A stretch of 60,286 nucleotides of DNA from [Mycobacterium] zoologicum (GTDB lineage: Bacteria > Actinomycetota > Actinomycetes > Mycobacteriales > Mycobacteriaceae). The stretch is from NCBI RefSeq assembly GCF_020172665.1, contig NZ_CP083985.1, positions 2,720,223 through 2,780,508 on the forward strand, in the 5' to 3' direction. The stretch's first letter is position 1. Each line of letters begins with the position of its first letter. A program made the position numbers and the translations under genes. The notes under the pieces are model-generated. The model worked only from the letters and a program-made list of their open reading frames with translations. It had not been told where the DNA came from and searched no databases. Positions 1 through 60,286 of the stretch are shown piece by piece.

Positions 1-127
1 TTGATACGCGTCGATACGACACGCTCGACAACCCCAATTCACCTGGTCACGAAGCGGCGGCCATGACGACGGTCGTGGCCGCCGCTTCACCCTGCCCTTG
101 ACAAACTTCCCTACATATCAGCCGCCG
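1..127. repeat. Left copy of a 127-bp exact inverted terminal repeat
   Basis: These 127 bases are identical to the reverse complement of bases 60160-60286; base 128 is the first mismatch. The segment contains a strong hairpin at 51-88 and no convincing reading frame. The exact length of 127, equal to a common maximum assembly k-mer, suggests that the contig was cut inside a longer repeat present at least twice in the genome. Read in the direction of the adjacent gene (minus strand), it follows the tandem 56-bp units. Confidence 0.9.
51..88. terminator. Large GC-rich hairpin in the terminal repeat
   Basis: A 12-bp perfect stem (GAAGCGGCGGCC, 51-62, with GGCCGCCGCTTC, 77-88) encloses a second 5-bp stem (ACGAC/GTCGT) with an ATG bulge. 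There is no T-tract, which is common for mycobacterial intrinsic terminators. It lies downstream of the leftward DUF3710 gene and, in its second copy at 60199-60236, downstream of the rightward hydrolase gene, so a terminator or repeat-structural role is plausible but unproven. Confidence 0.5.
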
Positions 128-298
128 GTGCCTAAATGGCGGTCCAACTTCGCCTCTCCTCCGTCGAGGCTCGTTAACCGCCGGTGCCTAAACGGCGGCC
201 CAACTTCGCCTCTCCTCCGTCGAGGCTCGTTAACCGCCGGTGCCTAAACGGCGGCCCAACTTCGCCTCTCCTCCGTCGAGGCTCGTTAACCGCCGGTG
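123..298 (-). repeat. Three tandem 56-bp units (plus 8 bp) carrying the stop codon of the DUF3710 gene
   Basis: Units span 123-178, 179-234 and 235-290, with an 8-bp partial at 291-298. Units 2 and 3 are identical; unit 1 differs at two positions near its end (C to T changes at about 143 and 149). In the gene direction each unit begins at a GTTAAC whose TAA is the DUF3710 stop, then has a GGAGGAGAGG ribosome-binding-like run, a short TTG-started frame and a small CCGCCG/CGGCGG hairpin. A diverged single unit lies at 60109-60164. There are no spacers, so this is a minisatellite, not a CRISPR array. Confidence 0.9.
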
Positions 299-1053
299 AT
301 AGTCCGTAGCTGCTGCATCGCCGAGCCCTCGACACTGCGGCGCGCGGCCGGCTCGGCCGGAGGCGGCGGGGCCTGTTGGGCCTGTTGGTCCTGTTGGGCC
401 TGCTGCGCCTGTTGCGCCGCAGCGGCCCGCAACTGCTCGGCCATCGGCTCGGGCAGCTGCACCGGCAGCGGGGTACGCACCGGCATCGGGGTGTCACCGC
501 GACGGACAACGGTGTCCGCCAAGGCTTCCCGGGCCTGCGCGGTCAGCGCGTCCATGGTCTCCGGCCGGCCGTTGACCACGCACCGCACCATCCAGCGATA
601 ACCGTCCACGCCGATGAAACGGACGGAGCCGGTCGCCGAACCGAGCACCTCCCGGCCCCACGGGCCGTCGACGATGCTGACGCTGGCGGAGTCCTTACGC
701 AGCGCATCGGCCAACTCGCCGGCCACCTCACGCCACAATCCGGCAGACTTCGGCGCGGCATAGGCCGCGATGTTGAACCGCCCGTTGGCCGTCACCAGCC
801 ACACCGCGCTGGGCACACCGGCATCGCTCAGTTCGACCTGAACCTGGGCGCCCTCGGGCATCGGCACCAGCACCGAACCCAAGTCGAGGCGGGCCGTGGT
901 CGCAGCCGCCGGGTCGTCGAAGTCCTCGATGTCGAAAGGGCCGTCGAGCTCCTCGCCGAAGTCGACCTCGTCGTCCTGCGGCTCAAGACCACCCAGGTCC
1001 GAATCACCGGTGGGCTCGCCGGCCGATCCGCCTTTGCCCCTACCGAATGCCAT
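286..1053 (-). CDS. DUF3710 domain protein (Rv2696c-like)
   Basis: A 255-residue protein of the actinobacterial DUF3710 family, function unknown. An acidic N-terminus (LDGPFDIEDFDD) leads into a compact central domain (roughly residues 50-190) containing GLWREVAGELADAL and GPWGREVLG stretches. The C-terminus is a low-complexity Gln/Ala/Pro tail (QQAQQAQQDQQAQQ) ending TITGG. The start was set at ATG 1053 (MAFGRGK); an in-frame start three codons upstream is possible. It lies downstream of dut on the same strand. The last two Gly codons and the stop lie in the 56-bp tandem repeat, so the repeat may have set or altered the C-terminus. Confidence 0.85.
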   Translation of the reverse strand: MAFGRGKGGSAGEPTGDSDLGGLEPQDDEVDFGEELDGPFDIEDFDDPAAATTARLDLGSVLVPMPEGAQVQVELSDAGVPSAVWLVTANGRFNIAAYAAPKSAGLWREVAGELADALRKDSASVSIVDGPWGREVLGSATGSVRFIGVDGYRWMVRCVVNGRPETMDALTAQAREALADTVVRRGDTPMPVRTPLPVQLPEPMAEQLRAAAAQQAQQAQQDQQAQQAPPPPAEPAARRSVEGSAMQQLRTITGG

Positions 1054-1082
1054 CACGCCCACCCATCTTCGTCACTTCGCTA

Positions 1083-1547
1083 TTACAAACTCGCATGGCC
1101 GCCCGACGAACCGTGTCCGTCGGCGCCCCGGGTGGTGGCGGCCAGCCCGGCCTCGTCGAACGAGCCCACCTCGACCAGCTCGGGAAGCTCAACCCGCTGG
1201 ACCAGCAGTTGGGCGATCCGGTCGCCGCGGTGGATCTGGATCGGCGTCGCCGGGTCGAGGTTGATCAACGAGATCTTGACCTCACCGCGATAGCCGGCGT
1301 CGATCGTTCCCGGACTGTTCACGATCGAAAGACCAACGCGTGCGGCCAAACCCGACCGTGGATGCACCAAACCCACCATTCCCAACGGTATCGCCACCGC
1401 GATGCCGGTGGCCACCAGGGCACGTTCACCAGGGCCCAGTTCGACGTCGACCGCACTGTAGAGGTCGACACCGGCGTCACCGGCATGAGCGCGGCTCGGG
1501 AGCGGCAGATCGGGATCCAGGCGGACAACCGCCAGACGTTGCGACAC
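1083..1547 (-). CDS. dut: Deoxyuridine 5'-triphosphate nucleotidohydrolase (dUTPase)
   Basis: Hydrolyses dUTP to dUMP and pyrophosphate, keeping uracil out of DNA and feeding dTMP synthesis (thyA and thyX are both in this window). All five trimeric dUTPase motifs are visible: [10 protein letters not shown] (22-31), HPRSGLA (62-68), [13 protein letters not shown] (77-89, catalytic Asp83), [10 protein letters not shown], and the C-terminal glycine-rich arm [18 protein letters not shown] at 1547 gives 154 residues, the M. tuberculosis length as recalled, and fits a -10 box eight bases upstream; an in-frame TTG at 1556 is less likely. Divergent from the DUF3093 gene with only 25 bp between starts. 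Confidence 0.97.
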
Positions 1548-1555
1548 GAGGCGCA

Positions 1556-1565
1556 AGACTACCCT
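1556..1565. promoter_or_regulatory. Overlapping divergent -10 boxes of dut and the DUF3093 gene
   Basis: On the minus strand TAGTCT (1561-1556) lies 8 nt before the dut GTG. On the plus strand TACCCT (1560-1565) lies 7 nt before the DUF3093 GTG. Both fit the mycobacterial TANNNT -10 consensus at the distance expected for leaderless transcripts, and the two boxes share two bases. The -35 regions would then lie inside the opposite gene. Confidence 0.55.
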
Positions 1566-1572
1566 TAGCCCC

Positions 1573-2052
1573 GTGTCGGGATCGCATGTCGCATCACAAA
1601 CGGTGCACTACCGGGAGCAGCTGTGGGTGCCGTGGTGGTGGTGGCCACTGGGATTGCTGGGTACCGGTCTGATGGCCTACGAGGTCCGGCTGGGCCTGCG
1701 CAACCTGCCGGGGTGGCTGCCGTTCGCCGCGTTCTTCGCAATGACCGTCGCCGCACTGCTGTGGCTGGGTCGCATCCAGGTGCGGGTCACCGAGAGCGGG
1801 GGGCGCAGGCAGCTCTGGGTCGGCGAGGCGCATCTGCCCACCGAGGTGATCGCGCGCAGCGCCGAGGTTCCGCAGTCGGCCAAGTCGGCGGCGCTGGGAC
1901 GCCAGCTCGATCCCGCGGCCTATGTCGCGCATCGTGGCTGGGTGGGCCCGTTGGTGCTGGTGGTCCTCGACGACCCCGACGACCCGACACCGTATTGGCT
2001 GTTCAGTTGCCGGAATCCACAGCGGATGCTGGCGGCCCTGCAGAACGATTGA
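1573..2052 (+). CDS. DUF3093 membrane protein (Rv2698-like)
   Basis: A 159-residue small membrane protein of the actinobacterial DUF3093 family, function unknown. Two hydrophobic segments are visible near residues 20-35 ([20 protein letters not shown]) and 46-65 ([20 protein letters not shown]), followed by a cytoplasmic domain of about 90 residues containing LWVGEAHLP and a conserved-looking [26 protein letters not shown] stretch. The GTG start is probably the transcript 5' end (leaderless) because TACCCT lies 7 nt upstream. Confidence 0.85.
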
Positions 2053-2074
2053 CGGGCGAGGAGGGGTCCGCCCG

Positions 2075-2377
2075 TCAGGCCACGCAGTCGGTGCAGATCA
2101 TCACGCCGTTCTTCTCACTGGCCAGACGACTGCGGTGCTGCACCAGGAAACAGCTCGAACAGGTGAATTCGTCGGCTTGTTTGGGGACGACACGCACCGA
2201 CAGCTCTTCGCCGGACAGGTCCGCGCCGGGCAGCTCGAAGGATTCGGCGGATTCCGATTCGTCGACGTCGACGACGGCAGATTGCGCTTCGTTGCGCCGC
2301 GCTTTGAGCTCCTCCAGCGAATCCTCGGAAACATCGTCGCTCTCGGTGCGCCGCGGTGCGTCGTAGTCGGTAGCCAT
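2075..2377 (-). CDS. DUF4193 zinc-ribbon-like protein (Rv2699c-like)
   Basis: A 100-residue protein of the DUF4193 family, very conserved in actinobacteria, function unknown. An acidic, probably disordered N-terminal half (DDVSEDSLEELKARRNEAQ...) precedes a C-terminal zinc-ribbon pattern: CSSC, then CTDC five residues from the end, separated by a basic loop (QHRSRLASEKNGVMI). A clear GGGGAG ribosome-binding site precedes the ATG. It is divergent from cei, and a perfect CRP-type palindrome lies in the shared upstream region. Confidence 0.9.
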   Translation of the reverse strand: MATDYDAPRRTESDDVSEDSLEELKARRNEAQSAVVDVDESESAESFELPGADLSGEELSVRVVPKQADEFTCSSCFLVQHRSRLASEKNGVMICTDCVA

Positions 2378-2477
2378 CGTCTTCTCCCCTCACTCCCCTC
2401 GTAACCCTGCGCGAGCTTTGTACCAGCGTCGAACGCATCCACCAAATGATTCGTGCCCGGTTCACGGCAAGATCAAC

Positions 2478-2493
2478 TGTGATTTGTATCACA
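2478..2493. promoter_or_regulatory. Perfect CRP-type binding site
   Basis: TGTGA-TTTGTA-TCACA matches exactly the TGTGAN6TCACA consensus of cAMP receptor proteins, including mycobacterial CRP (Rv3676 family). Its centre is about 62 bp upstream of the predicted leaderless start of cei, a typical class I activator position, and about 108 bp upstream of the DUF4193 start codon. Which gene it controls is inferred. Confidence 0.75.
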
Positions 2494-2534
2494 TTCATCC
2501 CCTGACCACGGTTATCGCCGGTCCGCGCGCCCTT

Positions 2535-2540
2535 TAGAGT
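2535..2540 (+). promoter_or_regulatory. -10 box of cei
   Basis: TAGAGT (TANNNT) lies exactly 7 nt before GTG 2548, which favours a leaderless transcript starting at that codon over the in-frame GTG at 2539, which overlaps the box itself. Confidence 0.5.
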
Positions 2541-2547
2541 GCGTTAC

Positions 2548-3198
2548 GTGGTCACGCAAATCACCTCCGGCACCGAGTTCGACAAGCATGGCCTGCCGTT
2601 CCGGCGGCGCAACAACCGGCCGGCGGCCTACGCCCTGGCCTGCCTGGCCCTGCTGACCGCGGTCGCCTGGGGGGTCGCACTGACCCGGCCGGCCGACGTC
2701 CATGAGGTGGCGGTGTGCAACGCGCCGCCGGCTCCGACCGAGCCTGACCAGCCGCGACTGGGCACCAAGGTGGCGAGCGCGGCGATGATCACCGCGACCC
2801 CGGCCAAGTTGGCCGAGGTCAAGGCCCGTGTCCTCAACGCCAGCGGGCGGGCCGGGCAGGCCGCCGACACCGCCGACGCGCTGCGCGACGAGGGCTTTCC
2901 GCAGCCGACCGCGGCCAACGATCCGATCTACGCAGGCGACCCGCTGGACTGCCACGGCCAGATTCGTTTCGGCCAGGCGGGCCAAGCCGCCGCGGCCGCC
3001 GTTTGGCTGGTCGCGCCGTGCGCGGAACTGTTCCGCGACGACCGCACCGACGACTCCGTCGACCTGGCGGTCGGAAGCGACTTCGTCAGCCTGGCGCACA
3101 GTGACGACATCGAGGCAGCACTGGCCGGACTGCGTCCGGATGCCACCGGGCTGCCCGACCGGGCCCTGTTGACCAAGATCCATTCCGGCACCTGCTGA
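2548..3198 (+). CDS. cei: Envelope integrity protein Cei, LytR_C domain (Rv2700-like)
   Basis: A 216-residue membrane-anchored protein with a basic cytoplasmic N-terminus (FRRRN), one membrane helix near residues 26-45 (AAYALACLALLTAVAWGVAL) and an extracytoplasmic region with an LytR C-terminal-type domain (about 85-145: KARVLNASGRAGQAADTADALRDEGF). M. tuberculosis Rv2700 was named Cei for its role in cell envelope integrity. Start chosen at GTG 2548 because of the -10 box. In H37Rv suhB lies between this gene and ppgK; here only 29 bp separate them. Confidence 0.85.
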   Translation: MVTQITSGTEFDKHGLPFRRRNNRPAAYALACLALLTAVAWGVALTRPADVHEVAVCNAPPAPTEPDQPRLGTKVASAAMITATPAKLAEVKARVLNASGRAGQAADTADALRDEGFPQPTAANDPIYAGDPLDCHGQIRFGQAGQAAAAAVWLVAPCAELFRDDRTDDSVDLAVGSDFVSLAHSDDIEAALAGLRPDATGLPDRALLTKIHSGTC

Positions 3199-3227
3199 CC
3201 ACCGATCGCCGACGACGAGGAGACCCG

Positions 3228-4046
3228 ATGACCGGCACCCAACCGACGCCCGGCCCGGCCGGCGCTTCCGCCGTCCCGACCGGAGGGGTGTGGCCGCAGC
3301 GCCGCGGTTTCGGCGTGGACGTGGGCGGCAGCGGGATCAAGGGCGGCGTGGTCGATCTGGACACCGGGACGCTGATCGGCGAACGATTCAAGCTGCCCAC
3401 CCCCAGCCCCGCCACGCCGACCCTGGTCGCCCAGACCGTCGCGGCGGTGGTCCGGGACTTCGGCTGGACCGGCCCGCTCGGTGTCACCTATCCCGGCGTG
3501 GTGGTCGACGGGGTCGTGCAGACCGCCGCCAACGTGGACAGTTCCTGGATCGGTCTCAACGCGCGGGACACGATCGCCGCCGAACTCGACGGCCAACCGG
3601 TCACCGTCCTCAACGACGCGGACGCCGCGGGCCTGGCCGAAGTGCGCTTCGGGGCGGGCCGCGACCACCACGGGGTCGTCGTGTTGCTGACGTTCGGGAC
3701 CGGGATCGGCTCGGCGGTGATACACGACGGAAAACTGTTGCCCAACACCGAACTCGGGCACATCGACGTGGGCGGCAAGGAGGCCGAGCACCGTGCGGCC
3801 GCTTCGGTCAAGGAACGCCGCAACTGGTCCATGGAGAAGTGGTCCAAGCAGGTGACCCGGGTGCTGATCGCGATCGAGGACGCCCTGTGCCCCGACCTGA
3901 TCATCGTGGGTGGCGGTATCAGCCGCAAGGCCGACCGGTGGGTGCCGCTGCTGGGTAACCGGACTCCGGTGGTCGCCGCCACTCTGCAGAACAGCGCGGG
4001 GATCGTCGGGGCGGCAATGGCGTCAGCTGCCGACGCCACACACTGA
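3228..4046 (+). CDS. ppgK: Polyphosphate glucokinase
   Basis: Phosphorylates glucose using polyphosphate (or ATP). The 272-residue protein shows the ROK-type phosphate motif GVDVGGSGIKGG (29-40), the second motif LTFGTGIGSAV (154-164), the sugar-binding Asp in VLNDADAAGLAE (Asp130) and ELGHIDVGG (about 175). KERRNWSMEKW is also typical of mycobacterial PpgK. The N-terminal 25 residues are Pro/Ala-rich and unconserved. A good GACGAGGAG ribosome-binding site precedes the ATG. Confidence 0.95.
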   Translation: MTGTQPTPGPAGASAVPTGGVWPQRRGFGVDVGGSGIKGGVVDLDTGTLIGERFKLPTPSPATPTLVAQTVAAVVRDFGWTGPLGVTYPGVVVDGVVQTAANVDSSWIGLNARDTIAAELDGQPVTVLNDADAAGLAEVRFGAGRDHHGVVVLLTFGTGIGSAVIHDGKLLPNTELGHIDVGGKEAEHRAAASVKERRNWSMEKWSKQVTRVLIAIEDALCPDLIIVGGGISRKADRWVPLLGNRTPVVAATLQNSAGIVGAAMASAADATH

Positions 4047-4081
4047 GTTCCGCCGGTTCAGCGATCGCCGCGGCCTGTCGT

Positions 4082-4087
4082 TACAAT
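4082..4087 (+). promoter_or_regulatory. Candidate -10 box upstream of sigA
   Basis: TACAAT fits the SigA -10 consensus in the 185-bp gap between ppgK and sigA. No good -35 element is visible at 17 bp spacing. If used, the sigA mRNA would have a leader of about 140 nt. Confidence 0.35.
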
Positions 4088-4231
4088 GGTCCGCGGCGGC
4101 CGACTAACCGATAGCGGCGAACTATCCCGGTTGATCTCCCAACTGATATAGAGCCGATATCCGACATACCCGACACTTTCGGTCGTGCGCAGCCCTGCAC
4201 ACCGGAAGTCAGTCCGACCGAAGGGGTGGAC

Positions 4232-5713
<1,482 letters not shown>

Positions 5714-5723
5714 CGTCACGCGG

Positions 5724-6800
5724 ATGCCCAAATCGCCGCCGGCGGCAGTGCTCAATGCCGTCAATGCGTTTCGTGGTGGTCTGCAGCGTCTGCGCCAGGC
5801 CACCGTCCCCGCCTCCGTCGCCGTCATGGAGCTCGGGTTCGGCGGCTGGCTGACCCAGGCAATGGTCACCGCAGTGCAGCTGGGGATCCCCGATGCACTC
5901 AAAGCCGGTCCGCTGACCGCGGAGGATGTCGCACGAACAGCGGGTAGCGATCCGGCCGCCACCTACCGGCTGATGCGTGCATTGGCCAGCCAGTCGGTGT
6001 TCAGACTGCGTCAAGACGGCCGATTCGCGCTGACCCGCACCGGCCGCGCCCTGGTCTCCGATGGTCCGGGCAGCGTCGCCTCGATGATCGCGTTCATCGG
6101 CCACCCGCGTCACCGCGAGCATTGGTCCCATCTCCAGCACTCGGTGCGGACCGGTGAGACGGCCGTCGCCAAGTTGCGCGGGATGCCGTTTTTCGAGTAC
6201 CTGGACACCGACCCGGAGCTGGCGCAGGTCTTCAACGACGCCATGACCGGGGCTTCCACGGTCGCGATCGAAAGCGCTGTTCCCGCCTACGATTTCAGCA
6301 CCAGCAAGCTGATCGTGGATGTCGGTGGCGGGCATGGCGCACTGCTGGCCGCGGTGTTGCGGCAAGCCCCACAGGCACGCGGGGTGCTGTTCGACCTGCC
6401 GCAGGTGGTGGCCGGCGCCGGCACGGCGGTGGCCGACGTGGCGTCGCGCTGCGATATCCAGGGCGGGTCATTCTTCGAGTCGATTCCCCCGGACGGCGAT
6501 ACCTACCTGCTCAAGACCGTCATCCACGACTGGGACGACGAGAAGTCCCTGGCGATCTTGCGCAACATCCGCAGTGTCATCGCGCCACACGGCAAGGTGC
6601 TGCTGATCGAGATGGTGCTGCCCGACGGCGCGCCCGCCCACCCGGGGTTTCTGCTCGACTTGGAGATGCTGGTGGCCGGCAGCGGCCAGGAACGCACCGA
6701 GCGCGAGTACGCCGAGCTGCTGGCCAAGGCGGGATTCGAGCTTCGTCGGGTGGTGCCCACCACCGGCCCGATGTCGATCGTCGAAGCCCGAGCCGTCTGA
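5724..6800 (+). CDS. SAM-dependent O-methyltransferase (Methyltransf_2 type)
   Basis: A 358-residue protein with an N-terminal winged-helix dimerisation domain (about 30-105: LTQAMVTAVQLGIPDALKAGPLTAEDVARTAG) and a C-terminal Rossmann methyltransferase domain with the SAM motif LIVDVGGGHGALLAAVLRQ (about 195-213). The ARGVLFDLPQVV, HDWDDEKSLAIL and GKVLLIEMVLPD blocks typify the plant-COMT/hydroxyneurosporene methyltransferase group, with the catalytic His in VIHDW. The substrate cannot be told. It begins 10 bp after sigA, where H37Rv has Rv2704, so it looks like a lineage-specific insertion. Confidence 0.85.
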   Translation: MPKSPPAAVLNAVNAFRGGLQRLRQATVPASVAVMELGFGGWLTQAMVTAVQLGIPDALKAGPLTAEDVARTAGSDPAATYRLMRALASQSVFRLRQDGRFALTRTGRALVSDGPGSVASMIAFIGHPRHREHWSHLQHSVRTGETAVAKLRGMPFFEYLDTDPELAQVFNDAMTGASTVAIESAVPAYDFSTSKLIVDVGGGHGALLAAVLRQAPQARGVLFDLPQVVAGAGTAVADVASRCDIQGGSFFESIPPDGDTYLLKTVIHDWDDEKSLAILRNIRSVIAPHGKVLLIEMVLPDGAPAHPGFLLDLEMLVAGSGQERTEREYAELLAKAGFELRRVVPTTGPMSIVEARAV

Positions 6801-6814
6801 GACGGACGCCGATC

Positions 6815-7096
6815 ATGCCGACCGATGCACCCCGGACGTTCTCCGCACTACTCAAGCGGGCGGTGGACCACGGTCACCTGGCGCCGGCCGATGCCGATCT
6901 GGACCCCGCGGTGCTGGCCGCCCTCAACGCGGTGGCCGCCGCGTGGCCCCGGGTGCCCGTCGCGCTGATCAACAAGGCACAGAACACGTTCGCCCGCAGC
7001 GAACGAACCAGGGTCAGCGCGGCCAAGCCCACCACCCCGATCAACATCAATCCGCCGCGTCGAACCGCCCGTCCGGGCCCGGCTGATACGCCCTGA
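6815..7096 (+). CDS. Hypothetical 93-residue protein
   Basis: Not recognised. The first ~65 residues (FSALLKRAVDHGHLAPADADLDPAVLAALNAV...) look like a short helical domain; the last ~25 are Pro/Arg-rich and overlap the 3' end of the convergent DUF952 gene by 50 bases, so that tail may be a by-product of the opposite strand. It starts 14 bp after the methyltransferase stop with only a weak ribosome-binding site. It could be a real small gene of the same transcript or chance high-GC coding. Confidence 0.4.
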   Translation: MPTDAPRTFSALLKRAVDHGHLAPADADLDPAVLAALNAVAAAWPRVPVALINKAQNTFARSERTRVSAAKPTTPININPPRRTARPGPADTP

Positions 7097-7400
7097 CGCC
7101 GACCACCGCGTCGGTCGGCAACGGCCCGTACAGATGCGGGAACAGCATCGCATCCGGATCGCCCGGCACGCCGGGCTCCCACCGCACCGGCGCCCCCACT
7201 TTTGTTGAATCCACTTGCAGCAGAACGAGATCCGTTCGCCCTTGGTATAACCGGTTTGCGGGCAGATGCACCTGCTCCGGTGTGGACAGATGCACGAAGC
7301 CGACGTCGTCCAGGGACTCCGGACGCAGTGCCCCGCTGCGCTGGGCGCTCGCCCAGTCCCGGTCGCTGCACAGGTGCACGAGGATGCCGTTGTCGTTCAT
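7047..7400 (-). CDS. DUF952 family protein
   Basis: A 117-residue protein matching the DUF952 (COG3502) family: LVHLCSDRDWASAQRSG, GFVHLSTPEQV, LVLLQVDSTKVGAPVRWE and LFPHLYGPLPTDAVVGV are the conserved blocks. Biochemical function is unknown; the fold is related to ADP-ribosyltransferase-like proteins. The start at ATG 7400 (MNDNGILVH) removes an unconserved Cys/Arg-rich N-terminal extension found in the longer frame. Divergent from the small zinc-type protein at 7520. Confidence 0.8.
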   Translation of the reverse strand: MNDNGILVHLCSDRDWASAQRSGALRPESLDDVGFVHLSTPEQVHLPANRLYQGRTDLVLLQVDSTKVGAPVRWEPGVPGDPDAMLFPHLYGPLPTDAVVGVRAYQPGPDGRFDAAD

Positions 7401-7424
7401 CGATCCGATCCTGCCGCACCGGCG

Positions 7425-7440
7425 CGTGTGGTGACACACG
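7425..7440. promoter_or_regulatory. Perfect inverted repeat between divergent small genes
   Basis: CGTGTG-GTGA-CACACG is a perfect 6-bp-arm palindrome with a 4-bp spacer, 25 bp upstream of the DUF952 start and 80 bp upstream of the DUF7455-like gene. The position suits a repressor operator; the binding protein is unknown. Confidence 0.4.
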
Positions 7441-7519
7441 ACACAGCCAAAGCCGGGAACAACGCCGAACGCGCAAGCGTCTGACACACTTGACTGACCC
7501 GCGAGATACGGAGGAGCCC

Positions 7520-7714
7520 ATGAACGCGACTCTGACCAGTCCTGAGCTCACTCGGGCTGATCGATGCGACCGGTGCGGCGCCGCCGCCCAGGTGCGCGCC
7601 ACGCTGCCCTCCGGAGCCGAGCTGCTCTTCTGCCAGCACCACGCCAACGAGCACGAAGCCAAGCTGGTCGAGCTGGCCGCCGTGCTGCACACCAGTTCCG
7701 CGGGCGAGGTCTAG
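7520..7714 (+). CDS. Small Cys/His protein (DUF7455-like)
   Basis: A 64-residue protein with CDRC followed by FCQHHANEH, a likely zinc-binding site (CxxC...CxHH). It resembles the small DUF7455-type proteins widely found near sigma-factor genes in actinobacteria; function unknown. The start at ATG 7520 has an excellent GGAGGAG ribosome-binding site, whereas the longer frame upstream is antisense to the DUF952 gene. Confidence 0.75.
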   Translation: MNATLTSPELTRADRCDRCGAAAQVRATLPSGAELLFCQHHANEHEAKLVELAAVLHTSSAGEV

Positions 7715-7777
7715 ATCCAACACGCCGACGGCAGCGATTGTGCGGTAGCACCTTCCGTCAGGAATGCTGGGCTGGTC

Positions 7778-8725
7778 ATGACTGACCAAATCCCCAGACC
7801 TTCCCGTAGCCACCTCCTGCGCATTGCGCGCCGCACCCTGGTCAAGAGCTGGGACGACTCGATCTTCGCCGAGTCGGCCCAGGCCGGCTTCTGGTCGGTG
7901 CTGTCGCTGCCACCGCTGCTGCTCGGGATGCTGGGCAGCCTGTCCTATGTGGCGCCGCTGTTCGGCCCGGACACCCTGGGGACCATCCAGGACCGGCTGA
8001 TCGGCATGGCCAGCAGCTTCTTCTCGAAGAACGTCGTGGTCGAGATCATCGAACCCACGGTGCGCGACATCGTCGCCAACGCACGCGGCGAGGTGGTGTC
8101 ACTGGGCTTCGTCATCTCGCTGTGGGCCGGTTCGTCGGCGGTCTCGGCCTTTGTCGACTCGGTGGTCGAGGCGCACGGGCAGACACCGCTGCGCCATCCG
8201 GTGCGCCAGCGATTCTTCGCACTGGGCCTCTACGTGGCGATGCTGGTGATCGCGGTGGCCTGCGCGCCGTTCGCCGCCCTGGGGCCGCACGCGGTGGCCG
8301 AACACCTGCCGGAAAGCTGGACAGATCTGCTGCGGTTCGCCTACTACCCCACGCTGGTGTTGGGCCTGCTGGTGTCTGTGACCGTCCTCTACCGCGTTTC
8401 ACTGCCCAGGCCACTGCCCTCGCATCGCCTGGTGATCGGGGCCGTGCTGGCCACCACGGTATTCGTGGTCGCCACCATGGGCTTGCGGATCTACCTGCGC
8501 TACATCACCAGCACCGGCTACACCTATGGCGCGTTGGCCACGCCGATAGCATTCCTGCTGTTCGCGTTTCTGCTGGGCTTCGCGATCATGATGGGCGCGG
8601 AGTTGAACGCCGCCATCCAGGAGGAGTGGCCGGCACAGACCACGCACCTGCACCAGTTCCGCAACTGGGTGGTGTCACACACCGGCCGGGTCGGTCATGA
8701 CACCGATCCGGTCAATCCTTCTTGA
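7778..8725 (+). CDS. YihY/BrkB family integral membrane protein (Rv2707-like)
   Basis: A 315-residue polytopic membrane protein of the YihY/virulence factor BrkB family. About six membrane spans are visible, e.g. FWSVLSLPPLLLGMLGSLSYV, VVSLGFVISLWAGSSAVSAFVDSV, LGLYVAMLVIAVACAPFAAL, TLVLGLLVSVTVLYRV and ATPIAFLLFAFLLGFAIMMGAELNAAI. The FWSVLSLPPLLL, LWAGSSAVSAFVDSV and GAELNAAI blocks are family hallmarks. Transport substrate unknown. The C-terminal coding overlaps the convergent DUF3039 gene by 14 bases. Confidence 0.9.
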   Translation: MTDQIPRPSRSHLLRIARRTLVKSWDDSIFAESAQAGFWSVLSLPPLLLGMLGSLSYVAPLFGPDTLGTIQDRLIGMASSFFSKNVVVEIIEPTVRDIVANARGEVVSLGFVISLWAGSSAVSAFVDSVVEAHGQTPLRHPVRQRFFALGLYVAMLVIAVACAPFAALGPHAVAEHLPESWTDLLRFAYYPTLVLGLLVSVTVLYRVSLPRPLPSHRLVIGAVLATTVFVVATMGLRIYLRYITSTGYTYGALATPIAFLLFAFLLGFAIMMGAELNAAIQEEWPAQTTHLHQFRNWVVSHTGRVGHDTDPVNPS

Positions 8726-8957
8726 GGGTGGCGTAGATCCGCTTGCAGTCCGGGCAGACCGGCGACCCGGGCTTGGCCGACTTGGTCACCGGGAAAACCT
8801 CGCCGCACAACGCGACGACGTGCGTGCCCATCACCGCGCTCTCGGCGATCTTGTCCTTCTTGACGTAATGGAAATACTTCGGGGTATCGCCATCAGTCCC
8901 GTCGTCGACGCGTTCATCGGCATCGGTGCGTTCGAGGGTGTCGGTCTGGATTCCCAT
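8712..8957 (-). CDS. DUF3039 protein (Rv2708c-like)
   Basis: An 81-residue conserved actinobacterial protein, function unknown. An acidic N-terminus (TDADERVDDGTDGD) is followed by the family core: YFHYVKKDKIAESAVMGTHVVALCGEVFPVTKSAKPGSPVCPDCKRIY, in which a single Cys and a later CPDC suggest a zinc site. The start at ATG 8957 (MGIQTD) matches the usual length. Confidence 0.85.
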   Translation of the reverse strand: MGIQTDTLERTDADERVDDGTDGDTPKYFHYVKKDKIAESAVMGTHVVALCGEVFPVTKSAKPGSPVCPDCKRIYATLKKD

Positions 8958-9008
8958 CGCTCCATTGTGCCCTGCCACTCCCAAGCGCAGGTGTGGGACA
9001 GTGGAAAC

Positions 9009-9416
9009 ATGAGGCACGGCCCCGAGTTGGGTTTCGACGACGAAGGCCGGCCGGTGCTCATCACCGCCGCCGCACCGTCCTATGAGCAGCAGCACCGCGA
9101 ACGGGTGCGCAAATATCTGTTGCTGATGGCGTTCCGTGTTCCGGCACTGATACTGGCCGCGGTGGCCTACAACTTGTGGCACAACGGCCTGACCTCGCTG
9201 CTGATCCTGCTCGGGTCGATCCCGCTGCCGTGGATGGCGGTGCTGATCGCCAACGACCGGCCGCCCCGCAGCGCCGAGGAGCCCCGCAGATACGAGGCCG
9301 CGCCGACCCACACCCCGCTGTTCCCCACCGGCTCACGCCCCGAGCTTGAGCACCCGGGAACCGGCCCAAACTCCGATGAGCCTCCCGGCGAATCGCCGCA
9401 AGGTACCGGTTCTTAG
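9009..9416 (+). CDS. DUF3099 membrane protein (Rv2709-like)
   Basis: A 135-residue small membrane protein. After an N-terminal strand region ([25 protein letters not shown]), two hydrophobic helices are seen ([17 protein letters not shown] and [22 protein letters not shown]), then a Pro-rich cytoplasmic tail. This is the DUF3099 arrangement; function unknown. It is divergent from the DUF3039 gene with about 50 bp between starts and lies immediately before sigB. Confidence 0.85.
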
Positions 9417-9477
9417 TACATTCTCAAAATCTAAGGCCCGTTTCCGCACGTCAAGAGGTGTGGAAAAGCGATCCCGC

Positions 9478-9504
9478 GGGAACTCTGCACCCGAGTCGAG
9501 CGTT
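9478..9504 (+). promoter_or_regulatory. SigE/SigH-type promoter of sigB
   Basis: GGGAAC (9478-9483), a 17-bp spacer and CGTT (9501-9504) exactly match the extracytoplasmic stress sigma consensus GGAAC-N17-CGTT. In M. tuberculosis sigB is known to be transcribed by SigE and SigH from such a promoter. Predicted start site near 9510, leaving a leader of about 35 nt with an AACGGGAGG ribosome-binding site. Confidence 0.85.
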
Positions 9505-9544
9505 GTCACCTGTGACAGCTGAAGCCGATCAACGGGAGGCCGCA

Positions 9545-10510
<966 letters not shown>

Positions 10511-10536
10511 CGCACCGTTGCGCCGGGCCGCCGAAG

Positions 10537-10542
10537 TAGACT
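10537..10542 (+). promoter_or_regulatory. Candidate -10 box of ideR
   Basis: TAGACT lies 22 bp before the ideR ATG, giving a short leader that includes the GGAAGG ribosome-binding site. No clear -35 at standard spacing. Confidence 0.35.
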
Positions 10543-10564
10543 CGGCGGCGACGGAAGGCGCCGA

Positions 10565-11257
10565 ATGAATGACTTGGTCGATACCACCGAGATGTACCTC
10601 AGGACGATCTACGACCTTGAGGAAGAAGGTGTCACCCCGCTGCGCGCGCGGATTGCCGAGCGCCTGGAGCAGAGTGGGCCGACCGTCAGCCAGACGGTGT
10701 CCCGGATGGAGCGCGACGGGCTGCTGAGGGTGGCCGGCGATCGACACCTCGAACTCACCGAGAAGGGTCGCAACCTGGCCGTGTCGGTGATGCGCAAGCA
10801 CCGGCTCGCCGAACGGCTGCTGGTCGACATCATCGGCCTGCCGTTGGAGGACGTCCACGCCGAGGCGTGCCGGTGGGAGCACGTGATGAGCGAGGACGTC
10901 GAGCGCCGCCTGGTGCAGGTGCTCGACAACCCAACCACCTCACCCTTCGGCAACCCGATTCCCGGGCTACCGGATCTGGGTTTCGGCGGGGACTCCCGCG
11001 GCTGGGATTCCGACCTGGTCCGGCTGACCGAGCTGCCGGCCGGTGCGGCGGTGGCGGTGGTTGTGCGTCAGCTCACCGAACACGTCCAGGGCGACATCGA
11101 CCTGATCACCCGACTCAAGGAGGCGGGCGTGGTTCCCAACGCCCGGGTGACCGTCGAGGCCGACGAGGACGACGGCGTCACCATCGTGATTCCCGGACAC
11201 ACCGACGTGAGCCTGCCCTACGAGATGGCCCACGCGGTCAAGGTCCAGAAGGTCTGA
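10565..11257 (+). CDS. ideR: Iron-dependent repressor IdeR (DtxR family)
   Basis: Fe(II)-activated repressor of siderophore genes and activator of iron storage. The 230-residue protein has the DtxR winged helix (IAERLEQSGPTVSQTVSRMERDGLL, about 31-54), the metal-binding dimerisation domain and a C-terminal SH3-like domain. All metal ligands expected from IdeR structures are in place: Met10, Cys102, Glu105 and His106 (primary site), and His79, Glu83 and His98 (ancillary site). No iron box was found elsewhere in the window. Confidence 0.97.
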   Translation: MNDLVDTTEMYLRTIYDLEEEGVTPLRARIAERLEQSGPTVSQTVSRMERDGLLRVAGDRHLELTEKGRNLAVSVMRKHRLAERLLVDIIGLPLEDVHAEACRWEHVMSEDVERRLVQVLDNPTTSPFGNPIPGLPDLGFGGDSRGWDSDLVRLTELPAGAAVAVVVRQLTEHVQGDIDLITRLKEAGVVPNARVTVEADEDDGVTIVIPGHTDVSLPYEMAHAVKVQKV

Positions 11258-11263
11258 CCCGGT

Positions 11264-12322
11264 TCAGCCCGCCCGCTGACCGAGTTCCTGGCGTTGGGGC
11301 AACCGCACCCCGAGCTGCCGCGCCAACCGGTAGCCGGTATCGGCCAATCCTCGGATCCGATCCGGCCGCAGCCCCGACTGCAGGGCCGTGTCGAGTAGGC
11401 CCGCCATCCGGTGCTGGGGCACACATCGCAGTGCGGCATCCAGCGACACCCCGGCCAGCGACCCGTCCCCGCGCGCGTAGGCGCTGAACGCCACCAGCAC
11501 CAGAGCCTCGGCCCGCCACGGTTCGGGAAGGCTTCGCGCCAGGGTTGACCACAGCATCTCGGCGGCGCCGGAATGCTCACTGATCGCCAACGCACACAGG
11601 GTGTCCCGGACCAGCACGTCGCTCAACGAGGCACCCAGCCGGGCCAGTTCGGTGCCACCCGGCATCCGGCCGACGGCCATTGCAACGATGGCCGCCACCG
11701 CCTGTTCGACGTCCCGGCGGGCCAGTCCGCGGGCATCGCCGGCTGCTGCGGCGGCCCGGTCTGCCGCGGCGTCGTCGATCGCGGCGGCCACAGCGGCGCT
11801 GCGCGCCGCGTCGTCGGGGGCGATCACCGCCTGCAGGTCCGACCGCCGGCGATAGAGCGCTCGGCCCTCCAGCACCGCTGCGGCGGCCAGCGGGGAGGCT
11901 GCGGGGTCATCGACTGTGCCGCCCGCACCGCAGCCGTCAGCACAGTGCCAGCGCCCGCCGGGCGCCACCTCATCGACCACGTGCGCCGCGAGCAGCCCGA
12001 TGTCGTTGCGCGACAGCTCCTGCTCCAGTGCGCCGATCAGTCTGCGGTGCTCGTCGCTGCAGACCGGACAGCAGGCGCCGTGCGCGTCGACGATCACCGC
12101 GATGGCCTTTTCCGGTGCCGCGGCTGCGGCAACATCGGCAAGGTGGCCGATCGAGTCGGCGAGCTCCTCGGACAGGTCGACCCGCAGCACCGAGCCGAGC
12201 TCGCCATCGTCGACCGACACCAGGACCAGGGAGCTCTCCGGCACGAAGCCGAGGATGGCCGGCAGCGCTGCGATCAGCGCTCCGGGACGACTGAGGGTGA
12301 ATTCCGGTTGCTTGGTTGTCAT
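11264..12322 (-). CDS. DUF4192 protein (Rv2712c-like)
   Basis: A 352-residue protein of the actinobacterial DUF4192 family, function unknown. It begins with the family signature RPGALIAALPAILGFVPESSLVLVSVD. A Cys-rich segment at about 95-150 (CCPVCSDEHR ... WHCADGCGAGG) may bind metal. The C-terminal half is Ala-rich helical (RGDGSLAGVSLDAALRCVPQHRMAGLLDTAL). The start at ATG 12322 (MTTKQPEF) avoids a hydrophobic Val-rich extension. Convergent with ideR, only 6 bp apart. Confidence 0.88.
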   Translation of the reverse strand: MTTKQPEFTLSRPGALIAALPAILGFVPESSLVLVSVDDGELGSVLRVDLSEELADSIGHLADVAAAAAPEKAIAVIVDAHGACCPVCSDEHRRLIGALEQELSRNDIGLLAAHVVDEVAPGGRWHCADGCGAGGTVDDPAASPLAAAAVLEGRALYRRRSDLQAVIAPDDAARSAAVAAAIDDAAADRAAAAAGDARGLARRDVEQAVAAIVAMAVGRMPGGTELARLGASLSDVLVRDTLCALAISEHSGAAEMLWSTLARSLPEPWRAEALVLVAFSAYARGDGSLAGVSLDAALRCVPQHRMAGLLDTALQSGLRPDRIRGLADTGYRLARQLGVRLPQRQELGQRAG

Positions 12323-12462
12323 GACAGCAACGGTGACGACCACCACCGTCATCAAGGGCACGCCGGATCATCGAAGGCCGCCGCGCTGGGGATGAACCGG
12401 CAACTGTGAACAAGGGGTGTTCGACGTACACGACGCGGTGAATGAAGGTAAGTGTCAGTGTC

Positions 12463-13878
12463 ATGGATTCGAAACGTGAGTACGACGTCGTCGTCATCGG
12501 TTCAGGTCCCGGGGGACAGAAGGCCGCGATCGCCTCGGCCAAACTCGGCAAGTCCGTCGCGGTCATCGAGCGCGGCCGGATGATCGGCGGCGTCTGTGTC
12601 AACACCGGCACCATTCCGTCCAAGACACTGCGTGAGGCGGTGCTCTACCTGACCGGGATGAGCCAACGCGAACTGTACGGGGCCAGCTATCGGGTCAAGG
12701 ACAAGATCACCCCCGCCGATCTGCTCGCACGCACCCAGCACGTGATCGGCAAGGAAATCGAAGTCGTGCGAAACCAGTTGATGCGCAACCGCATCGATCT
12801 GCTCGTCGGCCACGGCCGATTCATCGACCCGCACACGATCGTCGTCGAAGAGTCCCAGCGCGCCGAAAAAACCACCGTCACAGGCGATTACATCGTCATC
12901 GCCACCGGCACCCAACCCGTCCGGCCACCCGGGGTCGCCTTCGACGAGGAACGGGTGCTGGACTCCGACGGAATCCTCGACCTACGGTTCATCCCGTCCT
13001 CGATGGTGGTGGTCGGCGCCGGCGTCATCGGGATCGAGTACGCATCGATGTTCGCCGCGTTGGGAACCCGGGTGACGGTGGTAGAGAAACGCGATTCGAT
13101 GCTGGAGTTCTGCGACCCCGAAGTGGTTGAGGCGCTGCGTTTTCACCTGCGCGATCTGGCGGTGACCTTCCGGTTCGGCGAGGAGGTTACCGCTGTCGAG
13201 GTCAGCCCGACCGGGACGGTCACCACCTTGGCCAGCGGCAAGCAGATTCCCGCCGAGACGGTGATGTATTCCGCCGGCCGCCAAGGGCATACCGCTCACC
13301 TCGACCTGGCGGCTGCCGGCCTGGAGGCCGACCCCAGGGGCCGTATCGTGGTCGACGACGACTACCGCACACCGGTGGAACACATCTACGCCGTCGGGGA
13401 CGTGATCGGCTTCCCCGCGTTGGCCGCCACCTCGATGGAGCAGGGCCGGCTGGCCGCCTACCACGCATTCGGCGAACCGACCGATGGAATCACCGACCTG
13501 CAGCCGATCGGGATCTATTCCATTCCCGAAGTCTCCTACGTGGGCAAGACCGAACTGGAACTCACCCGCAACGCGGTGCCCTACGAGGTGGGCGTGGCGC
13601 GTTATCGGGAGCTGGCCCGCGGCCAGATCGCCGGCGACTCCTACGGAATGCTCAAGCTGCTGGTGTCCACCACCGATCTCACTCTGCTCGGTGTGCACAT
13701 ATTCGGGACCAACGCCACGGAGATGGTGCACATCGGGCAGGCGATCATGGGGTGCGGTGGCACGGTAGAATACCTGGTCGACGCGGTCTTCAACTATCCG
13801 ACGTTCTCCGAGGCCTACAAGAACGCCGCACTGGACGTGATGAACAAGATGCGGGCCCTGCAACAGTTCCGCGGCTGA
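12463..13878 (+). CDS. sthA: Soluble pyridine nucleotide transhydrogenase
   Basis: FAD flavoprotein exchanging reducing equivalents between NADPH and NAD+. The 471-residue protein has the FAD Rossmann motif [22 protein letters not shown], the region [18 protein letters not shown] with only one Cys (the redox disulfide of lipoamide dehydrogenases is absent, as expected for SthA), the NAD(P) motif [18 protein letters not shown], the second FAD motif [10 protein letters not shown] and the dimerisation domain ([26 protein letters not shown]). ATG 12463 ([10 protein letters not shown]) is preferred, with AAGGTAAG upstream; a start seven codons earlier is possible. Confidence 0.95.
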
Positions 13879-13960
13879 AAGCGCCAGCCCGCAGCGATTC
13901 ACCGCTGAGCGAACTCCTCATGCCCGGGGGAATTCGCCCGGCACCCGCGCGCGTTGCCCA

Positions 13961-14031
13961 CCACATGTGGAGCATCGGTTTCCCGGTGCGGCCCGACTTG
14001 GGGGAAACTAGACCGTGCGATCCACATGTGA
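13961..14031. promoter_or_regulatory. Pair of CCACATGTGR palindromes upstream of the PAC2 gene
   Basis: CCACATGTGG (13961-13970) and CCACATGTGA (14022-14031) lie 61 bp apart in the 180-bp gap before the PAC2 gene. The second sits 28 bp upstream of the ATG, where a promoter would be. A CACATGTG core repeated at nearly six helical turns suggests cooperative binding by one regulator. Confidence 0.35.
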
Positions 14032-14058
14032 GATCCGCGCAACGAGGAGGCGAAGGCC

Positions 14059-15015
14059 ATGGCCGATCACCCGGACCGGCACTACCAGCCCGACCAGAGT
14101 GGCATGTACGAGCTGGAGGTTCCGGCGCCGCAGCTGACGACACCGGACGGCGAGGGTCCGGTCCTGATCCATGCGCTGGAGGGCTTCTCCGACGCCGGTC
14201 ACGCGATCCGGCTGGCGGCCGGCCATCTCAAGGCCGCCCTCGATAGCGAGTTGGTGGCGTCGTTCGCGATCGACGACCTGCTGGACTACCGGTCCCGGCG
14301 TCCGCTGATGACGTTCAAGTCCGATCACTTCACCCACTACACCGAACCCGAGCTCAGCCTGTACGCCCTGCGTGACAGTGCGGGCACACCCTTCCTCCTG
14401 CTGGCGGGCATGGAACCCGACCTGAAGTGGGAGCGATTCATCACCGCGGTGCGACTGTTGGCCGAGCGACTCGGCGTGCGGCGGACGATCGGTCTGGGCA
14501 CCATCCCGATGGCCGTTCCGCACACCCGGCCGGTGACTCTGACCGCGCACTCGAGCAACCGTGAGCTGATCACCGACTTCACTCCGTGGATCACCGAGGT
14601 CCAGGTCCCCGGCAGCGCCTCCAACTTGTTGGAGTACCGGATGGCCCAGCACGGCCACGAGGTGGTCGGGTTCACCGTGCATGTGCCGCACTACGTGTCC
14701 CAGACCGACTACCCCGAGGCGGCCGAGGCACTGCTCAAGCAGGCCGCCAAGACCGGGGCCCTGGAGCTGCCGCTGGCCGAACTCAGCACGGCGGCCGCCG
14801 CCATCCGCACCAAGATCGACGAGCAGGTCGGGGCGAGCGACGAGGTGGCGCAGGTGGTCACCGCACTGGAACGCCAGTACGACGCGTTCGTCTCGGCCCA
14901 GGAGAATCGGTCATTGCTGGCTCGCGACGAGGATCTGCCCAGCGCTGATGAGCTCGGCGCCGAGTTCGAACGGTTCCTGGCCCAGGAGGCCCGGAAGAAC
15001 AGCGACGACGACTAG
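14059..15015 (+). CDS. PAC2 family protein (Rv2714-like)
   Basis: A 318-residue protein of the PAC2 (proteasome assembly chaperone 2-like) family. The fold resembles nucleoside phosphorylase-like domains; the role in actinobacteria is unresolved. Conserved blocks include LIHALEGFSDAGHAIRLAAGHL, DDLLDYRSRRP, LLAGMEPDLKWERF and LGTIPMAVPHTRPV, followed by a helical C-terminus (AAAIRTKIDEQVGASDEVAQVVTALERQYD). A strong CGAGGAGG ribosome-binding site precedes the ATG. Rv2715 and Rv2716, which follow it in H37Rv, are missing. Confidence 0.88.
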   Translation: MADHPDRHYQPDQSGMYELEVPAPQLTTPDGEGPVLIHALEGFSDAGHAIRLAAGHLKAALDSELVASFAIDDLLDYRSRRPLMTFKSDHFTHYTEPELSLYALRDSAGTPFLLLAGMEPDLKWERFITAVRLLAERLGVRRTIGLGTIPMAVPHTRPVTLTAHSSNRELITDFTPWITEVQVPGSASNLLEYRMAQHGHEVVGFTVHVPHYVSQTDYPEAAEALLKQAAKTGALELPLAELSTAAAAIRTKIDEQVGASDEVAQVVTALERQYDAFVSAQENRSLLARDEDLPSADELGAEFERFLAQEARKNSDDD

Positions 15016-15494
15016 CTTCGCCGGAGTGACGCGGTGAGGTGGTTCTGCGACGGCTGGCCGACCGCGCCCATGTCCATGGTGTAGGACAACTCGTCGCCGT
15101 CGAGGCGATAGTGCCGGCTCAGCGCCGACACCTCCTTGGCCGTAGGCGTCAGGCCGATGGTCGGCGCGGACATCTGCAGGTCGATCCGGTTGCCGTCGAC
15201 CGTGTATCCGCCCACCTCGATCTCGGTGATGCCGCTCGGGTGCGCCAGCACCCATTCGATGCGGCCCGGCTCCGGCACCCGCAAGTAGCCGGTCTCGGCG
15301 TGCAACGGCAGGCCGTCGGCGGCGGATCTGGTCTTCTGGCCGTAAACGAGAAACGGCTTGCCGACGTGGGAGAACACCACCTCTTCGAGGTAGTCGAATG
15401 ATGTGATCGTGGGATAGATACCGCGGCCTCGGCCGGACCAGGTGCCCAACAGCGGAGCCAGTTCGACGAGATTGGGATGCAGGTCGGGTGCCAT
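15012..15494 (-). CDS. Nitrobindin-like heme protein (Rv2717c-like)
   Basis: A 160-residue beta-barrel of the nitrobindin/THAP4 C-terminal family. The family signature GxWxGxG is present as GTWSGRGRGIYPTI (about 17-30), and a His near the C-terminus (QNHLTASLRR, about residue 152) matches the axial heme ligand position. These ferric heme proteins bind NO and isomerise peroxynitrite. The gene overlaps the convergent PAC2 gene by 4 bases and is followed upstream by nrdR on the same strand. Confidence 0.88.
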   Translation of the reverse strand: MAPDLHPNLVELAPLLGTWSGRGRGIYPTITSFDYLEEVVFSHVGKPFLVYGQKTRSAADGLPLHAETGYLRVPEPGRIEWVLAHPSGITEIEVGGYTVDGNRIDLQMSAPTIGLTPTAKEVSALSRHYRLDGDELSYTMDMGAVGQPSQNHLTASLRRS

Positions 15495-15530
15495 GGCGCA
15501 AGCGTAGTGCGCCGAGACGCTCGCCGGCCC

Positions 15531-15995
15531 TCAACTGGTGCTGGGAACCTCACGGTGTTCGCGCAGCGCTTCGATCTCCCGCTCGAAGTCGGCCGCCGAC
15601 GAGAACGAGCGGTATACCGAGGCGAATCGCAGGTAGGCCACTTCGTCGAGTTCGCGTAGCGGGCCGAGGATCGCCAAACCGACTTCGTGGCTGGGGATCT
15701 CGGGTGAACCCGCGGCGCGTACCGCGTCCTCCACCTGCTGGGCCAACAGATTCAGCGCGTCGTCGTCGACCTGGCGGCCCTGACAGGCCCGGCGCACCCC
15801 GCTGACGACCTTCTCCCGGCTGAACGGCTCGGTGACTCCACTGCGCTTGACCACCGCCAGCACCGCGGTCTCCACCGTGGAGAACCGGCGGCCGCACTCG
15901 GGGCACGAGCGCCGGCGCCGGATTGACTGGCCCTCATCGGTTTCGCGGGAATCCACCACCCGTGAGTCTGGATGGCGACAAAACGGGCAGTGCAC
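15531..15995 (-). CDS. nrdR: Transcriptional repressor NrdR
   Basis: Zinc- and nucleotide-binding repressor of ribonucleotide reductase genes. GTG 15995 gives 154 residues beginning with the zinc ribbon (Cys3/Cys6 and Cys31/Cys34: [21 protein letters not shown]...SCPECGRRF). An ATP-cone domain follows ([27 protein letters not shown]) with the FASVYRSF block near the end. The longer upstream frame has no family support. The gene is next to the SOS-controlled LysM gene, linking dNTP supply to damage control by position. Confidence 0.95.
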
Positions 15996-16103
15996 GGCCG
16001 CTCCTTCGCCCTCGGGCCACTGGGACAACTGTGAGCGTACCTGCGCGACCATCGGACGGCGGCCCGCCGTCGCCGCGAATCGCGGCCGGGCGGACACCTC
16101 GGG

Positions 16104-16601
16104 TCAGCCGATCGGCGCGATCAGCGGCTGACCGGCGTCCAGCGTGCCCGACTCGAGGGCGTTGAGCTCGCGGATCCGCTCGACCACCTGATGAGTGGGC
16201 GCGTCGGGGGCGACCCGGGCCGCCAGGTGCTGCAGGCTCTCCCCGCTCTGGACCCGCACCACGCCAAGGTGATCCGGTACCGCGGGAGCGCTTCCAGCCG
16301 TCGCCGCGCCGAACTGTGCAACCAGCCCGAGCCACACCGTGAACGCCGCAGCGATCAGAGCGAGCAGCACCGTGGTACCCGGGGTGATCGGGCGCGGACG
16401 GTGCGCGGCGCGCGACATCGACACACCGGTCCCGCGGTGCCGCAGGGGCTCGCCACCGGGCCGGGAGCGGGCCAGCCGCACCGGGCGAGTCGACACCGGG
16501 CGCCTGCGGGCCGGCGCGGGGGCCCCGGCCCGGCCATAGGCCGACGCAGGCGCAGACGCAGCCCGGTCGAAGGTCGGGGCGAACGTGTCGGTGAGCATCA
16601 T
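16104..16601 (-). CDS. LysM-domain membrane protein, SOS-linked (Rv2719c-like)
   Basis: A 165-residue protein. The N-terminal 80 residues are Pro/Arg/Ala-rich and cytoplasmic, one membrane helix follows ([23 protein letters not shown]), then an outer LysM domain ([50 protein letters not shown]). Rv2719c is a DNA-damage-induced cell wall hydrolase linked to division arrest in M. tuberculosis. Here it is divergent from lexA across a 223-bp region with SOS boxes. Tandem ATGs at 16601/16598 make the exact start uncertain. Confidence 0.85.
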
Positions 16602-16679
16602 GTGCGGTTCTCCCTCACTCGTAGTCGGCGAGCCTGTTCGCTCGACTGTTCGAATCATAATCGATAATACGTTCGATAT

Positions 16680-16695
16680 CCGAACATGTGATCGA
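16680..16695. promoter_or_regulatory. Degenerate SOS-box-like palindrome
   Basis: CCGAACATGTGATCGA differs from the mycobacterial SOS box TCGAAC-N4-GTTCGA at two positions. It lies 79 bp upstream of the LysM gene and could be its LexA site, but the match is weak, and the whole spacer is rich in TCGA/TTCG words that produce partial matches. Confidence 0.3.
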
Positions 16696-16776
16696 TTCGT
16701 TGTCGAACACGTTAGCGGGCCCCTCCGACAACCCGGCCCGTCGAGCGCCACCCTTCGAACGTCCGCGCGACACACC

Positions 16777-16792
16777 TCGAACACATGTTTGA
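16777..16792. promoter_or_regulatory. SOS box (LexA operator) of lexA
   Basis: TCGAACACATGTTTGA matches the mycobacterial LexA operator consensus TCGAAC-N4-GTTCGA with one change. It lies 20 bp upstream of the -10 box TACATT (16812-16817), so bound LexA would cover the -35 region of its own gene. Confidence 0.85.
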
Positions 16793-16811
16793 TAATTCGT
16801 TTCGAGGCGAC

Positions 16812-16817
16812 TACATT
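16812..16817 (+). promoter_or_regulatory. -10 box of lexA
   Basis: TACATT (TANNNT) ends 7 nt before the lexA ATG at 16825, predicting a leaderless or nearly leaderless mRNA; no ribosome-binding site is visible. Confidence 0.5.
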
Positions 16818-16824
16818 CGCACCC

Positions 16825-17508
16825 ATGAGCGACAGCAGCAGTAATACGCCGACCAGCTCGCCGGACTCACCGTTGACCGCGCGGCAGCGCACCATCCTCG
16901 ATGTCATCCGCGCATCGGTGAACGAACGCGGCTACCCGCCGAGCATCCGTGAGATCGGCGACGCGGTCGGGCTGACCTCGACGTCGTCGGTCGCACACCA
17001 GCTGCGCACGCTGGAGCGCAAGGGCTATCTGCGCCGCGATCCCAACCGCCCACGCGCCGTCGACGTGCGCGGCGCGGACGACTCCACGGTCGGCGCCGCG
17101 CGCACCGACCTCGCGGGCTCGGACGCACTGCCCGAACCCACCTTCGTGCCGGTTCTGGGCCGGATCGCCGCCGGTGGACCGATCCTGGCCGAGGAGGCGG
17201 TCGAGGACGTGTTCCCACTCCCCCGCGAACTCGTGGGCGAAGGCGAGCTGTTCCTGCTCAAGGTGGTGGGCGAATCGATGGTGGACGCCGCGATCTGCGA
17301 TGGCGACTGGGTGGTGGTTCGTCAGCAGAACGTCGCCGACAACGGCGATATCGTCGCCGCGATGATCGACGGCGAAGCCACCGTCAAGACCTTCAAGCGC
17401 ACCGGTGGCCAGGTCTGGCTGATGCCGCACAACCCCGTTTTCGACCCGATCCCGGGCAACGACGCGGTGGTGCTGGGCAAGGTCGTGACGGTCATCCGCA
17501 AGATCTGA
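16825..17508 (+). CDS. lexA: SOS repressor LexA
   Basis: Represses DNA-damage genes and cleaves itself when RecA filaments form. The 227-residue protein has a winged-helix N-domain ([36 protein letters not shown], about 17-52), a linker, and the S24 peptidase domain. The cleavage site is Ala116-Gly117 (IAAGGP), the nucleophile Ser151 (VVGESM) and the general base Lys188 (EATVKTFKR). Start at ATG 16825 is set by family length; the upstream in-frame extension would include the operator. Confidence 0.97.
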
Positions 17509-17533
17509 CGGCACACCGCCGTCAGTCCCAGCC

Positions 17534-18130
17534 TCAGCCGATACCGGCCAGTGCGAAGAACTCCTGACGGGACCGTCCGTCGGTGCGCAGCGTGCCCAGC
17601 AGGGTTGAGGTGACGGTGGTCGATCCGCTGGCATGCACCCCGCGCAACGTCATGCAGCTGTGCTCTGCACGAAGAACCACTCCCACAGCACGCGGCTGCA
17701 GGTGGTCGGTGAGCCAGTCGGCGACCTGCTTGGTCAGCCGCTCCTGCACCTGCGGGCGGGCGGCGAAGTAGTCGACGACCCGGGCCAGCTTGGACAGGCC
17801 GAGGATGCGCTCGCCGGGCAGGTAGCCGACGCACGCGGTCCCGGTGAATGGCAGCAGGTGGTGCTCGCAGACCGACCGGAACGGGATGTCTCGGACCAGG
17901 ACCAGCTCGTCGTACCGCCCGTCGTTGGGGAACGTGGTGGCCTCGAACGGCTTCGGGGCGAACATCTCGGCGTAGGCGCGGGCCATCCGGCGCGGCGTGT
18001 TACGCAGCTGCTCGTCGGCGGTGGAGATACCCAGCGCGTGCAGGAATGCCGCGGCGGCCTGTTCAGCGGCGTCCAGGTCCGGAACCGGACGGTCAGCCAC
18101 CCGCAGGTCGGCGTACACGGCCACTGACAT
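17534..18130 (-). CDS. folE: GTP cyclohydrolase I
   Basis: Converts GTP to 7,8-dihydroneopterin triphosphate, the first step of folate biosynthesis. The 198-residue protein keeps the zinc ligands Cys88 and His91 (VCEHHLLPF) and Cys159 (EHSCMTLRGV), plus the LSKLARVVDYFA and TRPQ-like helix blocks (RPQVQERLTKQVADWL), so it should be active. In H37Rv folE lies with ftsH and folP elsewhere; here it is divergent from a regulator between lexA and the LGFP gene, suggesting an additional, separately regulated copy. A GGGGAGG ribosome-binding site precedes ATG 18130. Confidence 0.93.
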   Translation of the reverse strand: MSVAVYADLRVADRPVPDLDAAEQAAAAFLHALGISTADEQLRNTPRRMARAYAEMFAPKPFEATTFPNDGRYDELVLVRDIPFRSVCEHHLLPFTGTACVGYLPGERILGLSKLARVVDYFAARPQVQERLTKQVADWLTDHLQPRAVGVVLRAEHSCMTLRGVHASGSTTVTSTLLGTLRTDGRSRQEFFALAGIG

Positions 18131-18188
18131 CTAAGCCTCCCCTATGACAATCAGCATTGCGTTTAGATTGACCACACCCGACCCTATT

Positions 18189-18211
18189 TGTCAAAACTAA
18201 TTGGTGTTACA
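18189..18211. promoter_or_regulatory. Imperfect inverted repeat between folE and its divergent regulator
   Basis: TGTCAAAAC-TAATT-GGTGTTACA pairs 6 of 9 arm positions around a 5-bp AT-rich centre. It overlaps the regulator's -10 box TACATT (18208-18213, 6 nt before ATG 18220, so probably leaderless). Its place suits autoregulation and control of folE. This is a candidate only. Confidence 0.35.
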
Positions 18212-18219
18212 TTGGGGTG

Positions 18220-18900
18220 ATGAGCACCCCAGCCAGCGGCGGCCTTGATCCGCTAGCCGGGTTGAGCAGCCTGGACGACCCGGTACGGCAACGGCTCTAC
18301 CACTACATCGCCTCGTGCGACGACCCCGTGGCCCGCGACGACGCCGCGGTAGCCGCCGGCATCAGTCGCACCTTGGCGGCCTACCACCTCGACAAGCTCG
18401 CAGAGGCGGGAATCCTCTCGGTGAGTTACGCCAGGCCGGCCGGCCGCTCCGGTCCGGGCGCCGGGCGCCCCGCCAAGCGCTACGAGCGCACCCGCAATGA
18501 GCTCTCGGTGAGCGTGCCACCACGCAATTACGGGTTGCTGGCCGACCTGCTGATCACCGCGATGGACGCCGATGGCGACGGCACGGTGCGCACCTCGGTC
18601 TGGTCGGCGGCACGCCGGGCAGGCCGGATCACGGCGGCCCAACACGGCATCCTCGATGCGCTGCGGGAACACGGCTACGAGCCGGCGGTCACCGACGACG
18701 GCGACATCGAACTGCGCAACTGCCCGTTCGAACGACTGGCCCGGGAGCACACCGAAACGGTATGCGGGCTCAATCTGCAACTGATCCAGGGCATGTTGGA
18801 GGGCATCGACGTGTCGCCGCAGCAGGCAGACCTGACACCCTGCGAGCGGAGGTGCTGCGTCACCGTCCGCGCACCCGGGCGCATCGGCCGACATCGGTGA
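18220..18900 (+). CDS. ArsR/SufR-like (COG2345) transcriptional regulator with a cysteine-rich C-terminus
   Basis: A 226-residue regulator. An N-terminal winged helix (DPVRQRLYHYIASCDDPVARDDAAVAAGISRTLAAYHLDKLAEAGIL, about 20-65) is followed by a basic wing (PAGRSGPGAGRPAKRY). The C-terminal sensor domain ends with the Cys pattern NCPFERLAREHTETVCGLN ... TPCERRCCVTV. The CPFxxLAxxH...VCxxN and CCV signatures are typical of COG2345 regulators; the related SufR binds an Fe-S cluster, so metal or cluster sensing is a fair inference. Its stop overlaps the next gene's start (GTGA), so the two are coupled. Confidence 0.8.
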   Translation: MSTPASGGLDPLAGLSSLDDPVRQRLYHYIASCDDPVARDDAAVAAGISRTLAAYHLDKLAEAGILSVSYARPAGRSGPGAGRPAKRYERTRNELSVSVPPRNYGLLADLLITAMDADGDGTVRTSVWSAARRAGRITAAQHGILDALREHGYEPAVTDDGDIELRNCPFERLAREHTETVCGLNLQLIQGMLEGIDVSPQQADLTPCERRCCVTVRAPGRIGRHR

Positions 18901-19880
18901 ACGTGCTGGAGACACTGGGACTCAGCGTCCCGGTCATGCAGGCAGGTATGGGCGGCGGCGTGACCAGTGCCGAGCTGGCCGCCGCGGTCTCGGCCGCAGG
19001 CGGACTTGGCACCATCGGGCTGAGTGACCCGCGCAGCTTCGCCACCGAGCTGCATCGTGCCGTGGCGATGGCCGGCGGCCGACCGGTGGCGGCCAACCTA
19101 CTGGTGCCCTTCACCCACCGGGCCCACATCGACGCCTGCATCGCGACCGGCGCCGCGCTGGTGGTCTTCCATGACGGCGCTCCCGGTCGCTGGATCGCCG
19201 CCCTGCGGGCGGCCCGCATTCTCGTGCTGTGCTCGGCCGGTGATGCCGGCCAGGCCCGCCGGGCATTGGCTGCCGGCGCCGACGGGCTGGTCGCGCAGGG
19301 CGTCGAGGCGGGCGGCCATCTGGTGGCCGACCGACCGCTCTCGGTGGTGCTGCCCGAAGTACTCGATGCCGCCAACGGCGCTCCGGTGCTGGCGGCCGGC
19401 GGCATCGCCGACGGCGACGACGTCTCCGCCCTCCTCGCGGCCGGGGCCGTCGGAGCGGTCGCCGGAACCCGCTTCCTGCTCACCGAGGAATCACGCGCAC
19501 ACCCGGGCTACAAGCAGAGGGTGCTGGGCGCGCAGCGAACCATCCGCACGATGCTGTTCGGGATGGGGTGGCCGCTCGCGCACCGGGTCGTTCCGAACGC
19601 CGCAACCGAACGCTGGTGTGCACGAGACGAACTGGGCCCTGCGGTGGCGCGGGGATTCAACCGGATCAGCGCACCGCTGAGTAGGTTGCTGCCCATCAGC
19701 GCCCAGGGCACGATCCTGGCGGCGCAGCGGATCTCGGTACCGCTCTACACCCCGGCGCTGCCGCTGGCGGGAATGCACCCCGCCATCGTCGACCGGTCAG
19801 CTCTGTATGCCGGTGAGACCATCCACCGCATCCACGACATCGTTCCCGCCGCCGAGGCGCTGGCGCGCCTGACGCCCTGA
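18897..19880 (+). CDS. Nitronate monooxygenase/2-nitropropane dioxygenase-like flavoprotein
   Basis: A 327-residue FMN-dependent TIM-barrel protein. Motifs: VMQAGMGGGVTSAELAAAVSAAGGLGTIG at the N-terminus, GADGLVAQGVEAGGH, and the phosphate-binding segment PVLAAGGIADGDDVSALLAAGAVGAVAGTRFL. The family oxidises nitronates such as propionate-3-nitronate, but many members have unknown substrates. GTG 18897 overlaps the regulator's TGA and sets the start; a longer upstream frame is antisense shadow. Co-transcription with the Cys-rich regulator suggests a redox- or metal-responsive role. Confidence 0.85.
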   Translation: MNVLETLGLSVPVMQAGMGGGVTSAELAAAVSAAGGLGTIGLSDPRSFATELHRAVAMAGGRPVAANLLVPFTHRAHIDACIATGAALVVFHDGAPGRWIAALRAARILVLCSAGDAGQARRALAAGADGLVAQGVEAGGHLVADRPLSVVLPEVLDAANGAPVLAAGGIADGDDVSALLAAGAVGAVAGTRFLLTEESRAHPGYKQRVLGAQRTIRTMLFGMGWPLAHRVVPNAATERWCARDELGPAVARGFNRISAPLSRLLPISAQGTILAAQRISVPLYTPALPLAGMHPAIVDRSALYAGETIHRIHDIVPAAEALARLTP

Positions 19881-21866
19881 TCAGCCGGCTTTGGTGAACC
19901 CGTTGAGCCGGGCGGCCTCCTCGGTGGCGAACCAGATCTCAGCGAGCGTGTCGTCGTAGAGCGCGTTCTGCGGCGTGTAGTAGAGCCCCGAACCGATGTT
20001 CGCCTTGATCGGGTAACCGGCCGGCTGCTGGTAGGGATCGTCCAACGGCAGGTGCATCACCGGGTGAGACGACTCGTCGGCGGTGAAGCCGCGTGGCTCC
20101 GCCACACCGAACAGCCCCGGTTCGGGCGCTCCGTAGGAGCGCGGCTCCGGCGCGCCATACGAGCGCGGCTCTGCGCCCGAGGACTCGTGACCGACCGCGT
20201 GCCGGCCGGTGCCGAACTCGTCGGCGACCACCCGGGTCGGCGCGGTGTCGGTGTCGTCATCGTCGTCGTCATCGGCGGCGGCGGCTTCCGATTCGCCGTA
20301 GTGCAACCAGGGCGCGCTCGGAATCGACTGGGAGGGTAGGTCGGTCTCTGCTGTCGCCCCGAACGATGTGCCGTAGCGGCTGGGCAACCGAACCGTGCCC
20401 TCGTGATCGTTCTGCTCGTGGTGCGCCCACTGCTGGTCTTCGTCGTCGTGGTCGTAGTCGTCGTTGACAGGCGGCATCGGGACCGGCACCCGCGCCGGGG
20501 CCGGCGCCGGCGCTGCGGCCGACTGGCGGCGCTGCCACCACATGACCCCACCCGCCACGGCACCCAGCACCGCGAGCACCCCGACCGGGATCAGCACCCA
20601 CAGCCAGTTCCAGTGCCCCTCTTCACCGGCACCGGTCGACGTGGCGGTGCTGCCCTCGGGCAGGTTCGCCCCGGGTATCTGCAGACCCGACAGCTGCTGG
20701 GCCAGCTTGGCCGGCTCGGTGCTGTAGGCGTTTGTGGCCTGGTTCCAGCTGACAAGCCCGCCGGTGAACTTCTGCGACACCACATCGCCGTCGACGGTCT
20801 GGTCACCCACCGGGGCACCCAACGCCCCGGAGGCGCCGTCCAGCTTGTCCCAGGCGACCTTCATCGCGCCCCGCACGACGAACGCGCCGTTGTCGGGGCT
20901 GAAGAAGATCACCGGCTCGTCGTCGGCGGCGAACGCGCTGAACTTGCTGCCGCTCAGCTGTCCGTCGGCGGTGCTGGTGATCGGGAAACCCAGGTCACTT
21001 CCGGCCGGACCACCCAGCGACTCGTACTTGGCCAGGACGTCACCGTCGATCGCATTCGCGCCGGTCGCCGGGCTGAAGTAGACCTTGCCGCGGGCGAAAT
21101 CCTGGCCCACACCGTCATTGGGGACCCCGTACTCGCCGCCCTGCTTGGCCCCGAGCGACCCCGACGGGCCGCCCGCACCGCGCCAGGCCTGGTCGATCGC
21201 CGCAGTCGGGTCCAGTTGAACCTTCAGCTCAGCCAGCTTGGCCGCCAGATCCGGCGGCTGCGTGGTGAACGTCCGAGTGGCACCGTCGAAGGACAGCACA
21301 CCGTTGCTGAACTTCTGGGTGACCACGGCACCGACGTAGTTCTCGTCGTCGATCGGCACCCCGAGGGCACCGGTTGAGCTGCCCAGCTCGTCCCAGGCGG
21401 CGTTGATCGGTCCGCGGACGACGTGCGCGCCGTGCTCGCCCGTCCAGTAGATCAGCGGCTTGTCGTCGCCGGACAGCAGGACCACCCGGCTGTCGGGAAC
21501 CAGCCCGGGGACCTCGTCGCCGGTGGGGAATCCCAGGTCACTGTCCGCCGCGCCGCCCAACGACTGGTACTTGTTGAGGATCGCGCCGTATAGCGCCTTG
21601 GCGCCGGTCTCCGGCGTGTAGAACATCGCGCCGCCGGCGAACTCCTGAGCGAATCCGGCACCGGCCGGGTGCACGTCACCTTTGGGGGCACCCAGCGGTG
21701 ACCCGTCTCCACCGGCGGCCTCCCAGGCCGCGGTGATGGCGTCATGGGCGTCGCTGTCCGGCGTGGCCGCTGCAGTGTGCACCGAAAACAGCAAGGCGAC
21801 CGAGGCCGCCAGGCCGAGCGTCACACGCACCGCCGTCTTGCCGAATCGATCTCTCCGACTAGTCAC
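19881..21866 (-). CDS. Secreted/anchored LGFP-repeat protein (Rv2721c-like)
   Basis: A 661-residue envelope protein. A signal peptide (KTAVRVTLGLAASVALLFSVHTAAA) precedes about 450 residues of LGFP repeats in two similar halves, each with LGAPxGD, FAxGxxxFxPxTGA and SDLGFPxxxE units. A membrane helix (WLWVLIPVGVLAVLGAVAGGVMWW) and a ~185-residue acidic cytoplasmic tail follow, with two copies of EPRSYGAP and the run DDDDDDDTDT. LGFP repeats are thought to tether proteins to the mycolyl-arabinogalactan wall. GTG 21866 has a GGAGGG ribosome-binding site; a longer frame to 22034 is unlikely. The two genes between this and fadE20 in H37Rv (Rv2722, Rv2723/TerC) are absent. Confidence 0.88.
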   Translation of the reverse strand: MTSRRDRFGKTAVRVTLGLAASVALLFSVHTAAATPDSDAHDAITAAWEAAGGDGSPLGAPKGDVHPAGAGFAQEFAGGAMFYTPETGAKALYGAILNKYQSLGGAADSDLGFPTGDEVPGLVPDSRVVLLSGDDKPLIYWTGEHGAHVVRGPINAAWDELGSSTGALGVPIDDENYVGAVVTQKFSNGVLSFDGATRTFTTQPPDLAAKLAELKVQLDPTAAIDQAWRGAGGPSGSLGAKQGGEYGVPNDGVGQDFARGKVYFSPATGANAIDGDVLAKYESLGGPAGSDLGFPITSTADGQLSGSKFSAFAADDEPVIFFSPDNGAFVVRGAMKVAWDKLDGASGALGAPVGDQTVDGDVVSQKFTGGLVSWNQATNAYSTEPAKLAQQLSGLQIPGANLPEGSTATSTGAGEEGHWNWLWVLIPVGVLAVLGAVAGGVMWWQRRQSAAAPAPAPARVPVPMPPVNDDYDHDDEDQQWAHHEQNDHEGTVRLPSRYGTSFGATAETDLPSQSIPSAPWLHYGESEAAAADDDDDDDTDTAPTRVVADEFGTGRHAVGHESSGAEPRSYGAPEPRSYGAPEPGLFGVAEPRGFTADESSHPVMHLPLDDPYQQPAGYPIKANIGSGLYYTPQNALYDDTLAEIWFATEEAARLNGFTKAG

Positions 21867-21977
21867 CAGCCCTCCCAGGCATCGCATAAAGACGCAATTC
21901 TTCCCGGCATCGACTTTCCCGCAATCGGCCCGAATTGCGAAGCCAAGACATGGATATTGCAAAAACAGTGACCCAGC

Positions 21978-21999
21978 CGATGCCAAAACGATGCCAAAA
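21978..21999. repeat. 11-bp tandem direct repeat upstream of the LGFP gene
   Basis: CGATGCCAAAA occurs twice head to tail, 112-133 bp upstream of the LGFP start codon. A repeat of one helical turn would place two protein monomers on the same DNA face, so a response-regulator-type site is possible. The rest of the 234-bp gap (21867-22100) is unusually AT-rich for the window and shows no gene. Confidence 0.45.
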
Positions 22000-22100
22000 C
22001 CAACTGACGCCGACGGGGCCCAATCGTCGGTCAAATCCGCAGGTCAAACGGCTGGATCGACCGAAAACAGGCCCCTTGGCGCACCGGATCGCGCCGCTTT

Positions 22101-23261
22101 TTACACGCCCAGGCTGCGCCCGATGATCTCCTTCATGATCTCGGTTGTTCCGCCGTAGATGGTCTGCACCCGGGAATCCATGTAAGCCCGCGCGATCGGG
22201 TATTCCCGCATGTAGCCGTAGCCGCCGTGCAACTGCAGGCAGCGGTCGATCAGGTGGACCTGCTTCTCGGTGGTGTACCACTTGGCCATCGCGGCCTGCT
22301 CCACGGTCAGCTGCTTGTCCAGGTGCAGCCGGACGAACTCGTCGACCATGATCCGCACCACGGTGGCCTCGGTGGCCAGCTCAGCCAGTACGAATCGGCT
22401 GTTCTGGAAGTTGCCGATCGACTTGCCGAACGCCTTGCGCTCCTTGGTGTAGGTCAGCGTCTGCTCCAGCGACGCCTCCATCGCCGCGGCGGCCATGATC
22501 GCGATCGAGATGCGCTCCTGCGGAAGGTTCTGCATGAGGTAGATGAAGCCCATGCCCTCCTGGCCCAGCAGGTTCTCCACCGGGACGTGCACGTCGGTGA
22601 AGGACAACTCGGCGGTGTCCTGGGCATCCAGGCCGATCTTGTCCAGGTGGCGGCCACGCTCGAAGCCCTCCATGCCGCGCTCCACCATCAGCAGACTGAA
22701 CCCCTGCGCGCCCTTCTCCGGGTCGGTCTGGGCCACCACGATCACCAGGTCGGAGTTGATGCCGTTGGTGATGAACGTCTTGGAGCCGTTGAGCACGTAG
22801 TGGTCGCCCTGGCGGACCGCGCGAGTCTTGATGCCCTGCAGGTCGCTGCCGGTGCCCGGCTCGGTCATGGCGATCGCGGTGATGAGTTCACCGGTGCAGA
22901 ATCCGGGCAGCCAGCGCTGCTTCTGCTCTTCGTTGCACAGTTCCAGCAGGTACGGCGCGCAGACGTCGTTGTGCAGGCCGAAACCCAGCCCGCTGTAACG
23001 ACCGGCGGTGACTTCCTCGGTGACGATCGTGTTGTAGCGGAAGTCCGGGTTGCCGCCGCCGCCGTACTCCTCGGGGACGGCCATGCCCAGAAAGCCCTGC
23101 TTGCCTGCTTCGAGCCAGACCGAGCGGTCGACGATCTTGGCCTTCTCCCACTCCTGGTGGTACGGCGCGACGTGGCGGTCCAGGAACGCCCGGAAGGACT
23201 CCCGGAACAGGTCGTGCTCGGCCTCGAAAAGGGTTCGCTGGTACTTCACTGCGGCGCTCAT
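22101..23261 (-). CDS. fadE20: Acyl-CoA dehydrogenase FadE20
   Basis: FAD enzyme of fatty-acid or branched acyl-CoA beta-oxidation. The 386-residue protein has the full acyl-CoA dehydrogenase layout: N-terminal helical domain (FLDRHVAPYHQEWEKAKIVDRSVW), the FAD/substrate segments ITAIAMTEPGTGSDLQGI and YVLNGSKTFITNG, and the C-terminal helical domain (TKERKAFGKSIGNFQ, QLHGGYGYMREYP, TIYGGTTEIMKEIIGR). ATG 23261 with GGAGGTCAGGCG upstream is a strong start. A perfect palindromic operator lies 43-62 bp upstream. Confidence 0.93.
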   Translation of the reverse strand: MSAAVKYQRTLFEAEHDLFRESFRAFLDRHVAPYHQEWEKAKIVDRSVWLEAGKQGFLGMAVPEEYGGGGNPDFRYNTIVTEEVTAGRYSGLGFGLHNDVCAPYLLELCNEEQKQRWLPGFCTGELITAIAMTEPGTGSDLQGIKTRAVRQGDHYVLNGSKTFITNGINSDLVIVVAQTDPEKGAQGFSLLMVERGMEGFERGRHLDKIGLDAQDTAELSFTDVHVPVENLLGQEGMGFIYLMQNLPQERISIAIMAAAAMEASLEQTLTYTKERKAFGKSIGNFQNSRFVLAELATEATVVRIMVDEFVRLHLDKQLTVEQAAMAKWYTTEKQVHLIDRCLQLHGGYGYMREYPIARAYMDSRVQTIYGGTTEIMKEIIGRSLGV

Positions 23262-23303
23262 CGCCTGACCTCCGGGATCGACGGAAACTTTCCGACGAGA
23301 ATA

Positions 23304-23323
23304 GACCAACCGAGTGGTTGGTC
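23304..23323. promoter_or_regulatory. Perfect 20-bp palindromic operator upstream of fadE20
   Basis: GACCAACC-GAGT-GGTTGGTC has perfect 8-bp arms around a 4-bp spacer, just upstream of the fadE20 start and 13 bp from the end of the helicase gene. It has the form of a TetR-family operator. It is not the KstR (TAGAACANGTTCTA) or KstR2 motif. No cognate regulator is adjacent. Confidence 0.7.
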
Positions 23324-23335
23324 GGACCGGCGGTC

Positions 23336-24673
23336 CTACCGCGCGTCCGCCCCACTTCGGCGAGGGCCGCCGCGTCGTGCGGGCCGCTGCGATCCAGCCG
23401 GAGCCGGGCCACGACGCCGCCGGGCGCCACCGCCAGCGGAACCGCGGCCCTGGCCCTTCGGCGACGCGGGACGCGCCGGAACGACCGGCTTGGGAGCGGG
23501 CATCCGCAGCGGGGCGACCTCGCCGACCAGCGCCTGAACCGGCCCGGAGTCGGCGCCGACCTGTACCGGCGCCACCGTGATGCCGGCCCGGCGCAGCAGC
23601 ACCTGGGTGTCCTTGCGCTGTTCGGGCAGCACGACGGTCACCACGTCTCCGGCGCTGCCGGCACGTGCGGTGCGCCCGGAGCGATGCAGGTAGGCCTTGT
23701 GCTCGGCCGGCGGGTCGACGTGCACCACCAGCTCCACCTCGTCGACGTGCACACCGCGCGCGGCGATGTCGGTGGCCACCAGCACCCGGGCCTCCCCGGT
23801 GCTGAACGCGGCCAGGTTGCGGTCACGCGCGGGCTGGGACAGGTTGCCGTGCAGGTCGACCGACGGGATCCCGGCCTCGGTCAGCTGCTTGGCGAGCTTG
23901 CGGGCCTGGTGCTTGGTGCGCATGAACAGGATCCGGCGACCGGTACCGGAGGCCAGCCGGTGCACCAGGTCCTTCTTGTCCTGGGCGCCCGCGACGTGAA
24001 ACACGTGATGGGTCATGGCCGGCGGCGGCGCGTCCTTGCCGTCATCGACGGCGTGCGAGACCGGGTCGTGCAGGAAGCGCTGCACCAGCTTGTCCACCCC
24101 GTTGTCCAGGGTCGCCGAGAACAGCAGCCGCTGACCGGTGGCGGGGGTGGCCGCCAGAATCCGGGTGACGCCGGGCAGGAAACCGAGGTCGGCCATGTGG
24201 TCGGCTTCGTCGAGAACGGTGATCGCCACCGCATCCAGGCTGATCAGCCGCTGCTTCATCAGATCTTCCAGGCGGCCGGGGCAGGCCACCACGATGTCGA
24301 CGCCGCCGTTCAGCGCGGTCTCCTGGCGACTCTGGGACACCCCGCCGAAGATGGTGGTGACCTTCAACCCGTAAGCAGCGACAAGGGGTTTCACCGTCTC
24401 GGTGATCTGGCTGGCCAGTTCACGGGTGGGCGCGAGCACCAGACCCGACGGCCGGTTCGGACGCCGCCGAACCTCAGACAGCCTGGCCACCAATGGAATT
24501 GAGAACGCCAGTGTCTTTCCGCTGCCGGTCTTTCCGCGGCCCAGCACGTCACGGCCGGCCAGAGTGTCGGGCAGGGTACGCACCTGAATCGGGAACGCCG
24601 CAGTGAGCTGTTGGGAGTTCAGCGCTGCCACAAGAGGTGTGGGCACGCCGAGGTCGGCAAAACTAGTGGTCAT
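23336..24673 (-). CDS. DEAD-box RNA helicase
   Basis: A 445-residue ATP-dependent RNA helicase of the RhlE/CsdA type. Motifs in order: Q motif (FPIQVRTLP), I (GRGKTGSGKT), Ia (PTRELASQ), II (DEAD in VLDEADHMADLGF), III (SAT), IV (ILFMRTK), V (VATDIAARGVHVDEV) and VI (HRSGRTARAG). The C-terminal ~50 residues are Arg/Gly/Pro-rich, typical of RNA-binding tails. No helicase gene lies here in H37Rv, so this is an insertion between fadE20 and hflX. The 204 bp upstream (24674-24877) hold no gene. Confidence 0.93.
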   Translation of the reverse strand: MTTSFADLGVPTPLVAALNSQQLTAAFPIQVRTLPDTLAGRDVLGRGKTGSGKTLAFSIPLVARLSEVRRRPNRPSGLVLAPTRELASQITETVKPLVAAYGLKVTTIFGGVSQSRQETALNGGVDIVVACPGRLEDLMKQRLISLDAVAITVLDEADHMADLGFLPGVTRILAATPATGQRLLFSATLDNGVDKLVQRFLHDPVSHAVDDGKDAPPPAMTHHVFHVAGAQDKKDLVHRLASGTGRRILFMRTKHQARKLAKQLTEAGIPSVDLHGNLSQPARDRNLAAFSTGEARVLVATDIAARGVHVDEVELVVHVDPPAEHKAYLHRSGRTARAGSAGDVVTVVLPEQRKDTQVLLRRAGITVAPVQVGADSGPVQALVGEVAPLRMPAPKPVVPARPASPKGQGRGSAGGGARRRRGPAPAGSQRPARRGGPRRSGADAR

Positions 24674-24877
24674 GAATGTGGTGCCTTTCGGGCATCGGGT
24701 TGGGCGAGATTGCCGGTGGGCAAAATCGATCGCCGCGAGAAGAGCCTGTGCTGGATCGCACCGTTCGCCAGGATCTCCCGGCGAGAAAGCGTTCCACGAC
24801 GTACTGGCGTCAATTCACACCAGCGTTGATGCGAGCTTAACCCACCGGGGCGCGGACTCCGAAACTCTTGTGACCGA

Positions 24878-26278
24878 TCACACCCGGGCGAATTCCCGCA
24901 GGCTGGCAGCCAGTGCCACCGGCACCCGCGCGCGGATTCGGGTGCCGTCCGGCGTGTGTTCGGCGTGGGCGACCCGGCCGTGCTCATGTACCCGGGCCAC
25001 CAGATCTCCACGGTGGTAAGGGATGACGACATCCACCGCGGTGTCGACCGGGGCCACCAGTTGACCCATCCGGCGACGCAGGGCGTCGATGCCGTAGCCG
25101 GTGTGCGCCGAGACGAACACCGCATCCGGCAGCGCACGGCGCAAGTGCGCCAGAGCCAGGTCCCCGGCGGCGTCGATCTTGTTGACCACCAACAGTTCCG
25201 GCGCCGGGCTGGCGTCCCGCTCGGCGATCACTTCCGAGATCACCTGACGTACCGCGCTGATCTGACTCAGCGGCGCCGAATCGGAGCCGTCGACCACATG
25301 CAGCAGCAGATCGGCGTCGGCCACCTCTTCCAGGGTGGAACGAAACGCCTCCACCAACTGGGTGGGCAGATGCCGTACGAAACCGACCGTGTCGGTCAAC
25401 ACGAAAGGTCGCTCATCGTCGAAAGTGCCACGGCGCGTAGTGGGTTCCAGGGTGGCGAACAACGCGTCCTGCACCAGCACACCGGCACCGGTCAACGCGT
25501 TGAGCAGGCTGGACTTTCCGGCATTGGTGTAGCCGACGATCGCCACCGAGGGCACGTCACTGCTCAGCCGGCGGCTGCGCTGGGTATCGCGCACCTGCTT
25601 CATCGCCTTGATCTCGCGGCGCAGCTTGGCCATTCGCTCCCGGATGCGGCGCCGGTCGGTCTCGATCTTGGTCTCACCGGGTCCGCGGGTACCCACCCCG
25701 CCGCCCGCGCCGCCGGCCCGGCCACCGGCCTGGCGTGACATCGACTCGCCCCAGCCGCGCAGCCGCGGAATCATGTACTGCATCTGGGCCAGCGCCACCT
25801 GCGCTTTGCCCTCGGCGCTGGTGGCGTGCTGGGCGAAGATGTCGAGGATCAGCGCGGTGCGATCGATCACCTTGACCTTCACGGCCTTCTCCAGCGCCGT
25901 CAGCTGCGCCGGGGACAGCTCGCCGTCGCAGATGACGGTGTCGGCACCGCTGGCCAGCACCATCTCGCGGAGCTCCTGGGCCTTGCCGGAGCCGATGTAG
26001 GTGGCCGGATCGGGTTTGTCCCGGCGCTGGATCAGTCCCTCGAGCACCTCCGAGCCGGCGGTCTCGGCCAGCGCCGCCAGCTCGACCATGCTGGCATCGG
26101 CTTCGGCCGAAGTGCCCTCGGTCCACACCCCGACCAGCACCACCCGCTCCAGGCGCAGCTGACGGTATTCGACCTCGGAAACGTCGGCGAGTTCGGTGGA
26201 CAACCCGGCCACCCGGCGCAGCGCAGCACGGTCATCGAGTGCGAGTTCGCCGGCGCTGGGGATTTCGGGATAGCTCAC
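24878..26278 (-). CDS. hflX: Ribosome-associated GTPase HflX
   Basis: A 466-residue GTPase that splits or rescues stalled ribosomes; mycobacterial HflX is linked to hypoxia and antibiotic responses. An N-terminal HflX domain ([11 protein letters not shown] ... [40 protein letters not shown]) leads to a glycine-rich linker ([25 protein letters not shown]) and the G domain: G1 [13 protein letters not shown]3 [11 protein letters not shown]4 NKID. GTG 26278 overlaps the dapF stop (GTGA) and sets the start. It is the last gene of the LigB-like-miaA-dapF-hflX operon. Confidence 0.95.
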
Positions 26279-27153
26279 TGCGCCGCCCACCACCCGGATG
26301 CGATCTCGCCCCGGGCGACCAGCTCCGAGGGGCCGCGCAGAAAGCTGGTGGCCTCGGTGACGGTGACGATGACCTGCCCGCCGGGAATGTCGACCCGCAG
26401 GGTGCCGGTCGACGCGCCGACGTGCGCAAGGGCGGCCACCGTCGCGGCCACCGTTCCGGTGCCGCAGGACCGGGTCTCCCCGACCCCGCGCTCGTGCACC
26501 CGCATCGACACCCCACCGTCGCGCGGTGCGGTCAGGATCTCCACGTTGACGCCGTCCGGGAACTGGGCGGCGTCGAATGACACCGGTGCGGCCACGTCCA
26601 GGGCGGCCAGGTCGGCGGCCGAGAAGTCTTCGACCACACACGCCAGATGCGGGTTGCCGACGTCGACGGCCAGCCCGGCGAACCTCCGACCGCCGACGGT
26701 CGCTTCGAACGCCGGTCCCCCGCTCCCGAACTCGTTGGCCTTGCCCATGTCCACGGTGACCTCGGCCCGGACGTCGTCGGCGTGGTGCACCACCACCGGC
26801 CGTGCTCCAGCGCGCGAGCCGACCACGAACTCGTCCCTGGACTCCAGACCGGTGGCCCGCAGGTAGTGCGCGAACACCCGGACCCCGTTGCCGCACATCT
26901 CGGCGATCGAGCCGTCGGCGTTGCGGTAGTCCATGAACCAGTCGCCGACCGCCACTCCCTCGGGTAGCGCCTCGAGCACCCCGGCATCCACCAGCGCTCC
27001 GGCGGTGGTCACCCGCAGCAGGCCGTCGGCGCCCAGGCCGCGGCGCCGGTCGCAGAGCGCGGCCACCGCGGCGGGCGTCAGATCCACGTCGACACCCAGA
27101 TCGGGCAGCACGACGAAGTCGTTCTGGGTGCCGTGGCCCTTGGCGAAATTCAC
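26275..27153 (-). CDS. dapF: Diaminopimelate epimerase
   Basis: Interconverts LL- and meso-diaminopimelate for lysine and peptidoglycan synthesis; dapA of the same pathway is also in the window. The 292-residue protein has both active-site Cys blocks, [14 protein letters not shown] (general acid/base) and [13 protein letters not shown], plus the start signature [19 protein letters not shown] 27153 begins four bases after the miaA stop and matches the M. tuberculosis N-terminus; the longer frame is miaA antisense shadow. Confidence 0.96.
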
Positions 27154-27157
27154 TTGC

Positions 27158-28069
27158 TCAGGATACGTGCCGCCACGCGGCCAGCGCCGCGTCGAGCAGG
27201 CCGTCACCGGCGGCGTCGAGCCACTCGATGCGGTGATCCCGGCGGAACCAGGACCGCTGCCGGCGCACATAGCGGCGGGTGCCGATGAACGTCGGCTCGC
27301 GGGCTGCGGCTCCGTCGCCACCCGCGTCGAGGTCGGCGATCACCTGGGCGTAGCCCAGCGCCCTTCGGGCGGTGACCCCTTCGCGCAGGCCCACGGCCAG
27401 CAGCGCCTGCACCTCGGCGACCAGGCCCCGATCGAACATGGTGTCGGTGCGGGCGGCCAGTCGCTGGTCCAGAATGGCTGTGGCACAGTCCAATCCGATG
27501 ATGACGGTGTCCCAGCGGGGGGCGCCGATGCTGGGGGCGGACGCGGCGAACGGCTTGCCGGTCAGCTCCACCACCTCCAACGCCCGCACGATCCGCCGGG
27601 CATCGGTGGGCAGGATGGCCGCTGCGGCGGCCGGGTCGGCATCGGCGAGCTCGGCGTGCAGCGCCGCCACCCCGACCTCGGCGAGCCGCTGCTCGTAGCG
27701 GCCCCGCACCGCCGCGTCGGTGGCTGGGAACGCCCAGTCGTCCAGCAGCGCCTGCAGGTAGAGCATCGAACCGCCGACGATCACCGGTACGGCACCGCGG
27801 CGCGCGATCGCCTCCACGTCGGCGGCCGCGGCCTGCTGGTAGCGGGCGACGGTCGCGGTCGCGGTGACGTCGAGGACGTCGAGCTGATGATGCGGGATGC
27901 CGCCGCGCTCTGCCCGTGTCAGCTTGGCGGTGCCGATGTCCATGCCGCGGTAGAGCTGCATGGCGTCGGCATTAACAATCTCGGCTGATCTCCCCAGGTT
28001 CTCGGCGAGTTGCAGGGCCAGGGCCGATTTGCCGGTGCCGGTGGGCCCGACCACCGCGATCGGTCTCAC
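27158..28069 (-). CDS. miaA: tRNA dimethylallyltransferase
   Basis: Transfers a dimethylallyl group to A37 of tRNAs reading UNN codons; MiaB, also in this window, then methylthiolates it. The 303-residue protein has the P-loop [15 protein letters not shown] at the N-terminus, the [17 protein letters not shown] block, [23 protein letters not shown] and the C-terminal [17 protein letters not shown] 28069 overlaps the stop of the upstream gene (GTGA). Confidence 0.96.
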
Positions 28070-28734
28070 GGCTGCCAGACGCCGACGAAGTAGCCGACAC
28101 CGTAGGGCGCGTCCCGGTAGAGCTGGGTGGCGCTACGCGGCGAGCCCCCGGCCAGCCCGGCCAGTGCGGCGAACCCGGCTCGGCCGATGATCGAGGCCGG
28201 CAGTCCGATCAGGGCGCCGACGTCGCCGCCGGTCAGTGCGTCATCGAGGGCGCGCTGCGCCTCGACGTCGGCCGGACGGTGGCCGCCGGGTGCGGCGGCG
28301 GTCAGGGTGTTGGCGCCGTCGGCCACGACCAGCACCCCGATCGGCTCGGGCGCCAGGTCGATCTCGGCGCGCACTCGACGGCCCGCAGCGAATGCGACGT
28401 CGGGATCGGCGTGGGCGTGCACCACCACTTCAGCGTCCAGCCGGGCCTGACCGCGCATCCAGCCGGCGACCAGCGCGCACAACGGCAGGTCGACCGGTCG
28501 GTCGGCATCGCGCGAGAGCTGCACGGCCACATCGGCGCCGAATCCGGCGAACGTACCCACGCTGTCGGGTCCGTAGACCGCATCAGCCCCGGTGCCGAAG
28601 GCCACCCACCGCTGTGGCAGGGCCGCGACGGCGGCCAACGCCGCGGTCCGCAGCTCGGCCGCCTCGGTCGCGACGCCGGCCAGCTCGGGCACCAGCACCG
28701 GCGCCGACGGCACGATCGCTATCGGACCCAGCAT
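28066..28734 (-). CDS. LigB-like (class III extradiol dioxygenase fold) protein (Rv2728c-like)
   Basis: A 222-residue protein conserved next to miaA in mycobacteria. [16 protein letters not shown] at the N-terminus, [32 protein letters not shown] and [10 protein letters not shown] resemble the LigB/MEMO-like superfamily. It lacks obvious clustered His iron ligands, so enzymatic activity is uncertain. Translationally coupled to miaA. Confidence 0.75.
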
Positions 28735-28744
28735 GAGATCACAG

Positions 28745-29662
28745 CTAGCTCGTCACTGACGGCACCGGCGTTCCCCGGTCGGCGCCTCCGGCGTCGGCGA
28801 CGATCGTGGCGGCCTCACCGCGGGCCAACGCGGCCGTCGCGATGACGATCAGAACCACCCCGATGATCACCGCGACATCCTCGATCCCGCCGGCGTTGAT
28901 GTGCTCGTTGAGCAGCAGCACGCCCAGCACGCTGGCCACCAGCGGCTTGGCCACGGTCATGGTCGGCATAGAGGCTGTCAATGCGCCTGCGCGGAACGCC
29001 GACTGCTGGAAGATCATTCCGGCCAGGGTCGCCACCAGCCAAGGCACCACCACGGGCGACTCCAGCGCGTCTTCCAGGCCCTCGGCCTTGACCAGCTCCA
29101 CGAGGACCTTGGTCAGCAGCGCGAACACCGCCAGCGAAGCGCCGGCCACCACGGCCAGCAGGACCGCGGCCGCCGGCCGGCCCTTGAACTTGCGGGCGAA
29201 CAGCACGCAGCTCAGCAGGACCGCAGTCAGCACCACCGACACCACGATCCAGGTGGTCGCCGGCGCGTGTTGCTTGCCCTCTGTCGGGTCGCCGACGATC
29301 ACGACCACGGCCAGCGCGCCGGCCAACACGATCGCCCACATCCATTCCCAGTTGCTGACCCGGCGGTGGGTCAGCCAGGCGTACATGGGCAGCGCGAACA
29401 GCAGTGCGGTCACCTGCAGCCCGGTCACCAGCATTACCGAACCCACCGCCAATGCCGCCGCCTGCAGGGCGTAGTTGGCCACCGCCGCCGCACCACCACC
29501 CCACCACCGGGGGTCACGCAGCGACAGCCAGAACAGTCTCAGGTGGCCGACCTGCTGGTCGGTGATCTCCTGAGCGGACCGCTGACGGATCACGTCGCCG
29601 ATCGCGGACGCCAGTGCGGCGCACAACGCGAGCAGCGCCGCTATGAGATTCCCTGTCGACAT
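28745..29662 (-). CDS. DMT-superfamily integral membrane protein, paralogue 1 (Rv2729c-like)
   Basis: A 305-residue protein with about nine to ten hydrophobic helices and the start signature AALLALCAALASAIGDVIRQRSAQEI, shared with the next gene. The internal order (DPRWWGGG, LFALPMYAWLTHRRVS, FQQSAFRAGALTASMPTMTVAKPLVASVLGVLLLNE) is that of DMT/EamA-like transporters. Substrate unknown. It ends 10 bp before the LigB-like gene, so it probably leads that operon. ATG 29662 was chosen over an extension rich in Pro. Confidence 0.82.
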   Translation of the reverse strand: MSTGNLIAALLALCAALASAIGDVIRQRSAQEITDQQVGHLRLFWLSLRDPRWWGGGAAAVANYALQAAALAVGSVMLVTGLQVTALLFALPMYAWLTHRRVSNWEWMWAIVLAGALAVVVIVGDPTEGKQHAPATTWIVVSVVLTAVLLSCVLFARKFKGRPAAAVLLAVVAGASLAVFALLTKVLVELVKAEGLEDALESPVVVPWLVATLAGMIFQQSAFRAGALTASMPTMTVAKPLVASVLGVLLLNEHINAGGIEDVAVIIGVVLIVIATAALARGEAATIVADAGGADRGTPVPSVTS

Positions 29663-29720
29663 TCCCGCCCTTCCAACCGGCGCCACAATACCCGCCGGGC
29701 TCGCGATAACCGTGCAGCCG

Positions 29721-30599
29721 CTAAACGCCGGTGGGCACCGGATCGGCTCCACTGGCGGCCTCATCACGCGAGAGCACCGCGACGGAACAGACCAGGACGG
29801 CCACTGCCAGCGCCAGGATCAGCTCGGCCCCGTGGCTGGGTCGCAGCACCTCACCGAGCAGCACCATGCCCAGCGCGGCGGCCACCATCGGTTCCAGCAC
29901 CGTCATCGTCGGCAAGGACACCGTCAGCGCCCCGGCGCGGAACGACGACTGCTGGAAGACCATCCCGGCCACCGCGACCGCCGCGCACGCGTAGAGCTCC
30001 GGTGAGGCCAGCAGCGGCCGCAGACCGTGACCGATCAGCTCGACCACCCCCTTAGTCAGCACCGCGACGATGCCCCACGAGGTGGCCGACAGCACCGCGA
30101 GCAGCACCGCCGCAACCCGCCCGCCGTACATTCGGGCACCCAGCAGACACAGCACCACCACCGGCCCCAGCACTGCGAAGACCCAGAACCAGGTGAGCAG
30201 CGAGGCGTGGGCCTGGCCGGCCGTGGGGTGGCCGACGGTGATGATGACGGTCTCCGCCGCGACCAGCAGCGCTGCCCACAGCCAGACCGACCGGCCCAGC
30301 CGCCGACCGGACTGCCGCGCGCTGATCGGCAGGGCGAACAACAGGGAGGTCACCAACAGCGATTCCACCAGCAACACCGACCCCAGTCCGAGCGCGGTGG
30401 CCTGCAGGCCGAAACCGACTACCGCGACCAGGCTGCCCGCCCACCACCGCCGGTCGGCCAGCAGTCGGGCGAACAGCGCGATATGGCCGATCGACTCGTC
30501 GCCGACCGACTGGGCGCTGCGCTGGTGGATCACGTCGCTGATCGCGATGAACAGCGCCGCTCCCAGAGCGAGCAGCACGGCGATGGTCTCTTTGGCCAT
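29721..30599 (-). CDS. DMT-superfamily integral membrane protein, paralogue 2
   Basis: A 292-residue paralogue of the adjacent gene: the same start (ALGAALFIAISDVIHQRSAQSV), DRRWWAGS, LLFALPISARQSGRRL and FQQSSFRAGALTVSLPTMTVLEPMVAAALGMVLLGE blocks. It is a tandem duplication with substantial divergence, 58 bp upstream of paralogue 1. H37Rv, as recalled, has a single such gene here. Two similar subunits could form a heteromeric transporter. Confidence 0.82.
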   Translation of the reverse strand: MAKETIAVLLALGAALFIAISDVIHQRSAQSVGDESIGHIALFARLLADRRWWAGSLVAVVGFGLQATALGLGSVLLVESLLVTSLLFALPISARQSGRRLGRSVWLWAALLVAAETVIITVGHPTAGQAHASLLTWFWVFAVLGPVVVLCLLGARMYGGRVAAVLLAVLSATSWGIVAVLTKGVVELIGHGLRPLLASPELYACAAVAVAGMVFQQSSFRAGALTVSLPTMTVLEPMVAAALGMVLLGEVLRPSHGAELILALAVAVLVCSVAVLSRDEAASGADPVPTGV

Positions 30600-30745
30600 G
30601 GCCGGCCTCCTGAAGGTGCTTCACAGATGCGATGGGACACGCTACCGCCGCGGCCGGGAACTGCTTCAATACCCTTAGGCAGTTTGAAGGCGCCGCGGTG
30701 CGCGGCAGATGCGCGATGTCTGCGCGAAGGGTTAGGTGACGACGC

Positions 30746-32095
30746 ATGACCACGGACGGGACCACCGACAGCGGTTCGCCCACTCCCACGCCACGCCCGG
30801 GGCCTCGTCCCGGCCCTCGTCCCGGCCCTCGTGTCGGCCCCAAACCGGGGGCTCGGCCGCAGGTCGTCAGCCCACCGACCGCTGATCCGCACCGGTTCGG
30901 CCGTGTCGACGACGACGGTACGGTGTGGCTGATCACCTCCTCCGGCGAGCGGCAGATCGGCTCCTGGCAGGCCGGTGACCCCGACGCCGCGTTCGTGCAC
31001 TTCGGCCGGCGGTTCGACGATCTGAGCACCGAAGTCACCCTGCTCGAAGAGCGGCTGGCCTCCGGAAGCGGCGACGCCCGCAAGATCAAGGCGTCCGCGG
31101 CGGCGCTGGCCGAGTCACTGCCGACCGCCAGCGTCCTCGGTGACGTCGATGCACTCGCCGCGCGAATCGCAGCGGTCAGCGAGCATGCCGTCGCGGCCGC
31201 CGCGGAAAGCCGGGCGCACCGCGATGAGCAGCGCGCCGAAGCCACCGCGCGCAAGGAGGCGCTGGCGGCCGAAGCCGAGGAACTGGCGGCGAATTCGACC
31301 CAGTGGAAGTCCGCCGGCGACCGGTTGCGAACCATCCTGGAGGAATGGCGCACCATCACCGGGCTGGACCGCAGAACCGACGATGCGCTGTGGAAGCGTT
31401 ACGCCGCGGCCCGCGACGGCTTCAACCGGAGGCGCGGTTCGCACTTCGCCGACCTCGACCGCGGCCGCGCCGGGGCCCGCGAAGACAAGGAACGGCTGTG
31501 CAAGCGAGCCGAGGAACTGTCCAGTTCCACCGACTGGTCGGCCACCAGCGCGGTGTTCCGGGAGATGCTCACCACCTGGAAGGCGGCCGGGCGGGCGTCC
31601 AAGGACGTCGACGAGGCGCTGTGGCAGCGGTTCAAGGCCGCCCAGGACACGTTCTTCTCCGCCCGTAACGCCGCGAACGCCGAACGCGATGCCGAGTTCG
31701 AAGACAATGCCACCGCCAAGGAGGCCCTGCTCGCCGAGGCGGAGCGGATCGACCCGGCCAATCAGAATGCCGCCCGTGCGGCGTTGCGGTCGATCGTCAC
31801 CAAATGGGATGCGATCGGCAAGACACCCCGCGAGCGTTCCGCGGACCTGGAGCGGCGACTGCGCGCGGTGGAGAAGAAGGTGCGCGACGCCGGTGCCGCC
31901 GCCGACGCCGCCGTGGTGGACCCCGAGGCCGAGGCCCGGGCTGCCCAGTTCCGTTCTCGCGCCGAACAATTCGAGGCTCAGGCCACCAAGGCCCAAGCCG
32001 CCGGCCGGGACAAGGAGGCCGCGGAGGCCGCTGCCAGCGCAGCGCAGTGGCGGGAGTGGGCGCAGGCCGCCGAGCAGGCGCTGGGCAAGCGCTGA
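30746..32095 (+). CDS. DUF349 protein (Rv2731-like)
   Basis: A 449-residue cytoplasmic helical protein. The N-terminus has a repeated Pro-Gly-Pro-Arg stretch (four [12 protein letters not shown] units, encoded by near-identical direct repeats around 30795-30835), then a small beta domain ([23 protein letters not shown]), a helical region and three DUF349 repeats ([53 protein letters not shown]), each ending in LWxRFxxAxD-type helices. The C-terminus is an Ala/Glu/Gln coiled coil. Function is unknown; the family is linked to starvation or viability in mycobacteria. Confidence 0.88.
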
Positions 32096-32097
32096 CT

Positions 32098-32688
32098 TCA
32101 GGAGTTCTTGCGGCCGTCCGGGTCGTCTGGGTCATCTGGGCCGTGTAAGCCGTCCAGCAGGTTTTTCGAGTGCAGCTCGACGGTGTTGCGCCGCCGCTCA
32201 GCCTCGGCGGCCAGTTGCAGCGCGGTGCGCGACCACACCACGCGGGCCCAGTGGAAGGTCAGCACGATCAGCGTGATCCAGGCCAGGATCAGTCCGATGC
32301 CCGGCCCCGGATGGCCCTGCGCGACGGTTTGGCGAGACCACACCGCCAGCAGCCCGGCCGCGCTGGCCACCGCCGAACCGGCCAGCGCCACCCAGGCCAC
32401 CGCCCAGCGCCGGGTCACCATCGCCAGCAGGGAGAACCCCACTCCGAACACCAGCGCCAGCCACATGAACACCCGTGACGGCAGCGTCACCATGGCCTCG
32501 TCGGCGCCGTTGCCGGCCATCAGCACGTCCCAACCGCGAACACTTCCGGTGTGCGGCAACAGAAACGACGCCACCAGCACGAACACGCAGATCAAGACGA
32601 CCAGTCCCCTGCCGCCGGGGTCGATCTCGCCTGCCACCCGGCGCTCGGCGGCCTCGATGTCGGCCCGGTAGGCGTCGAAGTCGCTCAC
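32098..32688 (-). CDS. Conserved membrane protein (Rv2732c-like)
   Basis: A 196-residue protein with four membrane helices ([81 protein letters not shown]), an N-terminal cytoplasmic helix ([17 protein letters not shown]) and an acidic Asp/Pro tail ([10 protein letters not shown]). The GTG start overlaps the miaB stop (GTGA), so translation is coupled. Function unknown. Confidence 0.85.
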
Positions 32689-34145
32689 GACGCGGCCCCC
32701 GGCATCTTCGGCATGCCCAGCCCGACACCGGGCGGCGGGCCGGCCAGGCTGTCGCCGGCCCTGGTGCGCCGATGGTGCAGCAAAGGCCCGTCGGCCAGCA
32801 GGTGATGCGGCGCCGCTCCGGTCACCGTCGTGGTGACCACGTCGCCCGGGCGCACCTGCGACGCACCCGGGGCGAAGTGCACCAGTCTGCCATCGCGGGC
32901 GCGACCGCTCATCCGCGCCGTCTGGGCGTCCTTGCGGCCCTCCCCGACTGCCACCAGAAGCTCGACGGTGCGGCCGACCTGTGCCTTGTTCTCGTCCCAC
33001 GAGATCTGTTCCTGCAGCTCGATCAGGCGGTCATAGCGTTCCTGCACAACCGCTTTGGGCAGCTGGTCGGGCAGTTCGGCCGCCGGTGTACCGGGCCGCT
33101 TGGAGTACTGGAAGGTGAACGCGGCCGAGAAGCGGGCGGTGGCCACCACATCGAGGGTGTCTTGGAAGTCCCGCTCGGTCTCACCGGGGAATCCGACGAT
33201 CAGGTCGGTGGTGATCGCCGCGTCCGGGATGGCGGCCCGAACCCGCTCCAGGATGCCCAGGTAGCGCTCGGCGCGGTAGGAGCGGCGCATTGCCTTCAGG
33301 ATCGCATCAGAGCCGGACTGCAGCGGCATGTGCAGGGCCGGACAGACATTCGGTGTCTGCGCCATCGCCTCGATGACGTCGTCGGTGAACTCGGCCGGAT
33401 GCGGGGAGGTGAAGCGGACCCGTTCCAGGCCGTCGACTGTGCCGCAGGCCCGCAGTAGCGCGGCGAACGCGCCACGGTCGCGTGGCAGTTCCGGATCGGC
33501 GAACGACACCCCGTAGGCGTTGACGTTCTGGCCCAGCAGCGTCACCTCGACCACGCCGTCGGCGACCAGCGCGCGGATCTCGGCGAGGATGTCGTCGGGA
33601 CTGCGGTCGACCTCACGGCCCCGCAGGGACGGGACGATGCAGAACGTGCAGGTGTTGTTGCAGCCCACCGAGATCGACACCCAGGCCGAATAGGCCGAGT
33701 CCCGGGCGGCGGGCAGCGATGACGGGAACTCGCGCAGCGCCTCGACGATCTCGACCTGAGCTGTCCGATTGTGCCGTGCCCGCTCCAGCAGTGCCGGCAG
33801 TGAGCCGAGGTTGTGCGTGCCGAACACCACGTCGACCCAGGGGGCCCGGCTCAGCACGCCGTCCTTGTCCTTCTGGGCCAGGCAGCCGCCGACAGCGATC
33901 TGCATATCGGGGTTGCTGCGCTTGTTCGGCGCCAGGTGGCTGAGGTTGCCGTACAGCTTGTTGTCGGCGTTCTCACGCACCGCGCAGGTGTTGAACACCA
34001 CCAGATCGGCATCAGCGCCCTCGGCAGCCCGGCGGTAACCGGCGGACTCCAGCATGCCAGCGATGCGTTCGGAGTCGTGAACGTTCATCTGACAGCCGTA
34101 GGTGCGCACCTCATAGGTGCGAGTCGGTAGCGTCGTCGCACTCAC
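32685..34145 (-). CDS. miaB: tRNA-2-methylthio-N6-dimethylallyladenosine synthase
   Basis: Radical-SAM methylthiotransferase acting on i6A37 in tRNA after MiaA. The 486-residue protein has the three N-terminal cluster Cys residues ([24 protein letters not shown]), the radical SAM motif [15 protein letters not shown], and a C-terminal TRAM domain ([35 protein letters not shown]). A Pro/Gly-rich tail follows. GTG 34145 is divergent from the glu operon with a 39-bp gap. Confidence 0.95.
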
Positions 34146-34170
34146 CCGGCCATGGTACGGCGCTGCTGGG

Positions 34171-34176
34171 TAGGCT
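34171..34176 (+). promoter_or_regulatory. -10 box of the gluABCD operon
   Basis: TAGGCT lies 8 nt before ATG 34185, suggesting a leaderless operon mRNA and supporting that start over the internal Met 10 codons later. Confidence 0.45.
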
Positions 34177-34184
34177 CATAACCC

Positions 34185-34943
34185 ATGACCAGCGGCGGAG
34201 CCGATCCGGTGCCGATGATCGCCATCCGAGACGTGAACAAGCACTTCGGTGGCCTGCATGTCCTCAAAGACATCACCCTCGAGGTGGCCTGCGGCGAGGT
34301 GGTGGCGATCCTCGGCCCGTCCGGCTCGGGAAAATCCACCCTCTGCCGCACCATCAATCGGCTCGAGACCGTCGACTCCGGCCTCATCACCATCGACGGC
34401 GAACCGCTGCCCGCCGAGGGCGCGGCGCTGGCCCGACTGCGCGCCCAGGTCGGGATGGTCTTCCAGTCCTTCAATCTGTTTCCGCACAAGAGTGTCCTGG
34501 ACAACGTCACACTGGCTCCGATGAAGGTGCACAAGACCCCCCGCGACCAGGCTCGGCTGCGGGCGATGGCACTGCTGGAGCGGGTCGGCGTGGCCGATCA
34601 GGCCCACAAGCACCCCGCCCAGCTCTCCGGCGGGCAGCAGCAGCGGGTGGCGATCGCCCGCTCGCTGGCGATGGACCCCAAGGTGATGCTGTTCGACGAG
34701 CCCACCAGCGCGCTGGACCCGGAGATGATCAGCGAAGTCCTGGACGTGATGACCACGCTGGCGCGCGACGGGATGACGATGGTGGTGGTCACCCACGAGA
34801 TGGGATTCGCGCGCCGCGCCGCCGACCGGGTGGTGTTCATGGCCGACGGCGCCATCGTCGAGGACGGCTCCCCCGCGGAGTTCTTCGACAGCCCGAAATC
34901 CGTTCGCGCCCAAGAGTTTCTCACCAAGGTGATCGGCCACTGA
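34185..34943 (+). CDS. gluA: Amino-acid ABC transporter ATP-binding protein (GluA/GlnQ type)
   Basis: A 252-residue ATPase energising polar amino-acid import. Walker [11 protein letters not shown]-loop [23 protein letters not shown], signature [19 protein letters not shown], Walker [16 protein letters not shown] and H-loop [20 protein letters not shown] are all present; the 'FQSFNLFPH' and 'THEMGFAR' words are typical of the glutamate/glutamine subfamily. First gene of four overlapping genes. Equivalent operons sit near recX-recA in corynebacteria and fast-growing mycobacteria, but not in M. tuberculosis. Confidence 0.93.
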
Positions 34944-35746
34944 TGCGGGCTCTGCACCTTCTGGCCCGGGTCTGCGCCGCGCTCGCGGCGCTGGCCGCTC
35001 CGATCACGGCCTGCACCGCCCACGACAGCGGAAGGATCACCGTCGGAGTCAAATTCGACCAGCCCGGCCTGGGCGTCAAGGAACCCGACGGGACGCTGCG
35101 CGGGTTCGACGTCGACGTGGCCCGCTACGTCGCCGGGCGGCTGGGTTATCCGCCCGATCGCATCACCTGGATCGAAGCGCCGTCCGGCCAACGCGAGACG
35201 CTGCTGCGCAACGGCCAGGTCGACTATGTGGTGGCCACCTACTCGATCACCGACAACCGGCGCCGCAAAGTCGACTTCGCCGGCCCCTACCTGCTCACCG
35301 GGCAGTCACTGCTGGTGCGCACCGACAACACCGACATCACTGGGACATCGTCGCTGCAGCACCACAAGAAGCTGTGTTCGGTGTCGGGCTCCACGCCGGC
35401 GCAGCGCATCAAGGACCGCTACCCGGGCGTGCAGCTGCAGCGCTACGACACCTACTCGGCCTGCGTGGAGGCATTGCGCAACAACGCAATCGATGCGGTG
35501 ACCACCGACGACGTGATCCTCGCCGGCTATGCCGCCCAAAGTCCCGGAGCGTTCAAGCTGGTGGGCGAGCCGTTCTCGGCGGAGAGCTACGGGATCGGGG
35601 TGCGCAAGGGCGACGACGCGCTGCGCACCCAGATCAACAATGCGCTCGTCGAGATGGAGAGCGACGGTTCGTGGCGGGCGTCGTTCGCGGCCAACTTCGG
35701 CGCCGCCGGGTTCGCGGTTCCCACCCCTCCGCCGATCGATCGATGA
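34943..35746 (+). CDS. gluB: Glutamate/glutamine-binding lipoprotein (GluB type)
   Basis: A 267-residue periplasmic-side binding protein. The N-terminus is a lipoprotein signal with lipobox ITAC (Cys24). The SBP family 3 domain follows: ITVGVKFDQPGLGVKEPDGTLRGFDVDVARYVAGRLGY, then RRKVDFAGPYLLTGQSLLVR and GEPFSAESYGIGVRKGDDALRTQINNAL. Its ATG overlaps the gluA TGA by one base. Confidence 0.93.
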   Translation: MRALHLLARVCAALAALAAPITACTAHDSGRITVGVKFDQPGLGVKEPDGTLRGFDVDVARYVAGRLGYPPDRITWIEAPSGQRETLLRNGQVDYVVATYSITDNRRRKVDFAGPYLLTGQSLLVRTDNTDITGTSSLQHHKKLCSVSGSTPAQRIKDRYPGVQLQRYDTYSACVEALRNNAIDAVTTDDVILAGYAAQSPGAFKLVGEPFSAESYGIGVRKGDDALRTQINNALVEMESDGSWRASFAANFGAAGFAVPTPPPIDR

Positions 35747-36420
35747 TGTTCGCCCAGAATCGCGGCCAGTTCCTCGAGGCGTTCACCGTCACCGTGGAGT
35801 TGGCGGTGCTGTCCGGCTTTTTCGCGCTGATACTCGGCACCGGTCTGGCCGCCATGCGGCTGGCTCCGGTGCCGGCCCTGCGGTGGCTTTCAGGCTGCTA
35901 TGTCCACCTGGTCCGCAATACGCCGCTGACGCTGCTGTTGCTGTTGTGCTCGTTCGGCCTGGCCCAGACCCTGGGGGTGACGCTGGTCGATTCGCAGTCG
36001 CCGACGTCGATCGATGACAGCAACTTTCGGCTGGCCGTGCTGGGACTGAGCGTCTACACCGCGTCTTTCGTGTGCGAGGCGGTGCGTTCCGGGGTCAACA
36101 CGGTGGGGATCGGGCAGGCCGAGGCGGCCCGCTCGCTAGGGCTGAGCTTCACCCAGAACCTGCGGATCATCTTGCTGCCCCAGGCTTTTCGCGCCGTGAT
36201 CATCCCGCTGGGCTCGGTGCTGATCGCGCTGAGCAAGAACACCACGCTGGCCTCGGCGATCGGTGTCGCCGAAGCGGCCCTGCTGATGAAGTCGATGACC
36301 GAGAACACCGCGGCCCTGCTCGCGGTCGGTGCGGCGTTCGCGGCCGGCTTCGTGGTGCTCACCCTGCCGCTGGGCCTGCTGTTCGGATATCTGGGCCGGC
36401 GCTGGGCGGTGACGCGATGA
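35743..36420 (+). CDS. gluC: Glutamate/glutamine ABC permease (GluC type)
   Basis: A 225-residue inner-membrane permease with about five helices and the EAA loop EAARSLGLSFTQNLRIILLPQAFR that contacts the ATPase. HLVRNTPLTLLLLL and NTTLASAIGVAEAALLMK are typical of the HisMQ family. ATG 35743 overlaps the gluB stop (ATGA); a second ATG follows at 35746. Confidence 0.92.
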   Translation: MMFAQNRGQFLEAFTVTVELAVLSGFFALILGTGLAAMRLAPVPALRWLSGCYVHLVRNTPLTLLLLLCSFGLAQTLGVTLVDSQSPTSIDDSNFRLAVLGLSVYTASFVCEAVRSGVNTVGIGQAEAARSLGLSFTQNLRIILLPQAFRAVIIPLGSVLIALSKNTTLASAIGVAEAALLMKSMTENTAALLAVGAAFAAGFVVLTLPLGLLFGYLGRRWAVTR

Positions 36421-37295
36421 CGCCCGCCGCGACGGTGCTCTACGACGCCCCCGGGCCGCGGGCCCGGGCTCGCCATCACGCGCTGACGGTGATCGCGCTG
36501 CTAGCCGCGGCCTTGTTGATCTGGGTGCTGTATGCGCGGCTGGCGGCCAAGGGCCAGTTGACCGCGGAGAAGTGGACGCCGTTTCTGACCGCCGACCTGT
36601 GGCGCACCTACGTACTGCCCGGAGTGGCCGGCACCCTGACGGCCGCGGCGTGGTCGATAGGGCTGGCGCTGATCCTGGGTGTCGGGTTGGGGGTCGGCCG
36701 GCTGTCGCACATCGGTCCGGTGCACTGGACCTGCGCGGTGCTGGTCGAGTTCTTCCGGGCCATCCCGGTGCTGATCATGATGATCTTCGCCTTTTTCGTC
36801 TACGGGGCGCTCGGGCTGTTTCCGCCGCAGCAGCTCGCGTTGGCCGGGGTGGTCACCGGCCTGACGCTGTACAACGGCGCGGTCATCGCCGAGATCGTCC
36901 GGGCCGGGGTGTTCGGTCTGCCAGGCGGACAGTCCGAGGCGGCCGCCGCGCTGGGGCTGGGCTGGGGAACCTCGATGCGGCTGGTGCTGCTGCCGCAGGC
37001 CGTCACCGCGATGCTGCCGGTGCTGGTGTCGCAATTGGTGGTGGTGCTCAAGGACACCGCGATCGGTTACCAGATCACCTACGTGGAGATGGTGCGCCAG
37101 GGCACCGTGGTCGGCTCCCAGTACCGCAACTACCTGCCCGCACTGTTGGTGATCGCGGCGCTGATGATCGCCGGAAACCTGGTTCTCTCGGCGGCCGCGA
37201 CCGGGCTGGAGCGACGGCTGCGCCGGGCACGTCACCGGGCGCTGGAGGCGGCCGCCATCGAGCCCGAGGGCACCCCCGGGGCCCGGGTTCGTTAG
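36417..37295 (+). CDS. gluD: Glutamate/glutamine ABC permease (GluD type)
   Basis: A 292-residue second permease subunit with an N-terminal extension and about five to six helices. EAA loop: SEAAAALGLGWGTSMRLVLLPQAVTAMLP. VEFFRAIPVLIMMIFAFFVYG and VLKDTAIGYQITYVEMVRQG match the HisMQ family. The C-terminus is basic (ERRLRRARHRALE). ATGA overlap with gluC completes a fully coupled four-gene operon. Confidence 0.92.
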   Translation: MTPAATVLYDAPGPRARARHHALTVIALLAAALLIWVLYARLAAKGQLTAEKWTPFLTADLWRTYVLPGVAGTLTAAAWSIGLALILGVGLGVGRLSHIGPVHWTCAVLVEFFRAIPVLIMMIFAFFVYGALGLFPPQQLALAGVVTGLTLYNGAVIAEIVRAGVFGLPGGQSEAAAALGLGWGTSMRLVLLPQAVTAMLPVLVSQLVVVLKDTAIGYQITYVEMVRQGTVVGSQYRNYLPALLVIAALMIAGNLVLSAAATGLERRLRRARHRALEAAAIEPEGTPGARVR

Positions 37296-37359
37296 GCGGT
37301 GCGCGCGGTCGGCTCGGCGTCTAGAGTCGGTGCCGACAGCTACCGATGAGGAGACTTCC

Positions 37360-37590
37360 ATGGCTATCACCCCCAAGGACGCGTTCAACGCCGCCCGTGA
37401 CATCGCCGCGCACGCCGTTGAGAAGGCCTCCGACATCGTCGAGGACGCCGGCGACATCATTCGCGGGGACATCTCCGGTGGCGTCAACGCGATCGTTCAA
37501 GATTCCATGGAGATCGCCACGCACGCCGTCGAGCGGACCAAGGAAGTGTTCACCGGACAAGACGACGCCGACGAGGCCGAGGACGCCTGA
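37360..37590 (+). CDS. Small amphipathic-helix protein, unknown
   Basis: A 76-residue protein, not confidently assigned. It has two similar amphipathic helical segments (FNAARDIAAHAVEKASDIVEDAGDII and DSMEIATHAVERTKEVF) joined by RGDISGGVNAIV, and an acidic C-terminus. This suggests a membrane- or protein-associated helical hairpin. ATG 37360 has a clear ATGAGGAG ribosome-binding site, so it is likely real. It lies 64 bp after gluD and convergent with recX. Confidence 0.65.
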   Translation: MAITPKDAFNAARDIAAHAVEKASDIVEDAGDIIRGDISGGVNAIVQDSMEIATHAVERTKEVFTGQDDADEAEDA

Positions 37591-37593
37591 GCC

Positions 37594-38121
37594 TCAAACC
37601 CGGCGGCGCTCCTGTTCGGCAGCAAGCTCGTCGCGGACCACGTCGTAGGCCATCGACGGGTTGTAGCCGCGGCGAGCCAGCATCGCCACCAGCCGCCGGG
37701 TGACACGAACGTCGTCCTCGCCAAGGATCTCCCGGCGAAGCTTGGCCTGCACCAGCTGTTCGGCCCGGGCGCGCTCGGCGCCGGCGTCGATACCGGCCAG
37801 CGCCCCGGCGATCACGTCCTCATCCACGCCCTTGGTACGCAGCTCGGCGGCCAGCACCTTGCGGCCCTTGCCCGCGTGTTCGCGCCGGGAGCGCACCCAC
37901 TGCTGGGCGAAGTCCGCGTCGTCGATCAGGCCGGCCTTCGTCAGCCGGTCGAGCACCCGGGTACTGACGTCATCGGGGTAGCCCCGTTTGGCCAGCTGTC
38001 CGGCGAGCTCGGCACGGGTGCGGGCCCGCACGGTGAGCAGGCGAAGGCACAGTGACTTCGCCTGCTCCTCACGCTTGGGTTCGTCAGACTCAGAAGTCGA
38101 CGGGAGCGGGCAGGACGTCAT
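37594..38121 (-). CDS. recX: RecA regulatory protein RecX
   Basis: A 175-residue inhibitor of RecA filament activity. It has the three tandem three-helix repeats of Rec[50 protein letters not shown], then [24 protein letters not shown], then [28 protein letters not shown]. It overlaps the 3' end of recA by 32 bases, as in M. tuberculosis, so it is co-transcribed with recA. Confidence 0.95.
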
Positions 38122-40450
38122 CGGTCAGCTCAGCGGTCAGCACGGCGCCGATACCGAGCTTCTCTTTGATCTTCTTCTCGATCTCGTTGGCCACGTCGAC
38201 GTTCTCCAGCAGGTAGTTTCGGGCGTTCTCCTTGCCCTGCCCGAGCTGTTCGCCGTCGTAGGTGAACCACGAGCCGGACTTGCGGATGAATCCCTGATCC
38301 ACACCCATGTCGATCAGCGAGCCCTCGCGGCTGATGCCGCGGCCGTACAGGATGTCGAACTCGGCCTGTTTGAAGGGGGGCGAGCAGTTGTGCACCACAA
38401 CCCCTTCCGCGACGAGGTTGTGCAATTCCTCGACCTCGATGTCGAAGGTTCGCGCTCGCTTCATCGGCAGCACTTCACGGATCACCGAGTACCGCAGTTC
38501 GTCGGCCAGCACCTCACCGAGGAACTTGTCTTCCAAGGCTTCCGCCAGCGCCTGCACGCGGTCCCGGCGCAGCCGGCTGGAACCCAGTACCTGCTTCATG
38601 CCGCCGCGGGGGTCGCCGGCGCCGTCTCCGATCATTGCCGCGGCCTCTTGTGCCGTCACACCGCGCTCATCGAGGTAGTTCAGCACGGCAGTGGCAACTT
38701 CCGCCGACAGATAGACCGCCTGAGACCCGCGGCGCCGCCCACGCATGGCTTCCGGAATGGCGTTCGTGAGAGCCGTACCTCGCGGGCCCCACATCGGAAC
38801 GGCGTCGGCGAAGGCCGCGATGTTCTCCATACCTGCGACCCGGACTTCGAATACCTGACGCTTGGACTGCACCCGTCGCCCGTCGATGATACTGGGCCGC
38901 TTCTGGGTCGGATCGTAGTCTCGGACGGTGCTCACGATGCCGAATCGCAGGAGCAGCCAATGGATCTGGTGCGCGAGCTGTTCGGATGTCGTCGTGTAGC
39001 CGACCCGCAGTGCACCGGTCTGCTCCCGGCTCACCCAGCCGTCGCTCTCCAGCAGGCCGAACAGCAAGTTCCCGACGACATCGGCACTGACGTCCGGCTC
39101 GAAGAACCAGGCGGGAATCGTCTTCTCCCACGCTAGCTTTCCGTGAATACCGGCCCGCCGGCACAGGTCCAGAACACCGTTGGGTTCACCGGGCCGATGG
39201 CTGATCGCCAATGAGATCCGCCCCTGCGGATGGGCGGCACAACCGAGCGTCGCCGCGATTCGGGTCGCGTCGTCGATCAGCGACTGCTGGATGTTGATGA
39301 AGTTGACGGGAGTCTTGCCGCCCACATAACCGTCGCCGATCAGATACCCCAACAGCCGGGCGTGATCCGCCGGAATCGGCTCGTTGTCGCCGAATCCGTC
39401 GAAGCGACGCGGCTGCGCCACCCGGTCTCCCGCGCGAAGCTCCCCCGCCTGACGCCAGCCGTGTTCCGTCAGGACCTTGTGATCGGGCGTTGCCCAGAGC
39501 GTGGCGCCGCCGGCGATCCGCAAGCCGACCACATCCTGGGTTCCCTGGTCGAACCAGGACACCACCGGCCGGACATGCAATGTTCCGTCCTTTGCCGCAG
39601 CCGCGACGTGGATCTGCCTGCGCTCGTCGACGACGTCCTCGATTCGATGCGTTGCGCCGGTGACAGGGTCGAAGATTCGGGTTCCTTCGGCAAGACACTT
39701 GTTCTTGACCACCTTGACCCGGGTGCGGTTACCGACCGCGTCGGTGCCGTCCTTGAGCGTCTCGATTCTCCTGACGTCCAATCGAACTGAAGCGTAGAAC
39801 TTCAAAGCCTTTCCGCCCGTGGTCGTTTCGGGCGAGCCGAACATCACTCCGATTTTTTCCCGCAGCTGGTTGATGAAGATAGCGGTGGTGCCCGAATTGT
39901 TCAGTGCGCCAGTCATTTTCCGCAGCGCCTGGCTCATCAGCCGGGCCTGCAGGCCGACGTGACTGTCCCCCATCTCGCCCTCGATCTCGGCGCGCGGCAC
40001 CAGGGCGGCCACCGAGTCGATCACCAGGATGTCCAGCGCTCCGGAGCGGATCAGCGTGTCGGCGATCTCCAGTGCCTGCTCACCGGTGTCGGGCTGGGAC
40101 ACCAGCAGCGAGTCGGTGTCCACCCCGAGCTTCTTGGCGTACTCGGGGTCCAACGCGTGCTCGGCGTCGATGAACGCCGCGATCCCGCCGGCGGCCTGGG
40201 CGTTGGCCACCGCGTGCAGCGCCACCGTGGTCTTGCCGGAGGACTCCGGGCCGTAGATCTCGACGACCCGGCCCCGGGGCAACCCGCCGATGCCCAGCGC
40301 GACATCGAGTGCGATCGACCCGGTCGGGATGACTGTGATCGGCTGGCGCACCTCGTCGCCGAGGCGCATTACCGAGCCTTTGCCGAAGTTCTTGTCGATC
40401 TGGGCCATCGCCAGTTCGAGTGCTTTTTCGCGATCGGGGGCTTGCGCCAT
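38090..40450 (-). CDS. recA: Recombinase RecA, interrupted by an in-frame intein
   Basis: The 786-residue precursor contains a normal RecA split as residues 1-251 and 689-786. N-extein: Walker [10 protein letters not shown] (67-75), [20 protein letters not shown] (loop 1) and [17 protein letters not shown] (loop 2). The intein begins at Cys252 after KVVKNK, and the C-extein resumes [17 protein letters not shown]. After splicing, a RecA of 349 residues is expected. The enzyme drives homologous recombination and SOS induction via LexA cleavage. A PafBC-type promoter and a SOS box lie upstream; recX overlaps downstream. Confidence 0.97.
38387..39697 (-). mobile_element. RecA intein (Mtu RecA-type, LAGLIDADG homing endonuclease)
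   Basis: A 437-residue intein at the M. tuberculosis RecA site (after Lys251). Splicing motifs: block [15 protein letters not shown], block B with TPDH ([14 protein letters not shown]), block F ([18 protein letters not shown]) and block G VVVHN followed by Cys. Both LAGLIDADG motifs remain (LLGYLIGDG and LFGLLESDG with their Asp residues), so endonuclease activity is plausible. Compared from memory with the 440-residue Mtu intein it is very similar but three residues shorter, the loss falling right after GDG in the first LAGLIDADG motif. Codon usage looks less GC-biased than in the exteins. Confidence 0.93.
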
Positions 40451-40507
40451 GATGCCTCTCCTGTGGTTCGGTAGTCCGGTTGACCGGGTATCGGTCGATT
40501 GGCCGTG

Positions 40508-40530
40508 ACGCTAGTAGCGGGGTCCGACAA
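40508..40530 (-). promoter_or_regulatory. PafBC/RecA-independent damage promoter of recA
   Basis: Read on the minus strand: TTGTCGGAC, 8 bp, then TAGCGT. This fits the mycobacterial RecA-independent DNA-damage promoter motif (tTGTCRgtg-N8-TAnnnT) used by PafBC. It lies 58-80 bp upstream of the recA ATG. Confidence 0.75.
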
Positions 40531-40554
40531 TCCGCCGAACTCCATCCACAGTAG

Positions 40555-40570
40555 GCGAACGCGTGTTCGA
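40555..40570. promoter_or_regulatory. SOS box upstream of recA
   Basis: GCGAACGCGTGTTCGA (TCGAACACGCGTTCGC on the recA strand) matches TCGAAC-N4-GTTCGA with one mismatch, 105-120 bp upstream of recA. Together with the PafBC element it gives recA the two-layer control known in mycobacteria. Confidence 0.85.
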
Positions 40571-40628
40571 ATCAAGTCAGGCACGCGGCGTGTCGGTGTG
40601 TCTGACTTTCCAGAGCGGCGAGACCGGG

Positions 40629-41879
40629 TCAGGCCACCCGCATCACATGGGCCGAGGCGCCGATGGTGGTGTCGCCGGCGCCCATCATGGTGCGCATGAA
40701 CGCCTCTTGTTCCCGTCTGCCGCGCAGAGCCGCGCGGTCCAGGCCGCCCGGCAAGACCAGTGCCGCGGTGCTGCGCACCAGGTTGATCGGCGTCCGCAAC
40801 ACCTGGTACCACGGCGGGACGTAGGCCGGCAGCCCCAGCTCGCGCATCGCCCGCGGACCCAGGAAACCGCTGGTCAGCGACAGATGCTGGGCCCGGGCGA
40901 CCCGTCGCCGCAGGCCCGTCATGGTGGAGTAGTGCCACTGGAGCGGATCGTCGGCCATCGGAACCGCCAGCTGCTTGGTGGATTCGTCGGGCGCCGACAG
41001 CGCACCGAGCGTGTGGTACAGGATGCGGACCGCGTCGCGGTAGCTGCGCGGCAGCCACTCGTCGCGCACCCCCATCAGCCAGCCGACGTAGCGGGTCAGA
41101 TGGGCGATGGCGTCGAGCTCGCCGGGGGGCAGCACGATACCTATCCCCAGTCCGCCGATCGGCGGGGCGATCAGGGCACCCACCAGGGTTGCGGCCATGT
41201 CGGTCTGGTTGACCGGCAGGCCCCACTCGTCACCGCGCCAGTCCGGCAGCGCCGCCACGTGCCGGCGCACGTACTCGTGAATGAGCCTGACCCGGACGGT
41301 GGCCCGATACCCGACGCCGAGCGGCTCCAGGCCGCCTTCGGCGGTGAGGTCCAGCGCCCACTGCATGGTCTCGGCGAATCGCTTGTTCGAGCCCTTCTCC
41401 AACACCCCGGTGCGCAGCAGGGTCTTGTTGAACGAGGAGAACCGGTACCCGCCCAGCAGTGAGACGTCGCGGGAGATGTAGACGCCGTCGGCGCCGCCGC
41501 GCCGCAGTGCCCGCTGCCCCCGGCGCAGCAGATCCATATCGACCCACTCCGGGATGGGTTCGAACTCACCGAAGAACTCCCGCAACGGCTCCGGCGCGTC
41601 CGGCACGGCGGCCAGGCCGTGCGTCAGGATCTCATCGAAGATCGGCCGGGTCGCTGCGGTGCCGGTGGCCGACATCCAGTCCACCAGCCGTCGCATCGGC
41701 TCGTCGCCGACGGTCAGGTCCACACCGATCTGATGCCAGCGCTGCGGCGAGGGTTTGTCGATCCCCAGCGCTCCGGCGATCAGCCGGATTCCGACCGGAA
41801 CCGCGCCGGGGGTTTCCGGGTGCCGGGTGGGAATCGGCGAGTTCGTCAAGACGGCCCCCAATGCAGTTTTGGATAACAT
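40629..41879 (-). CDS. MpaB/DUF2236 family oxygenase-like protein
   Basis: A 416-residue protein of the DUF2236 family, which includes the heme b-dependent latex-clearing protein Lcp and fungal MpaB. Conserved features include GGYRFSSFNKTLLRTGVLEKGSNKRFAET, the RVRLIHEYVRRHV helix with the His/Arg pair expected near heme, and WGLPVNQTDMAATLVGAL. Substrate unknown. It is absent from the H37Rv recA region, so it is inserted together with the divergent TetR gene, which probably regulates it. Confidence 0.85.
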   Translation of the reverse strand: MLSKTALGAVLTNSPIPTRHPETPGAVPVGIRLIAGALGIDKPSPQRWHQIGVDLTVGDEPMRRLVDWMSATGTAATRPIFDEILTHGLAAVPDAPEPLREFFGEFEPIPEWVDMDLLRRGQRALRRGGADGVYISRDVSLLGGYRFSSFNKTLLRTGVLEKGSNKRFAETMQWALDLTAEGGLEPLGVGYRATVRVRLIHEYVRRHVAALPDWRGDEWGLPVNQTDMAATLVGALIAPPIGGLGIGIVLPPGELDAIAHLTRYVGWLMGVRDEWLPRSYRDAVRILYHTLGALSAPDESTKQLAVPMADDPLQWHYSTMTGLRRRVARAQHLSLTSGFLGPRAMRELGLPAYVPPWYQVLRTPINLVRSTAALVLPGGLDRAALRGRREQEAFMRTMMGAGDTTIGASAHVMRVA

Positions 41880-41891
41880 CCGTATTCCAAA
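41868..41891. promoter_or_regulatory. TetR-type operator overlapping the oxygenase start codon
   Basis: TTTGGA (41868-41873) and TCCAAA (41886-41891) are perfect inverted arms 12 bp apart, part of a looser match TTTGGATA/TATTCCAAA. The palindrome straddles the oxygenase ATG (41877-41879) and its predicted transcription start, and abuts the regulator promoter. It is the likely site of the adjacent TetR protein. Confidence 0.6.
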
Positions 41892-41904
41892 TCTAGGGCG
41901 CGGG

Positions 41905-41910
41905 TAGAGT
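41905..41910 (+). promoter_or_regulatory. -10 box of the tetR gene
   Basis: TAGAGT ends 7 nt before ATG 41918 and indicates a leaderless mRNA. It also decides the start against the in-frame GTG at 41909, which overlaps the box. Confidence 0.5.
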
Positions 41911-41917
41911 GCTGTCA

Positions 41918-42571
41918 ATGACACGCCGGGAAGTGGTACGCGACTACGGCGGCATCAGCGCCGTCGACCGTCGCGCCGAACGGCGCGCCAAGCTGCTGGC
42001 CGCCGGCCGGCAGCTGTGGGGCGAGTCGGGGCTGCGCGACGTCACCGTGCGCGGGGTGTGCGCCGAGGCCGGCCTGATCCCCCGCTACTTCTACGAGCAG
42101 TTCGGAAACCGCGACGCGCTGATCTTCGCGGTGTCCGACGACGTCCGCGACCAACTGCTCGAAACCCTGGTCACCGCCGGCGTCGCCGACCCGGGCACCC
42201 TGACCGACAAACTCCGCTCCGCACTGACGGCGTTCCTGGACCGCATCGCCGCCGACCCGCACATCCATCGGATCGCCACCGACGACCTGTCCGGGGTGCC
42301 CGGCCTGACCGAACACCGCGCGCACATCCTGGAGATGATCGCCGACCTGATCGTGCAACTGACACCGGGCGTGCTCGGCTCCGAGACCCCCGAACCGGCG
42401 GAGTTACGCCGGGGCGCGCTGTTCCTGGTCGGCGGGGTCAACCAGATCATCGAGTCCTGGTTGGCCGATCCCGTCGAGTCCACCGCCGAACTGGCCACGG
42501 TCTGCGCCGACCTGTGCGTGTCGGTGGTCCGCAACATCATCGTGCGGCCGCCGGATCCCACTCACCACTGA
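41918..42571 (+). CDS. TetR family transcriptional regulator
   Basis: A 217-residue regulator. The N-terminal HTH (RRAERRAKLLAAGRQLWGESGLRDVTVRGVCAEAGLIPRYFYEQFGNRDALIFAVSD, about 18-75) is canonical TetR; the C-terminal ligand domain is helical and unassigned. It is divergent from the DUF2236 oxygenase across 38 bp with a shared palindrome, the typical layout of a local repressor and its target. Its 3' end overlaps the convergent DUF3046 gene by 10 bases. Confidence 0.92.
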   Translation: MTRREVVRDYGGISAVDRRAERRAKLLAAGRQLWGESGLRDVTVRGVCAEAGLIPRYFYEQFGNRDALIFAVSDDVRDQLLETLVTAGVADPGTLTDKLRSALTAFLDRIAADPHIHRIATDDLSGVPGLTEHRAHILEMIADLIVQLTPGVLGSETPEPAELRRGALFLVGGVNQIIESWLADPVESTAELATVCADLCVSVVRNIIVRPPDPTHH

Positions 42572-42756
42572 TCGCGCGGCACGTCGAAGTCCGAGCACAG
42601 CGCCCACCACACGTCGCGGGGCTCCACACCGGCCTCGATCGCCTGGGCGGCGGTCCGCCCGCCCACCGCGGACAGCACGTGGTCGGTCAGTACCGACGCG
42701 CCGTAGGCCGCACCGAAACGCAGCGTGACCCGTTCGTGGAATTCGGTCAGGCGCAC
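42562..42756 (-). CDS. DUF3046 protein (Rv2738c-like)
   Basis: A 64-residue conserved actinobacterial protein: MRLTEFHERVTLRFGAAYGASVLTDHVLSAVGGRTAAQAIEAGVEPRDVWWALCSDFDVP. Function unknown; it is usually found just upstream of recA. Here the oxygenase/TetR pair has been inserted between it and recA. Confidence 0.88.
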   Translation of the reverse strand: MRLTEFHERVTLRFGAAYGASVLTDHVLSAVGGRTAAQAIEAGVEPRDVWWALCSDFDVPRDQW

Positions 42757-42766
42757 GCGTCACAAC

Positions 42767-43939
42767 CTACTTCGCGCTCGCCAGTGCCTCACGGCAGACC
42801 CGGACCGGATCGGCCACGCCGTCGGCACCTGCCGCGGCCCGACGGGCGGCGTCGCGGTAACCCGGCGACGACAGCACCTCACCGGCCGCCTCGGCCAGCG
42901 CCGGTCCGTTCAGCGGCCGAATCAGCCGCCCACTGCCCTGGCGCACAACACGATTGGCGATCTCCCACTGGTCACCCCCACCGGGCACCACCACCAGCGG
43001 CAGCCCGGCCAACAGCGATTTGGCCACCATGCCGTGCCCGCCGCCGCAGATCACCAGATCGGCGCGCGCCAACAATTCGTCCTGGCGCCCCAGCCCGGCG
43101 ACCGCCCAGGGCGGCAGGTCCAACTCCGGGCCGTCGATCCGTGACACCGCTACCCGAGCACCGGCGGGCAGCCCGACTCCGGGCACCAAGTGCTCCAACG
43201 CCAGCTCGGCCAGCCCGGCGGCTCCGGTCGTCGCGGTGGACGGTGCCACCACCACCACCGGCCCGGGACCCGGCGGCACGGCCAGCACGTGCTCGGTCGG
43301 TTCGAAGTGCAGCGGCCCGACGACGACGGCCTCGGCGGGCCAGTCCGGCCGGGGCACCTCGAGCGCGGGCAGCGTGGCGATCAGCCGGCGCAGCGGCCCC
43401 GGGTCGACGCCCGGCAGGCCGATCCCGGCGCGAGCCCGGGCCCGCTGCCGCAGTCCGGTCCGCACCGACCGCGCCGTCAGGTACCGCATCACTGAATCGC
43501 GCAGCCGGCCCCGCACCCCGGTGCCCGGCGCGAGCCCGCTGCCGATCGGCGGCAACCCCTTGGACGGCAGGTACAGCGGATGCGGGCTCAGCTCCACCCA
43601 CGCGATACCGAGCAGCTCGGCCGCCAGTCCGCCGCAGACGGTGATGACATCGGAGACCACCAGGTCCGGCGCCAGATCCCGCAGCCGGTCAAGGTTCTGG
43701 GCGGCCATCCGCGCGGCCCGGTTGTGGATCTTGGCGCCGTCGTCGAGATCGTCGTCGTCGGGCGTGGGATCGAGTCCGAGCAGTTCTGCGGCGTCCACCC
43801 CGGCGGCCCGCGCGGTGTCCAGCCATCCCACGCCGGTCAGCAAGGTCGGCGTGTCGCCGGCCTCGGCGAACCGCCGGCACAACGCGATCGCCGGGAACGC
43901 GTGTCCGGGATCCGGCCCGGCTACCACCACCACTCGCAT
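42767..43939 (-). CDS. Glycosyltransferase, GT1/MGT-like (Rv2739c-like)
   Basis: A 390-residue GT-B enzyme. N-terminal Rossmann half: VVVVAGPDPGHAFPAIALCRRFAEAGDTPTLLTG; a conserved [44 protein letters not shown] block follows. The C-terminal nucleotide-sugar site is CGGGHGMVAKSLLAGLPLVVVPGGGDQWEIANRV. The acceptor and sugar are unknown; the macrolide-glycosyltransferase subfamily is closest by pattern. Start at ATG 43939 (MRVVVVAG), divergent from ephG with a 42-bp gap. Confidence 0.85.
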   Translation of the reverse strand: MRVVVVAGPDPGHAFPAIALCRRFAEAGDTPTLLTGVGWLDTARAAGVDAAELLGLDPTPDDDDLDDGAKIHNRAARMAAQNLDRLRDLAPDLVVSDVITVCGGLAAELLGIAWVELSPHPLYLPSKGLPPIGSGLAPGTGVRGRLRDSVMRYLTARSVRTGLRQRARARAGIGLPGVDPGPLRRLIATLPALEVPRPDWPAEAVVVGPLHFEPTEHVLAVPPGPGPVVVVAPSTATTGAAGLAELALEHLVPGVGLPAGARVAVSRIDGPELDLPPWAVAGLGRQDELLARADLVICGGGHGMVAKSLLAGLPLVVVPGGGDQWEIANRVVRQGSGRLIRPLNGPALAEAAGEVLSSPGYRDAARRAAAGADGVADPVRVCREALASAK

Positions 43940-43968
43940 CGGCCTACCGTGCCACAGTGCCCCCCGCC

Positions 43969-43974
43969 TAGGCT
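43969..43974 (+). promoter_or_regulatory. -10 box of the epoxide hydrolase gene
   Basis: TAGGCT lies 7 nt before ATG 43982; leaderless transcription is predicted. Confidence 0.45.
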
Positions 43975-43981
43975 GGTGGGC

Positions 43982-44422
43982 ATGACCGAACCGAGTGCCA
44001 CGCAGACCGGCGTCGACAACATCCGCACCGTGGAGACCTTCCTGGCCGCGCTCGCCGCCGACGATCTCGACGCCGCGGCAGCCGCTCTCGCCGAGGACGT
44101 GGTCTACCAGAACGTCGGGTTGCCGACCATCCACGGGCGCCGGGCCACCATCGGGGTGTTCAAGCGGATGAGCGGCCGGATGGGCTTCGACGTCAAGATG
44201 CACCGGATCGCCGCCGAGGGCTGCGCGGTGCTCACCGAACGCACCGACGTGCTGACACTGGGCCCGCTGCGGCTGCAGTTCTGGGTGTGCGGGGTGTTCG
44301 AGGTGTGCGAGGGGCGAATCACGTTGTGGCGCGACTACTTCGACTTCCTGGACATGTTCAAGGCGACGCTGCGGGCGGTGGCGGCCACGGTATTCCCAGC
44401 ACTGCGCCCGACACTGACATGA
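43982..44422 (+). CDS. ephG: Limonene-1,2-epoxide hydrolase family protein (EphG, Rv2740-like)
   Basis: A 146-residue small epoxide hydrolase. The family's Asp-Arg-Asp catalytic triad is recognisable: TERTDVL (Arg and Asp) and WRDYFD (second Asp). VETFLAALAADDLDAAAAALAEDVVYQNVGLPTIHGR is the N-terminal signature. The M. tuberculosis enzyme hydrolyses bulky lipid/steroid-like epoxides. Its stop overlaps the next start (ATGA). Confidence 0.92.
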   Translation: MTEPSATQTGVDNIRTVETFLAALAADDLDAAAAALAEDVVYQNVGLPTIHGRRATIGVFKRMSGRMGFDVKMHRIAAEGCAVLTERTDVLTLGPLRLQFWVCGVFEVCEGRITLWRDYFDFLDMFKATLRAVAATVFPALRPTLT

Positions 44423-44841
44423 GCGACACCGGCGCGCGCAGGCGGCCCAACGCGATCCAATATCTGCGCTACTGCATCGGGCGTCCGTTGCCGGCCTCGA
44501 TGCGGGACTGGGTCCGCAACGATCTGGCCGGCCCGGGTGCCACCATTCGGATGATCATGCGCGGCCTGGTGCCGACGACGTTGATCCTGGCCCCGTTCTG
44601 GCTGTTGCCGACAGACTTCATGACGCACCTGAGCATGACGTTCCCGATCTGGTTCATGGTGATCCTGTTCTCGCATGCGCTCAACAAGGTGTGGCGCAAG
44701 CACATGCTGCGGATGCACGGCCTCGACCCGAACCTGGCCGACGAGCGCGTCCGCCAGCGCGACGCCCACATTCACCGGTCCTACGTCGAACGCTACGGAG
44801 CCCGGCCCGAATCGGCCGATCAGCGCAGCGACGACATCTAG
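44419..44841 (+). CDS. DUF5313 membrane protein
   Basis: A 140-residue protein of the DUF5313 family. RPNAIQYLRYCIGRPLPASMRDWVRNDLAGPGATIRMI is the conserved N-terminus, two hydrophobic helices follow (RGLVPTTLILAPFWLLP and MTFPIWFMVILFSHALN), then a basic tail (KVWRKHMLRMHGLDP). Function unknown. Coupled to ephG by ATGA overlap. It occupies the place of PE_PGRS47/Rv2742c in H37Rv. Confidence 0.85.
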   Translation: MSDTGARRRPNAIQYLRYCIGRPLPASMRDWVRNDLAGPGATIRMIMRGLVPTTLILAPFWLLPTDFMTHLSMTFPIWFMVILFSHALNKVWRKHMLRMHGLDPNLADERVRQRDAHIHRSYVERYGARPESADQRSDDI

Positions 44842-45665
44842 ACCTGGGGCAGTTCGGCGAGCTCCTCGAACGCCTGCGCCCAGCCCAGCATCCGGTCGGT
44901 GGCACCTGCCAGCTCGTCGCGGTAACGATGCTGCGACATCGGCGAATTCGCCGGCACCCCCGACGACGGGCCGTCGTTGGCTGAGGCAACCAGTTGCGCT
45001 GCGGCGGTGACCATTTCGTTGTACTGGCGCACCCCTGCGCTGAGCTGGGCGGTGAACGCGTTGATGGTCGGTACCAGGTAGTCACGGGACTGCGGGCTGT
45101 GCTGCACGGCCCGTTCCATCGAAACCACTTGTGTCGCAGTGGCTGCCATCGCCGATGCGGCACCGTTGACCGCGGACGTCAGCTCGACGATCTCATCGGA
45201 AGGCAGCAGCCCGCCACGCTCGAGCACGCTGAGCAGCGACACCATCCCGCGCTCGGAGGCGCCGAGGGCATACATGGCCGGCCGTGCCGCTGAACCCGGC
45301 GGCGGCAGGCGGCGCGCTGCGGTGGCCGGCGTGGTCGGCAACGGCACAGAACGCAGCCAGCGGTACCGCAGCAGCAACAGCGTGGCCGGTGCGGCCGCCC
45401 CGGCAGCGATCAGCCCGGTGATCAGCAGCACCCACACCGGGGTGGCCCACGACGCCAGCACCGCCGTCACCAGCATCCAAAACCCGCATGCGGCAGTGAA
45501 GAACAACCCCAGCCGCAGCGCCCATCGCCGCTTTCGCAGCAGCCGGGCCCGAGGGTTGGCAAGCGCGCCCAACTTGTCGGCGAGCATGTCGGCGGCCTCG
45601 CTGGCGCGATCGACAGCACGTTGTAGCAGGGTCCCCCTGGTACGCCCCCCGACTGCCCGGGCCAT
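44838..45665 (-). CDS. PspA partner membrane protein (Rv2743c-like)
   Basis: A 275-residue protein with two adjacent membrane helices (WALRLGLFFTAACGFWMLVTAVLASW and VWVLLITGLIAAGAAAPATLLLL, about 48-98) and a long C-terminal helical domain (LSVLERGGLLPSDEIVELTSAVNGAASAMAATATQVVSMERAV...). In M. tuberculosis Rv2743c binds PspA and ClgR in the envelope-stress (Psp) system. It ends by overlapping the convergent DUF5313 gene by 4 bases, so the fourth psp gene (Rv2742c) is not present here. Confidence 0.88.
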   Translation of the reverse strand: MARAVGGRTRGTLLQRAVDRASEAADMLADKLGALANPRARLLRKRRWALRLGLFFTAACGFWMLVTAVLASWATPVWVLLITGLIAAGAAAPATLLLLRYRWLRSVPLPTTPATAARRLPPPGSAARPAMYALGASERGMVSLLSVLERGGLLPSDEIVELTSAVNGAASAMAATATQVVSMERAVQHSPQSRDYLVPTINAFTAQLSAGVRQYNEMVTAAAQLVASANDGPSSGVPANSPMSQHRYRDELAGATDRMLGWAQAFEELAELPQV

Positions 45666-45668
45666 CTA

Positions 45669-46493
45669 CTACCGGCCCAGCGGGTTCTCGGGGGTGCGGT
45701 CGGTGGCGGCCTGGCCGGGGGCCGGGGTGGCTTGGCCCGGGGTGTTGGCGGCCCCACCGGCCGGCAGCGCTTCCCCGCGCATCGAGGCGCGGATCTGCTC
45801 CAGCCGGGAGTGGCCGGCCATCTGCACGCCGGCCTGTTCGACCTCGATCATCCGGCCCTGCACCGAGCCCTGCGCCAGTTCGGCCGCGCCGATCGCGTTG
45901 GCGTAGCGGCGCTCGATCTTGTCGCGCACCTCATCGAGGCTGGGGGTGGTCCCCGGCGCGGCGATCTCGCTCATCGACCGCAGCGACGCGCTGACCTGCT
46001 CCTGCATCTTGGCCTGCTCGAGTTGGCTGAGCAGCTTGGTGCGCTCAGCGATCTTCTGCTGCAGGATCATCGCGTTCTGCTCCACGGCCTTCTTGGCCTG
46101 CATCGCTGCCGACAGCGCCTGGTCGTGCAGTGTCTTGAGGTCTTCCACGCTCTGCTCGGCGGTGACCAGTTGGGCCGCGAACGCCTCGGCGGCGTTGTTG
46201 TACTCGGTGGCCTTGGCGGCGTCACCGGCGGCGGTGGCCTGGTCGGCCAGCGTCAGCGCCTGGCGCACATTGACCTGAAGCTTCTCGATGTCGGCCAGCT
46301 GCCGGTTCAGCCGCATCTCGAGTTGACGCTGATTGCCGATCACCTGCGCGGCCTGCTGGGTGAGCGCCTGGTGCTGGCGCTGCGCCTCCTCGATGGCCTG
46401 CTGGATCTGCACCTTCGGGTCGGCGTGCTCGTCGATCTTGGCGTTGAACAGCGCCATCACGTACTTCCAGGCCTTGACGAACGGGTTGGCCAT
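45669..46493 (-). CDS. pspA: Phage shock protein A / 35-kDa antigen
   Basis: A 274-residue PspA/IM30 protein that assembles on stressed membranes. The N-terminal helix ([44 protein letters not shown]) is the membrane-binding part; a long coiled coil follows (about 30-220), ending in a Pro/Ala-rich tail ([26 protein letters not shown]) that is longer than in E. coli. It lies between clgR and the Rv2743c-like gene. Confidence 0.95.
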
Positions 46494-46606
46494 CAGTCAG
46501 CTCCGTATGAGTTGTGGTCGAGTGTCAGCGGGTCCGCGGCGCACCCGGTGACCAATTTATCGGGTCAGTGCGCACCGGGTGGGTGATCAGGCTCGGTTGC
46601 GGCGCG

Positions 46607-46948
46607 TCACGCCGAGGCCATCGCCCGAATCGGCGGGATCACGACCTTGGTGCCGGCGTCGATGCGGGTGACGGAGCCGACCCGCTGAGCCTGCCGGTCC
46701 TGCTCGGCCCGCTCGGCCCGCGCCAGCCGGACTCCGGCGTCGAACAGCACCTCCGACAGCGGGACCTGCAGCGCCGCGCAGATGGCGTTCAGCAGCTCGC
46801 TGGAGGCCTCCTTGCGGCCGCGCTCGACCTCCGACAGGTACCCCAGGCTGACCCGCGCCGAGTCGGACACCTCACGCAGCGTGCGGCCCTGCGTCATCCG
46901 GGCCTCGCGCAGCATCTCGCCGACGGACTCCCGCAGCAACGCTGTCAT
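46607..46948 (-). CDS. clgR: Transcriptional regulator ClgR
   Basis: A 113-residue XRE-type activator of clp protease and psp genes. [54 protein letters not shown] (about 10-62). The C-terminus ends IRAMASA, resembling the Ala-rich end recognised by ClpP in this protein. Start at ATG 46948; upstream in-frame sequence is the leader. A perfect SigE-type promoter lies 67-93 bp upstream, giving a SigE-ClgR-PspA cascade. Confidence 0.95.
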
Positions 46949-47014
46949 CTGTGCTCTCCCTCTTGGGTCGACGCCTCTTTGTCGACTTGGAAAAACTCCC
47001 CAGTCAGGAGAGAC

Positions 47015-47041
47015 AACGCGCACGAGCCCGTTCGGGTTCCC
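47015..47041 (-). promoter_or_regulatory. SigE/SigH-type promoter of clgR-pspA
   Basis: On the minus strand GGGAAC (47041-47036), a 17-bp spacer and CGTT (47018-47015) match the SigE/SigH consensus exactly, as for sigB in this window. SigE control of clgR and pspA is established in M. tuberculosis. Confidence 0.85.
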
Positions 47042-47053
47042 GAATCACCCGAC

Positions 47054-47647
47054 TCAACCCCGCGAGGAGCCTAGGAGATCGGTGACGGCCGAGATCACGT
47101 AGTCCACCCCGGTCACGACGGTCAGCACCACGGCGGCAGCCATCACCGCCCAGGCCGTCACCAGCCAGGGGCCGTCGAGCGGCAGGACGAGCAGCCCGAT
47201 GCCGACGGCCTGAACCAACGTCTTGAGCTTGCCGCCGCGACTGGCCGGGATCACCCCCCGGTGCAGCACCGCGAACCGCAACAGGGTGATGCCGATCTCG
47301 CGGGCCAGGATCAGCACCGTCACCCACCACCACAGGTCGCCGAGCATCGACAACCCGATCAATGCCGCACCGATCAGGGCCTTGTCGGCGATCGGGTCGG
47401 CTAGGGCGCCGAACTCGGTCACCAGCCCGTAACGGCGGGCCAGGGCGCCGTCGAGCCGGTCGGTGACGATCGCGACGGCGAAGACGACGAAAGCCACGAT
47501 GCGCGTATTGGTGTCATGGCCGTGCTGAGCGAACAGGGCGACCAGAAAAACCGGGACAAGCAGCAGGCGCATCGTGGTCAGCGCGTTGGGCAGATTGATC
47601 ACGGGGACACGCGTCACCGCCGGATCGATTTGAGGGTGCCCTGACAC
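47054..47647 (-). CDS. pgsA3: CDP-diacylglycerol-glycerol-3-phosphate phosphatidyltransferase-like enzyme (PgsA3, Rv2746c-like)
   Basis: A 197-residue CDP-alcohol phosphatidyltransferase, probably making phosphatidylglycerophosphate on the way to cardiolipin. The catalytic motif D-G-x2-A-R-x8-G-x3-D-x3-D is present as DGALARRYGLVTEFGALADPIAD. About five to six membrane helices are visible, including IVAFVVFAVAIVTD and DLWWWVTVLILAREIGITLL. It lies upstream of clgR on the same strand, linking phospholipid synthesis to membrane stress by position. Confidence 0.92.
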   Translation of the reverse strand: MSGHPQIDPAVTRVPVINLPNALTTMRLLLVPVFLVALFAQHGHDTNTRIVAFVVFAVAIVTDRLDGALARRYGLVTEFGALADPIADKALIGAALIGLSMLGDLWWWVTVLILAREIGITLLRFAVLHRGVIPASRGGKLKTLVQAVGIGLLVLPLDGPWLVTAWAVMAAAVVLTVVTGVDYVISAVTDLLGSSRG

Positions 47648-47690
47648 GGCAGACAGAATATCGGGTACCCAGCCCGAAACCAGAAACCGT

Positions 47691-47696
47691 TAATGT
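47691..47696 (+). promoter_or_regulatory. -10 box of argA
   Basis: TAATGT ends 6 nt before GTG 47703; leaderless transcription is predicted. Confidence 0.45.
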
Positions 47697-47702
47697 TCAG
47701 CT

Positions 47703-48227
47703 GTGCATCCAGCGGCTGAGGAACCGGTCCACCAGACCCGGATCCGGCGCGCCCGGACCTCTGACGTCCCGGCGATCAAGAGCCTCATCGACGTGTACGC
47801 AGGCAAGATCCTGCTGGAGAAGAACCTCGTCACCCTTTACGAATCGGTTCAGGAATTCTGGGTGGCCACCGACGCCGACAACCGGATCGTGGGCTGCGGC
47901 GCCCTGCACGTGTTGTGGTCGGATCTTGGTGAGGTGCGCACCATCGCGGTGGATCCGGCGCTGACCGGCCAAGGGATCGGGCATGCGATCGTCGCCCGGC
48001 TGCTGCGGGTCGCCCGCGATCTGGAGTTGCAGCGCCTGTTCGTGCTGACTTTCGAGACGGCTTTTTTCGCCCGGCACGGTTTCACCGAGATCGAGGGCAC
48101 GCCGGTGACCGCCGAGGTGTACGAGGAGATGCAGCGTTCCTACGACGTCGGGGTGGCCGAGTTCCTGGACCTGAGCTACGTCAAGCCGAACACCCTGGGC
48201 AACACCCGGATGCTGCTCGTGCTGTGA
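47703..48227 (+). CDS. argA: Amino-acid N-acetyltransferase (N-acetylglutamate synthase, ArgA)
   Basis: A 174-residue GNAT acetyltransferase performing the first step of arginine synthesis; M. tuberculosis Rv2747 is a single-domain enzyme of the same length. RRARTSDVPAIKSLIDVYAGKILLEKNLVTLYESVQEFWVA, acetyl-CoA loop RTIAVDPALTGQGIGHAIVARLL, and LFVLTFETAFFARHGFTEIEGTPV are visible. GTG start supported by the -10 box. It starts 55 bp from the divergent pgsA start. Confidence 0.93.
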   Translation: MHPAAEEPVHQTRIRRARTSDVPAIKSLIDVYAGKILLEKNLVTLYESVQEFWVATDADNRIVGCGALHVLWSDLGEVRTIAVDPALTGQGIGHAIVARLLRVARDLELQRLFVLTFETAFFARHGFTEIEGTPVTAEVYEEMQRSYDVGVAEFLDLSYVKPNTLGNTRMLLVL

Positions 48228-48230
48228 CGG

Positions 48231-48773
48231 CTACGCCGTAGAGGCGAGGAAGCCGGGGGCCGCTCCGATGAGGAAGCTGAACTGCCCGTCGGACTCCATC
48301 CGGCCTTCGCGGACCACGCTCAGATCCGCGATGCCCTGCTTGCGCCCCTGTTCGCGGAGTTGATTCTCGGTGATCATCTCTTTGCGCATGTTCTGATACA
48401 GCAGCTCACCGTCGCGTATGAGCAGCAGCGAACCGGGCCGGATGACCCGCGCCGCCCACGTCCAGCGGTGCGCCGCCCAGTTCAGCACGAACGACCAGCC
48501 GATGATCACGCTGACCAGCAACACGCCGTCGCTGATCGACTTGTACCCGCCCGCCATACCGTTCTGCGCCGCGTCGGCGATCAGCACCACCACGATCAGA
48601 TCCGTGATGCCGTTGGTGCCGGCCTCGCGTTTGAGCACCACCCGCAGCAAGGCGTAGATGGTTACGTAGATGACCGTTCCGCGGATGAAGATCTCCAACG
48701 GCGGGGTATCGAAAGCGAAGAGTCGTGCCCAATCCACCCGACGATTATCCCCGTTCGTCCAGCTGGTTGTCAC
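48231..48773 (-). CDS. DUF421/YetF-like membrane protein
   Basis: A 180-residue protein with two or three N-terminal membrane helices (PPLEIFIRGTVIYVTIYALLRVVL, GITDLIVVVLIADAAQNGM, DGVLLVSVIIGWSFVLNWAAH) and a cytoplasmic YetF-like domain (RPGSLLLIRDGELLYQNMRKEMITENQLREQGRKQGI). Function unknown. Convergent with argA and 18 bp upstream of the ftsK stop; not recalled at this place in H37Rv. Confidence 0.85.
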   Translation of the reverse strand: MTTSWTNGDNRRVDWARLFAFDTPPLEIFIRGTVIYVTIYALLRVVLKREAGTNGITDLIVVVLIADAAQNGMAGGYKSISDGVLLVSVIIGWSFVLNWAAHRWTWAARVIRPGSLLLIRDGELLYQNMRKEMITENQLREQGRKQGIADLSVVREGRMESDGQFSFLIGAAPGFLASTA

Positions 48774-48791
48774 CTTCCGTTTCAGGCGTGG

Positions 48792-51305
48792 CTAGAAATC
48801 ATCGTCGGCGGGTTCCGGCTCGCCGCCGCCGCGGATCAGCATCAGCGTCGCGGCCAGCTCGTCCGGCTTGACCAGCACCTGACGGGCCTTGGAACCCTCG
48901 GACGGGCCCACGATGTCGCGGGTCTCCATCAGATCCATCAGCCGGCCCGCCTTGGCGAACCCGACCCGCAGCTTGCGCTGCAGCATCGAGGTGGAACCGA
49001 ACTGGCTGGACACCACGAGTTCGACGGCCTGCAGGAACACGTCCATGTCGTCGCCGATATCGGGGTCCACGTCGGCGCGATCGCCGCTGGGCTTCACCGC
49101 GGTGACGCCCTCGGTGTATTCGGGTTCGGCCTGGTCCTTGCAGGCGTTGACGACGCCCTGGATCTCCTCGTCGGAGATGAACGCCCCCTGTAGCCGGATC
49201 GGCTTGTTGGCCCCCATCGGCAGGAACAGTCCGTCGCCCATGCCGATCAGCTTCTCGGCGCCCGGCTGGTCGAGGATCACCCGGGAGTCGGTCAGCGACG
49301 AGGTGGCGAATGCCAGCCGGGACGGAACGTTGGTCTTGATCAGACCGGTGACGACGTCCACCGACGGCCGCTGCGTGGCCAAGACCAGGTGAATACCGGC
49401 TGCCCGCGCCTTTTGCGTGATCCGCACGATGGCGTCCTCGACGTCGCGCGGGGCGGTCATCATCAGGTCGGCGAGCTCGTCGACGACCGCGAGGATGTAG
49501 GGGTAGGGCCGGTACACCCGTTCGCTGCCCAGCGGCGCGGTGATCTCCCCGGAGCGCACCTTGTCGTTGAAGTCGTTGATGTGGCGCACCCGCGACGACT
49601 TCATGTCCTGGTAGCGCTGCTCCATCTCCTCGACCAGCCAGGCCAGCGCGGCGGCGGCTTTCTTGGGCTCGGTGATGATGGGCGTGATCAGGTGTGGAAT
49701 GCCTTCGTACGGCGTGAGTTCGACCATCTTCGGGTCGATCAGGATCATCCTGACCTCTTCCGGGGTGGCCCGCGCCAGCAGCGACACCAGCATCGAGTTG
49801 ACGAAGCTCGACTTGCCCGAGCCGGTGGAGCCGGCCACCAGCAGGTGCGGCATCTTGGCCAGGTTGGCGCAGATGAAGTCGCCCTCGATGTCCTTGCCCA
49901 GCCCGATCACCAGCGGATGGTGGTCGGCGCGGGTGGTCGGCGCGGTCAGCACGTCGGCCAGCCGCACCAGCTCACGGTCGGAGTTGGGCACCTCGATGCC
50001 GACGGCGGACTTGCCCGGGATGGGCGCCAGCATCCGCACGCTTTCGGTGGCCACCGCGTAGGCGATGTTGCGCTGCAGCGCGGTGATCTTCTCGACCTTG
50101 ACACCGGGCCCCAGCTCCACCTCGTAGCGGGTGACGGTAGGACCGCGGGTGCAGCCGGTGACCGCGGCGTCGACCTTGAACTGCTCGAGCACCGAGGTGA
50201 TCGCGTCGGCCATCTGTTCGTTGGCGACGGTGCGCGTCTTGGGCGGATCGCCCGCGACGAGCAGGGTCAGCGACGGCAGCGTGTAGGGGCCTTCCACCAC
50301 GCGGTCCAGGACGACGGTGTCGTTGGACTTGGCGGGCTTGGCCTTGGGCGCCTTGCGGCGGGCCGGCTTGGCCGGCGCCTCGGCGGGCGCCTCGTCGAGT
50401 GGGTAGTTGTCCAGCGGGGTGCGCGACTGCCAGTCCGGGGCCGGCTCGTCGGCTGCGGCAGCGGCACCCTCGTCGACGAAGGCTTGATCGTCGTAGCCGT
50501 CGTCGTAATCCTCGGCATAGTCGTCGCCTTGGCCGTAGCCGTAGTCGTCGTAGTAGTCGCCATCGTCGTAGGCGCCACGGAACATCGTGCGCAGCGCCTC
50601 GGGCGCCTCGCGCAGGGTGGTGCCGGTCAGCAGCAGCACTCCGAACAGCACCCCGATGCACAGCAGCGGCGCGGCGATCCACGGGGTCAGCCCGTCCGCC
50701 AGTGGCCCACCGATGGCGAATCCGACAAAGCCGGCGCCGTGCAGGCGACCGTCGGGGCTCTGCGGCGAGCCCGACCACAGGTGCCACAGGCCCAGGATCG
50801 GCAGCGCGACCATCACCGAGCCCAGGATCAGCCGGGGCCGGGTCTCCGGGTCGGGCTCGGTGCGCATCAACAGGACACCGGCGGCGGCCGCGGCCAGCGG
50901 GAGCAGCATCACCGCGCCACCGATCAATGTGCGCAGGCCGGTGTCGACCCATGCCCCGACCGGGCGCGCGGCGTCCAGCCAGCAGCTTGCTGCGGTCACC
51001 ACGGCCAGACCCAGCAGGGCCAGCGCGATGCCGTCACGGCGGTGTCCCGGGTCGATGTCGTGTGCGCGGCCCACCGATCGGGCTGCCCCGCCGGCGCCCT
51101 TGGCCATCATCAGCCAGGTTGCGCGCGCCATCCGTCCGCCGGCCAGCCCGGCGGCCACCGGCCAGGAGTGTTGCTGTGCTGGGCGGCGGGTTTTGGCCGG
51201 CTGCCGGGCACGTGTCGGCCGCGATCCACCTTTGGCGCCGGCCTTTGACCCGGTCGTTCGGGTGCCGGAACGTGCGGGAGCCCTACTAGTGGTCTTACTA
51301 GCCAT
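48792..51305 (-). CDS. ftsK: DNA translocase FtsK
   Basis: An 837-residue septal DNA pump that clears chromosome DNA and activates XerCD at dif. The basic N-terminus is followed by four membrane helices (about 90-260), a short acidic linker rich in Asp/Tyr ([28 protein letters not shown]), and the motor domain with Walker [10 protein letters not shown], Walker [14 protein letters not shown] and [30 protein letters not shown]. The C-terminal gamma winged helix that reads KOPS is present ([41 protein letters not shown]). ATG 51305 ([10 protein letters not shown]) is the likely start. Confidence 0.95.
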
Positions 51306-51439
51306 ATCGGCAAGCGTAGTCGCAATAGCCTCATCTGCACCATAAGGCACACTGGCCCCGGCGCATTGGTTCATCTCACAGGCCGATTCGCGCTGAGTAA
51401 GGTGGCCGGAGAAACCCCCCGCCTGTCGAGGAGCCGCAC

Positions 51440-51754
51440 ATGCCCGTGGTCATCATCGCCACATTTGCCGTCAAGCCGGAATCGGTCGAAGCCGTCCGCG
51501 AAATCTGCACCAAGGCGGTGCCGCAAGTCCACGATGAACCCGGTTGCCAGCTGTACTCCTTGCACGAGACCGACGGCGCCTTCGTCTTCGTCGAGCAGTG
51601 GGCCGACGAAGAGGCACTCAAGGCGCATTCGGCCGCACCATCGGTCGCCGGGCTGTTCGGCAGCCTCAGCGAGCACCTGGCCGGTCCGCCGGACATCAAG
51701 ATGCTGACGCCGGTGCCGGCCGGCGACCCGGCCAAGGGCCGGCTGCGGGCCTAG
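51440..51754 (+). CDS. Antibiotic biosynthesis monooxygenase (ABM) domain protein (Rv2749-like)
   Basis: A 104-residue ferredoxin-like-fold protein: [67 protein letters not shown] is a typical ABM/quinol monooxygenase pattern. Substrate unknown; such proteins often act on quinones. A GTCGAGGAG ribosome-binding site precedes the ATG. The SDR gene begins 3 bp after its stop, so both form an operon. Confidence 0.9.
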
Positions 51755-51757
51755 AGC

Positions 51758-52567
51758 ATGGGGACGCTGGACGGCAAGGTCGCATTCATCACCGGTGCCG
51801 CCCGTGGCCAGGGCCGCGCCCACGCGCTGCGGCTGGCCGCCGAGGGCGCCGACATCATCGCCGTCGATCTGTGCGACCAGATAGCCAGCGTGCCCTACCC
51901 GCTGGCCACCGCGGAGGATCTGGCGGCCACCGTCAAGCTGGTGCAGGACACCGGCTCCCGAATTGTGGCCACCACCGCCGATGTCCGCGATCGCGCCGGG
52001 TTGGCCACCGCGCTGCAGGCCGGCATGGACGAACTCGGCCGGCTCGACATCGTGATCGCGAACGCCGGAATCGCTCCGATGGCAGGCGAGGACGCCTGGC
52101 AGGACGTGATCGACGTCAACCTCACCGGCATCTACCACACCGTCGACGTGGCGATGAAGCCGATGATCGCCCAAGGGGACGGCGGGTCGATCGTGCTGGT
52201 CAGCTCGGTGGCCGGGCTGGTCGGCCTGGCCGCTCCCGCCGCAGGATCTCTGGGTTACGCCGCCGCCAAGCACGGCATCGTGGGACTGATGCGGGTCTAC
52301 GCCAACCTGCTTGCGCCGCACAGCATTCGGGTTAATTCGCTACATCCGGCCGGTGTGCTCACACCCATGATCGACAACGAGTTCACCCGGAAATGGCTGG
52401 AGGGCATCGACACCCAGGGCGGACCGGATATGGGCAACGCGTTGCCGGTGCAGGTGCTGCAACCCGAAGACGTCGCCAACGCGGCGTACTGGCTGGTGTC
52501 CGATGCGGCCCGCTACATCACCGGTGTGACGCTGCCGGTGGACGCCGGCTACATCAACAAGCGCTAG
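51758..52567 (+). CDS. SDR oxidoreductase, mycofactocin-coupled type (Rv2750-like)
   Basis: A 269-residue short-chain dehydrogenase. Cofactor motif [31 protein letters not shown] motif IANAGIAPM, catalytic Ser (LVSSVAG) and YxxxK (YAAAKHG). The ARGQGRAHA and [19 protein letters not shown] segments mark the subfamily whose NAD is tightly bound and recycled through mycofactocin (established for the family). Substrate unknown. It overlaps the convergent rnj gene by 4 bases. Confidence 0.9.
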
Positions 52568-54252
52568 CCGTTGACCTCGATGACCGTCGGCACGATCATC
52601 GGCTGACGCCGGTAGACCTCGCCCACCCACTTGCCCACCGTGCGGCGCACAGCCTGGGCGATCCGGGTCGGATCGGTGACCTGCTCTGCGACAAGGGATT
52701 CCAGCTCCACCTCGATCTTGCGGGCCACCGGCTCCAGCGCCTTGGGATCTTCGGAGAAGCCCCGCGAATACAGATGCGGCGGCGCCACCGGCTTGCCGGT
52801 CCCCCGGCGCACCACCACGGTCACCGCGACGAAACCCGACGACAGGATCAGCCGCTCCCCCAGCGTCGCGTCACCGACGTCGCCGTCGACCAGCCCGTCG
52901 ACGAACATCTTGCCGGTCGGAACCGCCCCGGCGATGCCGGCCTCACCTGCCACCAGGTCGACACTGACGCCGTTCTCGGCCAACAGGATCGACTCCTGCG
53001 GCACCCCGGTGCGGGCGGCCAGCGCGGCATTGGCGCGCATCATCCGCCAGGTGCCGTGCACCGGCATCACGTTGCGGGGCCGAATACCGTTGTAGAGGAA
53101 CAGCAGTTCGCCGGCGTAGGCGTGCCCGGAGACATGCACCCGCGCCTGGGCATTGGTGACCACCCGGGCGCCGACCTTGGCCAGGGCGTCCATCACCCCG
53201 TAGACGGCCTCTTCGTTGCCGGGGATCAGCGATGACGACAGCACCACCAGGTCGCCGGCGGTCAGGGTGATCGACCGGTGCTCGCCGCGCGACATCCGCG
53301 ACAACGCCGACAGCGGCTCGCCCTGGGTTCCGGTGGTGACCAGCACGACCTTCTCGGGCGGCATCATCTCGGCGGCCCCGATGTCGATCAGATCCGAGTC
53401 CTGCACCCGCAGAAAGCCCAGGTCTTTGGCGATGCCCATGTTGCGGACCATCGACCGTCCGACGAACGACACCCGGCGGCCCTGGGACACCGCGGCGTCG
53501 ACGATCTGCTGGACCCGGTCCACATTCGAGGCGAAGCACGCCACGATCACCCGTCCCTCGGCGCCCCGGATCAGCCGGTGCAGGGTGGGCCCGACCTCGC
53601 TCTCGCTGGGCCCGACGCCGGGAATCTCGGCATTGGTCGAGTCGCACAGGAACAGGTCCACGCCCTTGTCGCCGAGACGCGACATGCCGGGCAGGTCGGT
53701 GGGACGTCCGTCCGGCGGCAGCTGATCGAGCTTGATGTCGCCGGTGTGCAGCACGGTGCCGGCGCCGGTGTGCACCGCGATCGCCAGCGCATCCGGGATC
53801 GAGTGGTTGACGGCGAAGTACTCGCACTCGAACACCCCGTGGGTGCTGCGCTCGCCTTCGGCCACTATCTGGAACACCGGCTTGATGCGGTGTTCGCGGC
53901 ATTTGGCGGCGACCAGGGCCAAGGTGAATTTCGAGCCGACCACCGGGATGTCGGGCCGCAGCTTGAGCAGGAACGGGATCGCGCCGATGTGGTCCTCGTG
54001 GGCGTGGGTGAGCACCAGCGCCTCGATGTCGTCGAGCCGGTCGGCGATGTGCCGGATGTCCGGCAGGATCAGGTCGACGCCCGGTTCGTCGTGCCCGGGG
54101 AACAGCACCCCGCAGTCGATGATGAGCAACCGGCCGAGATGCTCGAATACGGTCATGTTGCGGCCGATTTCGCTGATACCGCCCAGCGCCGTGATGCGCA
54201 GGCCACCCGGAGTCAGCGGCTCCGGTGGCTTGAGGTCCTCATTCACCGGCAC
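52564..54252 (-). CDS. rnj: Ribonuclease J
   Basis: A 562-residue metallo-beta-lactamase/beta-CASP nuclease with 5'-3' exo- and endonuclease activity in RNA maturation and decay. Metal site [27 protein letters not shown] and beta-CASP motifs ([64 protein letters not shown]) are clear. The GTG start directly abuts the dapA stop (no gap), so translation is probably coupled; a second GTG two codons in is an alternative. Confidence 0.95.
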
Positions 54253-55939
<1,687 letters not shown>

Positions 55940-55970
55940 GGCAATCACCTTAAGGCGTGCCGGCCCGGTG

Positions 55971-56060
55971 TCAGTGCCACCGCGCCCACTCGTAGGGCAC
56001 CAGCGCGCGCAGGAAGTTCAGATCCGGGCCGGGGCGCGCGTGTACGAACAGGTCTTGCAC
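55971..56060 (-). pseudogene. Short ORF or gene remnant downstream of the PknH-like lipoprotein
   Basis: A 29-codon frame from GTG 56060: [25 protein letters not shown] and a few further residues to TGA. It is in the same frame as the lipoprotein gene, beginning six codons after its TGA. The composition (Trp, Tyr, Phe) looks like real protein rather than chance, so it may be a small protein, a gene remnant, or a C-terminus lost to the TGA. Confidence 0.25.
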
Positions 56061-56078
56061 AGGATCCGGTTCAGAACG

Positions 56079-56774
56079 TCAGCCGTTCGGCACCTTCGCG
56101 GCGATCTGCCCGGCGATGACCACCGCAGTGTCCTTGGGGTCCGCGCTGCAGGTGTTGACGTCGACCACGACGTTGTTGACCACGGTCAACGCCCGCCCGC
56201 AGGCCCAGCTCACGTCGTTGCCCGCATTGTCTTGGGTCGCGACCGTGCTCAACATGCCGTCGACGTTGGTGATGGGTCCGGCGGTCCAGGTGGTGCCACT
56301 CTGCAGGTGGCTGTATTCGTGGCAGGCCGGCCATTGTTGGACGGCGGCGGCGAAGACGGCGGCAGCCTGCTTGGCCGACGGAAACGCGATGACGGCCTGT
56401 TCGGCGAAGTGCTCGAAATCGTCGCCCTCGCTCAGCGCCTGTTCCCGCACCCCGGTGTAGCCGCTGTCGGCGTATACCGGTGCCTGGGCCGCACCGTCGA
56501 TGGCCAGGCATTCTTGGGGCTGCATGGTGGCGCTGTCGTCCGACAGGGCGGTGTGGGTGCGGGTGACGGCCATGTCGGTCGCCGCCATGATCGGATTGAT
56601 CTGCTCGGGGGTGAGCAGCAGGGCACGCAGGGCGTCCTCGGCGACGGGCACGACGGCCGTGGTGGTGGGCACCGACGATGTGGCGCTGGGCAGGACTGTT
56701 GGTTCGTGACTGCCACATCCAGCGGCCGGTATAACGCCCGCGACAACAAGCACCCACGCACCAAGAATCCGCAT
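56079..56774 (-). CDS. Lipoprotein with PknH-like extracellular sensor domain
   Basis: A 231-residue lipoprotein. The signal peptide ends in lipobox PAAGC (Cys20), a Thr/Pro/Ser linker follows, then a PknH_C-type domain (about 50-228). Its hallmarks are LLLTPEQINPIMAATDM, CLAIDGAAQAPVYADSGYTGVREQALSE, VIAFPSAKQAAAVFAAAVQQWPACHEY, and two Cys pairs likely to form disulfides (CLAID/ACHEY and WACGRALT/VNTCSA). The domain is the sensor part of Ser/Thr kinase PknH and of LppH/LprQ-type lipoproteins; the ligand is unknown. It replaces the hsd/vap genes of H37Rv. Confidence 0.88.
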   Translation of the reverse strand: MRILGAWVLVVAGVIPAAGCGSHEPTVLPSATSSVPTTTAVVPVAEDALRALLLTPEQINPIMAATDMAVTRTHTALSDDSATMQPQECLAIDGAAQAPVYADSGYTGVREQALSEGDDFEHFAEQAVIAFPSAKQAAAVFAAAVQQWPACHEYSHLQSGTTWTAGPITNVDGMLSTVATQDNAGNDVSWACGRALTVVNNVVVDVNTCSADPKDTAVVIAGQIAAKVPNG

Positions 56775-56850
56775 TCGATCACCTCGGCATCCCTGACCCC
56801 GGATCGGCGCGCCAGCCCTCAGTGTCGCCGATCAGCTCCCGGTCGCCACC

Positions 56851-58053
56851 CTAGCGTCGGCGCAACGGTCCTGCCAGGTCGCCGCTGCTGCCCACGGTGA
56901 CCCGGCTCAGGCCCAGCCAGGACGCCATGGACTCGAGTTCGGCCACCAGCGCGTCGGCAACCCGCGGACGCGACTGCCCCCCTTCGGCGAACGCCCCGAC
57001 TACGTGCAGGGCATCGTGTTGCCGGTCGGCTTTGAGGTCGACCCGCGCAACCAGCTCACCGTCCAGCAGGAACGGCCACACGTAGTAGCCGTACTGCCGC
57101 TTCGGCTCGGGCGTGTAGATCTCGATGCGGTAGTGGAAATCGAACAGCCGGTGCACGCGGGGCCGGAAGAAGATCAGCGGGTCGAACGGACACAGCAGCG
57201 CGGTACCGCGGTCGGTCCGCGGAATCGATTGCCCGGCACGCAGATACGCGGCGGCTCCCCACTCGGCGACCTGCACCGGTTCCAGCTCACCGGCGGCGAC
57301 CAACTGCGCGATCGCCGGCTTGGTCTGGGCGGCTGACAGCCGGAAGTAGTCACGCAAGTCCGCCTCGGTGGCCACCCCGAGTGCACCCGCGGCCCGCAGT
57401 ACCAGCTCCCGCACCGCCTCGTCGTCGTCGACCTCGCGGGCCAGCACCTGCGCCGGCAGCACGTTGGCGACCAGGTCGTAGTGCCGGGCGAAGCCGACCC
57501 GGGTGGCGGTGGTCAGCACCCCCGCGGCGAACAGCGCCTCGGCCACCCATTTGGTCTCGCTGCGATTCCACCAGGTGCCCTTGCCCCGTTTGGGCCGGCC
57601 CGCCAGGTGCTCCTCGATCTGCCCGGCGGTAGCCGGACCCAGCTCGGTCACCGCGGCGACGATCGCGTCGGCCAGTCGCGGGTTGGGCGCCACATTGCCC
57701 CACCGGCCCCGGGTGTACTGGCGCATCCGCCACCGCAGCAGCGGCCAGTCGTCGACGGCGACCAGCGCCGCCTCGTGCGCCCAGTATTCGACCAGCAGCC
57801 GCGGGGAACGTGCGCTGTGGCTCCAGGCGGCGCGGTCCAGCACCGCGCGGTCATAGCCGCCCAGCCGGCTGAACACCGGTGCGTAATGAGCACGCACCGC
57901 CACCGACACCGAGTCCATCTGCAGGACCTGGATACGCGACATCAGCCGCCTCAGGTGCGCCCGACTGACCTCGGCGCGCGGCTTGGTCTCGGCCAATCCC
58001 TGTGCGGCAACAGCGATCCGGCGCGCCTGGGCGGCCGTCAATGACGGCGTCAC
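56851..58053 (-). CDS. Winged-helix DNA glycosylase-like protein (AlkZ/YcaQ, HTH_42 family)
   Basis: A 400-residue protein of the HTH_42 family, whose studied members (AlkZ, YcaQ) are DNA glycosylases that remove bulky alkyl adducts or unhook crosslinks. The catalytic Q-x-D motif appears as LQMDSVSV near residue 45. Other blocks: [37 protein letters not shown], tandem winged helices, and [48 protein letters not shown] 58053 overlaps the dfrA stop (GTGA), making it the third gene of a thyA-dfrA operon. Confidence 0.88.
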
Positions 58054-58532
58054 CGACGGTAGCTGCAGAACCGGTAACGCAGCCCCGCCGCACTGGTGAG
58101 CCACTGCCCTTTGTGCACCGACCAGCCGTCGTCGAGCGCCGGGGCCAGCGCATCGCCGCCCTGGCGTGCCAGGTCGATGTCGATCTCGGTGACTTCGCAA
58201 CGGTCGGCGTCGGGCAGTGCCAGCGTGTAGATCTGCGCGCCGCCGATCACCCAGGTCTCGGCACCGGCCACCGCCGCATCCAGCGTGGGCACCACCTCGG
58301 CGCCGTCGGCGACGTAGTCGGGCTGCCGGGTCACCACCACATTGGCCCGCCCGGGCAGCGGCCGCACCTTCGCCGGCAGCGATTCCCAGGTCAGCCGGCC
58401 CATCACCACCCGGCGGCCCAGGGTGAGTTCTTTGAACCGCGCCTGGTCTTCGGGCAGCCGCCACGGGATGCCGCCGTCGCGCCCGATGACCCCGGACACC
58501 GACTGGGCCCAGATCAACGCGAGCTTGCTCAT
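58050..58532 (-). CDS. dfrA: Dihydrofolate reductase
   Basis: Reduces dihydrofolate made by ThyA back to tetrahydrofolate. The 160-residue protein has the start block [34 protein letters not shown] (catalytic Asp in the PEDQ helix), [44 protein letters not shown] and a C-terminal [12 protein letters not shown] 58532 overlaps the thyA stop (ATGA), the usual thyA-dfrA coupling. Confidence 0.97.
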
Positions 58533-59329
58533 ACCGCCACAGGCGCCTTGATCGCCGGGTGCGGGTCGTAGCCACGGATCTCGATGTCGTCGAACGTGTA
58601 ATCGAAGATCGAATCCCGCTGCGCTAGAACAAGTTCCGGGTAAGCGCGCGGTTCGCGGGACAGCTGCTCGCGGACCTGTTCGAGGTGGTTGTCGTAGATG
58701 TGGCAGTCGCCGCCGGTCCAGACGAACTCCCCCAGACCCAACCCGGCCTGTTCGGCCATCATATGCGTGAGCAACGCATAGCTGGCGATGTTGAACGGCA
58801 CCCCGAGGAACAGGTCCGCGCTGCGCTGATACAGCTGACACGACAGCCGGCCGTCGGCGACGTAGAACTGGAACAGGGCGTGGCACGGGGCCAGCGCCAT
58901 CTTGTCCAGTTCGCTGACATTCCACGCCGAGACGATGATGCGCCGCGAATCCGGGTCGGTGCGCAGTAACTGGACCGCGCGCGCGATCTGGTCGATGTGC
59001 TCACCGGACGGGGTCGGCCAAGACCGCCACTGCACCCCGTAGACCGGCCCGAGATCGCCTGTCTCGGAAGCCCATTCGTCCCAAATGGTGACGCCGTTCT
59101 CGTTGAGCCAGTCGATGTTGGAGTCACCGCGCAGAAACCACAGCAGCTCGTAGATCACCGATTTGAGGTGCACCTTCTTGGTGGTGATCAGCGGAAATCC
59201 GGCGGACAGGTCATAGCGCAGCTGGTGACCGAACAGGCTGCGGGTGCCGGTACCGGTGCGGTCGGCCTTGGGGGTGCCCTGCGCCAGCACCAGCCGCAGC
59301 AGGTCCTCATACGGGGTCGCGATCGGCAC
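58529..59329 (-). CDS. thyA: Thymidylate synthase ThyA
   Basis: Methylates dUMP to dTMP. The 266-residue protein has the dUMP/phosphate Arg region [31 protein letters not shown], the catalytic Cys in [43 protein letters not shown], and the C-terminal [14 protein letters not shown] 59329 ([11 protein letters not shown]) is preferred; M. tuberculosis starts slightly later at MTPYEDLL. First gene of thyA-dfrA-alkZ-like. Confidence 0.97.
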
Positions 59330-59372
59330 GTCGCCCAGCCTAGCGGTGATCGGGCGGAGTACAACGGAAGCC

Positions 59373-60113
59373 ATGCCCGCAATCAGCGACACCATCACCA
59401 CGCCCGACGGCAGCTGCCCGGCCAAGCTGTTCACCCCCGACGGTCCGGGCCCGTGGCCCGGCGTCGTCATGTACGTCGACGCCGGGGGTGTCCGCGACAC
59501 CTTCGACGGCATGGCCGCCGAGCTGGCCGGGTTCGGCTACGCCGTGCTGCTGCCCGACGTCTACTACCGCCATCCGGGCTGGGCGCCGTTCGACATGGGG
59601 ACGGTATTCGGCGACGCCAAGGAGCGCGCCCGGCTGTTCTCGATGATCGGCCAGGTGACGCAGGATCGGATGGTCACCGATGCCGGGGCGTTCTTCGACT
59701 ATCTGGCCGGGCGTCCGGAGGTCCGCGGTGATCGGTTCGGGGTGTGCGGCTACTGCATGGGCGGGCGTACCTCGGTGGTGGTGGCCGGGCGTGTCCCGGA
59801 GCGGGTTGCCGCAGCGGCGTCGTTCCACGGCGGTGGGTTGGTCACCGACACACCGGACAGCCCGCACCTGCTGGCCGAGAAGATGCGGGCCAGGGTATAT
59901 GTGGCCGGCGCCAAGAACGACGGCGCGTTCACCAAGGCCCACGCAGCGACGCTGGACGAGGCGCTGGCCGAGGCCGGCGTTGAGCACACCGTCGAGTTCT
60001 ATCCCGCCGAGCACGGCTTCGCCGTCCCCGACAACGCGCCCTATGACGCCGACGCGTCGGCCCGGCACTGGGCGGCGTTGCGCGAGGTGTTCGGCGCCGC
60101 GCTCGGCGGCTAG
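59373..60113 (+). CDS. Dienelactone hydrolase family protein (Rv2765-like)
   Basis: A 246-residue alpha/beta hydrolase. Nucleophile Cys in [14 protein letters not shown] (about residue 127), acid region AGAKNDGAF, and His in [12 protein letters not shown] complete the DLH Cys-Asp-His triad; [37 protein letters not shown] is the N-terminal core. Substrate unknown. It is divergent from thyA (43 bp). The final Gly-Gly codons and TAG lie within the 56-bp repeat unit that continues past the stop. Confidence 0.92.
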
Positions 60114-60164
60114 CGAGGCTCGACGGAGGAGAGGCGAAGCTGGGCCGCCGCATAAACCTCGGCG
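60109..60164 (+). repeat. Single diverged 56-bp stop-codon repeat unit at the hydrolase 3' end
   Basis: By my alignment about 46 of 56 bases match the units at 123-290 read on the minus strand. It has the same layout: stop codon of the gene (TAG here), GGAGGAGAGG run, short frame (LGRRINLGG then TGA) and CCGCCG/CGGCGG stem. The loop sequence differs while the stem is preserved. Confidence 0.85.
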
Positions 60165-60286
60165 GCTGATATGTAGGGAAGTTTGTCAAGGGCAGGGTGA
60201 AGCGGCGGCCACGACCGTCGTCATGGCCGCCGCTTCGTGACCAGGTGAATTGGGGTTGTCGAGCGTGTCGTATCGACGCGTATCAA
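60160..60286. repeat. Right copy of the 127-bp exact inverted terminal repeat
   Basis: Exact reverse complement of 1-127. It follows the hydrolase gene and its 56-bp unit in the same relative orientation as the left copy follows the DUF3710 gene. It contains the hairpin at 60199-60236 and no gene. Confidence 0.9.
60199..60236. terminator. Large hairpin, right copy
   Basis: Same 12-bp plus 5-bp stem as at 51-88, about 86 bp past the hydrolase stop codon. Possible terminator without a T-tract. Confidence 0.45.

Follow-up and report, generated by a model that had tools for sequence, protein, structure and literature searches.

A family of imperfect palindromes of about 57 bp, probably a non-autonomous mobile element, found in frame within genes, at gene 3' ends and between genes of Mycolicibacter

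The window, meaning the whole 60,286-nucleotide stretch of DNA analysed here (forward-strand positions 2,720,223 to 2,780,508 of NZ_CP083985.1, [Mycobacterium] zoologicum), is one contig of a scaffolded assembly, with 100-N gaps at both of its borders. At each end a protein-encoding gene overlaps a short palindromic repeat, which is followed by sequence shared between the two contig ends:

1-121, plus strand: right end of an insertion sequence of the IS110 family, cut short at the contig border (inverted copy at 60160-60286; boundary at about 121-122, judged from relatives)
126-187, 182-243 and 238-299, minus strand: three tandem palindromic units of a 56-bp subtype (covariance model matches and a Tandem Repeats Finder array at 122-298)
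286-1062, minus strand: DUF3710 gene (ORF; Pfam PF12502, E 1.3e-56), C-terminus ITGG-TAA, its stop at 286-288 overlapping the first unit
59244-60113, plus strand: dienelactone-hydrolase family gene (ORF list; Pfam DLH PF01738, E 2e-51), ending ALGG-TAG within the repeat, stop at 60111-60113; the start is uncertain, 59244 in the ORF list and 59373 according to our own codon-usage gene caller
about 60100-60161, plus strand: single palindromic unit at the hydrolase gene end, assigned to the 56-bp subtype by its 5' half (covariance model match, genome 2780322-2780383)
60166-60286, minus strand: the same IS110-family right end again, at the opposite border of the contig (inverted match to the window start, shared contig ends)

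A sequence-only reading of this window had described three tandem units on the left and one related unit on the right, and both Tandem Repeats Finder (3.2 copies of a 56-bp unit at 122-298, 98% matches) and the covariance model agree, the latter placing the left array at genome positions 2720348-2720521 (window positions are genome positions minus 2720222). That reading also had the letters right in placing the stops of the DUF3710 gene (ITGG-TAA) and the hydrolase gene (ALGG-TAG) inside the repeat, and both repeats are indeed oriented with their gene. By eye, the minus strand of 126-299 shows GGAGGAG in each unit and, 8 nt later, a TTG opening a mini-ORF that stops at the next TGG-TAA or, in the last unit, at a TGG-TGA at the junction with the insertion sequence.

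Window positions 1-127 are the exact reverse complement of 60160-60286, over exactly 127 bp. This flank had been taken for part of the repeat element; the copy is as exact as claimed, but the flank does not belong to the repeat. Its sequence occurs on five contig ends of the genome, matching over 125-127 bp, and a second end sequence is common to four of the five neighbouring contigs across the N gaps. Plasmids, most of them from Rhodococcus, carry related end sequences (one end in 19 plasmid records, the second in 7), and an annotated IS110-family transposase lies between the two ends on the Rhodococcus plasmid pLPS8. The sharing of contig ends together with the pLPS8 transposase therefore identifies the flank as an IS110-family right end collapsed by assembly; the IS110 identity comes from the related ends on pLPS8, the genome's own copies having been collapsed into N gaps. 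The length of 127 bp apparently reflects the k-mer overlap of the assembly, and since the match in the closest relatives stops at 121-124 the true boundary of the insertion sequence lies near window position 121. The flank is thus an element separate from the 56-bp repeat, and we rejected it as a part of the latter.

Some further observations concern the insertion sequence (here and below, L numbers denote loci, or places, and G numbers genomes, with G000 the genome of the window). Two of its five right ends in the genome (L061-L065) abut palindromic units. On its left side three flanking genes (L062, L063, L065) have, by eye, their TAG stop at the CTAG with which the left end begins. In another species (G065), related IS110-family right ends (L067, L082, L087) are each followed by GATTTCGGTG or GATTTGGGTG, and at L067 and L087 a matching CCGAAATC arm lies no more than 60 bases further on, which suggests that this IS110 group also prefers palindromes in that species. 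A search of the five loci L061-L065, two of which carry units, returned no Rfam family at gathering score.

BLAST located 28 dispersed places with the repeat, plus two chance-level matches. A covariance model built from 29 units, with a match threshold of E 0.01 or better, identified at least 47 units grouped into 37 places in the window's own genome and at least 84 units at 59 places in a relative, G022, the second high-copy genome counted; these copy numbers are lower bounds, with 150 candidates scored in each of the two genomes, and 36 and 17 per genome in the samples of 148 and 301 genomes described next. Because the unit recurs at 37 places, the window repeat is beyond chance, and the claim of an interspersed family was borne out in this genome and in its relatives. 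With stricter filters, the model classed 9 of 148 genomes of the genus as high-copy and 3 as single-copy and found no match in 136; among 301 genomes of the family there were 6 with matches (5 with many, 1 with a single one), all of the same genus. A pattern for the junction at the DUF3710 gene end matched 8 named genomes, all Mycolicibacter, and an insert in enoyl-CoA hydratase was present in 3 proteins (that of our genome and those named M. heraklionensis and M. longobardus) and absent from 117 of the 120 homologues listed. Since separate genomes carry the family, it is very unlikely to be an assembly artefact. A lone full-length copy between two called genes in G177 (L347, approximately 3001-3063) lies outside the high-copy group, possibly as a result of horizontal transfer. 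Plasmid and phage records contained no match to a three-unit query at E 1e-3.

The sense-strand consensus of the unit is CCGGCGGTTCAGCGAGGCTCGACGNAGGAGAGGCGAAGCTGGGACCGCCGCATGAACCCGG, and its arms, CGGCGGT and ACCGCCG, pair to make an imperfect palindrome. The arms covary: across 108 distinct place-and-arm combinations from the two genomes, stem positions 2, 3 and 4 paired more often than with shuffled partners (p 0.0098, 0.0002 and 0.0004), position 1 not significantly so (p 0.08; many of its C-to-T changes would give G-T pairs), and position 5, outside the stem, showed no pairing signal (p 0.99). These p values, like those of the other pooled tests below (flank identity, subtype split, frame use), overstate independence because the two genomes have inherited some of the places in common, for example L047/L287 and L056/L123. 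Pairing was counted by script, as the automatic structure of the covariance model missed the outer stem because MAFFT had shifted the arms. The predicted RNA folds of single units are unexceptional (z -0.9 to -2.1).

Units fall into two subtypes, one of 57 bp (GGTTCAGC..GCTGGGACC) and one with a period 1 bp shorter (GGTTAGC or GGTCAGC..GCTGGACC). The 57-bp subtype accounts for 33 of 35 typable in-gene places versus 36 of 57 others (two genomes pooled, Fisher p 9e-4; four places, L184 and L185 of our genome and L317 and L323 of G022, had no readable core and are excluded); taken singly, the split between genes and elsewhere has p 6e-4 in our own genome and is not significant in G022 (p 0.19). 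The short subtype occupies 11 of 14 typable edge places versus 10 of 43 intergenic ones (p 4e-4). This partition would fit the loss of frame-breaking insertions from genes.

According to a codon-usage gene caller of our own, trained on the window and distinct from curated annotation, 14 of the 37 places in our genome lie inside ORFs, 8 at gene edges and 15 between genes; the corresponding numbers for the 59 places of G022 are 22, 7 and 30, in-gene status there being a prediction of the caller. The in-gene copies are read through in frame. Their hosts in our genome include acetyl-CoA synthetase (L051), enoyl-CoA hydratase (L047), KshA (L056), an alpha/beta hydrolase (L043), a carboxyl transferase (L048), an ABC-transporter ATPase (L054), an Emb-type arabinosyltransferase (L044), NRPS-type proteins (L046, L050) and a BTAD/AAA regulator with three tandem units (L032), and Pfam domains span the insert at L043, L044, L046, L047, L048, L053, L054 and L056. 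The commonest peptide frame reads GG-S-A-(R/S)-L-D-(G/E)-GEAKLGPPHE; the frame GGSA(R/S)LD(G/E)GEAKLGPP and close variants of it are used at 25 of 36 in-gene places of the two genomes (binomial p 3e-12 against one in six), and 29 of these places are co-oriented with their gene and 7 opposite (binomial p 3e-4 against one half). Open reading frames were considered as a special property of the unit and rejected, 4 of 6 being open where shuffled units average 4.4. An AlphaFold prediction of the enoyl-CoA hydratase reached a mean pLDDT of 74, with the five models ranging from 74 to 45 and the insert at low confidence (block means 51, 49 and 68), and was given little weight. A doubled form of the peptide matched no PDB chain at E 1. 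In one G022 copy (L332) the 3' arm of the unit furnishes the ATG with which the following called gene begins (MHKHSDVAVRVIPCLDVDGGRV..); here a start codon, not a stop codon, comes from the element.

To compare occupied and empty sites, the upstream flanks of 19 gene-linked places of our genome were searched in seven relatives and the orthologous DNA was aligned. At least one orthologue has an empty site for 12 of the 14 in-gene places, the other two, L036 (no orthologue found) and L044 (flank not in the query), being excluded from the comparison. Anchored alignments at the in-gene places gave 61 length differences (two weak alignments, G078 at L032 and G155 at L034, are excluded), 39 of which are exactly 57 bp per unit: 31 of 57 bp, 5 of 114 bp at the two-unit place L033 and 3 of 171 bp at the three-unit place L032. 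Four of the 61 compared orthologues also carry the element, with differences of 0, -6, -9 and -123, and the other 18 comparisons give 48 to 93 bp, as would result from small indels on top of the insert; four of these are at L034, where one of two units is degenerate. Altogether 59 of the 61 differences are multiples of three, both exceptions being at L034. At L033, a clean empty site, our genome reads GAGCACGGCG, then the insert, then CACGGCGAGAAC, where G016 has GAGCACGGCGAGAAC; at L043, another, the insert is bordered on either side by CACGGCGATTC, which occurs once, exactly or as a close variant, in relatives.

A probable duplication of the flank also leaves a statistical signal. When the 8 bases in front of the unit are compared with those a full period further on, over 68 places of the 57-bp subtype, they agree at 344 of 544 positions, versus 307 after shuffling (p 0.0002), and at in-gene places alone at 169 of 264, versus 156.5 (p 0.0027); per-position effects are modest, and the signal is partly confounded because the 5' end of the element itself (CGGCGG) resembles the target. 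A terminal inverted repeat of about 5 bp, with GTTCA..TGAAC ends, is visible by eye.

Both repeats of the window lie at gene ends, and the sequence-only reading had proposed an element that inserts at, or is captured by, gene 3' ends, supplies the stop codon and rewrites the C-terminus. A co-oriented class of this kind is real: 14 places of the two genomes overlap a gene 3' end, by an overlap-based count that misses a few gene-end copies scored as intergenic, with 13 of the 14 co-oriented and 10 following a Gly-Gly-stop. Most places are elsewhere, however, gene edges making up only 15 of 96 in our genome and G022 together, and in-gene copies occur in both orientations. Of the two outcomes that this reading had named as refuting it, the one on the positions and orientations of other copies is observed, and the one on a shared Gly-Gly-stop in repeat-free orthologues is observed for one of the two window genes. 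The proposed source of the DUF3710 stop did not survive comparison with relatives. Among the best 29 DUF3710 orthologues from 144 other genomes, one of which runs off its contig, all 28 readable ends are TGG-stop, and so are all 23 of those free of the repeat (no element in the next 110 bases), by which the candidate was rejected; the gene likely had its own stop codon before the repeat arrived, as these sequence comparisons suggest. The number of units at this gene end varies, with 3 in our genome, 4 in G022 and none in G073 and G016.

Rewriting of the C-terminus fared better at other genes than at DUF3710. Repeat-free hydrolase orthologues end LTG*, LTG*, GGSISG*, LQAG* and ALT*, none of the five in GG-stop, and LGG terminates the G073 orthologue, which has part of a unit; at L058 the ends are M* in three repeat-free orthologues, RVVR* in a fourth (G022) and AVQ* in our copy. 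At such sites the last one to few residues have therefore changed. By eye, a Gly-Gly-stop is also found in repeat-free relatives at L181 (G016; G073 has CG-stop), at L182 (G073) and, in one of seven relatives, at L183 (G016; four have HGS-stop and two differ). The element thus often lands on a native GGCGG-stop and may alter a few residues there, but it is not a general source of stop codons. In the L183 orthologues L188, L196 and L191, from three relatives, the gene end that carries the 56-bp unit in our genome holds another long inverted repeat instead, ..GTTGACTCTGCG..CGCAGAGTCAAC.. (L191 has it in imperfect form), which possibly represents a second palindromic family.

We consider it quite probable that this family of imperfect palindromes of about 57 bp is a non-autonomous mobile element found in frame in genes, at gene 3' ends and between genes, the repeat being likely a tiny selfish DNA element. 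Under such a model the element would insert at CGGCG-like sites and leave a short stretch of the target on both sides. One inserted unit would lengthen the site by 57 bp, and a coding gene would stay in frame because of that length, gaining 19 codons; additional units would arise as tandem copies of equal period. Within genes, copies would survive where they add a net 57 bp, and frame-breaking ones would presumably be purged. The short subtype is common at gene ends, where it mostly adjoins a Gly-Gly-stop also present in some relatives lacking the repeat; inside genes it is rare. Searches of our own genome with patterns for the unit's ends found no larger element bearing both and no mobiliser, although scaffold gaps could hide one. 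All 15 matches to the right-end pattern were in known places; the left-end pattern, at up to one mismatch, gave 7 matches outside them, and the 6 examined comprised two partial left halves (L348, L351) and four chance-like matches in genes. The L348 and L351 copies consist of the left half of the unit only, and that at L351 lies at an ORF start and reads SSSLAEPS.

How such an element moves, and what keeps it, may be explained in several ways. Movement in trans by a resident transposase, possibly that of the neighbouring IS110-family element, would make the repeat a conventional MITE with short terminal inverted repeats and a target duplication. The GTTCA..TGAAC ends and the flanking duplication seen by eye are consistent with this, as are the two of five IS110-family right ends that adjoin palindromes and a survey in which the IS110 family was the one most often associated with REP sequences (PMC1525189); against it, by eye the IS110 ends and the unit have no sequence in common past the junction, the pattern searches found no larger element with the unit's two ends, and arms that vary from site to site would be unusual for the fixed end that a transposase recognises. 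We regard this as possible but somewhat doubtful, and hold with equal reserve the more specific idea of a parasite living inside proteins. According to that idea, a hairpin unit locked at 57 bp, or 19 codons, would aim at CGGCG(A), in frame the codons of Gly-Asp/Glu turns, and would form a flexible hydrophilic loop in enzymes that keep working; its stem arms would be rewritten from the target flank at each insertion, a sister subtype shorter by 1 bp would serve the Gly-Gly-stop, and movement would proceed by hairpin-templated copying instead of a classical transposase.

It is unlikely, in our estimation, that the repeat is a hairpin selected by the host in the manner of MIRU or REP sequences, kept for a function in termination, mRNA stability or translational coupling and not through selfish spread. 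In its favour are the covariation of the stem arms, the mini-ORFs with GGAGGAG and TTG that we noticed by eye on the sense strand of the window array, and the published statement that MIRUs are gene-coupled (PMC12548453). Yet 14 of 37 and 22 of 59 places lie in coding sequence, where no signal role is obvious, relatives often lack the element at the equivalent in-gene site, and single-unit folds are unexceptional. More improbable still is that the element is defined by gene 3' ends, to which it would bring a stop codon and a rewritten C-terminus: the co-oriented class, its Gly-Gly-stops and the altered ends of the hydrolase and L058 favour this, but it is refuted for DUF3710 by the repeat-free orthologues, a repeat-free relative has a Gly-Gly-stop at L181, at L182 and (one of seven) at L183 also, and gene edges hold few of the places.

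The closest parallel known to us from the literature is the Rickettsia palindromic element (RPE). Published accounts describe RPEs as palindromic repeats of about 100-150 bp that lie between genes and, in frame, within unrelated conserved protein genes, and report that a guanylate kinase gene carrying one is translated into an active product whose affinity for its substrate is altered (PMC10969869, PMC2229807, PMC3767692). In-frame palindromic insertion into unrelated genes is also found here (14 of 37 own places, paired covarying arms, empty sites at 12 of 14), but the unit is 57 bp long against 100-150 bp and the host is the Mycolicibacter clade and not Rickettsia or Wolbachia; since length and host range fail, we do not count the family as an RPE member. 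By description it further differs from RPEs in being a GC-rich actinobacterial family with tandem arrays, a CGGCG-like target and a separate gene-end subtype. By analogy, it may work like an RPE, shorter and in an unrelated phylum.

Other families offer partial likenesses. MIRUs are described as short interspersed mycobacterial repeats, often tandem and variable in copy number (PMC2734929), and as inserting at start codons with a -4 nt coupling (PMC12548453). Compared by description, interspersed repeats of 40-100 bp in variable tandem number are found here too (56/57-bp units; 3, 4 and 0 at the DUF3710 end), but genes contain 36 of the 96 places and gene 3' ends another 14, a start codon having been noticed in a single case (L332 of G022; the 45 intergenic places lie outside this count), and MIRUs are a weaker analogue because they are described as inserting at start codons. 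The Correia or NEMIS elements of Neisseria, for which two size subtypes are described, one with an open frame and gene-fused and the other almost only intergenic (PMC2229807), parallel the 57/56-bp split, but they measure 107/155 bp, have 24-bp terminal repeats and occupy a host unrelated to Mycolicibacter. REP sequences with RAYT transposases are given as small palindromes of 20-40 bp, some inside genes, tagged GTAG or CGTC (PMC3733652); by eye, our consensus has no constant tag of that kind at the foot of its stem.

In-frame palindromic elements have been described chiefly from Rickettsia and Wolbachia, and reviews mention scattered ERIC and Correia fusions (PMC10969869, PMC2229807); among the papers listed by full-text searches, several of which covered top-ranked papers only, there was no earlier description of the 57-bp Mycolicibacter family. 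If the idea of a parasite inside proteins is true, this family would be the first of protein-coding palindromic elements from Actinobacteria. For annotation there is a warning, as inserts and VNTR-like gene-end arrays vary among congeneric species. Empty sites in sister species, together with the density of the family in a GC-rich actinobacterial clade, provide many natural insertion experiments in conserved enzymes, and two old questions become testable: how palindromic elements move, and how proteins tolerate sudden insertions of 19 residues.
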